Source: Tetracentron sinense (taxonomy: Eukaryota; Streptophyta; Magnoliopsida; Trochodendrales; Trochodendraceae). From it: a DNA stretch of 64,000 bases. The position numbers and the translations under genes are program-made. Below are positions 1 through 64,000 of the stretch, piece by piece (position 1 is the stretch's first letter; every line of letters begins with the position of its first letter). The notes under the pieces are model-generated. The model made no database searches and was not told where the DNA came from. It saw nothing but the letters and a program-made list of their open reading frames with translations. The stretch is taken from assembly GCA_015143295.1 (NCBI GenBank), contig CM026570.1, positions 8,580,047-8,644,046 on the forward strand, given 5' to 3'.

Positions 1-1422
1 TCACCATTCGAGGATATACCGCCTAGGAGATGGTCTCGAGATAAGCTTGACCGAATTGGATGATTATAAGCCTGATCATCTGATTTATTAAGTTCTTAAT
101 ACTGTTTGTCATTTTTTCATAGTTAGGATCATCTTGATGGGACGGTTTTATTGTGAGAGATACCCAAAGTGACACCCATCAAAGGAAGGATTTCAAATCC
201 CTTCATGAATTCCAGTGTACCACTATGCAAGGGATAGGGTCCTTCCAGTTTCACATGGGTCCACTACATTCTTCCCCTTCTTAATGCCAAGTAGATGAAA
301 AGGGAATACCATATTATGGAAAGGAAATGCTTTCTTTGCGTCAATTTCAACAGCATTTGGATCAGAATGCACGATCTTGAGGGTGCAGGCGCGACTTGCA
401 GTTTGAGCACAGCGTTTGGCCATTCCATCCAAAGTCACGGCACAGTCGCTTACACATTGAAGATGTTGCTACTTGAAGAAGCTGAATTCTCGACAGCTAG
501 AGTAAGCATACAGGATAAGTCCCTAACATGGGAGATGTTGGTGAGTTGTATTCCCGAGCCAGAGATTGGGACTGGTCTGTCATGAACAATTCTTGTGGAG
601 GGTAGATCATGTGTCAAAATTCATGTATAGAAGCAAAAACAGATACATTTGGGAGATAGTTGAACACACTTAGCCATGCTATTGATGGCTAAGTGTGTTT
701 TTAGAGTTTCAATCCTTTTCAATGATGGAACATAATTCATAAATGATAAATCAGTTTAAAAGGTTACAACATGAAAAGCACGATAAGGATAATATACACA
801 TTTTTGCATTATCATATCGTAATATGATAGAACATTAGCACTTGAATGCCTTATAAGTTCAGGAAAAAAAAAATTAAAACTTCTAATGATACCGATTTGT
901 ATTGTCTGAGTCACCTCATACTTGTTCAAATCCGGGACTAGTCTTAAAATGCAGAAAGTGTAGTCCAAGTCAGATTTTTATCAGGAGAGACATTGTCTGA
1001 GTCAGCCAGAGCAGACCCAGGTTTTTAGAACTTAACTCACAATGACTCATTTGAGGGCCACCCAGCTTGTCAAGTTATATCCAACTAACTACTGTTTATC
1101 CAATACAAACAAGTCAAGGCCTGATAGCAAGTCAAGGCTCGCTATCAGCTCCAAACAGAAGCAAGGCCTGATAGCAAAATATCTTATATTTGATTAAAAA
1201 TTTAGGTGGCGTTTGTTAACATTAGTCTAAAAAGAAGTGCTTATTTAAAAATTATGCTTAGTTGAACTTTAGATTGTTAAGTTGGAGGTTTTTGCATGTC
1301 TACATTTTAGAGATTTTAGGGGTAAAAGCGTCTACTTCAAAAAGTAACTCAAAATTCACTATTTTGCTTGACGTATCTACTTTTGATCAAAGAATCACTC
1401 CTCGCAATCTTTGTTGTTACTA
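1..1422. other. Intergenic DNA left of the Copia element
   Basis: No gene is supported here. At the very edge two + frames are open: frame 1 ends at a TGA at 61-63 and frame 2 ends at a TAA at 92-94, so a terminal exon of a gene lying to the left is possible. Neither short peptide is recognised. An open stretch of 96 codons at 295-585 and one on the opposite strand at 223-438 overlap and neither resembles a known family. The rest is AT-rich with no visible structure. Confidence 0.4.
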
Positions 1423-1427
1423 GATCG

Positions 1428-1768
1428 TGTTGAAGATGTATTAGCCAAAATACTAAGCACTTCAATTATCTAAAGCATAAAGCATACATACCAAGCAATA
1501 AGGTTTCACTATAGAGAAAAGAGAAGAAGTAAGGGCTTTATTGATAAAGGAAATATAAACAAAAACAGCCACACTTGTTATTCACGTTTTCACCTCTCTC
1601 ACTATATATATAGGACAAAACTCTTAAGATAAGATAAAGATAAAGTAAGATAAAGACTCCTAAAAGATAACTACAAAAGACTCTTATCAAGATAAACTAT
1701 TTTAACCCTATCCAACTAGACTCTACTTATCTTGTGGATAAGTTAGAGTTTGGTGATGACTTTTAACA
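1428..1768 (-). repeat. Copia 3' LTR (left copy)
   Basis: A 341-bp direct repeat beginning TGTTG and ending TTAACA, matching 6038-6379. I count 9 substitutions and one 1-bp indel between the two copies. All 9 substitutions are transitions. A TATA-like run (tatatatata, near 1602-1611) lies in the LTR and would serve a - strand promoter. The flanking 5-mers, gatcg on the left and aatcc on the right of the element, share only the central atc, so no clean target duplication is seen. Confidence 0.93.
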
Positions 1769-4700
1769 CTCCCCCACAACGCCAAATCTCTACTAATGAC
1801 GCCAAGTGCATCTCTGAACTTTGTGAATTTTGACGAACAAAGCCCTTTTGTGAATATGTCCGCCACCTGCTCATTTGTATTTACTGGCATAAGATCAATT
1901 TCTCCTCGAAGCACTTTTGCTCGAATAAAATGATGATGAACTTCAACATGCTTCGTTCTAGCGTGAAATACTGGATTTTCTGTCAGTCGAATTGCGCTTT
2001 CATTATCGCAATATAGTTTGATCTCATAATTTGTGGTTTGATGCAAATCAAACATTAACTGCATTAACCACGCACTTTCTTGCGCTGCCATAGCTGCAGC
2101 TTGATATTCTGCTTCCGTTGTTGACAAAGACACAGTTGGTTGTCTTTTGCTGCACCAAGAAATAACACCCAAACCAAGACTAAACATATAGCCTATAGTT
2201 GATCTTCGAGTCGAGAGATTACCTGCGTAGTCTGCATCACAGTATCCTACAATTTTGCATTCGACAGCTCTTCCATACCAAACACCAAGATCCATTGTTC
2301 CTTTTACATATCTTAGAATTCTTCGAACAATCTCAAGATGTGGCTTTCTTGGACTATGCATAAATCTGCTCACGACCCCTACTGCTTGAAAGATATCAGG
2401 ACGAGTTAGAGTTAAGTAGATCAAACTTTCCACTAACTGTCTATACATGCAAGAATCTTCAAGTTCTTCAACTTCATCTATACGAACTTTAGTGTTGACA
2501 TCCATCGGCGTAGCCATCGGTTTGCAATCAAACATTCCAAACCGCTTCAACAGGTCACTGGAATATTTTTGTTGACATAAAAATATTTCATATTTATTTC
2601 GATCTATCTCAAGTCCGAGAAAGTGCTTCAGCTCTCCAAGTTCCTTCATCTGAAATCGAATTCCAAGATTCATACGAATTCTTTTAATTTCTTCTAGATC
2701 ATCTCCAGTAATAATCAAATCATCAACATAGACTAGCACAACTGCAACTTTGTCTGTTACAAATTTTACAAACAAACTTGAATCAGTTGGGGCTAGAATA
2801 TAACCACTGATTGTGAGAAACTCAGCAATCTTTCCATACCATGCTCTCGGAGCCTGCTTCAACCCATATAAAGCCATTTTCAATTTGCAAACATATTGAG
2901 GGTAATGAGGATTTTCAAATCCCTTGGGTTGCTCCATATAGATTTCTCGATCTATTTCACCATGAAGAAATGCATTCTTCATATCCATTTGCCACAACCT
3001 CCAATCCTTGCTAGCAGCGATAGCAATCAGAACCCGTACTGTTATTATCTTAGCCACAGGACTGAAAGTCTCATCATAATCTATTCCATACTGTTTTGAA
3101 AAACCCCGGGCAACTAATCGAGCCTTGAATCACTCCACTGAACCATCTGCTCAGGTCTTGATCTTATATACCAATTTGCAAGAAATAGGTTTTATATCAT
3201 CTGGTTTTGGCATTAGATTCCAAGTCTCATTCTGCTTTAAGGCTTGAATCTCATCTGCCATAGCTTCCTCCCATTCAGGAACCCCTCGAGCTTCTTCAAA
3301 TGACTTTGGTTCTTCAATCATCAAATCTTTGCCAATCATTACTTACGCTAGATCTGCATTCACATTCTTTAGTTTCGTCTTTTCAGTTGCATACTTTGGA
3401 TTTGGCTTTGGTACTTGTTGTGACCTCCTTAAGACATGCTCATCTTCTTGTTCAAATTCTTCAAGTTGTGAATGCCAATTTTCTTCTATAACAGTCTGTT
3501 GATAAGTTTCAGTTTTCCAAGGGTTTGCACTAGATGTCATCTGTGACACATCCTCATCAACCTGTACACTTGGTTCAAGTGTCTTCTGATTGGAAGGACA
3601 CTTAAGTCTCTTTTCCTCTTCTAGTTCCTCTTCAAACTTCTGATCAACTGGAAGATCGACATGATCGACGGACCACCATGATGATGACTCATCGAACACA
3701 ACGTTTCTCGACACATGTACTCGATCTGAAGTTGGATCAATACACCTCCAGCCTTTCCTTTCCGAATCGTATCCCACAAAGATACATCGGATCGCCTTCT
3801 TATCAAACTTGCTGCGAAGATGGTTAGACACAAATACATAACTTACACAACCAAATACTCGAAAGTGACTTACTATAGCCTTCATCTCGTACAGCTTCTG
3901 GAAGGGTGAAAGGTACTCGAGCTTTGGTTGTGGGAGGCGATTAATAACATGATTTGCAGTCATCATGCATTCAGCCCAAAAACGAGCTGACACATTTTTC
4001 GAATGTAATAGGCTCCTGCATGTCTCGGCTAGATGCCTGTTCTTCCTCTCTGAGACCCCATTCTGTGGTGCCGTATAGGGACAAGTCAGTAGTCTTCGGA
4101 TACCATACTCTTGTAGATACTTGTTGAACTCTTCTGAAGTATACTCTCCCCCGTTATCCGATCTTAGACATGTTATCTAATGTCTAAGCTTCTTTTCCAC
4201 CTTACTCTTAAGATCCTTGAATTTGTTGAGTACTTCCCCTTTCTCATTTAGGAAGTAAATCTAAGTATATCGAGAGTAATCGTCGATAAATGTGAGCATG
4301 TATTTCATACCTCCAAGTGAAACATCTTTCACTGGACCGAACACATCTGAATGCACCAATTCAAGAGGTTTCTTGACTTGAAACTTCGACTCAGTATAGG
4401 GAAGCTGATGTGCCTTGCCATACTGACATCCTGCACATACTGAATCATCTCAGATCTCCAGATCAGGAAGCCCTTTCAACATGTTCTTCTTCATCATAGC
4501 CTTTAACTTGACAAATCCAACATGAGCAAGCCGAGCATGCCACAAATCAACTGTTTCACTCTTTCGAGTCTTGTCTACATAAGCAGCCTCAGCTGACATG
4601 ACATAGACGGATTCAATTCTTTTGCCTTGCATGATGGGAGTATGTTCGGTCTGCATCTCTTTGTAGATCTTTACAATCGGCTCCGAACACGACGGTGTTT

Positions 4701-5939
4701 CCAGATGTCGTCAATTGAGATACAGACATCAGGTTCTTCATCATCATTGGGACATGGAATACGCCTTGAAGCATCGTTGAATTCTCACTTCCTTATGGTA
4801 TACATACAACACTGCCTACATGAGTGATTGGCAGCCTCGCATTATTTGCTGTCACTACTACTCGTTGGCCATTATATTATTTCTTTGAAAGAACTTTTGA
4901 TCATCTCCAGTCATGTGATTTGAGCAACCTGAATCAACTATCCAATCAGTAGAATAGTTTATTCGATTATTATTGCTCATAGGTATGGTAACTGTAGTAG
5001 TCAATCCGAGTGCATCGAATTGTTCTTCAGTGATTGAAAAATAAGCACTCCACTTCTCTTCCTCACAATCAATTTTCTGTAGTAGGTCTTCTGAAGTTGC
5101 TGCATTCCCTTCATCTTTCTTCTTCTTGGGTGCTCGATAATTTCTGGCAAAGTGACCTGGCTTGCCGCAATTATAGCACGTTCTGGTTCTAGGATCCTGA
5201 GAATCACATTCCTTGAAACTATCATCGCTCTTCATTGAATCGAGTTCAATTGATACTTCGAATTTTTTTGTTTTCTCCTATCATTAAAAGACTTTTTACT
5301 TTTACCAGTGTACAAGGCTTCTTCTTTCTCATTCGTAGAAAAACTAGCCATTTGCTTTGCTAGACTCTCCTGGTTTGCTAGAAGGCTTTCAAGCTCCAAG
5401 AGTGTTGGTTGAGTCGGCCATCCATGAATTGCTGTCATGAACCCATGTTACTCAGGCTTTAGACCTCGAATGATAATTCTTCTCATACGAGCATCTGTAA
5501 TTTTCGACTCATCATCAAGTTGCGATATCTCAAGACAGATTCCTTTTACTTTCATAAAGTATTGAGAAATCGACATGCTTCCTTGAGATACTGAACTGAT
5601 CTCGTTCTCCAACAATTGCAACCTTGCATCATCAGATCTGGTAAAAAGTGTGGATATCGCATTCCACGCTTCATTTTGAGACTTGACCTCTCGAATATGT
5701 TCAAGCAGTTCTTTCTGAATTGTAGCTTTCAATACGAACAAAGCTTTGTCTGCCCTTATCTTTCACTTCCTTAATTTCTCAGCATTCTCTTCAGTTTTAG
5801 GTGGTGCGATGATATCTTCGCCATTCATCACCTCCCAAAGATCTTGGCCCTGTAAATACGATTTCAAACAGGATCTCCAATACTCATAGTTAGTATTGTT
5901 CAACTTCTCTATACCGCTTACAGAATTTGCATGCTCCAT
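1723..5939 (-). pseudogene. Broken Ty1/Copia gag-pol polyprotein
   Basis: Reading leftward from an ATG at 5939, the domains follow Copia order. Gag starts MEHANSV. A zinc knuckle near 5180 reads CYNCGKPGHFARNY, where the last Cys of CX2CX4HX4C is replaced by Tyr. The protease motif DSGCSNHMTG is near 4910, and the GAG-pre-integrase motif HARLAHVG near 4530. The integrase core D, D and E residues sit in HSDVFG, RSDNGGEY and NGVSERK. The reverse transcriptase YVDD lies near 2735. The RNase H part ends in ADIFTKG. The frame is broken by stops at 5763, 5445, 4450, 4261, 4177, 3343, 3151 and 3130 (left base of each) and by a frameshift near 5265 in an A run. Five stops replace expected Trp or Arg codons. 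The last frame runs 14 codons into the 3' LTR. It cannot make a polyprotein, though the LTRs could still be mobilised in trans. Confidence 0.95.
1769..1780 (-). other. Copia polypurine tract
   Basis: On the - strand the sequence GTTGTGGGGGAG abuts the start of the 3' LTR directly. This is the expected position and composition of the plus-strand DNA primer of an LTR retrotransposon. Confidence 0.85.
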
Positions 5940-6022
5940 TGATCTGAGTTGACGAATACAAGGTATTTGATGAGATCTTCAAATTCACCGTTTTGAGATC
6001 TTTACGCCCGTTCCCGGAACCT

Positions 6023-6035
6023 GGCTCTGATACTA
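6023..6035 (-). other. Copia primer binding site
   Basis: On the - strand TAGTATCAGAGCC lies two bases past the 5' LTR. It matches the initiator tRNA-Met type site TGGTATCAGAGC of plant Copia elements with one mismatch. Confidence 0.85.
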
Positions 6036-6037
6036 CT

Positions 6038-6379
6038 TGTTGGAGATGTATCAGCCAAAATACTAAGCACTTCAATTATCTAAAGCATAAAGCATACATA
6101 CCAAGCAATAAGGTTTCACTATAGAGAAGAGAGAGGAAGTAAGGGCTTTATTGATAAAGGAGATATAAACAAAAACAGCCACACTTGTTATTCACGTTTT
6201 CACCTCTCTCACTATATATATAGGACAAAACTTTTAAGATAAGATAAAGATAAAGTAAAGATAAAGACTCCTAAAAGATAACTACAAAAGGCTCTTATCA
6301 AGATAAACTATTTTAACCCTATCCAATTAGACTCTACTTATCTTGTGGATAAGTTAGAGTTTGGTGATGACTCTTAACA
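6038..6379 (-). repeat. Copia 5' LTR (right copy)
   Basis: 342-bp partner of 1428-1768, also TGTTG...TTAACA. It is the 5' LTR because the PBS lies on its left and the PPT lies beside the other copy. About 2.6% substitution divergence between the copies points to an insertion about one million years ago, if a rate near 1.3e-8 per site per year is assumed. Confidence 0.93.
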
Positions 6380-6384
6380 AATCC

Positions 6385-7729
6385 AATCATGTATTGTGGA
6401 CAGAATATTGCCCAACTACTGAAAACCTCTGCAATGTATTTTTCCACTGCTACATGACTAACATCAGCTTTAATGACATTCTGCAACATTGGAGAATTTA
6501 GATTAGGGGAGCCAACTAAGTCTCTCTCCTATTTGGAGGCCTAAAGGGAGAATTCTAAATGAGGCTTTTTTTTTAATTGGACTCGCTATAAAATGGGGTC
6601 TTTTTAGGATTTCTTTTCACTAAATCAAGTTATAAAGCCATCAAAGCCCACGCTTTGGGGCCTTCAATTTTTTTTGGGCCTAAAGCGTGGGCTTTGATGG
6701 CTTAATGGATGGGCCGGCCCTGCTCACTGTCAAGTAACAGACAAGTTACACGCAATGAACACAGGATTAAAAGCTAGGAGCACCTAAGGTTAAGATTCAC
6801 GAGATAAGGAGACCAATACATCAGTGAGTCTTTCATAGAGGATTGCATAAACAGGAGTTACACATTCATGATACTTCTTTATGACATACGAAATTTGTGG
6901 TTGGACCGTGTGGTTGGTGGAAACTATAATATGATTATGTTGAATAAATGCACATTTGGCATAAATGGTCTTGATTTAGGTTATCATGTCCATGTACACA
7001 AAGATTTAAGGCAAGAATTACATTCAATTTGACATATCACGTCCTACACAGTATAGTAAATTAGAGTCCAGTATACTCTAGTTATTTGAAGTATATCACC
7101 ATGTATAATTAGCTCAATATAGACTGCAAGGATGATTTTAAAAATGAAAAAAGTGGCTGAATAAGGCTTAGGAACAGAAATACGAAGAAAGTGGAAGGAA
7201 ATTCTGAATATAGGCTCATACAAGGATAATTGGCTGAATATAGTCTTCGAGGTCACACGAGTTGCCAGAATTCCATTAAGAACAAAAAAAATGAAAGAAG
7301 TGGAATGAAACTCATTAGAGGCTGAAAAGATGATTTAGTAGAAGATATGAGTATCCTTTCGTGGAGTTGATAAATATCCAAGGAAAATATTAAACCTGAA
7401 GGGTCTTAGTACCACGCTCAACAAAAAGCCTTTGCGAGCAAGGCACACCATTGTAAAATCTTCTGAAAGTTGGGACGAATTTGAACTCAGATCGATCAGC
7501 TAAAATTGGTTCAGCGCCCAATTTGTGAATTGCGTACCTTGCAATGGAACATAATCTAAACTATAATATGCAAAATACATTACACAAATTAAAGTAATAT
7601 ATTTAATCATAGTGGAAGTATACCATAAAACATACCCCTTCAACATGAGGATTGAAGAGGCATGTTGGCTTATAGATTCCAACACTGCTAGCTGAGGTAC
7701 AGAAATTGCTTCACACCAGCACTCTTGGC
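6385..7729. other. Intergenic DNA with one strong hairpin
   Basis: No coding region is recognised. Apart from the hairpin at 6635-6703, the stretch is unremarkable AT-rich sequence. Confidence 0.5.
6635..6703. repeat. 69-bp near-perfect inverted repeat
   Basis: Two arms of about 27 bp, starting aagccatcaaagcccacgct on the left and mirrored by agcgtgggctttgatggctt on the right, enclose a T-rich loop of about 15 bases. It could be a MITE remnant or a small foldback transcript. Nothing shows it is expressed. Confidence 0.75.
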
Positions 7730-7909
7730 TGTTAGGAAATAAACCCTAAATTAATAGAATCTATGAGATGCGAAAATGAACAGAATAAAGAACAAGAACA
7801 CACACAAGAAGACCAGATTTACGTGGTTCCCTTACGTCCACGGAGTCACTGAGATTTTCACTATGAATAAGAGTAAGAGAGTTTACAGAGATGCGATCTA
7901 ACAGTAGTA
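7730..7909. mobile_element. LTR-like fragment interrupted by CACTA end
   Basis: It starts TGTTAGGAAATAAACCCT and contains tttacgtggttcccttacgt, a type of sequence I associate with R-U5 regions of plant LTR retrotransposons; a related stretch (cgaggttcggcaatccccc) occurs at 14935-14953. It stops where the CACTA terminus begins at 7910, suggesting a nested insertion. The family is unknown. Confidence 0.35.
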
Positions 7910-8689
7910 GACTACAAGAAATCTCACTTTTAGCGACGGTAATAAATTGTCACTATTGCTCATATTATTGTCGATATTACCATTACCGATGGAAAATAAA
8001 CTGTCACCCTACCATGGGAAACACTACTGAGGTTAAAGGTATTAGCGATGGTAATTACAATCCGTCGCTAACCCAGCGACGGAAAAAAACCGACGCTATA
8101 GATAACCTTTTCCATCGTTAAATAGCTGAAAACCCATCGTTGTAACGTAGGCACTAGTAACGATAACGACTACATCAGTGACGGTAATATTTATGTCGCT
8201 ATATAAACATGTAGCGATGGTTTTAATTCCGTCGGTATAACATGTTTTAGCAACATAATAACATCTCATTGTAATTAATCTTACATTTAGCGATGGTATT
8301 TTAAGCATTGCTAAAATTTTATTATTGATAGATAATTATCGTCTCTACTAGCTATTGACTACAGAATAAACACCGTCGCTAAAATGCATTTTTAAAAATA
8401 GGGTTTAGCGATGGGCAGGAAACTGTCGCTACTGCTTTTTTTTATATAATATTATTTGAAAAGTAGCACTTAACATGTTACTTGTTCACATTCACATTTA
8501 ACAATATATAATGCAATAAAAATGGATTAACTGAAAAACCAAAAAATTAAACACCCTAAGTTTGGGTTTAATTTACATAATGTAAATCCACAAATGGATA
8601 TGAACATAAGTCTGTAACAACATAAGTCTGGACAAAAAAAAAAAAAAGTAGCTCGACCCAATCATCGTTGAGTGTCATTTGGAGGCTGA

Positions 8690-9010
8690 GTTGCGTCAAT
8701 GTCGGGCGTCTGAAATGTACTGCCTAGATGCCTCCTAAAGCTCTAGATTGCTTGGTTCATTCTCGTCATTTGGCTTCTTAACGCATCCATCTCTGCCATA
8801 AGACGAGCCTCGACAGTCGTGATACGAGCATCAACATCCAAGGCGACCCTCTTCTAGTGTACGGTATCTGTTGCAGCGGCTGCTCCACGAAGCTGAGTAG
8901 GAGTGACACCCAACCCGTACATCTCAACGTGGTCATGTTTGTCTGCACTCATGTATTGAGTGAAGACCTCATTTCGGGCAATGCTACTGTCACTGGTCCT
9001 ACTATCGGTA
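8690..9010 (-). pseudogene. En/Spm TNPA-like C-terminal fragment
   Basis: The - strand frame contains HDHVEMYGLGVTPTQLRGAA and then, after one TAG, ARLMAEMDALRSQMTRM, ending at a stop near 8740. The GLGVTPTQ signature followed by a short Met/Glu-rich coiled coil is typical of the plant En/Spm (Ptta-type, Transposase_24) family. The lone TAG stands where a Gln codon would fit. The upstream part of the protein is absent. Confidence 0.7.
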
Positions 9011-9119
9011 TTTGTCATTCCGAATGCCCATGCAACATCCCGTGCATATCATTAGTTTCATACGGTTCATCTTTGTGAGGCTCTATTGTAGAGGACGTAC
9101 GGCATGGTAATTCCCCATG

Positions 9120-9341
9120 AAAAAACCAATTGTTGCTGCCATAACCCTTTACAAATCCATCTACTATCAGATCCTTTTTAACTTGTACTCGAGATCCTCC
9201 ATATACGTTACTACATTTACTACACGGCTATTTGATCGTTTCATTGAACTCTGAATTATCAAATGAAAAGTCTAAGAATCGTTCGACACCTGTTACATAT
9301 GTAAGGCTCAGTCTATTTAAACTAACCCAACTCTTGTCCAT
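9120..9341 (-). pseudogene. CACTA transposase-associated domain fragment
   Basis: From an ATG at 9341 the - strand reads MDKSWVSLNRLSLTYVTGVE, then PCSKCSNV, then after a frame break VDGFVKGYGSNNWFFHGE. The order MDKSW, PCxxC and GFxxGYxxWxxHGE is that of the N-terminal transposase-associated domain of plant CACTA (TNPD) proteins. Stops follow IK and KRI, so it is dead. The Transposase_21 core that should come next is missing. Confidence 0.75.
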
Positions 9342-9344
9342 AAT

Positions 9345-10442
9345 GGTTTTCCCAAGTTTAGCTATGCCAATGACACTGAAATAGAAGACACAAAAATCAA
9401 ACAGGATGCTAGTTTTATGTATACTGGAATAGAACAATCTATTAGGACAAGAATCTATTCAAACAACATGCTTCCCTATCATCATCTTGAAATAGTAACA
9501 TAAAATACCCTGTTGGGGCATGATTTTTTTTTTTATAAAAAAAACAACATGATTTTCTAGTTCCTATTAGGAACTATAGGAACCCTAACCCTAACGAAAT
9601 ATTAGATTTTAACTAACCCAAAAAACTACCCTAAAACTCAGATCTAAAATAATTACAAACTAACCTAATTAATATAGGACTTTACTACTGAGTGTGGTCT
9701 CAATAGCATTTTCCATTAATATAACATAAAATCTAGAATTTTTTCTAAAAAGCTAACATAAAATACAGAGATAACCAAGAAACTTAAATTGTTAATGTTA
9801 CACTCTTTTCACCAAATAAATTCATGTCACATAGAAATGCTACAAAGACAAGAAATAAGCACTTATAACCCATCATTCAAGGACACGATTGGGTGGCTTC
9901 CATTGTTTTGGGTGTCCTCATATCTGAAAACTTCATATGGTTTGCATAATTTGTATAAGAACTTATTGTTCAAGATAACCTAGCTCATATGTACTTATCA
10001 TCAAATATATAGATATGATCATAGGGAGTCTAGACTCTAGACCAAACCTTTTTCTTGCTCAAGTTGGATCCAGAATCGAAACTAATTAGTTAATCTATAT
10101 CTCCTAAAATAGTGCTGGAAATTGTTAATAACAGTCCAAATACTGAATTTAGAGTGTAGGTAGAGTATATTATTTTAACAAAAGCTGCTAAAAGCTGGTC
10201 CTAAAGGCAAGTAGATGAGCTGAAACTCGGACCTTATGGATGTTAAAGTGAGGCCTTGACGGGACCTATTAAAAGCGACGATCAAATCTATTAGCAGCTC
10301 CAATTAAGTAGGATATTAGCCTGATGATAATACGGCCAGAAGTGCTTGATTTAAGGGCATCCACTAAGAACTGAGTTCATGAAAATGAAAAGAAGAGAGA
10401 AATATATAGAAAACGTCTTCTTTTCCTTGACAAACTTAAATG
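9345..10442. other. Intergenic AT-rich DNA
   Basis: May contain the missing 5' end of the CACTA element, but no CACTA-type terminus or subterminal repeat cluster was seen. No coding region is recognised. Confidence 0.4.
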
Positions 10443-10591
10443 CAATCTGGATCTTACAAAAGAAAATTAATTATAATTTGGGAGTTGCTAGCCAGTCCGG
10501 ATCTAACAAAAGAAGATTAGTAATTAGGTGGGAGCTGTAAGCCAATCTGGATCTTACGAAAGAGATTAGTCTTTAGGTGGGAGCGGCAAGC
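10443..10591. repeat. Three tandem copies of a ~50-bp unit
   Basis: Units at about 10443-10491, 10492-10541 and 10542-10591 each read (c)aatctggatcttacaaaag, then an AT-rich segment, then gggagctg(t)aagc, with scattered substitutions and small indels. Confidence 0.8.
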
Positions 10592-10700
10592 TTCAACCAA
10601 TAGTAGAATGTCTGGACATTTCCTTCCTTAGACCTTTAATAAACTATAGTTACCACAAGATGGGATATTCTCCTTAACTAACTTCTAATAAAAAAGAGTC

Positions 10701-10907
10701 AGTCTATAGGTACTCCCAATTATACTCCCAAATCTACTCCCTAATCCTAACCATTTATATCCAACCACTAAGGGTTAAGATTTCAATTGGTTTATTTTGT
10801 ATTTTCTATTGCCACATCAACAGGAATCCTAACCATTTAATAATTGAAATAAATGGTTAGGACTTGGGAGTATATATGAGAGTACACTTTGGGAGTATCC
10901 CTAGACT
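10701..10907. mobile_element. 207-bp MITE with imperfect TIRs
   Basis: The left end agtctataggtactccca and the right end tgggagtatccctagact are inverted copies. The mirror continues inward for about 55 bp to cctaaccattta/aaatggttagga. Flanking duplication is unclear, so the superfamily is not assigned. Confidence 0.7.
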
Positions 10908-11017
10908 AATTCAATAAAAAAAACCTCAAATAGCTTTAAGTAACTTAACCTAAAACTGCAGCACACTTGTTATACAGCTGAGATTTTTGAACATCAGAAA
11001 TTATTCTATTTACCTTA

Positions 11018-11160
11018 ATGCTCTCTTTGTTTCAGTATAAAATAGGGAAAACAAATTAATTCCAAAGAAAATGCCTTTTTTCCATGTGTATTTTCTTGAG
11101 GACAATTGATATTTTCTATGAAATTCATTTGTTTTTCTTTATTTTAAATCAGAGAAATGG
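11018..11160 (-). mobile_element. Diverged copy of the 22179-22327 MITE
   Basis: It aligns along its whole length with the reverse complement of the MITE at 22179-22327 (shared blocks include tgtattttctt.aggacaattga and aaattcatttgttt). Its own terminal repeats have decayed. Confidence 0.7.
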
Positions 11161-11640
11161 ACAATCCTATTATACTACAAATTATCATCAGCTTAAAAGG
11201 CCAATATTCCAACAACGAAATGAGATATCTTATGAGAAAATGCTCTAATCGACATCAATTGCCAAAAATTTGAAGTCTTTCAAAGTCATATCTCCGAACA
11301 AAATTAGTGATAATAAATCACATTTAAATTTTAGAAAAACAATGTCTTCAATCAATCAAGAGAAAGAGAACGAAAGAGATTTGGCTAAAAATTATAATTT
11401 TTTTAAAAGTTAAAACTTCGAAAAAGAAAGTGTTGATTTACCTTTAATAGAAACAATAATCTTCAAATGTAAAAATGAGAATAAATATCTAAAATTGAGA
11501 GGAGAAAGAGCAGTATTGATGTCTCACATTTTAAAAATATTTTGTCAAAAAATTAACCTAAAATCAGATTTGAAATAATTACAAACCAGAGAGAAATTAA
11601 CTACGGTCCGGTTACTACCATAAAATGAGAAATGCTGGCC
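11161..11640. other. AT-rich DNA, nothing recognised
   Basis: No gene, repeat boundary or long open frame is visible. Confidence 0.4.
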
Positions 11641-11649
11641 CCAGTCGCT

Positions 11650-12300
11650 ACTCGCAACCTCCAAACTAGACGTTAAACCCCTCTCTCTCTCTCTCCCTCT
11701 GCAAAACCTCCAAACTAGACTCTCTCTCCCTCTGCAACTTTCAGAGTCTCTAATGGCAGTTTCATTGGATACTCATCACCTCCACAAAGTTTATTCTTCT
11801 TCTTCTTCTTCTTCTACTTATAGAACTACTAAAACGACCTTGTAGGTCAAGTTTCTCTGTGTTGTTGTTTCTTTGTTTTTTTATTCATCTCTTTAATCTC
11901 ATTGCAGGATTCGCCTATCTCCATGGATCATATCCTCTGTTCATCCCCTCCTCAGATAAACTATTTTTGCATGTCCTCCACAGCCTGGTCGATACCCTTC
12001 TCAAGAATAGGAAGTGTGCCAAAATCAGACTTCTCTTCACACACCCCAGCTGTGGTTGTGAGTGTCTAGGCTTATTTTTTTTTTTTTTCCCTGAATAATT
12101 GCTACATATATATTTCTTGCCCTCCACTAAAATGAAAATTATGGTTTTTTTATAGGGTATTGGAATATCTGTACGTGGTAAGCGCTGAGAGATGAATCCT
12201 TGTTTCTGCTCAGAGGATTCGATTCGATTGCCTCTTCTCTGTCTCAGCTTAATTGGACTTTAATCACTGCCCTGTAGGTAAGGGTCTTCCTCATTGTCTT
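11650..12300 (+). other. Possible remnant of a small gene or leader
   Basis: A duplicated CT-rich leader-like stretch (cctccaaactagac plus ctctctctccctctgc, twice) precedes an ATG at 11753 that opens 30 codons with seven consecutive Ser, ending in TAG at 11843-11845. The stop overlaps a donor-like gtaggt, and a ttgcag acceptor lies near 11907, but joining them gives an early stop in frame while another frame stays open to about 12070. The layout resembles a decayed gene start. No family is recognised. Confidence 0.2.
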
Positions 12301-12394
12301 AATAAAAGATTATGATTGCTTGAATAATAGAATCATAGCCTACTTTTAAGACTTTGGAGGAGATGGGTTATGGGTTTCTTGTCAATTAGATTCC

Positions 12395-12768
12395 ATAAGT
12401 TGTGGGAAAACAAGTTAATCCAGCTTCCTATCCAAAGATACCGGAAACCCAATCAAGTTCTCAAATCTTAATCAAAATTAGGAGCCCAAAAATTGTTCAA
12501 CCAAATAGAGAGAAAGAGAAAGAGATTTCAAGATGAACAAGAACACAAATCTATACCTTTAACTTGTACAGAAGATCTTATATGTGCTTGTTTAAGATGA
12601 AAGGAGATAATATGGAGTGAGTGCATACAACCCTTAACTTCTATAGGCATAAGTTACAACCCCCAACTAACATATGCAAACTTAAACCATACTAAGTTCC
12701 AAGACAACCACCAACATCAAGCATTTAAAAAAAAGGATTCCAATTAGCAAGATGCATTAAAATTTAAC
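12395..12768 (-). repeat. Probable 3' LTR of a truncated Copia
   Basis: On the - strand the sequence AAGGGGGAATGTTAAATTTT combines a polypurine tract with an LTR-like TGTTA start at 12768, directly downstream of the RNase H remnant at 12757-13209. The far LTR end near 12395 is a guess. Confidence 0.45.
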
Positions 12769-13209
12769 ATTCCCCCTTAATGCATGCTTGTGAGAAATTA
12801 AACCGAGTCGTGCTTGAAATTCTTCAAACTTTTCTTTAGAGAGTGGTTTGGAAAAGATGCCAGCTATTTTGTCTTGAGTATGAACTTCAACGACATTAAT
12901 CTTGCCATCGAGGACCTTCTCATGAATGAAATTATGTTCTACCTCAATATGTTTGGTCCTCACGTGACATACTGGATTAGTAGCCAACTTCATATCACTT
13001 TGGTTAGCACAATGGATGATGATTGGGTAGTCGATTTTCTTGAAAACATCGCTGACCAATCTTCTTAGTAACCCCACACATTCTTGGGCTGAAAGAGAGG
13101 ACCCTTGTATCTTTGGCTTCAGTAATGGAAATAGAAACACTATCTTGCCTTTTGCTACAATAAGAAATACAAGTTGAATCAAAGTGGATTTTCTATCATC
13201 ACCCTCCAC
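12757..13209 (-). pseudogene. Copia RNase H C-terminal remnant
   Basis: The - strand frame contains NPVCHVRTKHIEVEHNFIHE, then VHTQDKIAGIFSKPLSKEKF, the conserved C-terminal end of Ty1/Copia RNase H. The upstream portion is frameshifted and the active-site region is not intact. Reverse transcriptase and integrase are not present to the right, so this is a 5'-truncated element distinct from the one at 1.4-6.4 kb. Confidence 0.85.
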
Positions 13210-13299
13210 ATCTGCATCTGTAAAGCTAATTATTTCTTATGCTTTGTTGCAGCTGGCAATCTCTGCGCTTGAAAGAGACTTGAAATCAATAAAATCAGA

Positions 13300-13580
13300 T
13301 TTTTTTGTTTGTTTGTTTTGATCGGTAAATCTCATGCCATATCATAAATATAATGAAGCTATAATAGTAGAACTATAAGAACCAACAAAACAGAGTTTAC
13401 AAGCACATAACTCAGGAAAACAAGGGAAGAAAGAAAGAAACATGCAGTAATACTGATATCTTTACTGGACTGAACTGAAGGCATCCTGAATCGCCTTGAC
13501 AAGTAATATGTTCAGCCCACCAAGCTTACCAAATCCTCACCGACCTGCCGTATTGAACACCACTCAAAAAAATCCGTTAT
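13300..13580 (-). mobile_element. Likely LINE 3' tail
   Basis: The T-rich stretch followed by tgatcggtaaatctcatgcc on the + strand is the mirror of a LINE 3' end (poly-A preceded by an ATTTACCGAT-like sequence). A similar tail occurs at 43848. There is no coding part. Confidence 0.35.
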
Positions 13581-14264
13581 GGTTCATGTAAGAGCAAACT
13601 TAAAGAGAAGAGGAGACTTCATGATGCATTTGGTAAAGGGCGAGTCACAAACAAAATGATCTGGTAAATTCCTTAAAACTCTCCCAAATATGAAACCTTA
13701 ATATGTAGATTACACTCCCTACATATGGATCGATAGCATGTATCTAATTCACAGATATTATAAGCTTATATTCATGCCTCCTCAATTGCATTTGCGCCAT
13801 CAATTTACTTTTGAGAAAATTGTCGATCCAACGTGTTCTAATTTTGATCGTAGTAAGAATTGTTCACAAATATAACTTCTCTGAACCAATTCAGAGTCAT
13901 AGTTTAAACCTAGTGAACATTTTGTAGGTGAGGCATCAATTGGAGGCACTGATTGCAAAGTAGTCCAGATTAGCAAAAACCCAAACCTTTAACTAGGGAG
14001 AATCAGTGACTTCAGCAGCTTCTACAGTACCTCCAACTGACTTCCATGATGTATCGTTGTCTTATAAATAAGTTACACAAAGGATATGCTTGAATTATTC
14101 ATATTGACCTCCACCTATAGCAGTAGTGGCGAGTAGTGAAGCTCTTCAAATTCCCAGAAAAATCTGCTTTGGGGTTCTCTGCTTCTCTTGATAAGTACTA
14201 CTGCAAAAAACAAAAATCATAGTATGTTGATTGCATATAGTCCCAAATATGTGTTTTTCTTCAT

Positions 14265-14530
14265 GGTATAAGTTGGGTTTTGAATCCCTAGAGTGCCAAA
14301 TGAGATGGCGGATTCCTTGGCTAGGGAATGTGTTTTGAAGGATGTCCTTGTTTCTGGAGTATATCCTTTGTAATTTCTAGCTCTTGTAGCTTTTGTTATA
14401 TTTTTCACTTTTCTTTTCTCTAGAGTGCTTCAGTCCTTGGTGGAGCCCTCTTTTTTCTTTCATCCTTTGTGTCCCCTGTTTTAACTTTTTAATGGAATAT
14501 ATTGTCTTTTTACCTGTTGCGGAAAAAATG
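14265..14530 (+). mobile_element. 5'-truncated LINE with RNase H end
   Basis: The + strand reads VPNEMADSLARECVLKDVL and then stops, matching the C-terminus of the RNase H domain in plant L1-type LINEs. An untranslated T-rich tail follows, ending ttaatggaatatattg. The upstream protein is lost. Confidence 0.6.
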
Positions 14531-15472
14531 TTTTCCCAAATTTTAAGTTGCAATTTTTACCATGATTGTTAGGAGAGGATAGAACCCTCACCAACACATC
14601 AAAGCTCCCCCAATCAGGTGTTAGTGCTATAGTTATTTAAGAGGAAAATCTGAAGCTATTTAATAATGATGTTCTGAGAAAATTATGTTATGCTGTATAT
14701 GTGATGAATATATGAACACAGGATGACCCTCAAAGTTGCCCAAGGATTGGACCCTAGAGGGGGGAGGGGGTGGTGTATAGGGTCTATGCCAATTTAAAAT
14801 TTCTTCATAATCCCTTAAGTGGAATTTCAATTTTACTAATTAAAAGAGAATAAAAGTTATTCAATTCTACACAAACAATCAAAACAATAAGTAAAGAGAA
14901 GAGTTAGAGAAAATGCAAACACAAAGACGGTTCACGAGGTTCGGCAATCCCCCCTACGTCCCTGCCTCAAGCTATACTCGCTAGAGGATTCACTACGATT
15001 TTCACTAATCGCTGATCTTCTTCCGGGTGGAGATCAGACCTTTACAATCCTCTTATGGGTGAGGATCGGACCTTTACAATCTTCTTACAGGCAAAGATCA
15101 AGCCTATACAATGCTCTCACTTCAAGGACAAGAATCCACCGATTCTTGATTTCTTTCACACTTAATAACAAAGGGGATTACAATCACTATTTGCTCCTTT
15201 ACACGAGCTGGATGATCACTTTTAAGCTCTCTAAGAGTCTCTCAAAGAATGAAGTTGAATAACTCAAATTCGGACTCTTTTGAGTTTCTAGGTTTTCTAT
15301 TCAAAGGATTGATCAATGAATGATAGAGTGAGTATTAGAATGATTGGAAGAATTTGAGTTGTCGTTTTAGTTTATAAATCATCCATATTTATAGCCCAAG
15401 AGGTTTTATGACCGTTGGAAGAACATTGATAACAAAACTAGCCATTATAGAGTTTTTAGCTTTCCGCAAGAA

Positions 15473-15602
15473 TTCGTCGACGAGTATGAGAATACTCTTT
15501 GCATTCGTCGACGAGATCAAGGCCAGAACAAAAGACAATAGCCTCTACGACTGAATTCGTCGATGAGTCTTCAATGTCTCCATAAATTCATCAACGAGTT
15601 CT
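15473..15602 (-). promoter_or_regulatory. Four copies of a palindromic U3 motif
   Basis: AATTCGTCGACGAG occurs near 15473 and, with one to three changes, near 15505, 15556 and 15588. The core TCGTCGACGA is palindromic. The copies sit upstream of the - strand TATA box of the surrounding LTR-like block, as enhancer repeats would. Confidence 0.5.
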
Positions 15603-15849
15603 TTGGATTTTCTCGGAAAACTCATCTTTACCTTGTCTAAATGATAAGAATGATTTGCAAGGACTCTTGACTCATTTTTATCATTTTTTTATTTTTTATC
15701 ATTCTTTATGATATCCTAGGGCCCTATAAAGTTATTCAATTTTGGTCTAAAACTCCTATGTTCATTCTACGCTTTGAGCTTTTCAATCAACCAAACTTTG
15801 AAGAATTTTTACAAAAGTCCTAGGCACTCTCAAAATAGAAACTAAGACC

Positions 15850-16122
15850 CTAAACTTTCTTGAGAGTTGTCCATTCTTTTTGATCTTGACTTGATTTGTC
15901 TTCTTTTGCTTTAAGATCAACTTCTCCTTCTTCAATCTTCATCTTCATTACTTGGTCTTTGATATGATTTTCAACATCTTCAATATAATTCAACTTGGTC
16001 AAAAGCTTGCTTCTCTTAAATGGTGTCTTTTTCATGTTTTTTCCTTGAATGACTTTGCTAATGTTCTTGGTATTCTGATTTTCATATAAACTCAAACAAG
16101 ACATTAGTAACACAATGGACAT
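15850..16122 (-). other. Open frame inside the LTR-like block
   Basis: 90 codons, Lys-rich (KMKIEEGEVDLKAKEDKSSQ), not recognised. Its position inside the putative U3 makes a chance open frame more likely than a gene. Confidence 0.15.
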
Positions 16123-16189
16123 TGCATTATTGTGTTATCATCAAAATTAATGATGTTACCTTAGGTTGTAACCTAAAGCCTAACACCTC

Positions 16190-18270
16190 AAAGCTCCAAT
16201 AAATTTAAAATATTAGATATGGTAAAAGGGTTTAATGGGAAAAAAAGGTTTCTGAATTGGAGGATAGAGAAAAACAATTCATAAAAATGAGAGATTTGTT
16301 TTACTTGAAGCAATCAATGTCATATGAAAAGCTGCACCACTCACATTTGATGATTTAATTTTTATTTATTTATTTACCAGTAATCATGAAGGGAGTGTAT
16401 TATAACTCTCAAATGAAAAGAACTACACACAAGTTCACAATAAAGTGGACTCAAAACAGATTTTATCATTTGGTAGTTGAAGTGTCTCTTCAGCTGATTC
16501 AGTGATTTTTTAATTGCTTCCATATGCACTTGACACTGAATATAAGATTTATTGTCTTGAATGGCAGATGGATGTCTCACTTCTCACTGATGCAGTTTTC
16601 AACTTGATGAGCCATATTTGCTGGATAAAATGGTAACTTTGTGCTGAACTCAAAGTTCTGGTTCCACAAAATAAACATTGGAATTAGCTCTAAATTTCAA
16701 ATAAGCTCTTAATAGATCTTTGGTGCAGTTTAATATTAAAGTGGCTTTGGGTACTGGAAAGATTTTTTTTTGTTTGTTCTCACTGATCTCAGATCTTTTA
16801 TGTAAGAAACTACTGACTGCCAGATGTTGTAATTGTATGCCCTATTGTTATTTATCTTTGCTGCTGCAAGTATCTCAAAATTTGCTTGTTATCTTGAAAA
16901 TCATGCAATGGAGGAGAGCAAGGAATTGTTTCTCATTAGCTCCTTGTTAGTACACATTCTTTTGTATACACTATAGATCTGGAATGACAGAATTGTTGTT
17001 ATTGCTAATATCTTGTGCAAATAAACTTATATAAAGAACAAAAGGGTTTCAGATGATACAACCACCCTACAGCTAAAATACTGTTTGAAGATGTAAGCAT
17101 ACCAACACCCTTTATTGATCGTCCTTCTATAAAAAATTAATGTCGCTTGGAGGTGACATATTCAGTAAGTGAATTTTTCTATTTGCTATTCTTAGGAGTT
17201 TTGATGTAAAGTGATATTTTATTGATTAGTTTCTCGCAAGTGAAATGGTAATTGATTTCAAATATACTTTTAGAATAAAAAGGTGTACTGTCAAAAGCAT
17301 GTCCATATCACGTGAAGAGTGCAAGTCTGAAGTATCCAGGGCCCTATATATTTAGATGCAACACTGTACTTAATCGTTTAAAAAAAATGATGGGTTCTAT
17401 GAGCACAATAACTTCTAGTAGGCTGGTGGGATTAGATTCATCACATATGATTCCCAATTGAAATAAACTACTCAATGGAGGGTACACTGTATTTGAGGCC
17501 ATGAGAAGAAATTTTATTTATAAATGAAAAATAGTAAAATAATTTGTGACAACAGCCAGAAGGGGGGAGAACGGGATCAGTGATGAATTTATTGACGATG
17601 TCAATGACTTGCACAATATTGAAGGATTCATTTCTTAAGTAGGGATATAGCAAAGATATAACAATCATGGACATAGGCTAGTTGTATGGCAAGCTGATAA
17701 GGAGAAAGTTGAATGATCGAGAGTGCTCCCCATTTTACAATTTATGTGCCATCAAAGAGAACATCTTGAAATATCTCTAACTTCTTCAGAAACTTGATCT
17801 GAATTGCGTAAGGCTTTTCAGTTATGGCACAATGTAGGTTGAAACAATGTGGGATAGCCAGGAGGAGGCATGTACACTTATTACTAGGATCCTAGGGAAG
17901 GAAGCATTAATCACATCTATTTGATGCAATTATGGAGACATGAGTTTTCCTTCATATTTTCAGTAACTTGATTTTATGGCTTTAAGGGTGAAAAAATGTA
18001 GTAGTCATCACTATAATTGATTCAAATGGTCTCTCGTACCGATCCTTGTAAGTCGTAACCTGTTAGTATCCCTTGAACAAACTGAACCTTTGCCAGTGTG
18101 TAAGTATAAAGGCCTATTCATATTTTGTGAGCTTTCCTTGATAAGTTGTGAAGATGACGAGGATAGACCTTGAAGTTAAGAATTTTTGAAATTGTCCATG
18201 TGCTCAAAGTTTCATGAGACGTTGAATGTCAGTTAAAATCTTTCCCGTTTTAATTGATTACCTAACAAAT
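16190..18270. other. Intergenic DNA, nothing recognised
   Basis: About 2 kb with no coding region, repeat or hairpin that I could support. Confidence 0.4.
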
Positions 18271-18274
18271 ATCA

Positions 18275-19105
18275 GTTTAAATACCACTCTACACATATAT
18301 TTTTCAAGATGACAAAATACCTCTCGTTATACTTAGTTTTTAAAATGACAGAAGTACCCCTCGACATATAAGTCCTAAGGGTGTGTTCGGTTGTCAAGAA
18401 AGTGAGGGAAAGTAAAAGAAAAGTGTTTTTTCTTGCACTTTTCTTGTGTTTGGTTTGCAAGAAACACACTTTCATTTTCTTGCATTTTCTCAATAGTGAC
18501 AAACTTTCTCGCAAAAACTTCACCCATCTGTTGATGGTTATTTTGAGAGAAAATTTAAGTTTATTTACTTTTTTCCTTCTTTTCTGTCATCCACTTTCTC
18601 GCTAAATGAACGCTGTGCTTTCAGTTGGCAAGAAAGTGGGTGAAAGAAAAGAAAAAAAAGGAAAAACCATCAAAAGATGGATGGAGTTTTTGGAAGAAAA
18701 TTTGTCACAATTAAGAAAGTGCAAGAAAATGAAAGTGTGTTTCTTGTACACCAAACACAAGAAAAGTGCAAGAAAACACACTTTTCTTTTCTTTTCCCTC
18801 AATTTCTTGCCAAACGAACACACCCTAAATGACAAAATGAATACCCTCTCTACGTGTATTTTTAAAATGACATGTATGACCTTATCTACACGCATTATCT
18901 AAAATGAAAAAAAAAAAAAAAACTATTCACATGTATTTTCCAAAATTACAAAAGAATTCCTTTATAAGAATTTATGAATTTTTAAAAGGACAAAAATACC
19001 CCTTTTCACATGTATTTTGAACAACACAATTGTTCAACTAGGGAGTTGTCAAAGTTACCCTCTTTACATATATTAGAATAACAAAAAAAGTCTCTCTTTA
19101 CACAT
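18275..19105. repeat. Degenerate ~40-bp tandem repeat
   Basis: Diverged units of the type tttaaaatgacaaaaatacccc + tntacacatgtat recur from 18275 to 19105 with length variation. The array is split by the Tourist-type MITE at 18379-18825, and a unit reads smoothly across the MITE once it and one TAA are removed. Confidence 0.7.
18379..18825. mobile_element. Tourist-type foldback MITE (447 bp)
   Basis: Terminal repeats GGGTGTGTTCGG and CCGAACACACCC-like (cgaacacaccc) are flanked on both sides by TAA, at 18376-18378 and 18826-18828. This is the target duplication of the PIF/Harbinger superfamily. Almost the whole element is palindromic: the two halves mirror each other down to a small centre near 18600. 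Open frames on both strands encode matching Lys/Phe/Leu-rich peptides only because of this symmetry and are not genes. Confidence 0.9.
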
Positions 19106-19620
19106 GTGATTTTCAATTTTCCTTTAATCCAAATGCAAGCAAGTAAAAATAAAGTAATTTTTCAACTTATTTTCGAGGATGCAACCAAACAACAGAAAAT
19201 AAGTAAAAATTCCGTCTTTTACCGTAAAAGCTTTTACACCGTAGATGATTTACGTCATAAAATAATTTATGTGCAAACAAACAGAGCCTTAGTGATAGTG
19301 CTTGTATTTTGAGTATGTATTATGAAGGGAATGAGTATACTGAGGTTGATTGTCACTTTATTTACAGAATATACTGCGAGCTTACCATACTATAACCAAT
19401 AAGTGCTCAAAAACTTATTTAATTAACATGATAAATAATTGTTATATCGTACGTCCATAAGCTTGTAACAGGAATCTGTAAAAGATTATGCTCCATGTCT
19501 GATATATTCTTTTTATCGATGACAGTTATTCCTTAATGGCGGTTTCTATAGTATTTTAACCTCATCCAAAAACTTAACATTCTGGTAGGCTTTGGAAATC
19601 CTCAACATTTAACAGTAATC
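19106..19620. other. AT-rich DNA, nothing firm
   Basis: The end of a possible decayed MITE (gtgcaaacaaacagagcc near 19271) is the only pattern noticed. Confidence 0.3.
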
Positions 19621-19624
19621 GCGC

Positions 19625-20027
19625 GCAAGAAAATGACTGATTATTTCCTCAAGAAACATAGCAGTCGTGCATGCCAGTTGAGATTCGCGTGCCTGTCTGT
19701 AATGTGAAGCTTCGACCATGATGCTTACATACGTCTATAAAGTTTTTGGTGGGTTTGATGCATTAATTGTGTTTATCATGTAATTACCATTGTAGCGACA
19801 ATTAGCCGCATGTCATGTTTCATCGCAAGCAAGAAAATGATTCATTATTTCCTTAAGAAACATAGCAGTCATGCATGCCAGTTGATACTTGAGTACTTAT
19901 CTGTAAAGTGAAGCTTCGACCGTGATGTTTACATACTTCCTATAAATTTTCTCGTCAGCTTGATGTATTAGTTTTGTGTTTATCTTGTAATTATTGTTGA
20001 AGCGACCATTAGCCGCATGACATGTTT
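19625..20027. repeat. 204-bp tandem duplication
   Basis: Copy 1 (19625-19828) and copy 2 (19829-20027) both run from gcaagaaaatga to gccgcatg(t/a)catgttt, sharing aagaaacatagcagtc, gtgaagcttcgacc and other blocks. The visible divergence suggests an old event. No coding content. Confidence 0.85.
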
Positions 20028-20029
20028 GC

Positions 20030-21660
20030 ATGGTTTACGTAGACTCCTCCTAGATTTTTAAATAAACTAGTATGAAAAATGGAAGGAAAAGGTGGCACTA
20101 ACATGGTCAAAAGGTAGGGATGAGTGCGTTTACTTTTACATGCTTGTGTAAGCCATGAATTGGATTCCCTCTTTCTCAGTGATTCTTTAAAAAAAATTGC
20201 ATTAAATAAAGAGAAAAATCAGGATTAACTGTAGGATTTCATTTGAAGCCAGGGGGACATGACAAAACACACAATCTCACTTTAATAACTTTAAAGAGTC
20301 TTCATTTTCCTTGGATGGCTAGAGTAATACAAAAGCAAAGATGGGTTGTGAGTGCAAATTTGATAATTGGATTTTTAAGGGTTGCGCATATTATCGTCAT
20401 GCCTCACCAACAAAGAGGCTTTTATATTTTAATGGGAAGGCTGAAAAGCATGCTTACTTAGAGTCACCAAAGGGTACTAAGCTCATATTTTTTGTTTCTT
20501 GATATTTGCTTTGGGTCCACAGTGAGCTTTTGAATATACTTTGTTTTAGGTTTCAAAATCTTAACCATAATTAAATGGGGAGTGCTTGGATCAGGATTCA
20601 GGACTAGAAGATGGGAAGGATCCATCATCCTTCCCTTGAAACACATGAATCCACCATTCAATGGATCATGAACACAAGAACAACGATGATCGTAATTTCT
20701 AATCAGTATCATTCTTTTTAATGGCCAGAATATATTAAATCAGACCCTGATTCTTTAGGTGATCATGATCATTGGATTATTGGTTTTTGACCTAGAAATT
20801 ATCTTTGGTGTTTACAGTGACCGATATGGTTGGTTTTTTACTAACATTTTCTTTATCATTTCCTTTTGACCACAACTTAATCAAAAGAGAATTAATTGGA
20901 TGATGATCTGTGTTGCTACTTGAGGACATAGCTTTGACCACAAACTTACTTAAAAGAGAGTCATTTTAGAGGTGTAAATGTTCTGTTCATCAATTTAAAA
21001 TGCATTAGGCTTCCTCTAATGGTGCAATGTTCTTTCATTTCCATATTTGATATCCACAAGCCCACATATATAGCTTTAAGTCCTAACAGTAACCAAGGTA
21101 GGTGGCTTCCTTTAACATAGAGGGAAGGTCATTTGTTTGTGTACTCACATGGCTTAGGGTGTCAATTCGTAACTGAGAGGAAGGGGGAGGGTGTTCATAG
21201 ATTAAAAATTAGCCGAAAAATAAAAAGGTCTTTGAATTATTATGGTAATTACGAGTATGCAGCAACCCCAATTAGTTGTGTAAGGTTAGATTACCTAGCA
21301 TTATAAGCTCGCCAAATAATAGGCATATCAACCAGTACACTAGAACTCATGAAAATGGAACCCAAATCACTCACACGAGAGAGACACACATTGCTACTCG
21401 CACAAGCAAGTTTATCGTTAGGTAAAAACTTTGCTGACGGATAAAAGGGTGTTTTGAGTTAGTGGAAGGTCATTTTCTTCCTTTTAAATGGCTTGATTTT
21501 CTGTCAAAAAGGGATTTCCGTGTATCTACCCGTACAATTTAGGTATTCTTAACAAGGTTGGCCAATGGAAGCCACATCAAAAGCGGAGAGCTGTTTGTTC
21601 CTTCCTATTAAAAAGAAAAAAAAAACTACAAAAACCAAAGTAGAATTCTGAATTCAAGGT
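20030..21660. other. Intergenic DNA, nothing recognised
   Basis: No supported gene. Short open frames at 20243-20461 and 20464-20712 do not resemble any family. Confidence 0.4.
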
Positions 21661-21666
21661 TGCCTG

Positions 21667-21668
<2 letters not shown>

Positions 21669-21705
<37 letters not shown>

Positions 21706-21938
21706 AGCCTGATTTTTCTGAATTTCCTAAACTACCCTTATATAAAACAAAACTTTGATTTAATATTTTACTTTAATTCCCAAACTACCTCCTTCTCATC
21801 TATTTATTTAAATAATAGAATCACAGCCAATCGCGATTAAACTTGGGGAGAGTTCAATCGCATCTGTAGGTTAACACATGTCTCTTTTAACTTCTATTAA
21901 CTATGGTTAACTCCTTTATCGCACGTGTCATCCGCTAG
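21669..21938 (+). mobile_element. Non-autonomous Helitron, sibling of 26734-27132
   Basis: It is homologous to the reverse complement of 26734-27132 (shared: aaaacaaaactttgatttaat, ttaattcccaaactac, ttaactatggttaactcc). The 3' end is CCGCTAG followed by T, as expected for a Helitron inserting 5' of T. The left arm of the 3' hairpin is deleted, leaving only gcacgtgtcatc. The 5' end merges into an (AT)n run at 21669-21699 and cannot be fixed. Confidence 0.7.
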
Positions 21939-22178
21939 TATGTATATATATATATGAGAAAATGAAAAGAGAGACCTCGTGCCTTAGAAAAAAATCAAAG
22001 GAGGTTGGCTTGGCGGTTCATTTGTTTAATATTTATATTAATGGGTTATTCTCCTTTGGTCGGTTGTACAAATATAAAAAAGAAAAATCTTCCCTCCCCC
22101 TTTTTTTTTATAACTAAAGTAGAGTTCTGTGCACATCCCTTGTGAAATTGGATTAAGCTACCTTTCTCTTTACAATTT

Positions 22179-22327
22179 ATGCTCCGTTTGTTTTGATGTA
22201 AAATAGGAGAAAACAAATGAAATTCATGGGAAATGTCAATTGTCCTAAAGAAAATACACACGAAAAATGATATTTTCCGTGGAATTCTTTTGTTTTCCTT
22301 TATTTTACATCAAAACAAACGGAGCAT
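22179..22327. mobile_element. 149-bp MITE with near-perfect TIRs
   Basis: The left end atgctccgtttgttttgatg is exactly mirrored by catcaaaacaaacggagcat. Mirroring continues through gtaaaata/tattttac. The superfamily is not assigned because no clear target duplication is visible. A diverged second copy lies at 11018-11160. Confidence 0.85.
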
Positions 22328-22352
22328 TAGTACCATTTTGCCATGAGATGCC

Positions 22353-22354
<2 letters not shown>

Positions 22355-22382
<28 letters not shown>
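22355..22382. repeat. (GA)n microsatellite
   Basis: Uninterrupted GA dinucleotides next to the MITE. Confidence 0.95.
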
Positions 22383-22385
<3 letters not shown>

Positions 22386-23700
22386 GTAGTTGGGTCACTC
22401 ACCATGTTTTGAGCGCATGAAATGGGGTTTGAGTAATTTTTTATTTTGTTTTGTTTGAAATTACAAATTTCATTAGAATTCCTCAGTTACATCAGAGTGA
22501 CTGGGCCTTTGAGATAAGTTCGCCACGGAAGAGAAAATGGACCAGGAATACTATCTTTGAATGCTAACATATATTGAGGGCTTTTCTGAGCCGAATTCCT
22601 AGAACTTTAATGGGTATTGGTTGATGTTTTATTCCCTTAAAAAAAAAAACAACCTACTTAGGTTTTGACCCTTAGACATCTAATATAATGAAATGAAAAT
22701 GAGGAGAGAATCAATCATTTTCAATAAATATTCGGGAGAATCTTTTTTCTGGATGTTTTGTTGGCTTTCTCTTGGAAGGGCAGGAGATGGGAATAGGAAA
22801 GCTGGTTGTTTGGAATCAAAGAAACCCATTTTTGAATCTCTCTCACTAAGCTCCATGCACCCCCTAAAAAAACTTTTTTTAAAAAAGGACTTGTAATCAC
22901 CTCCAATTTTTGCTGGCAGGCTCCCCACCAACACACTGCAAGAGGCGACATGTGTTTCTTAAAGTTCCTTCCCAAACCAAATTTTTTTATAGAGAATAAC
23001 TATGAATAAGGATTTCGTTTGAACAATCAACTGGAACAATCCAAAAAGTGCCTTGAGAAGGGATATTTATGAAAAAATTACAGGGTTGAAACACACCCTT
23101 CTTTATGTTCATAATTACCAATCTAACACTATCCAAGTCAAATTTTTAGATTGCTCTGGTTGACTGATAAGCTCCTGTTCATAGTTATTCTCAATTTTAT
23201 AATAGTAAAAGAGAGAACTCCGTTATTACTTTTATTGGGCACATTTCACATTTATGTGTGAAAGACCTTAGCAACAAATGGAGGTGATTGTTACTAAATA
23301 AAAAAATAAAAAAAATGGAGGTGATTATGAGTAAGAGGAGAGTGCTTCCCATACTCTCCTCCTATTCTACTCTATCCATTTGGCAGCAAGAAGACAAGAA
23401 TTTTGAGTTAACGTATTCTAGACTGCACCATAAAATCCTTATCTTCTTACGCTGAAAAAGGGGAGTGAGCAATAAAAGGGGAGTGAGCAATAAGGAGAGT
23501 GTGGCTAGCAAAATCTTATTAGTCAAAAAAGAAAAAAAAACTTTTGTCTATTTTCTACTCCTCTTTAAAATATGTGTGGCAAAGTAATTGTACAATTCTA
23601 GTGGCATGAAAATACAGTATTGATCCCTATGAGCACTTTTGGAGACTACAAATTCACACACCCACCCCTCTCACTTATCTCTCATGTTCTCTCTTCGTCT
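22383..23700. other. DNA upstream of the FAF gene
   Basis: The proximal part is presumably the FAF promoter. A direct repeat of about 19 bp (aaaaggggagtgagcaata type) occurs at 23456-23493. A CT-rich leader (ctctcttcgtctcctcttct) lies just before 23712. No TATA box can be chosen with confidence. Confidence 0.4.
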
Positions 23701-23711
23701 CCTCTTCTCTC

Positions 23712-23795
23712 ATGAATTTTGACTACCTATCTTCATTTCCACCCAAACCAACACATGGGTATCACTCAAAACCCTTCCTTTCTCAACAACTATAA
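23712..23795 (+). promoter_or_regulatory. uORF in the FAF leader (27 codons)
   Basis: The ATG at 23712, in a CT-rich leader, opens 27 codons (starting MNFDYLSSFPP) and ends in TAA at 23793-23795, 118 bp before the FAF start. If the transcript starts upstream, this uORF would be met first and could lower FAF translation. Transcription start is not visible, so the role is inferred. Confidence 0.4.
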
Positions 23796-23913
23796 TCACT
23801 CCATAAATTCACTCTAATCCAAAACCCAACTCCTCTATTCTTCCTTGCCTGATCTGTTTCTAGTTTCTACCTTTGTTTTTTGTATATTTTTTCGCGACAC
23901 AGCTGCTATCGTT

Positions 23914-24816
23914 ATGTCGTCGATTGTATGTCAAGGGCTACAGTCATGTCTCGAGCCCCGGCTTGTCGAACCATGGGCTTTGAGACTCAAACTGGCTTCA
24001 CCTAGACCACATTTTTCTCGATCCGTTGTATGCGCCCGGAGTTTTGGCGTGCCGGATTCTAACACCGAGGAACATCATGATCAAGAGAAGTACCAGAACA
24101 TGATGAGTAGCGATGAAAGCAAGACTGACTGTAACACCAACAGCAACATCTCGAATGGCGATTTGGGTGAGTGGAGCTTCATCCAAGCTCTCACCAACAT
24201 CTCTCAGACTCCTAGAGAAGCAAAGGAGAAAGAAAGCCTCTATGTCCATCCTTTATTTAAGCATTCTTCGTCGACACTTAGCGAGAAAAGCTTGGACTTG
24301 TGCACTGAGAATTTGGGTTGTGAGACGGGTACCGACATTAGCGAAAACAGCGGTTTCTCATCCTCTACATCGGATTCCGAGAGCGGGAAGCCGCCGACGA
24401 GGAAAATCCGACAGCTTTTGGGAAATGGGAAGGTGAATTGTCGCAATTTTCCACCTCCCTTGACATCGATAAGCGGCTCCGGACGTGTTCATGTTAGGTC
24501 TCACCGTGAAGGCGGGCGGTTAGTAGTCAAAGCTGTCACCGTCCCGTCTTCGCACACTTACTTTGAAGCTGAACGAGGCGATGGCCGCCTTCGGCTTCGC
24601 TTTTTGAAGAATTATTCTCCAGAATCCCAAGAAGAAGAAGAAGAAGAGGAGGAGAGTGATGTTTATTTGGGGGAGGAGATGGATGGAAATAATGGGAATA
24701 TTGGTGGTGAAATGACAATTGGAGAGTTTGAAAGGCCAAGCAGGTGCAAGGAAGGTGGATGTGGGAACAAAGGGCTGTTGGATTGGGAGCCTCTTTGGGT
24801 GTCTACTACTTCTTAA
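23914..24816 (+). CDS. FAF: FANTASTIC FOUR (FAF) family protein
   Basis: An intronless frame of 300 residues starts at the first in-frame ATG (MSSIVCQGLQSCLEP), which matches the usual FAF N-terminus; the frame is open further upstream but has no ATG. The plant-specific FAF domain spans residues 179-232: FPPPLTSI, RVHVRSHREGGRLVVKAV and FEAERGDGRLRLRFL. An acidic Glu run follows at about residues 238-246. The middle is Ser-rich and probably disordered. In Arabidopsis, FAF1-4 act in the shoot meristem and vasculature and repress WUSCHEL when overexpressed, limiting meristem size. The biochemical mechanism is unknown. Length and lack of introns fit the family, no lesion is visible, and the gene is probably functional. 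Which of FAF1-4 it corresponds to cannot be told without alignment. Confidence 0.93.
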   Translation: MSSIVCQGLQSCLEPRLVEPWALRLKLASPRPHFSRSVVCARSFGVPDSNTEEHHDQEKYQNMMSSDESKTDCNTNSNISNGDLGEWSFIQALTNISQTPREAKEKESLYVHPLFKHSSSTLSEKSLDLCTENLGCETGTDISENSGFSSSTSDSESGKPPTRKIRQLLGNGKVNCRNFPPPLTSISGSGRVHVRSHREGGRLVVKAVTVPSSHTYFEAERGDGRLRLRFLKNYSPESQEEEEEEEESDVYLGEEMDGNNGNIGGEMTIGEFERPSRCKEGGCGNKGLLDWEPLWVSTTS

Positions 24817-25171
24817 AGCTTTCTTTTGGGTCTCAAAATTTATCTTCTTCAATTTTTTTGACCTTTTGTCCCCTCTCTCTCTCTCCTTTTTTTTTTTTTT
24901 TTTTCTTTTGAATTTCTCCACCTTGATTTTCTTAAAATATGCTTATGGTAGTTATTATGGTTATTGGATATGGCCTCTGTCTCTCTCTCTCCATGTTTGT
25001 CTGATTTTGCAAAAATCTCTATTTTCTTTTTATTACTCAAAGTACCCCTAATACATGTGTTTTCAACTAACACTTTCTCCAATCAAAAAGAGAAGAGGGA
25101 GTCTTAAAGAAAAGGGAAATGTTTCTGAGATTCTTCAGCCCCAACTGATCCATCATCTCCGTCTCCGTGAT
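24817..25171. other. FAF 3' flank
   Basis: T-rich sequence that should hold the FAF 3' UTR and polyadenylation site. No strong single signal. It contains a T run at about 24889-24904. Confidence 0.4.
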
Positions 25172-25296
25172 CTTGGGGCTGAGACCACCGCGACCGTGCT
25201 ATTGAGCACGGGATTTCAGGTGGACTCACCATGTGAAAGTGGGCCTCACCTGAAATCCTGAGCTCAACTGCACAGTCTCGGTGGTCTCGGCCCTAA
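25172..25296. repeat. GC-rich inverted repeat (125 bp)
   Basis: ttggggctgagaccaccg is mirrored by cggtggtctcggccctaa, and inner blocks gggatttcaggtg/cacctgaaatcc also pair. Probably a small MITE. Confidence 0.75.
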
Positions 25297-25440
25297 GACG
25301 GTCCCCGTAGAAAAGTTCCGAAAGAAACTGATACTAGCATTATCCTAAGTCCAAAATACCCTTTTATTTCAAGTTAAAAAGATACAGGGACATTGGCACC
25401 TGCCAATACCCTCATGGAAGGCTGGAACCTAGAATTTTTC

Positions 25441-25485
<45 letters not shown>
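25441..25485. repeat. (TA)n(GA)n microsatellite
   Basis: TA repeats run directly into GA repeats. Confidence 0.95.
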
Positions 25486-25489
25486 TTTT

Positions 25490-25655
25490 AATATGAAGAG
25501 GAGCTCTGTTTCACCGTGTTGAGCGGAGCTCCATTTTTACACTGTCACAATGGTAATCTTGTAATTACGTGTAATATAAAATTACCTCCGCCACTTTTAG
25601 TAATTACAAACATGCCATAGCTTTAGTGTAAAAATGGGAGCTCCGTGTGAAGAAT
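25490..25655. mobile_element. GGAGCTCC-type MITE, copy 1
   Basis: gagcggagctccatttttacact at the left is mirrored by agtgtaaaaatgggagctcc at the right around an AT-rich core containing agtaattacaaac. A related copy is at 28549-28765. Confidence 0.65.
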
Positions 25656-25659
25656 TAAT

Positions 25660-26732
25660 ATTTATTAAAAAAAAACCAATGATGGGTGGGTGAATCTCGA
25701 TCACGGTTAAGAGGTGTCAAAGGAGACACCAACACAGACACTAACACGTGGTGACCTCAAGGGGTGATGACCGGATTTTGACTTCATATATGGATATATA
25801 TACACACACACCTAACCAATCACATGCAACCATCTTCTCATCATAATTACCAATCGATTGTCCATTTTTTCATGTGCTACATTTCTAAAGTATAGATGAT
25901 TTTAACAATTTGATTGGTTAGGCAATTAGGAAAAAAGCTTAATTTACTCATTTCATTAGCCATGGTCATTTAATTGTGCAAAACGGTATGTACATAATCA
26001 TAAGTTTTGGGTCCTAAATGAATGTTCCATACTTCGAATGCCAAGTAGTTAGGGGGTTTAACAAAACTCAAAATAAGAGTTTAATGACTTATTCTACTAA
26101 ATTAAGTTCTTATTTAAAAATGAGATTGTTTGATAATATTTTAATGATGTCCAAATATTTTAACAATAAGTGATTTTATCACTTGTTCAATAAATAATCT
26201 AAAACTACTTTTAAAAAAAACTTATTTTACTTATATGGATAATGTCTATTTTTGGACCATTCTATTATATATAGCTCTTTATTTTTAGAGCTTAATTAGA
26301 AGGTACTTATTCGATAAGTTATCAAATGCCCCCTTTTTATTGGTTGTGGGAGGATATAGCTTATGAAAGCTAGAGTATTTGACACTTTTATTTACTCTTC
26401 CTACATTAATTCCTCTCTTGAAGACCATATGTAAAATCTAAAATAGGTGAAAAGAAAACAAAATTAGACAACACAACTAATAATTATATTAGAAATATAA
26501 AATATTCTTTTCTTTGTCATATTTTCTCGGCAACCAAACATAGGGTAAAGGAAATTTCAAATCCATTTGAATTTCCAAATGATGAAAAAAGCCATAATAA
26601 AGTCTCACTCTGCCAAAGGCCTAATTGAACTTGAGTTGAACTAGTGAATGAACAAATGAAAAAAGAAGTGCAAAGGAAAAAACCTTCACAACTTTCTAAA
26701 TGAAATTTTTTGTTATTTATTTTAAATTATAT
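25660..26732. other. AT-rich intergenic DNA
   Basis: Nothing recognised apart from AT-rich stretches around 26090-26340 that resemble MITE interiors. Confidence 0.35.
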
Positions 26733-26733
26733 A

Positions 26734-27132
26734 CTAGCGGGTGACATGTGCGATGCACATGAGAGCGAGGGGAAGAAGTTAACCACAGTTAATAGTAGTT
26801 AAAAGGGACACGTGTCAACCCATGGGTGTGATTGAACTTGCTAGTGGCACGTGTGATGCACGTAAGAGCGAGGGGAAGGAGTTAACCACAGTTAATAAGA
26901 GTTAAAAGGGTCACGTGCAATTGAACTCTCCCTGAGTTCAATTGCGATTGACTGTGATTCAAAATAGATAGATGAGCAAGGGTAGTTTTGAAATTAAATC
27001 AAAGGCAAGAAGTAGTTTGGGAATTAAAACAAACATTAAATCAAAGTTTTGTTTTTATATAAGGATAGAATGAGAATTTCAGAAAAATCATCTACGGCTG
27101 GCTGGCTGGCTCTCGTATTATAATAGTAAAGA
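26734..27132 (-). mobile_element. Non-autonomous Helitron (399 bp), doubled 3' end
   Basis: On the - strand it begins TCTTTACTATTATAATACG after an A and ends in CTAG before a T, the Helitron A|TC...CTRR|T arrangement. Seven bases before CTAG lies a perfect hairpin, CATGTGC-loop-GCACATG (26745-26761). A second, internal 3' end (CTAG at 26841-26844 with an imperfect hairpin) shows that the terminal ~105 bp are duplicated in tandem. No protein is encoded. Confidence 0.8.
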
Positions 27133-27827
27133 TAATACCTTCTATATTCAAATACTTTAAAAAAAAAAAAAACTTTAACAGAAATTACGAAATTTGAGAT
27201 GTCATCAATTTTGTCAATAGATGTCATCAATTTTGTCTATGAAAAGGGATTCTCTACCAAATTTGAAAGCATATAAGTTTTTACAAACACCTGCCCTTTA
27301 AAGTTAGGATGTTAAAGTTAGGATGTCAAAGGTATGCCCCTCATTAGTAAATCTTTGACAGTAATGGAGAGGAGAGTTCACTCTCTCTCTATAAAAATAT
27401 TTTCTTAGAAGCTTCCTTCAAGCTGCGTTTGGTTGGAGGGAAAAACTTGCATTATTATTAATTAATTTATTTTTTTTAAAGAGAAGTTAATTTTTATAAT
27501 TGGCATGAGTCAAAATTAGTTTTAAAATAAAATAAAATTCTAATATTATTTATATATAAGTAAAAAAATTCTTTGAACAATAACAAGTAATCTTTCGAGA
27601 TATCTTTTTCAAAAATTTTTTTTTTCTCAAAACAAAAAAACTTTAGGTGATGTGACAGAAAAACCCACTCCCCCTCCCTCCACCCCCCACCCCCACTAGG
27701 CCGACAAACAACTAACATAATAAATGATAAATGATACCTAGTAGAAAAGAAAAATCTTTACAAGATCTTGTCTGAAAGGTAAATAGTTGTAGGATAGTGA
27801 TTGTGTTTCAGGTGCTATCGAGTATTG
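27133..27827. other. Intergenic DNA, nothing recognised
   Basis: AT-rich with a CCCCA-rich patch (27660-27700). Confidence 0.35.
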
Positions 27828-27935
27828 GGCCGTCTGATCGAGAATCCAACCACCCATAAATAATGGCATGATATGTATTAACAGTGGGCCCCACGCCATT
27901 TATTTATGGGCCGTTGGATTCTCGATCCGACGGCC
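27828..27935. repeat. 108-bp inverted repeat with GGGCCC centre
   Basis: ggccgtctgatcgagaatcc is mirrored by ggattctcgatccgacggcc, and cccataaataatggc by gccatttatttatggg. The loop contains gtgggccccac. It resembles a foldback MITE. Confidence 0.75.
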
Positions 27936-28460
27936 AGTGCTATATAGAAGGTTCTATCGAGAGCAACCAATCACCATCCATAGTTGTAATGGAGGAAAAG
28001 GTTTACATTGGTTTCCTATCCTTCCCCTAATTTCGATTTCATCCTCGGGAAGTGGCATTTTGGAAGTTTTGTTGGTTTTGCGAGAGCAAATAAAATGCAA
28101 ATTGCGGTGTACGAAAGAGTACGAATGGCCGGTAGCAATCAGGAGTGGGTCCCACATGTACAAAAGTGCAATGACCTCATCAGGTAATCCACCGTTTGCA
28201 GCATGTGCTCGCTTTACGCTTATGTTCCATCAAATTCCAGAAATGCCCTTTTCATTACCTCTGTTTACTTACTGTAAATTACCAAAGGAGCCAAAACATC
28301 CTTACCGTATACTTATATTAATATGAGCCGGAGAATTGCTTCAAGCAACTTGAGCTCAAACTCTTCTTTTTCATAGATAAATTTTGATAATTATGTAACC
28401 ATGGAAAGAGATAATGACAGTTTTATGAAGAGATTTTTTTCATAATTATGAGATTACCAT
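27936..28460 (+). other. Open stretch of unknown nature
   Basis: A + frame is open from 27868 to 28326 (152 codons), but it starts inside the inverted repeat and its composition shows no known domain. Probably non-coding. Confidence 0.2.
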
Positions 28461-28548
28461 TGATTTAAACTAAAAGAGAGGCCCTGCTCAACCATTGTGA
28501 TGCATAGCTCCGTCTCATATTTAAACACTTCTTTTAAACTTCATTTTT

Positions 28549-28765
28549 TTTCTACATTATAAATATAAAAGAGGAGCTCCATCTACTTCACGGTGTTGAG
28601 CGGACTCCCCTTTTTACACTAGTAGAGTGAAAAACTTATAATTTGGCATGTTGAGAAATTACCCCTGAAGAATTCAGTAATTACAAACGTGTCATACCTA
28701 CAGTGTATAAAGAGGAACTCCACTTTAACACTATGAAGCAGAGCTCCGACTCAAAATTAATCTTT
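28549..28765. mobile_element. GGAGCTCC-type MITE, copy 2
   Basis: It aligns with 25490-25655 (agaggagctcc, cggtgttgagcgga, agtaattacaaacgtgtcat). Partial related stretches flank it at 28468-28545 and 29037-29092, suggesting repeated insertion of one family in this interval. Confidence 0.6.
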
Positions 28766-28790
28766 TTTTTTTTTAATGGAAATGCATTTG

Positions 28791-29014
28791 TTAATTGTTA
28801 TTGTCTTCTATTAAGAGGAAAAGATACATGATGAATACTTTGTCCACTCATAAAGAGAGTGTTGTTAGCACTATTCTTTTTTTTTAATCTCGCCTTTTTT
28901 TAAAAGGAAAATACAGAAAGGCACGTCTTAATTGTTATTGTCTTCCATTAAGAGAAGGGAAAGACAAATGTTGAACACTTTGTCCACTCATAAAGAGAGT
29001 TGCTAGCATTATAC
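28791..29014. repeat. Direct repeat, two ~87-bp copies
   Basis: Copies at 28791-28877 and 28929-29014 share ttaattgttattgtcttc and actttgtccactcataaaga, followed by a gttagca/gctagca end. A third partial copy is near 29925-29985. Confidence 0.75.
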
Positions 29015-29094
29015 TTTTTCTTTTTAGAGATTAATTTTCATGGGGAGCTCCGCATGATGCAGAGCTCCGCTTCTTCGTATTTAAACTATTCTTT

Positions 29095-31770
29095 TTAGTC
29101 CTTATCTTCTTTTTAAAAAAATTAATATACACAACCCATTTGATCAGTCACTTCTATGTAAGATGAGGAGGGTGGTATGTAAGATGAGGAGGGTGGTAGT
29201 GGGTGTGGTGGGGGTGGTGGGGATGGGGTTGGTACAACGGTCAATCTGATTGGAATATTCGACAAAATTTTAATGGGGGAGGGTTCTTCTGGTACTATAA
29301 CCCTTTAAAATGGTTGCATGGGCCATGGGATGTGGGTAATGTTCCTTAAAAATAGGAAAAAAAAGAGAGGGAAAAAAAGAGAGGAGGGCAGTGTCTGATC
29401 GTGGAGTTAGGGCATCCATTCATTAGGGTTAGAGGAAGATGGGGAGATTGGGTTGTGCTTGTCATCATTGTGTCCCATCCCAGATCATGTACTTTGAAAA
29501 CCTTAAGTCATCTAAGCACATCTTCTCTCACCATATCACATTACAAATAAGCAGGATCTTAGGACAATCAGGATTTGTCTCCCCATTTAACTCTCATCAC
29601 ATGAAGTCTTTTTTTGGTTCACGATATAGGCCGCAACCCTATTTAGCATGGCCATTATTGTTTTAGTTTAGCGGGCAAATATCTCAACCACCACACCTCT
29701 CAAGGACTTGATCCTAGATTAGCCGAGTGGCACACACCACCAATGGGCAATGAAGCAAGCTTTGCTTCCCTATAATCTCGCATGAAGTTATATCTCCATC
29801 ATTCATCAACACTTCTCCATGCATATGCACGTACATATGAACAAGGAGGAGAAGTGCATGTACTATACACATATGGGTAATGCTAGCTCTGCTTTCTTTT
29901 AAGCTCATTTTCTTCAAGAGGAAGATGTGTTATTGTATTCCATTAAGGAAAAGACATGCGTTTTCAACTATCACTCTACCCAATTTAAAAAAAAAAAAGT
30001 TTTCAAAAAGGGTATTGCTATCATTACTTATCCATACATTACCTGCAGTTATTTGATTATATTAGTGGAGGTGAGTGGAGCCTCCTACCACGTTATCCAA
30101 TGAAAACTTCTACCAATTCAATGAGAGAAATTTAACCAAAAACCTCCTCCCACTGAGAGGGGGGACACCTTCACCATTTTAACTAGAGGGACGACGGGTC
30201 ACTATACATATACATGTGAGTCCTGACTCATGTGATTAGGGCCACCCATTTGGAGAGGACAAGAATTGCATAGCTCTCATGTACCCTCTAAAGAGAAGGG
30301 CAATATCAAAAAACCACCCCTGCTGATTCTCCTTAGGTTTTGATATCAGACATACTTTATTCTCTTCTCTCAGCAATTCCTTTTTCAGATTCGTTTAAAA
30401 TGGCCGATATCATTGAGCGCCTCATGGCTATGTCGTAAAAGATCCCAACACTTGCTCTGAATCAACTTCTCGATCATAATTGCTCTAAAGAAAATAGATA
30501 GATGAATATCCTTTTTTCTAAATCGAAATCGCCATCTACCAAAAAAAAAAAGTCTGGATTTGTTGCTTTTCATTGTTCACAACTTAGTTAACTGTAAAAC
30601 AGTCTATAACTTTGTGCATGACAACTTGATTTTCATCATTCAAATGGCAGGAGTTTATGTAAGGGAGGTAAGTTACTAATCTCAATACCTCAATGTAGGC
30701 CAGGTTCGAAAACCTCAAGGGAAGTTTATGTAATTTTCGCCTGAAAAAAAAATTAGAGAGGAGAGTTGGATGCTTATTTCTTGCCCATCTCATTCTTTTA
30801 GGATTAAAAATGAAAAAAATAAAATAAAAAACCAATAATCAGGTTAAGATCCTCAAGTGGTGCACCATGTGGAAAATACCAGGTGGGATCCACCTATAAT
30901 TTTATGAATCTGCAAATTAAAGGTTGTTTTTAATGGCCTTGTAGACTGTTCTTTACGGAGAGGAACTCCCATGTTCTCCATGAAAATCTAATTAAGCACA
31001 AAATATTATCGTTATTGAATAATGTAGGTAAACCATATGGGTCACACACATTATATAAATGAGGTATTAGGCTTACATTTCTTTGATCTTTTTAATTTTT
31101 GTTATATGGGTCAAATTAGGAAGCTTTAAGACTAATGATTCTTTAATATATTATCCTTTATACTATAATGTTTTAATAATTCACCTCTAGAATATCCTTT
31201 AATTTCCATATTGAGTATATTCAAGTGCAATTTAAATTTATCATTTGCCCATATACATATTTAAAAGCAAATCAAATGATGTTCGTTCATTTATTTATTG
31301 CAGTGGACTTTCAATTCCAACAAACAGTTGCAAAGTTGAAAAAATTGTATCATAGGCACGTCTACTAGGGAAATCCATTATATGAAATAGAAGCTTAATT
31401 AAAGGGTTTAAAAATCCAAAATAGAAAAAAAAAAAAGTCTATTGTTAATTTAAAAAAATATAAATAAAAATTTAAAGTGTCTGTTCCATACTCGTATTTT
31501 TGGTTGATGTTTAAAGTACATGCCTCGAACATAAGACGAGTCTCAAGGCATGAGGAGTATGTTTTATGCCTTATATGATCAACTTTCCACTTTGAGGCAT
31601 GAGCCTTAGGGAATTTGAGTATCTAGGTCGAACCTCAAGGCTTATTCCTCATGCACCTTTTAAAACAGTGGTTATAACTGTCATAAATTTGTATAATGCT
31701 CATACAACCCACTATACACCATTATAATGTTGGATCATGCACTAAATATCTTTGCTTATAAAAGAAAAGT
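29095..31770. other. Intergenic DNA, nothing recognised
   Basis: No gene found. Decayed repeat-like text (catgaggagtatg, gcctcgaacataagacgag) occurs near 31525-31565. Confidence 0.4.
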
Positions 31771-31775
31771 CAAGA

Positions 31776-32202
31776 AAGAAGTTTTGGCCACCCAGGAGGA
31801 TCGGCATTGATTTTAGTGGCCGCTGCCCTTCGATCTGCGGTTGCCTTAGGCATCTCCCAAGGATGGCAACAGGTAGAGTTTGCCATGGATGCCGAGGTCA
31901 TCGTTAAGCTATTTCATCACCCTCACTTCAAGGAACCTTCCGAGATTGTGGCAATTATGGGAGTTATCAGACAAGAAATTATTAAGATCCCTTACCACCG
32001 AATCATCCTCATCAACCGTGGTGAAAATACTTTTGTGCATAAACTTGCTCGCTATAGCATGAGTTTACATGGTACATAAGATTATTGTACTAAGTTGTTA
32101 AACCCCGGGGCATGCCGGAGGATTTTGGCTTCAAGGAGCCCTCCATCTGCATTTGAGATTCCTTAATGAATTATTATCTTTCCACCAAAAAAAAAAAAAA
32201 CT
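31776..32202 (+). mobile_element. 5'-truncated LINE: RNase H domain and poly-A
   Basis: The + frame 31807-32079 reads as a RNase H-like domain: AAALRSAVALGISQGWQQVE, then FAMDAEVIV with its Asp, then a C-terminal INRGENTFVHKLAR. This is the domain at the end of plant L1 LINE ORF2. An untranslated tail of about 110 bp ends in A(14) at 32188-32201. Everything 5' of the RNase H domain is missing, as in typical LINE truncations. No target duplication was identified. Confidence 0.8.
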
Positions 32203-35200
32203 CTCTTTATCAACCAACATGCAACAATGGAGGAATCAGAGTGGAGCAGTAATATGGGAACGAGTAATGACTATATATATATATAACTAGACATACAAAC
32301 ATAGAAGGTATATATAGAAATAAGTGGAAGAACATATACGATCAGTCATAAGGTTGCCTGTTGTATTCATGTCTAAATTTCAAAGCTTCACTCTATCTCT
32401 CACTATTTTGTCCTTCTTCATTTCTTCAAACCCACTTTAAGTCACTGCCAAGGTTGTAAAGTTACATAAATGAGTATCAGAGAGAGAGAGAAAAGAAGTC
32501 TATCCTCCCAAAAATTCAGGAGTGAAGCGACAACCTACTTATGCCTTAGAAGGTGGCTAAGTGATAATGCATTAGGTAGAAGAAGGTGGGTAAGTGATAG
32601 TGCAATCCACATATGAAGTATATATAGAGAACAAAGAAAAATAAGAAATGAAAAGCTTGTCTTTGTTGGGTCTAGCCAACTATGCAATCACCACCAACAA
32701 AAGAGACATCCTTGTCATACAAACCCACCCACTATCACCCCCTTCGACCCCTCCACCCTGTCCACCCAAACTTAGACACAAATCAAAACCAACTCAAAGT
32801 TTAACATAGAAGTTGACTTCTTCCCTTTTTGCTTATGGATAATACCTTGTTAGCTTAAATGGACCCCCACCCCTCTCCTCCATCCCTCTCTCTCTTCTCT
32901 TCCAATCCAACCCAGCTGATAGCTAAGGTTGAATTGTCCTACATGTCGATTACACACATGTGGACGGCGTGCCATCGCACTTGAGGGGAAAGGCACGCAT
33001 CATGTAACACATAAAAATGTTACATATTAAGGGGAACAATATATAACCCACACATAAAATATGGGTATATATGGTCGGCCTCATCATGCCAACTTGACGA
33101 TTTATCATTTTTTGTGGTCGTCCACTCATGCTGTGACCTCTCCTATGTGGTCACGCGCATTTCTCTCCACATGTAACCGATAGACCTGTGTTCGACTTCG
33201 ACCCCTAGCTCCTTTCTTTCATTGTTGCTCATACATGTCATCCACCCAATTCCCATGTCTCTTTTTCTACAGGTATGTCCCATAATTTGTTGGGTATCGG
33301 TCCTATCGGAGAAATCGTTACCCTCTAATCAATATTTATGTATAATTAAGCTGTATATAAGTATTTCAAAGGATCAAAATTAACTTTCTTGAATTATGAG
33401 AAAGAAGAAAGCCAAAGGTAGTAAAGAAGAAGCTGATAAGGACTACAGGTCATGGAGAGGTCCCATACAGTGCAGTGTTCAACCATGACCACCAGAGTTC
33501 TGAGCTTATCTTTAAAATTTTGATTTCTTGGTGGTGGTTGTGAAAGAAATGGAACACTTATGCCTTAGGAATCATCTCAACAAAATTGTGAAGGACATGG
33601 AAAGGAATGATTTAGACTTTAGTCATTATTGGAACTCACAGGACCAGAGAGATCAGAGATTGTATTCCTTTGAAATGAATGTGTTATTAATATGGACATA
33701 AAAGGTAAGAAAAGGAAACCCTAATGATCTTAAGAGATTATGACAATAGACCAGTTCATGAATCATGCATGCATGGAAAGAGACAATGAGTGGCAGTTTT
33801 ACAAGATGAAAAAAGAGTAAAAAAATAACTCATCAGATAGGGCTGACTAGGTAGGGTCCCCTGTAAATGGATGACGAGATCGAATCAGAGGATCCTTAGG
33901 GAATCAAAGAGGGACCCACCTCCCCTATGACTATGTGGATTCTGGAAATCCAATCTTAGGGTTGGGAATCATGAAATTCTTGTCTTCTTGCAATTATTAG
34001 TATTAAATATTAGGGATCTTTGTTTCCTTCTCACTTTTATCACTGAAAATGGCCCACCTATAGCTTGACTAGCTTGAAGAGCAAAGATCATGAAATTGGA
34101 GAACCCTAACCATCCATGTTTCCTGCCTACTAAACAGTTTTTCCTTTTCTTTTTCTTGTTGTTGGTAGATACTAAACAGATTCTTTGAAGATAAGAATTG
34201 TGCGGTTAAGATTTATGGGTATATATGAAGTTGAGGAATGCTAGCCATACTCATAATTTTTTTAAGAATACCATATTCTTTTTTTTTCTTCTTCTTTTTC
34301 TTTTTTGAGTTAGACCACTTGTGGACCCACATTATAGTTATGCCGTTCTTTAATGCTTAGATTCATATTTTGAGATCATTTTTGGTTATTTTTTGAGCAA
34401 TTTTTGTTTTAAGCATAGTTGTATACAAGGTGAGAAGGTCGCTTCTCCGAAAGCTCGTTTCCCAGAAAATTGGTTTTCATCATGTCTCATTTAGTGATAA
34501 ATAGGGATATATATATTGGAGGTAATTAGATAAAATAAAGTCTAAAGCATAGGGTGTAGATTCTAAACAAGTATTGTTAGATTAAAACCTAAGACACCTA
34601 GTTCTTCACAAATATTTCATGTAAAATAAAATCAAAGGTATGGCTAGTCATCCTAATATAATGGGAATGAGACACATATATCTCATTTCCCGCTTCCTTT
34701 TTTTTAAAGGATTTTTGGAGCCTCACTTGCCACTTCTCGATTTGTTTCCCATTTTCCCTTCTCGCTTTGGTACTTATGTTTTTAATGTTACTTTCAAAAA
34801 TTTTGACTTTAAGTGTATTTTTGTAATTATTCTTTAGGGTTTCTTTTGCATCTTGAATGGTTAATCCTTATGTTCTTGGAAGACACCACAAATTTCACCC
34901 TCACGCCTCAACTATATTAATTGTACTTGAACTGTTAGATAATCATAGTCGGTGATAACATCACTGTTTCCATCGCTATTACAAAACCGTACATTAGACT
35001 TCAGATTCATACAATTCCTCAAGGGCCACAAAAAAATCAATCAATATTAAGGTTTAGTTTTCTATTTAAAGGCTATCTTTATGCATTTGTAAACAGTTTT
35101 GTAATTTGCCCTAAGCTTACTTCTTTGTTGTAGTTGTAATTTTGCCTACATTATTATATAAGATCATTCTTTTTTTATTATAAGAAAGGGCTGAGGGTAT

Positions 35201-35373
35201 GAGTATAGCTAGCAATATTCTTATCGTCTGGTCAATAGCCCATCCAAGTGGTGGCTGCCAATCAGAACGTCTTGATTATGATTAGGTAGGCAATCCTTGA
35301 AATATCGCTTCTTCTTCTTCTTTTGGTGTATGCAATATTGCTCAAAACACACATTTTGTGTCATGACAAACCT

Positions 35374-35404
<31 letters not shown>

Positions 35405-38010
35405 TAAGTCATCTTTTTTTATCTCATAATTAATCAAGAATAAAGTCATTTTTCTCACATGCGCTTTTGGGTTTGTTTCTTCCAAGCATCAAGCCCAAGT
35501 ACTTTGTCCTTATGTTACTGATTTCTGTATATTGGAGAGAGAATATTACTGATATCTGTATATTGGAGAGAGAGAGAGAGAGAGGGACTTGACTTTAGGA
35601 GGTTCTTCTTGGGAGTGATGGATATGAATCAGATGATATTATTTCATATTTTCTTCACCATGTTGATCTTCCAGAATCCTACCCTTTCACATCAAGAGGT
35701 TCTCTTCTTATCACAGAAGATAAGAAGAGATACACACCTCATCTATCACAAAGATCTCTTATCATGCCCCTCAAATCTCTCTTTCATCATTCAAAAGATA
35801 AACCAACCGCATATCAAACTTTTTGCCTTTCTTCTACGTTACCCAAAAAGTTCAAATTTTTCTCTTTTTAACATTACCAACCAACTTAATTAGGTTTGGT
35901 AGTTAATAATACTGTGGCTTTGTCTAGGGCACACAGAATTTTTTGGGTCTTGAATTTTGATGATTGTTTGATAGAAAACTATGCTATACAGGCTCCATCA
36001 GGTACATCTGTGGGTAACATGTGAAAGGCTCATGGACAGGCCCCCTGAGCAATACCCAGGTGAGCTCAACAAGTCCATGTTCCCCTGCTACCCCATACAA
36101 TCATTTCTAAGCAATCTTATCTCTTTGACCTTAACTTTTTAAAAAAATATGTAGGAAAATTACCTGGAGTGATCCTTCACTGAACCTTGCTCGTACAAAG
36201 TTGGGAGCACAGTTCAGTATCCTAGCTAGTGCTCCCACAGTTCAGAGCAAAACTCTCATAAAGAATTAGTATTTAGCTGAACACAAATGAAGTGCTGAAC
36301 ACAAATGAAGTGTTAAGTATTAGGGAAATAAATGTAAGATGAGATACACTTACGATACAATATATCTTATCACAATCACAATCTTGAATTACTATCTTTA
36401 GTAGATTACAATTATCTTTAAGATAATATTTTCAAGTTAGGAGTCTTAGATTATCTATTTAAACCCTTCTATAGGGTCATTGTAATCCATCCAAGTATTC
36501 AATAAATCAATTTCTTAACATTAAGGACTTCTCATGACTATAGAATAGATATGAATTAATAAAACGAAGTTATCATATGTGGTATGTACATGGCTTGGTC
36601 ACAATGTAGCTTTAATGAGGTAAAAGAAATATTAGAGTTTGAGAGAACCTGTAAATTCATACCATTAGATCAACTTTGATAAGTATGGTTTAGACGGGCA
36701 AAAATAAGGTAGATTCCACTAGACTAAACTCCTATAGGAATGGTCAAAATCAGTAAAAGAGAAACCAGTGATACATGTTCCTAATATATTATACAAATTA
36801 GTAAGTAATTTCAAACAAATAAAAATGATTAACACATAAGTATGCCTCCGCGCGTAAAGGGGTGATGGACCATATGTACATATATACCTTACGATATTTA
36901 AAAATTTGGCGATTTCGCTTCCGTTTCCAGTTATAGGGAAACACTGAGTCATTGGAACCCACATGGCAGCAAATGATAATAATATACAATTTCCTGAAAG
37001 TGAATTGAGCTTCGTCCACCTGAAACCGATCATTTGTCTGCCCAAACTAGTATCAAGATCGACAATGTGAGACCTCCATGGATTTTTCATATGCACAGAA
37101 CTGATCTCATTTGACCCAGCCAAGTCTCAAGACCCACCTAATTGGATAGCTAATTCACCTCAGATTTATCATATAAACTCATCTACATATTTTGTACTTA
37201 AAATATAGATTTCGCTCTCTCCATGCCATATGGTATGTGTTGCCCACCAGCTCAGATTCAGACCATTCAAACAGTGCAAGTGCATTACCTAAATATGCAA
37301 CGTTCCTGTAAATTTAAATTGTCCAATCAATATCCCTTTAATGTATTTGGCTAATCAAGTTTTAGCTTTAGATAAGACAATAACTCCTTAAACGGCAAAT
37401 ATAATAGAAAACAACTTTCAAAAATATTTTATTTTATTTTATTTAAAAGAATTCTAGTAAATAATGCATGTTCTTTGTGCATGAGGGATAAGTTAATCTC
37501 CGACATTCCAATTTTATTGGGATTTATTAGATTATAATTACTTACTATAGCATTGGTATTATTTTGAAGATCATAATTATTTTTAGTTTAGAGTATATAT
37601 TGTACAAAACAGGGGGAGCTATGAATTGCTCCCACATCTACAAATAATTCTTAGAGCACCTTCATTTGCCGGTGAATGGCAAATACAGTGTAGTTTTACA
37701 GACGTAGACATGAAATATACCTGTTGAGCAAAAGTCACTGGTAATATAAAGATCATAACAAGTTCTCGAAGATTACAATGCCCTTCACTTTTAAGATGAT
37801 TACGACAATATAATAGATAAGTAAGCTATTTACTTAAAACTTTAAGGATGTAGTCAGAACTTTTAAATTTATTTTAGTAGGAAAGTCATTTTAAAATAAT
37901 TTGTGTTATTAATAACTAGAATACTTGCCAATACCCCATGAAAGGGTAGTTAAGGGCATCCTAATTAGAAGCAGGACTAGGGTTCAAAAATCATCAAGTG
38001 CAAAAAAACA
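32203..38010. other. Long gene-poor AT-rich stretch
   Basis: No gene supported. Minor features: CT/AT microsatellites at about 35372-35404; a 30-bp duplication (tactgat.tctgtatattgg) at 35516-35575 ending in (GA)n; an 18-bp tandem (gctgaacacaaatgaagt) at 36276-36310. Open frames at 35609-35893 (+) and 36719-37123 (-) match nothing known. Confidence 0.4.
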
Positions 38011-38015
38011 AGGAA

Positions 38016-38038
38016 GGGGGGGGGGGGGGGGGGGGGGG
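38016..38038 (+). repeat. G23 homopolymer
   Basis: 23 consecutive G on the + strand, preceded by A-rich sequence. It can form a G-quadruplex and is prone to length errors, so the true length may differ. Confidence 0.85.
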
Positions 38039-38454
38039 AAGTAAGGCTACAAGTAAAAAAAAGGAAGAAGACTGAAAACAGCAACAAATAACAGCAAGCC
38101 ATGAATCTAACCCAAAAGTAGATACTATGGAAATTCAAACAACTACTCTCCGAGATTCAAAACAAATTCTAGATACAAAGTGTGATAAGAATTGTAGATG
38201 AGGAAGCTGAAAAGCTTGCAGTTATTCAGATGAAAACGTTAGAACCTGAAGAGGTTTTAGAATGTACATGAAGCTATCTCTCCTGTGTTGTGCATGTTCT
38301 TGGTAGCATCACCCATAGCTCTTTTGCAAGTAAGAAAAAAAACAACCAAACAGATAACACAGGGCTTCACCTAATCCTTGGAATATTGAGTGTTTGGTTC
38401 AAAAAGAAAATATCATTCCATGAAGAAAGGAGCTAATTACGTTGACACGAGTAG

Positions 38455-38780
38455 TAACAAAATTCTCCGAATTTTAAAAAAAATTCATGAATTATTTGCA
38501 AATTTTAGGCGTGCCGAATTATTCCCCAAATTGTTCATGAATATTAGGTTTGCCGAATTATTCATGAACTATTCACAGATTTTACAAATTATTCTCAAAT
38601 TTCCCGAATTATTTACGGATTTCGCAATAATTCATTTAGTTCGACAAAATAAACTACTGATTTTGTATATTATCTAATTAAATTGTTGATTGTCTTTTTA
38701 TAGTTATTATTTTTTTCCCGAACATTTCTCCGATTTTTTGGAATTTTTTTGAACTTGACTCTTGCCGAATTATTCCCCAA
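38455..38780. repeat. GAATTATTC-rich simple repeat block
   Basis: The words gaattattc, aattattcatgaa and ccgaattattcccc recur at irregular spacing. Similar words appear at 45640-45665. Probably a fragment of an AT-rich transposon end. Confidence 0.4.
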
Positions 38781-41516
38781 CCCCGACTTTGTCACTATGG
38801 TCACAACAATCAAAATTACTTCTTGCAGAGCAGATATCTTTAGAATGAGTGCACACTGCACAAGCAATATTTTTTGAAGGCAACGAGAAGCACAAAATAG
38901 AGTGTCAAATGAGAGATGCAAGCCAATGGGGTTAACAAGCTAATGAATTATCTGGAATTGAAAAGCATGAATCTTCTGTTTCGAATGTTCCATATTGTTT
39001 CTGAAATATTTCAAATACATATATGAGATTCTGAGATGCGCAATAAACCAGTTTCGATAATTATTTTAGCTAAATCTTTTAATATCATTTTTTAATTACA
39101 CATAATGTAGCAAGATGAGTTATACACTTTATATGCAACACCATGGGAAGAACAGGAGCTTTTGTAGTTCTTGTAATGGTGTGCAATCAATTTAGTTTCT
39201 CAAGGCTATGCAGTGCCATGCAATTCCTGTTTTACATATAGCACAATAATATTTTTGAATATTCAACCCAGACTCCACATACAAATCTCCAACCAATACT
39301 TATATCTATGCTTCATATCACGCAATAGCATACACAAGCTTAGGTTTAAAAATGAAAAAAAAAAAGGCTACAAATATACTGTTTGTGTGTGACTTTCAGG
39401 GTAAACAACAAGAAACTGAATACAATGGGGTGCATTGAGGCATTGCCTGATATTTATGAAGAGATGGCCAAGAGGCCGTTTTCACCAAAATAGAGCCTAC
39501 ATATACATTAACACTCTCGGTAGGAAAATGGAACTTTTCTGTTAAGAACAGGCGCAAATACAAATATACATATATTCATTTGACTTGGGATGCAAACCGT
39601 GACTGTTCTCTCTGCCGATTTAAAGCTCGATCCTTCAGAGACGATGTCTTCCCCCCTATACCAGTCTGGCTCATAATCTCTGCAGATACAGTATTCAGTC
39701 ATGCTTCCAAAAGACATGAAACTATTCAAAGTTGGTTGATCTTCAGCTATCACTAATTAGAACAATCTTATTGATCATGAAAATCTAAATTCTATAAATT
39801 CTCTTACAATTTGGGGGGATAAAATCATCAAAGTAACCCATATGAAGAGGGACAAACTTGCAAACTCAGCATGAAAGATTGTTTCATGCATGGAGGATGG
39901 TGACCCTAGATTCCAAATAAACTATTTTGTAAGGAAATTTTAGAAATTTTGCCCATGTCAGAAACTGTCATACTTGGGTCAGACAAATGGCAACAATTTA
40001 AATCAGCAAGATCTTAATTTATCATACATGTCTTAATCTTAGCTGTTATGTTGTTTACCATTTTTATAATATACATACATTATCTAAAGGATATATTCTT
40101 TCTATATTACATATCTACAAATTGTTTTACGAACAAATCGCATCCTTATATCAAATAAGCTGTACAGCCAGTGGTGTTTTCGTGTTTGTTGTGGTCAGTG
40201 TGGCTGACACTTTCTATACATGTCTGTCACAGACAGCCGACCCTGTTACATAGCAATATTAGTGTGGCTATCCTTTCTTCCCATATAATGAAATCTTCCC
40301 ACCATGCACAGCATAAATCCCCAATCGGCTAGTTGCAGTATGTGAAAACTGCCTAGTTCTCTTTTTCTTTCCTTGTCTGATGAGGTTACCACCTGCTGGA
40401 TCTCTTGAGCCAAATATCAACACTATCTTAAACATCTGCTGTATGGGAATTTTTTCAGTAATATTTCATTATATTGTCTGATAGTCCGAAGGAAAAAAAT
40501 GGACCGAGTTAGACCAACAATATCCTCTGGTTGGGACCCACTTAATGGTGGATTCTGAGCACCTGTGCCACAAGAAGTAAAAACAGCTTCTGTCATTAAT
40601 GCATACCCCTCTTTTCTAAGATCTCCGTTATGATGGCATTGAAAACCACCCCAAGGTAGTTCACATTATTGGATCCTAAATACAAGGGTTGGGCATTTCC
40701 ATTCCAATTTTAAAGTGATCCGCAGTTTCAGGATCCAGGATCCAATGGGGTGGACCATGGACCACCAAGGTAGTCACCAGCAGGTCTTAGTGTCTTACAG
40801 AAACAGCATACAGAAGGCATTTGAAATCATATACATAAACAGTAAAACATACCTCGTTTCCTCTCAAGCTCTTCTTTCCACATCCTTTGTCTCTCAGAAA
40901 AGCCCGCACTGCAAGTAGAAAATTGTTTTGTCTTCAGATTACACAAGATCAATACACACAATTCAATGAGGAGAGACAAGCTAAAGCAAGTATTAAGCAG
41001 TTAACGAACCTTGGGCTTGCGAGTTCCTGCTCAGCATCAACAAGAATCCCTTTCCATTCATTAAGCTGGGGTGATGGAATTTCCCGCAAAATGTGGCTGT
41101 TTACACTTCCAATATTTGATACACGCCTGCTACAACTCCCAGGACTCGAAATATTCACATTGTCAACTGCCGCAGACGGTGATCCATTTGCAAGCCGACT
41201 AGGGGACCTGCTTTTAGGAGGCAACTTCAAGTAATTTGTAACATTCTCGGTGTGTGAGTTCCTGACAACACTTGGAGGTCCAGTGACATTCAAGGTGTTG
41301 TAGAACTCTTCATATAGAGGTGTTTGCAGCTTCTTCAGATCTATAGCCTGAGGTAGTTACAAAGCAATTAAAAAGCCTAAAACAGCTACACATCTACCTT
41401 GGAAAATGCCATAAGAGAAAGTAGTGATACAAGAGAAAAACCCAATTACATGACAGCCTCAACATTTAAAAACAATAGAAAAGCAGATTTATAGAGGAAG
41501 AAAAAAAAAATGACAC

Positions 41517-41519
41517 CTA
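41517..41519 (-). other. TAG in place of conserved Lys, codon 508
   Basis: The last codon of exon 14 reads TAG before GTGTCA (donor). ANP proteins have Lys here (DEK then AIDLKK), so AAG became TAG by one change. The only nearby alternative donor, GA|GTAGGT, would shift the frame. Translation would end after 507 residues, removing the C-terminal 166. Confidence 0.8.
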
Positions 41520-43849
41520 CTCATCCAGGAAGGCTCTAATTTTTGACTCAGTAACATCATCATCATCCTCGGATACTGATGGCCCAAAAGGAAATGTGAA
41601 GTCGTTGTTCACGGTAACGGACGCTCCAGGGCTTCCAGCAGCCCTATCCACTGGTTGACCAGAAGCCAACTTCATTCTACTTTGTTCCAGTTCCGAACTT
41701 TCATCCAACTTGCATGGCCAATCATCGGAGGGCTCACACATTGGATTAAAACTCTAATTTAAAGAAAAAAAATTCACAACCGGTTAATTACTGAAGCTCT
41801 TAATGCTTAAGGAATCTCTGATCCATGCGAGGGACGTGAAAACAGTTCCTTACCTTATTGAAGTCATCTGACGTCAAAGCAGATTTGAACTTTACTGATC
41901 CACCCACCACAAAATCATCTTTATCATCTATTTGACACATGTCATCTTCACGGTTGCTTGTTCCCCAATAAGATCTTGTTTCTGAGAACTTCTCAGGATA
42001 TATAGTTGAGCACCTCACACTACCCATGTCCTTCAGACCATTGCAAGTTGACTTGGGTCTGACCACAGGATTAATACTGAAGCATCAATAGCCTCTATAG
42101 TCATATTTTTTCAGACACTGTACAATCTTGATAAGTTCCTAAGCCATCAAATGGTAATAATACTTACGAGTTCTTCAGGATTGTCCCAGATGTAAGCAAC
42201 AGGGTTCCAGAATTTCCCTGATGGTAATAAGATTATTGAGACTAACAGAAGAACAGTTGGAAGAAGAATGTAATGCCCCAAATATTATAAAACTTGGTGC
42301 AATTGTACTCACCACAACTGAAGCGTGAAATACAGGATGAGGTTCCCGATATTCCCCAGTAACAAAAGGATGCTGCATGTAATTAGCAGAGCGAGAAATG
42401 AATAATAGGCATAGAAGCTAATTATTAAATCATCAAGCTTTTCACCAGTAATAAAAGAAAGCTGCTTTCTTTGATAGCAGTTGACATATAACAAATCCTG
42501 CAGCTTATCTTTTAAGAATTGATAAGAGGAAATATTTTTCAGTTCACCTGCAACAACTCAGATGCAGCTGGTCTCAAGTTTGGTTCCCTGCAACAGATTA
42601 TGTCAATCTTGCATAGAGTACAACAGAAAAAGAAAAGGCAATAAACATAACTTTAGATTAAAATTTCTTTTTACTTGAAAATTGGAATTCTGAGTGAAAA
42701 TATAGCCATATTACAAACCATTAAAGTATTTTTCTGTCACATTTTCCCTCGATCAACCAAAACTATCAATCTTCAAAGGAAGTTCTGGAAGAGTCAAGCC
42801 TATATAGGCAGTGCTATTTATTGTAACAATTTCAAGCTTCTTACCAGTAAGAGAAAGGATAAAAGTTACTTAGAAAAAGGAAATGATTCACGAGTGCAAA
42901 TGAAATTTGGGATTCTTAGCAGATCGAACAAAATCTATAACTGTGTTATTGATTATTTCCAAAGAAAGAGATGAAAAATATGAAATCATGGATATACTTT
43001 TGTAAACATTTCAGCAGAAAATCCTTTGCCTCGACAGAGAGATGCTCAGGGATGGGGGGATAAGACTTTGTCATCCCGATATGAAAGAGAGCAGCAACCT
43101 GCACAGAACACATGTTGTCATAAATGGGTGACACTACCTTATGAAGTTCGGAAGATTCTAGTGAAATTATACAAAATCTTAATTCTTAAAAAGCAACCGA
43201 AGGGAGGAAAAAAGGTGACAACCAAAGTAGCTTTGAGTGTGTACCTCCTGGTACTGCTGGCTCCAAGGAGGCTTCCCAGTAGCCATCTCGATAACAGTAC
43301 ATCCAACACTCCATATATCGGCAGAGCTAGCAAATTTATTTGGAAACTATTCAGCAAAGTCCCAGTTCATCAAGAGTAATCTGGGTTGATATAGCAACAA
43401 ATGGAAGGCCACCACTATCTATAAAAGACCATCACTAATGCAAAAGCATAACCCGAGATTGTGCAATAAGGAGTGCAAGCATACACTACAAGAGAGCATG
43501 GCCATTAATTTCAATATTGGAAAAATATCCTAGAAGATTTTAATTTTTCTTATTTAATATTTCCATTTTGAAAATCTCCTAAAATTTTAACAATTTTAAA
43601 AGGAGTGTGATATTAAAATGTTCTTTAGAATAATATTTTAGCTATCCAAATAAATAGGCAACAATGTCACAAGACTATTGCTAGAAAGTAGATTTCAATT
43701 TCTGGTGAGCATATTAATTTCCCTTGAAATTAAAAAAAATTTAACCTTTTGTTTTGAGGATTCGGATTCGAGAAAATAAATATGCATGCATATTTCTCAA
43801 GTGAAGTAATTTATGAAGTATGTGGAGTAAAAAGAAACACTACATTTTT

Positions 43850-44060
43850 TTTTTTTATCGGTAATAACAATTTCATTAAAAAGAAGGAAAATTCACAAAT
43901 TGTGAATCACCCAAATACAAAACAAACATCAGGAACTAGCTAACAGACACACAACACAAAACCCTCCCCTGCTGACTCTAGGAAATAAACTCATCAAACC
44001 CTATCTCCGCTAAATCAGATTTAGCGGAGACCCAAACACTACATGCTCTACCAAGAATAC
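43850..44060 (-). mobile_element. LINE 3' tail inside ANP intron 7
   Basis: The + strand shows T(12) then atcggtaataacaatttcat, the mirror of a LINE 3' end with poly-A. Intron 7 is about 3.9 kb, and this is one of at least two LINE scraps in it. Confidence 0.45.
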
Positions 44061-44874
44061 AGACCAGAGAATAAAATATGAAATTATAGAAGAATGTGCA
44101 CATCTAGGAGCAACAAAACTATCGTAAAGCCAGATCACACACCCAATAGTTAGTCAGCTCCTATTAAAGTATTTGTGAAGCAAACAGAAGTGCACCTTTG
44201 CACAAGAAAACATACGGTGGAAGAAGAAGATAGTCCAACAGAACCAACAATCAAAAGGTTAGTGAAATCAGTCAGTCAATTCACAATGTTTTTAATATCT
44301 GTAATTTCTGATTTGGCGAACTCACCTGCGTACTTCGCCGATCTTACACTCACCTCAGTCTTAAACATTATGAGCTCGATCCTCAAGGACATGAGTAATT
44401 CAACGAACCAAAAGCTTGTTTCAAGCTTAAAAATCCCCCATTCCGTCTCTTTTCTTCTACCCTAAAAATTCATTCTTCTAACCTTAAAAACGACCACTTT
44501 TTGCTTTCATTTCATCAAAACACAAATTAGATCTCTATGAAAATCACATATACATGTTTCAATATAAATGTTGTAGATCTTAGTAAATGCTACCCAAAAG
44601 TTTGATTCATAGAACTATGAATTGGTGGTTAAATCCAATAATATGTGACCTTGAATAAGAAGATTTGAATCTTTAGTTTTCATTTTTTCTTTCATAAATA
44701 CAAAATAAATTCACTTAATAAGACTAATACTACTAGTTAGGGTTCATATATGTGTGTGTACCCTAAATCTAATTTTGGGAAATATAGTATCTTTCTAATT
44801 TTTTAATTAAAAAAAAACAATAATCCTTAAATAAAATTGTTGATCTTTAACTTAAATAATAATTATGTGGGATT

Positions 44875-44877
<3 letters not shown>

Positions 44878-44917
<40 letters not shown>
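44878..44917. repeat. (TA)n microsatellite in ANP intron 7
   Basis: About 20 TA units without interruption. Confidence 0.95.
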
Positions 44918-44919
<2 letters not shown>

Positions 44920-44995
44920 TTATTCTATAGATGATCTATTAGATCCATAAACAAATCCTTGTTTCGATATAAAAAAATATTTATTTTATTTTATC

Positions 44996-45298
44996 TTAAA
45001 ATTTAAATGGTAATGATGTAGCACCAAAACAAAATGCAAATAAGAACCTAGCACAAGAACACCTAAACCAAGAATTTCCAACGCATAAGTCACCATCCAC
45101 AAAGTTAGGCAAGAAGATATGAGACCCTGACTCCTCAAAATCATCCATGATTGAGGCCCAAACAATAATGAGATTTCTCATCCGCTGCCTAATCTGGACT
45201 TGGGATAGTGAGCAATCTTCAAAGATACGCATGTTTCTCTCTTTCCAAATGGACCAAGAGATAGCCCTCGAAATCATAGTAACAAATTTTGGGTTCAA
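44996..45298 (-). pseudogene. LINE ORF2 C-terminal fragment in ANP intron 7
   Basis: The frame contains AISWSIWKERNMRIFED followed by a helical segment, the pattern (W.IWKERN.R.F) found after the zinc-binding region of plant LINE reverse transcriptases. No reverse transcriptase core is present. Confidence 0.6.
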
Positions 45299-45939
45299 AA
45301 ATTAGCCTGCAAGGGTTAAGTTGGAAAAAATTGGCAAATTTGGAATAAGCTTGGAAAAATAATAACAATTAATAATTATAAAAATAAGAACGTGATTATT
45401 CGCGTACAATTCGACTGTTCAAGAATAATTTAGCAATTTGGGAAAAGTGTGCCATTTAATACTTTTTTGGGTGACTCGGGTGTCCCCAACCTTTCGGGCT
45501 AGAACTAATCCCCAAGGGTGCAACGCTGACTTACCGAGTGCCAACACCAACAAAGTCTGGGAGTGCAAGCTTGAACATGAGACCATTGCAATGTGTCAGT
45601 GACTCGTGAACCAACCTATCACACACCGTGTATAAAAATGAATTATTCGGGAATAATTTGAGAAATTTGTTACTATGCTCGGAAAGAGAGTCCATAGATG
45701 GTAGCGAGGGCCTAATGAGGCCAAATGCCAACAGGATAAGGGCCAATGGTTGTAATGATAGTTGTAGGAGTAGGACTTTATATAGCTTCTTTTGCACTAT
45801 AATAAGTTTTATTAAAAGAATTCGTTTGTATCTTGGCGTGTCTAAAAACTTTCCTTGCACATTCAAGTGTTTCCTCAATGATTACTTAAATTTGGCCTAC
45901 CAATACACCCACCAATATCATTACTTTGAAGTTTGAACC

Positions 45940-46115
45940 ATGCCTCCTCTCCCCAGTGTTGACACACCGTCACCCATACATGCTAGACTGCTAGTTACTA
46001 CAGCAGGACACCCTCCTCTATAATAACAAGATGTGCAATGATAATTTAAGTTAGTATAAGCTTCAAATGGATCAGTCCTAGCGTTGACACACCGTCACCC
46101 ACACTTTAGTTTCTT
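45940..46115. repeat. Direct repeat of ~19 bp in intron 7
   Basis: gttgacacaccgtcaccca occurs at about 45958 and again at 46084, about 126 bp apart. No known element is assigned. Confidence 0.6.
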
Positions 46116-47535
46116 TAATAACATCAGTGGGCGTGATCACTCCATTGAGAAGTTCTTTAAACTACACGAGTTTCAAAAAAAAGATAAAATAAAGGTGAAC
46201 TATGTGCCTCTCCCATATGTTTGAGAAGCCAAATTCTCAGGTTTTCCTTCAAACGCCTCCAACAATCATCAATCCATAAAGTCTCTACTAGTCAGACTTT
46301 GCTAAACATGCCATTTGATGTTATTGTGACTGCCACCTCAATAACCTCGGAGAGTTAATAAGAACATTTGGAATGGATTATGGACGATTTCAAGGAGTTA
46401 ATTTTCAATCAAAGAAACACGAAACTAGTATGAATCACATAATATTAAAGGTCCGACTACTTTAAGTTGTTTAGACGAACTCAGTTAGCAAGCCCTGAGC
46501 ACCTTTGAGGAGTGAATCTAGCCAATTTCCACACATGAATATTTCATCTTAGCTGTAATTTTCCTTGATACTGAAGTTTCTACCCTAAAAAGCAAGCAAA
46601 GTCCTTTTTCCGTGTATTCTTTTGGGAGCTCCTTATGGCATGAAAGTTTCTGTTTCAAAATATTGATGTCTTAACTTAAAAGACGGAAAAAATTGTCACA
46701 GATAGAAATAAATAAAGCAGCAAAGTAGGAAAAAAAACTGAATATAATAGAATCCTGGTGAATCATAATGTACATAATGATCAATCATGAAGCATATAAT
46801 AAAAGATAATCGTATGATTCTCTTTTTCCATAATAATAACAATCATAACATTGAGAAAAGATCGTTATATAATCCAAGTTATGCTTTATCATGTACATAT
46901 AAGATACTGATTTCAGAAAAATAACAAGCTACAAAAGCAAATTGCTTTGAATAATACATAGTATTTTTTATTACTGGACAAAAGACAATGCCAAAAAGTC
47001 TTAACAGTAAATCGATTGACATGGTGCTTGCATCAATTTCTGAAAGTTCATTATGAGACTTTGAAAGCATACTACATTACCTTAGATCTCAGATGAAGAT
47101 ATTTAGGTTTCAAAAATCCAGTAAGTTCAACCTATACTACTCTCTCAAGGCAGAATAAGACACATTAACTGTTAAAATAGGGGGGAAAGCTGTCATGATA
47201 ATAATTTAGGGTACACCCTTTTTTCCTAAGCACGTTGGAAAAAACAAACTGCATGTATATAATAATATCGAGATGTCTCTTGTGGTCCTTACAAGCTATG
47301 CCCTGTCTGGAGGATGACTTCAGGAGCCATCCAATATGGAGTGCCCTTCACTGACTTAGCACCCGATATAGTAGCCTATGGCAGTTCACAAGCCTCAATT
47401 AGAATGTCATTTCCAAGGAGTGACCTAAAAAAGAAACCAACTACAAAAAGAAAAATAGAAAATAAAAGAGTAAATAATGTTCATACCAGCTCAACAACTT
47501 GCTTCAATGCACCAAAGTCTGCAAGTTTGATGCAA

Positions 47536-47547
47536 CCTTTATTGTTT
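47536..47547 (-). other. Site of a 12-bp deletion in kinase exon 6
   Basis: Exon 6 reads GANNKGCIKLADFG where ANP kinases read GAN-ILVD-NKGC. Four codons after the catalytic-loop Asn197 are missing, in frame. They form the short strand between the catalytic loop and the DFG motif, so ATP/Mg handling should be badly disturbed. Confidence 0.8.
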
Positions 47548-47600
47548 GCCCCCTGAATGTTGATGAAACATGCATTTTATTAGTTTGAAAAAGTGCATAG

Positions 47601-47620
47601 AGAGAGAGAGAGAGAGAGAG
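47601..47620. repeat. (GA)n microsatellite in ANP intron 5
   Basis: About ten GA units between exons 5 and 6. Confidence 0.9.
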
Positions 47621-48354
47621 CACAGATTTTCTTCTCAGCTAGTACTATTTGCAGGAAAGAAATATGCACCTTAATATCCCTGTGCATAATTAAGTTCTTG
47701 TGGAGATATTCCAGCCCTAGTAACAGTTGTTTCGTGTACATTCTTATAACCTGTTTAACAAATGGGTATGGAAACAAACATCAGCATTACAAAACAACAA
47801 AATTCTGCAGTTTGAACAATGGCATTGACTTACAGCCTCGGGGAAGGATCCGAATTTTCCTAAAAGCGCTGAGATGGATCCGCCAGGAACAAATTCCAAT
47901 AGAATATTTAAGGTTCCCTCCTCCCTAGTAGTTCCCAAATATCTCTTGAGGAAAAAAAAAAGAACACAGTTGGACAAGAGACAGCCATCACTTTTTTACC
48001 AAAACACTAGAAGATCATACTCACAACAATGTTTGGACGAGACAGATTCTTAAGAAGCTTCACTTCCTCCTCAAGCTCCCGAATATGAGCCTATTTTAAG
48101 TAAAACATGCAAAGTCAAACAAATCTCAAGAAAATCTTTTGGATATAAAAACAAAATTCAACCACAAAATTCAAGATCTACTAATTTATACCAAGAACAG
48201 TAACTCTGGGAACTCGAATTACAGATCTACTAATTTATACCAATAACACAAGGGATTGAAATAATTAAGGACGAATCAACCACACAAGAACCACAGTCAG
48301 TACCAGGACTTAAATAAAGATCATAACAGTATCGAAACAGTAGAATCTGATCCT

Positions 48355-48684
48355 TGTTAACAACCAACTACTCCAAAAGACCGATCTTATGGAGAGAGTA
48401 GTAACAATGAATATAAGAAGGTCACGGGACAAATGGGGCACGATACGCGACACCCACCAGCGAAGGCGATAAACAACACTCAACACTCCCCCTCACCCAA
48501 AGGGTGGAAAGAATCGAACCCGTGATAAAATCGCAACCAGAGGTCTGATACCATGTTAACAATCAACTACTCCAAAAGACCGATCTTATGGGGAGAGTAG
48601 TAACAATGAATATAAGAGGGTCACGGGACAAATGGGGCACGATTCGCCACACCCAGGAGCGAAGGCGATAAACAACACTCAACA
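48355..48684 (-). mobile_element. TRIM retrotransposon (330 bp) at the intron 2 donor
   Basis: Two 131-bp LTRs (48355-48485 and 48554-48684; TGTTAACAA...CTCAACA) differ at 6 positions. The 68-bp interior holds a PBS (TGGTATCAGA on the - strand, 48544-48553) against the right LTR and a PPT (GGGTGAGGGGGAG) against the left LTR. A perfect 5-bp target duplication, ATCCT, lies at 48350-48354 and 48685-48689. No protein is encoded, so mobilisation would need proteins in trans. The LTR carries no 5S rRNA sequence, so it is not Cassandra. Confidence 0.95.
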
Positions 48685-48689
48685 ATCCT

Positions 48690-48692
48690 CAA
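48690..48692 (-). other. Missing splice donor after ANP exon 2
   Basis: Exon 2 ends AAAGCTCAG (Lys-Ala-Gln, as in the family), but the next bases are TTGAGG instead of GTGAGG-like. The nearest GT starts one base earlier and would shift the frame against exon 3. The TRIM target duplication begins three bases further on, so the splice site region is doubly altered. Confidence 0.75.
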
Positions 48693-49527
48693 CTGAGCTT
48701 TCTCCTTTGAAGCATTTTTCGTGGCAATCAAAACCTAAAATGAGAAACAAGAACAATTTCAAAATCATAGTCCTAAACAATCTAAGAACCCAAATTAAGA
48801 GCCAAAAAAGGAAAAAAGAAACACAAAAATGGACCTGTTTCACGGCTAGAAGCTCGCCAGAATCGAGATTCATCCCCATATAAACTCGACCAAAGGCGCC
48901 ACAACCAATCAATTCGCCTTTTCTCCATCGGATTGGAGGCGCGTTGTCTTTCACGATCGGAGGCAGTGCCGGAGGCAATGGTCTAGAGAAAAGCCCTACC
49001 CTCGATTTCCGAATGCAAGATCCGATCTTCTCAACCATACCTCCAACTCCTCCTTCATCTCCGTCTGAATTTCGGAAAACCAAGGATCGACGAACTGATC
49101 CGAAGATGTATTGCATCACTGGCGTAATTCTTCTTGTTGTTGGTCAGAAAAACGAGGGTTTCTCCTTGATTATGTGCAGTACTGTTCAGAAAATTAGGGT
49201 TCTTTGGGTTTCATTTCTCGATAGCGAGAGTGTGCTTACTGTGGAGACTTGGAAGGAGGGAAAAGGAGGACGTTCTTTTTGAAAGAACAAAAAAAAAAAG
49301 GTGTTTTGCATATCAGCTGCTGTGTTCTATTAGCTTTGCAAATATATTATGATTAAAAGTTTTGTAAATTAACTCATGATTTTGCAACTGTTAGTCCAAT
49401 AACCTAAATTCCTAATTATTTTGCTAGGCTTTCATTTGTTATTGTTAGAAAATGACTATTATGCCCTCATGATATTTATCACTTTACAAGCATTTAACTA
49501 TCCTTGAACTATGGTCAATAAATTTTA

Positions 49528-49998
49528 ACCATTGTGATTAAGATTCCCACCCTTAAGGATAAAGTATCTAACCTTGGTTTAAAAAAAAAAAAAATTAATG
49601 TGTCTCGTTTTAACTCTCTTTAACTTTAGTTAAGATATGCTAACTTTTAGAGTTAAAACATCTAACTTTGGTTTTAAGAGAAAAAAATTAAACGTGTCCT
49701 CTTTGAACTCCCTTTAACTATAGTTAAGATTCATTAACTCTTAGGGATAAAGCATCTAACCTTGATTTTTAGAAAGAAAAAAAATTTAGAAAAAATGAAC
49801 GTGTCTCTTTATGACTCACTTTAACTGTGGTTAAAATTCACTCACCCTTAGGGTTAAAAATCTAACTTTGGATTTTAGAAAAAATAAAATAAAAAAGTTA
49901 ACTTGTCTTTTAACTCCTTTTAACGGTGGTTAAGGTTCACTAATCCTTAAGATTAAAGCATCTTTAAGATGTTCCCTTTCAACTCCCTTCAACCGTGG
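49528..49998. repeat. ~90-bp tandem array in the long-TIR element
   Basis: About five diverged units of the form aactttagttaagattcactaa + cttagggataaagcatctaacc, separated by A-rich spacers. Inverted copies occur at 50455-50610 and a single one near the right end at 57000-57060, so the array is an internal expansion of subterminal sequence. Confidence 0.75.
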
Positions 49999-50613
49999 TA
50001 TCTAATTAAGTTGTGGTGGAAGCTAGAGGAAACAGTTACCTACTGTAGCCGTTGTGGACGATAGAGGAAAGAGTGACATGCTGCTGTTGTAAGTGATGAG
50101 AGAGGCTGCAAAGATGCTGCTGTAGATGGAGGGCGGTGGTAGAGTTGGAGAGAATAGTGGTAGATGGAGGGTATGTAACTTGCCATACACCTAATATAAG
50201 GGAGATAGGTGGAAAGAGGGGCTGAACATGGAGAATGACGGGGTAGTTCCAAAAAGCTCTCCCAAGAGGAACCCTAACCCCGTTTTAACGATTCTACTGA
50301 GGAAGGCCCCATTATATAAATTAAATCATAATAAACTAACTATATAAATCAAATGCATCCAATAGAATTATGAATTCTTCAAAATTCAATTTAGTAGTTT
50401 TTAATTCTATGGAATTCAATTCTGTAGGTCACTTCCAATTCCATAAATAGAAACGTAGCCTAAGGGTTAATAAATCTTAACCACAGTTAAAGGGAATTCA
50501 AAGGGGACATGTTAATTTTTTTTTTCTTTTAAAATTAGGGTTAAATGCTTTAACTCTAAGGGTTAGTGTATCTTAACCTAAGTTAAAGGGAATTAAAAGG
50601 GGCAAAGTTATGT

Positions 50614-50622
50614 TATTTTATT
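50614..50622. repeat. Left 9-bp target duplication of the MULE
   Basis: TATTTTATT directly before the MULE terminus, identical to 56981-56989. Confidence 0.9.
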
Positions 50623-50653
<31 letters not shown>

Positions 50654-50719
50654 GGTAAAATTTCAAGAACCTCCCCTCTTGTTTCGGAAATTACACTGCC
50701 CTCCCCTCAACTTCAATTA

Positions 50720-53070
50720 TTTGTAACAGATACCCCCTTCTGTTAGTTTGCCGTTAGATACATGGATGGACTTTGATGATGTCATGATTTAAATAATTTA
50801 AAATGTCCAAAGTACCCTTCTTAAAGTTAAACGACCTCCCCTAAGTTGGGCAACTCTTAACGACAATAACCCTTCCTCTCTTATCCCTCACCGCATTCCA
50901 ACTTTCACCCATTCTACTCTGCTCCTCACTCATTCACTCAGAGCACTGAACATGGTGCTCCTCAACACCACCTCCTTGTGGGGGGCTTTGATCTGGAGTC
51001 TGGACCATCCAATCTTGTTAAATCTAAGGTGGTTATTCTGCAACTCTTTAAGAGCCAACAAGTGTTTGGATAGCCTGCAATCACTCCAATATTTTTAGAT
51101 GACTGTTCTATAACTTTGAACTTTCACCATAAATCCAGCAGTGAAAAGTGGGTATAGCCCTTTTAACTTTTCCCCACCTAAAGTCCTGAAGCCCAAAGCT
51201 GAAAAGATCAATCCAATGTCTGTAACTTGGTAGATGTGGCTTCAACTGTAAAATGAGCATTAAATATTTGTCTACTTTTGTGTATATACTGAATTGAGTA
51301 GCAAGCACAACACATCAATTTTTGTGCATATACTAATTTTGTTGAATCTTCATCTCGGCATTCAGTTTTAGAATTGAGTAAATTACAATCTAGTCTTCCT
51401 ATACTTGTTTAAATAATATGGTAACTGTACATGATTATAACTTCGGAAATTTTTTCAAACAAACACTATTTGGAGTGTTCCAATTATCGTTGATCAGGTA
51501 CAAGCAAAGTTTGGACAATCAAGTTCTCTGTGTTAAATGCCTTCTTCTTTGCCTTCAGTAACTTTGTATAAACCCTGCTGGATCAATAGAAACAAGATCA
51601 AAAGGCCAATAACGATGAAAATAATAGAGAAGGAACAAACCCCACAAGCAAAGAACTTGTTGTTTAGAATTACAAGGTACTGGGGGTTTTCACTTCTGAA
51701 CACAGAGAGCCCACTTTTCCCTTGTAGCTACTTTTTCAGTCCCGGAAAGCAACCTACTCTCCTTGGGAGCTCCCTCCTCTCCCCTCTAGAGGCTTGATCA
51801 CTTACACATCTTCAGTGATCGGTGATCCAATAAGGGGACACATCCCAACACCATCTTTACCAAGGGATTCCAGCCCTAGAATCAGATGATGGCCTTCTTT
51901 TGTTTGAAAGGTACCCATATAAAATTTTTGAAGTATCACCTAAACATCTACTTTGCCATGAAAAAAATTTGGATTACCATAGTTAAGGTTAAATGAATGA
52001 TCTCTCAACCAAGCCATACCTAACGCTGATCTCTCAACTCATATCACAAAACAGAGTCAACTTTTACTTTGCCATGAAAAAAAAATCTGGATTACCAAGA
52101 ATTTTGAAAGAGCAAGCTAAAGTCAATTGATTTTGTTCATGGCAAAGTAACCAGAGTCTGACAATCTTCTCAGGCATTTAGCTTATGGTTTCCTATTTGA
52201 GTTTAGCATATTTAAAGAGTTTCAAATGGGGTTGTCCATGGCTTCCAACAACATTTTTGCATTGCCAATATAGATGACATGAGTTTAATTTTACTGGCTT
52301 CGGCTCTGGTTCGTACACCCTTCTTTAGATGACATTGAACCTTACTCAATGCATCTGTCATGTGGCTGTATGGCTATTTAACTATCTAAAGTGTGTTTGG
52401 TTGGAAGATTTGGGTACAAAACATAATGCAAAATCTCAAAAAATAAGGCTCTAGAGATCATTTCCTACTCTTGGTTACATGTGAGGGAGTTCATGATGGT
52501 GTAATGAGTAGACTACTATAATTTTTTGGAAGGTATTGTTTAGGCTTCTTCATAAATGAATTTCATACTAATGAGTTCAGGTTCAAGCGTCAGACTTGCT
52601 CAATCCTTATTCTTGTTAGCCTATTGCATGCCCGAACAAAACCAGATGTGTTGCCTGTAGAGTGCATGAATGATCTATCCTGGGTGTTATCCATACATGA
52701 ATCTTCGTAAGATTCTATACCTGTTTATGAGATCATATAGCTGCTTTCATATTTTCATTCATGTCGACACAAATACCATTCGCATTTAATCTCATTAACT
52801 AGCCAATATGTCAAAAAATATACATGTCAAAAAATAAGCATGTTCAAAAGACATCCAATGTATAGAGCTAGAGCCACACAAACAAAAATAATTTGGCATC
52901 TCAGATGCAACATCCAAAAAATATACATGTCCAAATAAACATTTAATCTAAATTATAAAGCCACACAGGCAACAAAAAACATGTGGCCACCTATCCATCT
53001 GACGTATGATATTTGTATAATGTCTAAAAACCAACAGTTTTCCCTCCAAGTTGGCCCTCTCTCCAAGGGT
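50720..53070. other. MULE interior downstream of the transposase
   Basis: 2.3 kb without a recognised gene. Short open frames at 51108-51308 (-) and 51537-51797 (+), and a GC-richer patch at 50880-51060, could be captured host fragments but match nothing I recognise. Confidence 0.35.
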
Positions 53071-53303
53071 ATCAAAACAACTACAAACACAAGCAATTTA
53101 TTATATTAGAAATGTTACAAACATCATCATGCAAATAAGAAAAAAATTGCCTTACAATGCTACTTAGAACAAGTATGATTATATACCTATTTATGTGCAC
53201 CATAGGACATGCTATTAGAACAAATATAGCCCTATACATGAGGTCTCTCTCCCTATATTACACAAAAAGTCAAACATGAGAAATAAATACTTAAAATATA
53301 AAG

Positions 53304-55779
53304 TTATGAATGAGAATGATAAGCAATAAGAAACTTAACAAAGTAATGAATTCTTACTTGGTGTCCTGCATTTGACGATGGTTTGCCTTTGACAGGACCT
53401 CGTTGGCATGTACGTTTGTTGTGTCCGAATTGCTTACAAATGCAACACCTAATAGTGCTTGATCTGCGAGATTGGCTCCCTGGGGTAGGCTCATCTAGTT
53501 CTCTTCTCCTATTTTTCTTAGGTCGACCAGGCAAGCGACGAATGGGTGGAGGTTCTACTACTTCATGATTTCCTACTGGCCACATGCTCTCATCAGATAT
53601 AGGGTGTATGATACCACCATATGCCCTCAAATATGTTGCTTTGGAATAGTACTCATCACAATACTCTTCAAGGTTGGCTCTTTTACGTGCAATACATGCA
53701 GCTGCATGCTTACAAGGAAGTCCAGATATTTCCCAAGCTCGGCAAGCACATGATTTAGCATGAAGATTCACCACAAATCTACTAACACCTTCAGTTACCT
53801 CATACTCCTCACCTCCGGCAAATACAACTATACACATCCTTGAGTCCTGCCTGATGACATTTAATTTTTGTCTTATCTTAGGGGTCACTAAGCTCTCCCA
53901 AGCACATGCTTTATCATACCTACAGTGGATTCTACCCATTAATTTGACCCGTAAAGAATCAACCAAAGTAAGGATTGGTTTGCCCCTAAGATCACCAACC
54001 CACTGATTGAAGGACTCGGTCATGTTATTTGTTACGTGGTCACTTCTCACCCGGGGGTCAAATGCATGCCTAGACCATGAATGCAAAGGTTTTTCGATCA
54101 ACCATTCATAAGCGTCCTTTTTATCTCTCTTCATTTTATCCATAGCAAAATTGAAAACTCTACTATTATATGCTCGAGCAGCAACCCAAAAGTGATTTCT
54201 CAAATTCAACCCTGGAAACTTCTTCTTGAAATTGTTGTATAAGTGTCTACCACATACTCGATGTGTAGCTTCTGGGACAATTTTATTAATGGCTTCCACA
54301 ACACCCTGTAGAAAAGATTTACATCACAAAACTATAAACGTTGAGTACATTTCATATTTGAAAACCAAATTAACATAATAAACATACAATAGACACATTA
54401 CATACCTTTTGTCGATCGGTCATGAAACATAAAGGCATCCGATCTGTATTTGTCCCAATGATACTATGCAGGTAATAGAGAAAAAATGACCAACTTTCCT
54501 TTGTTTCACCCTCCACAATAGCAAAAGCCACGGGGAACAATCCATTATTCCCATCAAGTGCAATGGCTGCTAACAATACCCCACCATATGGGCCCTTTAG
54601 ATGACACCCATCTAATCCTATAAAGGGTCGACATCCTTCTAAAAACCCACTCTTCATGGCTTGAAAACAAATGAAGAACCTCTTGAATGTAGGATTTACA
54701 CTAAGATTGGTTCTATCATATTGAATCTTCACCAAGCTACCAGAGTTTGTCTGTCGAACCATTTCAGCATATACAAGCAACTTATCATATGACTTTTCAT
54801 GGTTACCCTCAATTTCATCCCTTGCTTTCACCCTTGCTCTATACAACTGCATGTTGCTTGGTTCAATCCCATAAGTCTCACGAATTTCAGATCTTATGCC
54901 ATCTATCTTCATATCAGGATTAGCACGCAACCACTTAGCAAGCTTCTTAGCAATCCACGTCGAGGTAGCATTAGTATTCTTAGTACCCCTCACACATGTG
55001 TGCTCAAACTGAAATGTTTTGATCTTAAAAGTTACCCCATCTGGCAAAGGGGATGCATGGATGCGTCATAGACATCCCTCGGCTGAACAATGCGCAGTTA
55101 CCCGTGTTTTCTCATTCTTATCTCTGACAATTTCAAAACCCTCTTGAATGACATAGTCCCTCAAAGCTTCCCTAAACTCTGTCACATTCCCAAACAACAT
55201 GCCCACCTCCAATGAAACCTTTCTACCATCTTGCACTTCAAATTCTTTCCCACACATAAACCTATTAATATCAACACCCTCATCTTCAGAATCAGAATTA
55301 GAGATAAGATCAAAATCATCATTGGATTGGTAATCAGACAACCCATCATTGCTCTCTTTCTCTTCACCATCTAAATCAGATGCAACCATCTCACAAGCAC
55401 CATCACTCCCATTATCAGTACCAACCCTCCATTCATAATCATCATCACTTAACGCATACATTTCATCAAACATCACATCATTACCGATATACATATCCGA
55501 AGCCCTAAGAAAGACATGTATATCTTTTATTCTTTGATATAGCTCGAACATCCGTAACACGTCAGTAGTAGAAGTAACATCCATCAAATCAGCAGACCCA
55601 GGTATAGCACAATGCATGGTGAGTAACAAGCCCACATTGGAAGGTTGGTTCTTCAACACTGCTCCACGAACGTCAGTGAGCATGTCCATGTAATAGTATT
55701 GATTTGGGTCCACTTTCATGATTGTAAAAACCTTGTCCATATAGTGGATAATCAAATCATGCAAACAAATTGAAGACAT
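53304..55779 (-). pseudogene. MURA-like MULE transposase, one in-frame stop
   Basis: Two main exons: 55779-54406 and 54305-53304, joined in phase 0 over a 100-bp GTATG...ACAG intron. Start chosen at the ATG (MSSICLHD) just after a tttcag acceptor. In order: an N-terminal region; an acidic linker; a MuDR DNA-binding region (GMLFGNVTEFREALRDY); the MULE catalytic domain with GLDGCHLKGPYGG and FMTDRQK supplying catalytic Asp residues; a SWIM zinc finger (CACRAWEISGLPCKHA); a zinc knuckle (CCICKQFGHNKRTC). A TGA at 55063-55065 stands where the family has Trp (GCP/L-W-RIHASP), a one-base change. After GHQ a GTAAGA donor near 53357 could join a tiny last exon ending at 53072. Otherwise the gene looks intact. 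Confidence 0.9.
54306..54405 (-). other. Intron of the MULE transposase gene
   Basis: 100 bp, GTATGT...CTACAG, phase 0 between TDRQK and GVVEAINK. It lies within the conserved catalytic domain, which supports the joined reading. Confidence 0.85.
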
Positions 55780-55799
55780 TGAGACCTGAAAGAAGTTAC

Positions 55800-56890
55800 A
55801 AAAGCCCAATTGCATGGTCAGTGATCAAAACAACAACCTGTAATTTTTTTTTATGCTTGTGAAATCTAAATTTTGATCACAAAGAACAATTTTTAAATTA
55901 AATATATATATATCACAGAAGTTTTCAAGACTATTTCCAACAAATTAGATCTCAAACTCATCTAGCTTCAAATGGAGTTATAACTATCAATATCCAGGTT
56001 GGGTATCCCACAACCTAATGACTCTTGAAGGTTTCAAGCTTAATTTGAAACAAAAACAAGACTATACTCTGTTTTTAACCTGTGCATAGCATTATAACAA
56101 TCAACAGATGCATGCTACGTCCACTGGGAAATGATGAAATCTTATTAATAATGCATTAGTATAGTAAAAACATCAAAATTTAGAGCAGCATGAATGAAGC
56201 AGGTGCATATATCCCGCAATAGCACATTATCAAGCAATGGCAAACTCTTGTAGTGGTCTATAGTGCCGCTAATAGGGTTGTAGCCTAACCACATTGCCTA
56301 CCCCCCAAAATAAATGACATTGCTTTGTATACAAAGTTTCAGGAAAATGAATTCCTAATATCTAAGCATAGAGAAGAAGTTGAGAGATTGGCATTCAAGG
56401 CAAAAACAATGCAATAACTAAGAAACTTGAGAGATTGGCAACCCTACTGTTAATTTCGAATTCACAGTGGGTTCATATCAAGGATCCAGAAATTTCCATG
56501 GCAATAACTTAGAGACATTAGAGATTTCACCTATCAACATCCAACGTTCTAAGTATTCCTTCACTGCAAACCGTGGTTGGAAAACTTGCTTCCCAAGATG
56601 ATGAATCCGCCCAAGACGATGAACCCTCCCCTCTTGCAAACCCGTAATAGAGAAGAAGTTGTGCAGTGAGAAGAGGGCAATAGACCGTGAGAGCCTTTGA
56701 TGAGATACGTGAGAGAAACAAGATGAAGAGAAACCCTAGATAGGTTTTCTAGTTTGAAGATACACACTCCTGTTATATTCCCGCTGAAATGCTGGGGACA
56801 TTTGGGTTTTCTTAAGTATGTGTTTGCTAGAGTAATGAGGGCTAAAATTGTAAAAGATTATAATCCGTTAACGACATTAACCCAATTAGC
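55800..56890 (-). promoter_or_regulatory. MULE 5' region (leader and promoter)
   Basis: Non-coding DNA between the transposase start and the right TIR. A tttcag acceptor at 55785-55790 suggests a leader intron. No TATA box can be assigned firmly. Confidence 0.4.
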
Positions 56891-56980
56891 CTGACAGGGG
56901 AGGTCAATGTAATTTCAGAAACAAGAGGGGAGGTTTCTGAAATTACACCAAACCTCAGGGGAGGTGAGTGTAATTTACCC

Positions 56981-56989
56981 TATTTTATT
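56981..56989. repeat. Right 9-bp target duplication of the MULE
   Basis: TATTTTATT, identical to 50614-50622. Confidence 0.9.
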
Positions 56990-57253
56990 TTATTTTATTT
57001 TAAACCAGGGTTAGATGCTTTATCCCTAGCTAAAGGTGTGAATCTTAATCACAAGGGTTAAAGCTTATTAACCATAGTTCATGGTTAGTGAGGTTATGAA
57101 ATATCATAAAGGCATAATAGTCATTTTCCTAACAATAAGAAACGTAAGGCTAACAAAACTAAGGATTGAGGTTGTTTGTCTAACGGTTGCAAAACCATGA
57201 TATCAGTGTAATTGCAAAGCTGGTAGAACACAACAGCTGATATGCAAAAACCC

Positions 57254-58008
57254 AAAAAAAATAAAAAATCATAATGATTATTATACAGTCTAGTATCAAA
57301 GAAAATGTATGAAAAAAATACAAGGAGTCAAATACGGTCGATCAACGGTATATAAATTGTGGAGCCCCATTTTCCAATTTGGATGGCCTCACTTAATGAT
57401 TAGCGTTTGAGATTAATGTGATAGGCCTTCCTTGCTTCTTGTCTCAACACTTGAATTTTTTTGTACCCAAAAACTCGAGCTTCTGACCAATGTTACTTGG
57501 TTCGCTTGGTTCAAATTCGGGTTGACAATTAATTCGCAATTCGCCACTCTAGAGTGAAACCAGTTCGCTAGGGGTAGGATGAGTTAATTCGTTTCTCGAT
57601 TCACTTAAGTTATTTAGTTTGGTCCATTAACATGGTTCGCTTCTATGATATTATTACATATATATTTTAATCATGCAAAAAAAATTACAAATACTTATTT
57701 TAAAAAAAGTATCAAAAATATGTTTATAAATGGTTTGCCAATTCAGAAGTTAAATTCGTCGAACTAAAAGTATAAGTTTGCTGAACTTAAATAACAAATT
57801 CGATGAACTCAAACAAAAAATTCGTTGAACCAAAGCTATTGGCTTTGGGTATAGGGTTCGCTCATTTCCAAGAACTCAAACGAATTGAATAGTGAACTGG
57901 TTCGCTTCGAACCATTTCGCGGTTTGTTCTAGTAGGTCGCAAATTAGGTAATACTGCTTCCGACCACTGTGTTGACAAGATACCAATTTCAATAATTTTA
58001 GGCGGATT
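57254..58008. other. DNA formerly upstream of the ANP gene
   Basis: Before the insertion this sequence would have joined the ANP 5' region at about 49299, so it may hold the displaced promoter. It also has TTCG-rich decayed repeats (aattcgtcgaact, ttggttcgcttggttc) at 57500-57950. Confidence 0.35.
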
Positions 58009-58202
58009 TAACCCACCAGGGGTTAGTGCAGTTGGCTAGTGTCTAGGGTTTGCTCCCTGTGGTCGTATGTTCAACTCCAGCTCCTCGACTTATCTTGGTA
58101 TCCGTAGGTAAAATTTTGAGTGACCGGGTTGGTGCGGATACCTAAAGGGACTAGTCCTTGCTCGAAGGGTTTGGGACACCCTCTATTACCCAAAAAACAA
58201 AA
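58009..58202 (+). mobile_element. tRNA-derived SINE
   Basis: A pol III A box (TAGTGCAGTTGG, 58024-58035) and a B box (GTTCAACTC, 58069-58077) lie 34 bases apart, as in tRNA-like SINE heads. An unrelated body follows and the element ends in an A-rich tail (cccaaaaaacaaaa). It is not a tRNA gene because no cloverleaf can be drawn. No target duplication was resolved. Confidence 0.65.
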
Positions 58203-58995
58203 TTATCCACGGCACTCTTAAAAGCAAACTCCAGCAATTATCAGGTAACATCTCTTCCTCAAATTCGACATACGAATGAGCCTTCTTTTATTTGGAGGAC
58301 AATGAGTATTTGAGTTCCTTTTTAGACATGAGTGCATTTGGCATCACTCCCAATGAATAATTCTCTATTTCCTGGGAATAGAAACTTGTGATGGGCCTAA
58401 TTAATGTGGCGAAAAATGTTTCTCTGTCTCTTCTCCAACTCTCCAAAGTAAAACAAAACAAAGCAGACTAACCATATTTGGATATACTTCTTTGAGAATA
58501 AAATTTTCTTCGAGAGTTACTTCCTTGGAGGAAGTAAAAGCAACTCCTGGAAAAATATGTTAATATCAATCTCAAAACGAAACAAAAAAAGATTGCTACA
58601 AGTCATACGATTAGGCCACAACCCCAATTAGTAGTGTTAGTATATGTTCTAGGATAGTGCGTTAATGCCTAACATTTCAAGCTTGGGTAGAGAGTGGATA
58701 TTACAACCATCGCACCCCCTCGAGGCTCAATCCCAGAACCTACCCTCTTTGGGGGAGACACACTACCATTGGCACATGTTGTTTAGTTTGCACATGCAAA
58801 AATCTACCTTGTAAACCAAGGTCCACCATATGTCGGCCACACTCAGTAGTAGTGATAAATCAGAATCGCTGCAATTAGACGACCCTTACCCATTTGATTT
58901 ATTGAATTTAATCAGTTGGTCAAGAGAATTTGGCAATTGGTCTCAGTTATAGTCTATTGAAATTACATCTGGGCCTTGGAGTTTGGACATGAATA
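58203..58995. other. Intergenic DNA, nothing recognised
   Basis: No gene or clear repeat border. Confidence 0.4.
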
Positions 58996-58998
58996 TCA

Positions 58999-59447
58999 TT
59001 TTATAAGGGCAACAGATTTCCTCCGACAGATGCCGAGTATCACACTTAGGCAAGCCTCTTTAGCTGACCGTGCAATGGTGTTTCATTAAGGAGGTGATAT
59101 CATGCATCTCGGATGTAGTGCCCAACCTAACGTCCGAGATGCTTGGTATCACCTCCTTAGTGAAACAACATTACACACGGGAAAAGGCTTGCCCAAGTGT
59201 GATATTCGGACATCTGCTAGAGGAAATAAGTGGGAAGAGACTTAGAGGCTTGCCCAAGTGTGATATTCAGACATCTGCTAGAGAAAATAAGTGGGAATTC
59301 GGACATCTGCTAGAGAAAATAAGTGGGAAGAGACTAGAGGCTTGCCCAAGTGTGATATTTGGACATCTGCTAGAGAAAATAAGTGGGAAGAGACTTGCCC
59401 AAGTGCGATCGATACTCGTGCCAGAGGAAATTCGTTGACTTTATAAG
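58999..59447. mobile_element. Foldback element with tandem-expanded arm
   Basis: Outer ends ttataagggcaacagatttcc and its mirror near 59424-59447 pair imperfectly. A strong inner palindrome (59079-59167) pairs tgtttcattaaggaggtgat with atcacctccttagtgaaaca. The right arm contains four copies of a ~63-bp unit (cccaagtgtgatattcgga + catctgctagagaaaataag + tgggaagagac), one shortened, between 59180 and 59410. A + frame of 122 codons (59070-59438) is open only because the repeat is near a multiple of three and encodes repeated GHLLEKISGKRL; I do not regard it as a gene. Confidence 0.75.
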
Positions 59448-60225
59448 TGTGCATTGAGAACCATTATCATCCTTTAGGAATTTGAACAATTATGTATATT
59501 GCATACTATTATTGAAATATTAATCCACCGAGAGATTTTTAAATTTTAGGATCCTCTTTGATAGTTGGAACTCTATCGAGCCCTCGTGCCCTCTATAAAC
59601 TACATTGCGGGATCGGATTTGGTTGGCTCTCGCCAGACCAAAACTGCCTGACTCATTCACAGAGCCTGAGTGAGCCGTTAAACTATCCTTTCAATCTTGG
59701 TTATATTGGTTCAAATTTTTTAAATATTTTTCGTAAAACCGAGGTTACATTGTTGAGGTGAGACGTAATCCCATCCCTTGCCATCCAAAAAAAAGTAATC
59801 CCATCCCTTGCATTGCTGGTTCCAAGACCAAGTAAATAGGATCGCATCATGTTTGAAGGTGGCATAAAATGTTTGAAAAATCATGACATGATTGATTCAC
59901 TAATGACAAATATTTGGAATAAGGCAATGATAATCTCTGATGTAAAGGTCAACTTGTTGGCTTAACAGTTGTAAGTTGGTGTAGACACCCTATTTTACTC
60001 GGGTTCATAATTCCTTTCTACTTTAATTATTTAATTCTCCACCTTCCAACTCTCCAAGGCTTATAGGATTTCTCATCTTAAAAACTCATTTCAATCTTAA
60101 CTCTATGAGCGCGGGTTTCGGGTAAACCCTAGTTTGAATCTCATAGGGTGAGTTTAGAGTCGCCACCTATTCATTCAGAAGGGATAAGTCCCAAAGGTTT
60201 GGATAAGATCTTGATCTGTGGCCCA
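59448..60225. other. Intergenic DNA with retroelement-like words
   Basis: Contains tttagagtcgccacctat at about 60150, a phrase common in large plant retrotransposons. No borders found. Confidence 0.3.
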
Positions 60226-63200
60226 AGTGTTGGACATATATGCCCTCGAAAGCTAATAAGAGACTTTTCTATGTTGATTAGACAAACATCATATTCACAC
60301 AACCAACTATAAAGGGTATTTATATTAATTACTGTCTCATATGATGATGACATAAAGTTCCATAGGTAACATTGTAGGAAAATCATGCAAAGGTTGCGAG
60401 GAGATATGATTTTCCGGTTCCTTGTAAACCTAATATTGTTCGAAGCCTCTAGAGTACTGGTTGGGCGCCGTACTTCATCATGGCTTGCACATGTGTAGTT
60501 CTATGAGATAGTGTGATGAATCTCATTCACAGAGAGTGGTGACTCTTGACTAACATGTGAGTATATGTAGCAAGTACATAATACTGAACGGGGTCACTAG
60601 TGGATACCCTATGGAATACACTGTCAGATTGTATTAGGGTTATCCATTTGACAAATTGTCCTTAGACCTGAGAGGTTAACATTTTCTCAGACATTTGTCT
60701 ATATGGCTTTGATGTGCCAATCGGCAATGTCCAATACACAGGACTAACTCCGGGTACGTTGGGTCATGTACACTATGTTTGGAGAAGTGTGTAAACACTC
60801 AATAAGGAATCCACAACTCCTTAATTGGAGATAATGATATCAAGGTGATACTTGTTGAACTGAACTGTTAAATCCAGTACTGGTGCTTTTCGGTAAAATG
60901 GTCTTTATCGAAGTTGATATTTTTAATATGGAAAAGTATATATAAATATATATTTCAGTTCTTTTCTAATGTTTTCTTCAAAAGTGTTTTGGAGGTTTAG
61001 TTCAATGAAAAGTAATCATGAGAAAGAGTTCTATTCATAAGCTAGGGACTAAGACAGTGGAATAGTTCCAATCCCGGAAGCTTACAAGTGATATCGGAAT
61101 GTGGAAGGATTTATTTGTAAATATATTGTGAGATGGTACTTACAAGCAATTCTCTAATTTCTTGAGGTTAATCACATTGTGTTAATGGACATTAATTGTG
61201 ATTGGTGGAAGTTCAGGGACTTAGATAACATTCTATGATCCTAATGGAGTTTTAGGAAAGGTGTTTCCTAGTAACAATGCTTCAACCAAAAAGGTGAAGT
61301 ACTTGGTCCCACAACCGGAAATAGGAGATCCCTTTAGATCCCACATACAAGGACCTTCTTAAAGTATTTAATTTAATTTATAATTAAATTAATTAATTTC
61401 TCTAAGTAATCACTATATGGTATAGTGAAGCTCTAAAAGGTGGAATCACATTAGATGTGAAAAACCAAATGGGTAGGACCCATTGGGAATTATTATAAAA
61501 GAATAATTCAAGTGACCAAGAGGGTTTTGGAAACCCTTTAGGCGTGTAGGGTGGGACGCCCACTTCAAGGAGGAATAATAATTGTTATTATTTTAATTAG
61601 TTTCTAATTAATTAACACCTTATTGGATAAGGTTAGTTAGTTAGTTAGTTAGTTACTAATTAAAGATTTCCTAATTGTTAGGGATTCCATTAGTTAGTTA
61701 CTAATTCAAGATTCCTTATTGGATAAGGATAAGATTAGTTACTAATGGATAAGGTTGGTTTCTTTTAAGATTAATCCTAATTGGATTAGGAGAATAATCA
61801 ATAAAGGAAACTATTGAGGAATCCTAATTGGATTAGGATAAGGTTAATGAATTATAATTGGATTACAATTCAAGCAACCAAGAGGGAACATATATAAAGG
61901 ATTGGATGCCCAGCCCTTTATGATATATAATTCTCCAGAGTTTTTTCTTCTCTCCCTCTCCAAAAACCTCACACCCTCCCCTCTCTCTCCTTGAGGTGTA
62001 CGGTCACACCCATCTCTCTCTTCTTTTGTCTTCTTGATTGGATCTTGAGGAAAAGCAAGAATTCATCTTGTTCATCAAGAAAGGTTCTTAATCAATAAAG
62101 ATTGGATCTTTATTCAAGATTCCTAGAGCTGGAAATTTGGAAGGGCCATTAGCTTCCATTAGAGAAAGCTTTAAAGGAAAAAGAAGGTTCGTGTGAATCG
62201 ACAGGAGACTTGACACTTGTGAAGTTTTGCGAGTACTATTCTAACGTGGATTTGACTTAACAATTTCAAAGTCGCAAAGGTGAATGTTATTCTAACCTTC
62301 ATTGAATAAAATCAATTAGAATCTTAGTCAGATCTTGGGATTCGATGTATGCCCCCCAAGAACTGTGTTTCTAAAATTAAAAAGTGGCATACTTTCACCA
62401 AGATCAGGGTAAGGGCTATGCTTCTCTTTGATTTTTTGAGTTTAATCAAGATTTATATCCAGATTGCTCCCCTATGAATTTTGGTAGCCCTAATGAATCA
62501 ATCTTCTAGATTCTTGATTATTGGATAATCATTATTAGGCCTAAGGGATCCCCCTCTAGTTATTGAGGGAGTAATCAATCCCTTATAAATTAGTGTGATA
62601 CTAATTTTGGTTTTGGATTTTTTCAAAACATCTTTTCATAAGGGATAGGTATTTAGAGATATCCAAATCTTGATTATAGCCTTCAAGGATTTGGAAATCC
62701 TTTTAGAATATTAAATTAAATTGTTTAATTTATTTTAGAGAGCCCAGGACAAGTTTTCCCTTTGATATATACCACTTAGATACCCATTGATATTTTGGCT
62801 AGCATAAATAGATGAGATTTTATTTATTAAATGTTAATTAATAAATGTCATGGTGTTAGACACCCTTGCTTAAGTGTTCTTGGAGATTAAAGCTTATTTC
62901 GATTAAAATTGATTCATGGATTTTCGGATTTGTATTTGATTAGAAGAATCGATACAGTTTCGGTATTTCGGCCATAACTTTGTGACCGTAAGTCCGATTT
63001 AGGTCCGTCAGTATATCGTTTCGAAGCCGTCGAAAAGATCTACAACTTTCGTGAAGAAAGTTTTTCCAGAATCAATCGTTTTGAGGGTCAAAACTTGAGT
63101 CGAAAATCTAAAGCGGGAAAAAGAGTTTTCTAAATTAATTTTCCAAGAGGCTTTCAAATTTTTCCTAAAGTCCATTATTTGATTTGAGAGCATGGGATGC

Positions 63201-64000
63201 TATTAAATCGTTTAATGGGCTATCAATTAATTAAATAGTTTAATTATTTGATTCGAGAGCACGAGCTGAGATTTAATTAAATTGTTTAATTATCTTCTTC
63301 GAGTCCACAGGCTATCATTTAATTAAATGTTAATTATGATATCTTTTATGGTTCCCTAAAAAGTTTATGAGAATAATACCATAATTATTGTAGTTGATTT
63401 AGATCAATTACATGTGCTCAGAATGACTGCCTGCATAGTATTTATAAGTTTTTATTTGATTAATAGTTAATCAAGTAATTACATAAATGCCATTGGTTGA
63501 GATACAGAGTTTTATCTCAAGTAAATTTTAATTGATAGAGATCAATTATTTTATGGACATTTAATACTAGTGTTTAGGGTATTATTTTATTTAATTGTTA
63601 AATCAAATAATCCCTAAAGCAGTTGGCCATTATGGAAAATTTTGAATTCACCTATTATTGATTTGGAATCAATATAAAGTGATATTAAAAATTAGCAATT
63701 TGCTGATTTTTATTTTGGTCTTTTAATAGTTATTAGATCAAAATAATATAGAAGGGATTAGATCCCTAGACTAGCCGAATTTAATATGGTGTTTTCTATT
63801 TGTTTATCAATTGAGGAATGTGAGGATGAATTTTAAGGTTAGATTAAATTTTAGAGAAATTGTTTCTCTTAATGATTTTCTAAGCATTAAAGAAAAATTG
63901 TTTTCTTTTAATGATGATCTAAAAATCCTAAGAATTCATTCTTGTCATGCTTGTTTTCTTTGCTCTAGGGTATTTCTATTAAATGTTAATAGAGACCTTA
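60226..64000 (+). mobile_element. Possible long LTR or LARD, cut by window end
   Basis: Begins TGTTGGACATATATG and contains no gene over 3.8 kb. A TATA box (tatataaa, about 61891) is followed about 60-90 bp later by a CT-rich stretch (ctctccctctccaaaaacctc), a promoter-leader arrangement in the + direction. A (TTAG)n run lies at 61630-61652. The 62.7-64 kb part is AT-rich with repeated taattaaat words. Terminal repeats cannot be checked because the right side is outside the window. Confidence 0.3.

Follow-up and report, generated by a model that had tools for sequence, protein, structure and literature searches.

Among described plant transposons, the MuTAnT family of Medicago truncatula comes close in kind to the family of the outer of the two elements described here, with sequences compared at the tips only. 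MuTAnT elements have modular long terminal inverted repeats (TIRs), make 9-nt duplications, include short non-autonomous copies, and enter repetitive targets that hide the duplication, often near genes; the outer family is like them in these respects (PMC4486113). The same source gives 9-bp duplications as typical for MULEs (PMC4486113). It also describes MuTAnT tips as GGGG/CCCC, variable between copies, and MuTAnT targets as (TA)n microsatellites (PMC4486113); the tips of the outer family are mostly GGGG, with GGTG and GGG in the copy described here, whereas its sites are A/T-rich, with a TA repeat at only one of 16 (L028). The FARE or foldback-type MULEs of Arabidopsis, named in the same account (PMC4486113), resemble the outer element by description, in their long inverted ends and repeated modules. 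Likewise by description, the inner element is like the autonomous-type plant MULEs (MuDR/mudrA and Jittery) in its DBD_Tnp_Mut, MULE and SWIM domains, its transposase intron and its 9-bp duplications; it is unlike them in that its coding frame is interrupted and its TIRs align over 85 bp only. Both transposons are further members of already known kinds.

In the window, by which we mean the whole 64,000-nucleotide stretch analysed (G000:C20:8580047-8644046, within a searched genome of 1.16 Gb in 1,479 contigs, that of a plant as judged from genes and elements), one of these elements lies within the other, next to an ANP-like MAPKKK gene copy. We consider it very probable that the locus results from two separate cut-and-paste insertions, the outer first and the inner later, beside a gene copy that is recently failing. 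The inner element comprises the following features.

50623..56980, minus strand (that of the transposase): inner MULE, 6,358 bp, from its TIRs, transposase domains and C4 copy
50614..50622, no strand: left target duplication, TATTTTATT, 9/9 match to the right copy
56981..56989, no strand: right target duplication, TATTTTATT, 9/9 match to the left copy
55069..55824, minus strand: transposase fragment with the MuDR DNA-binding domain (PF03108, DBD_Tnp_Mut), from domain search
54370..55065, minus strand: transposase fragment with the first part of the MULE domain (PF10551), from domain search
53304..54323, minus strand: transposase fragment with the end of the MULE domain and a SWIM zinc finger (PF04434), from domain search

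The original prediction of a MULE at 50623-56980 with a perfect target duplication holds: TATTTTATT matches at all nine positions, and the TIRs are identical at 77 of 85 positions without gaps (score 65, against a best of 17 in 200 shuffles). The length of this duplication and the transposase domains make the inner element a MULE. Its transposase frame is not intact, which bears on autonomy: an in-frame stop at 55066-55068 lies between the fragments at 55069..55824 and 54370..55065, and an intron with GT and AG ends precedes the third, splitting the MULE domain match, such that PF10551 is spread over two pieces, of which the end at 53304..54323 alone scores below Pfam's cut-off. Further copies exist elsewhere in the genome. 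The one on C4 is 99.1% identical across all 6,358 bases and has its own duplication, TATATTTTA, on both sides, and the one on C14 aligns in two blocks, at 97.1% and 99.0%, with about 600 bases between them absent, and is flanked on both sides by TTTCTATTT; both of the further copies read thus bear 9-bp duplications. Seven family members, including that of the window, are at least 97% identical among the best 40 of 3,093 TIR candidates. The family has been active recently. In the three copies read (window, C4 and C14), the transposase frames are each interrupted differently. We tried the divergence between the two inner TIRs as a measure of the age of the insertion and rejected it: each window TIR is 90.6-91.8% identical to the opposite TIR of the C4 copy, the same as to its own partner (77/85), and the left-right difference was therefore inherited. 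The papers listed in a literature search with the first letters of the inner TIR all have biomedical titles. Many contigs also bear a second MULE family, whose identity to the inner transposase piece is about 35%, with many 902-codon open frames among the matches listed.

The outer element and its flanks are as follows.

49300..57253, no strand: outer long-TIR non-autonomous MULE-type element, from TIR alignment, internal repeats, family copies and 9-bp duplications
49300-50622 and 56990-57253, no strand: arms of the outer element, with the inner insertion in between
49300..49579, plus strand: left TIR, from TIR alignment
56990..57253, minus strand: right TIR, from TIR alignment
49291..49299, no strand: left flank AAAAAAAAA, putative 9-bp duplication (8/9), an A run of low information
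57254..57262, no strand: right flank AAAAAAAAT, putative 9-bp duplication (8/9), from flank comparison

Without the inner MULE and one copy of its duplication, the outer element measures 1,587 bp. Of the 255 aligned positions of its TIRs, 220 are identical, and the alignment has 39 gap positions (score 104.5, where 200 shuffles reached 14 at best); it begins four bases inside, and the ends at 49300 and 57253 were fixed from other copies of the family. Inside the element lie direct repeats at a spacing of about 94-107 bp, and its middle, 49970-50459, ends in a dispersed repeat and has its nearest sister, a partial one, on C11. The best 40 of 1,768 candidate places in the genome gave 42 TIR matches, the closest other than the window reaching 83-84% identity; the family is large. 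Twenty loci were picked from the 42 matches and fetched, and 17 of them have paired, opposed TIRs, enclosing elements of about 1.2-2.5 kb per copy; L017, L024 and L025 have a single TIR each and contribute no duplication row.

The family copies are informative as to target duplications. From 19 elements we retained 16 distinct sites, dropping L021, whose duplication is that of L013, and two of three L018 copies, whose flanks are the same; for L020, one of two alternative starts was taken. Flanks agree at eight or more of nine positions at 12 of the 16 sites and perfectly at seven, as against 11 and one, respectively, of 240 mispaired flanks; a convincing duplication is absent at four sites. 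This difference between true and mispaired flanks shows that the family, on inserting into A/T-rich DNA, duplicates 9 bp of it, and these duplications, together with the long TIRs, would place the outer element in the Mutator superfamily. At the window copy itself, the A-rich flanks do match at eight of nine positions (AAAAAAAAA and AAAAAAAAT), exactly as had been counted, with little information in an A run: when paired with the opposite flanks of other copies, they match at eight or more positions in six of 32 mispairings. We therefore rejected these flanks as evidence standing alone. With offsets left free they reach 9/9 (CAAAAAAAA), in a pair that does not abut both ends. At L018:297-5691, the outer family has three copies that share their flanks; they follow one another in direct order, about 2.1 kb apart, and are probably a local multiplication of one insertion.

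That one transposon sits inside another, as originally proposed, is borne out by sibling copies from the same genome. All 20 fetched outer-family loci align across the inner insertion point with at least 40 bases on each side, and for each of them at least one junction-spanning alignment reaches position 1582 or beyond of the 1587; repeats in the outer arms give several alignments per locus, some of them to the opposite arm. The joined arms, 49300-50622 and 56990-57253, are continuous in every sibling fetched, and the inner element is therefore the later insertion. One could instead imagine a single composite that moves as a whole from 49300 to 57253, the MULE being the coding core of an autonomous member of the outer family, and the two nested sets of ends, in families that both make 9-bp duplications, speak for it. 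Yet the inner unit bears its own duplication within the outer one, a copy at 99.1% identity sits elsewhere between other flanks, and the outer family is unbroken at the insertion point in 20 of 20 loci, which leaves such a composite hardly credible. The nested insertion is real, in its order and inner duplications as in the two families that make it up. Such nesting is ordinary for plants, and MULE transposition of the usual sort is the best reading of each insertion. The locus is a clean case, in which nesting can be proved inside one genome by means of insert-free siblings, a near-identical recent relative and a paralogue with an unbroken flank, the last with modest support.

The neighbouring gene, taken originally as an ordinary kinase gene, fits that description poorly, as several apparently disabling changes are present.

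41518..49116, minus strand: ANP-like MAPKKK gene copy, from start codon to premature TAG (41518-41520), from paralogue alignments and the kinase domain
48692, minus strand: first base of the intron-2 donor, a T (GT to TT); G in C16, C8, C10 and C19
47543..47544, minus strand: site of a 12-nt in-frame deletion in the catalytic loop, from paralogue comparison
48355..48684, minus strand: TRIM-like element with two LTRs, in intron 2, with a 5-bp duplication, AGGAT, at 48350-48354 and 48685-48689

The copy in the window (on C20) was compared with paralogues on C16, C8, C10 and C19, exon by exon for C16 (exons 1-11) and C8 (exons 1-7), and as aligned stretches only for later exons. The name ANP was carried over from the original prediction and is presumably apt; among PDB chains, one named MAP3K2 is matched by the C16 copy (1.2e-73). 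The kinase domain (Pkinase) is found at 4.8e-57 in the window copy, as against 1.2e-67 in C16. Besides the lost donor, four codons after GAN that are present in C16 and C8 are missing from its catalytic loop, H is replaced by R in the LSHPNIV stretch and S by L after DFGA, and a later exon ends with the premature TAG in place of the AAG seen in C16 and C10; exon-like matches run on past it to about 39571. Neither a stop nor a lost donor was found in C16 across exons 1-11 or in C8 across exons 1-7. The TRIM-like, LTR-type element starts with base nine of intron 2, and TGGTATCAGA, which follows its first LTR, is a putative primer-binding-like sequence. The ANP-like copy on C19 (L050-L051) aligned from mid exon 1 only and has an exon-3 donor without GT, and for these reasons looks broken too.

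Over exons 1-7, dN/dS is 0.131 between the window copy and C16, 0.086 between the window copy and C8, and 0.072 between C16 and C8. An excess of nonsynonymous changes in the window copy (11/33, against 13/62 in C16 and C8 together) is not significant (Fisher p 0.22). The indels seen in its aligned exon stretches are in frame, which fits a gene that worked until recently; low dN/dS and in-frame indels together argue that the copy was under selection for most of its history, and its failure looks recent. Since it has lost the donor and catalytic-loop codons and gained a nonsense codon, changes that should disable it, the window copy is best read as a recently failing duplicate.

What the outer insertion may have done to this gene depends on the DNA at either side of it.

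49117..49299, minus strand: retained leader of the ANP-like gene, alignable as far as 49264 (C16) and 49217 (C8), with a six-codon upstream ORF
57263..57345, minus strand: stretch aligning with the C16 DNA directly upstream of the leader, a possible displaced proximal promoter, from the C16 alignment
57254..57485, no strand: rest of the upstream DNA, its only genome match being itself, from genome search

The start codon begins at 49116, and the distance of 184 bp given earlier between it and the outer element is therefore right. The paralogues C16 and C8 are without an outer insert at the leader; C19, which is alignable from mid exon 1 on, and C10, which is more distant, were for these reasons kept out of the leader test. 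The DNA upstream in C16 aligns with 57263-57345 at a score of 53, which none of 1,000 and none of 10,000 dinucleotide shuffles attained and which one of 1,582 real genomic pieces equals, and when the window is cut into 256-base tiles, this place scores highest. Against C16, a score of 164 is obtained with the joined window sequence and of 143 with the actual neighbour, the transposon arm; the joined alignment is gapped in the T run, and without the A/T run the C16 alignment scores 43, reached by one of 10,000 shuffles. On the other hand, the upstream DNA of C8 has no match to window DNA beyond the break (equalled by 854 of 1,000 shuffles), nor does the DNA upstream of the leader in C16 align with that in C8 (equalled by 395 of 1,000). 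The predicted continuity from 49299 to 57254 accordingly stands in part, modestly in C16 and not in C8: it may be that 57263-57345 once adjoined the leader and was split off by the outer element, a reading with modest support from one paralogue. To call everything from 57254 onward former promoter DNA was too strong. Only the 232 bp of 57254-57485, for which a search that skips common words found no other genome match, look single-copy beyond 57253 before other repeats begin: a dispersed repeat of about 470 bp at 57486-57959 (the window being among the best 40 of 2,417 candidate places), and one of about 190 bp at 57985-58205 (among the best 40 of 2,450), SINE-like by eye. The C16 paralogue has an outer-family copy of its own at a different place, L044:5317-6713, about 3.2-4.6 kb upstream of its start codon, and short outer-family pieces lie upstream of the C10 copy.

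We propose that a non-autonomous long-TIR MULE entered an A/T-rich tract bordering the leader on its 5' side, parting the leader (49117-49299) from the upstream DNA that resumes at 57254. Afterwards a second MULE, 6.36 kb long and from another family with recent activity, entered the repeated inner part of the outer element, duplicating TATTTTATT. Transcription of the gene copy may have been affected by the outer insertion, and that this insertion displaced a putative promoter is modestly supported by the alignment with C16. Perhaps instead the outer element landed outside the working promoter, with the core promoter and start within the retained 183 bp and little regulatory effect; the leader can indeed be aligned with C16 and C8 almost as far as the A/T run, with DNA further upstream poorly conserved. 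Against this, three paralogues keep an upstream ORF of six codons at about -100, reading MKPKEP in the window copy and in C8 and MKPKHH in C16, which points to transcription of much of the 183 bp as leader, and C16 retains some DNA past the break, which makes a landing outside the promoter somewhat unlikely. In the window copy the transposon end contributes a further upstream ATG at -195.

A causal chain could also be drawn from displacement of the promoter, in which the outer insertion cut this duplicate off, loss of expression relaxed selection, and the donor, catalytic-loop and nonsense changes followed. We hold this chain to be doubtful; if true, the locus would record how a transposon set off the loss of one gene from a redundant kinase set, and with the events dated it could provide a small test of whether promoter insertions start duplicate loss or pile up at genes already failing. 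Could the copy still be functional, driven by a transposon arm or by read-through? Its long purifying selection and in-frame indels would suit such a gene, but the lost intron-2 donor, the missing catalytic-loop codons and the premature TAG, set against the compared exons of C16 and C8, render it improbable, and a recently failing duplicate remains our preferred reading.

Elsewhere in the window, minus-strand frames at 1723-4176 resemble, by eye, integrase and reverse-transcriptase parts from a copia-type retrotransposon, and a plus-strand frame at 23818-24816 encodes a Fantastic Four meristem regulator domain (PF11250, 2.7e-22).
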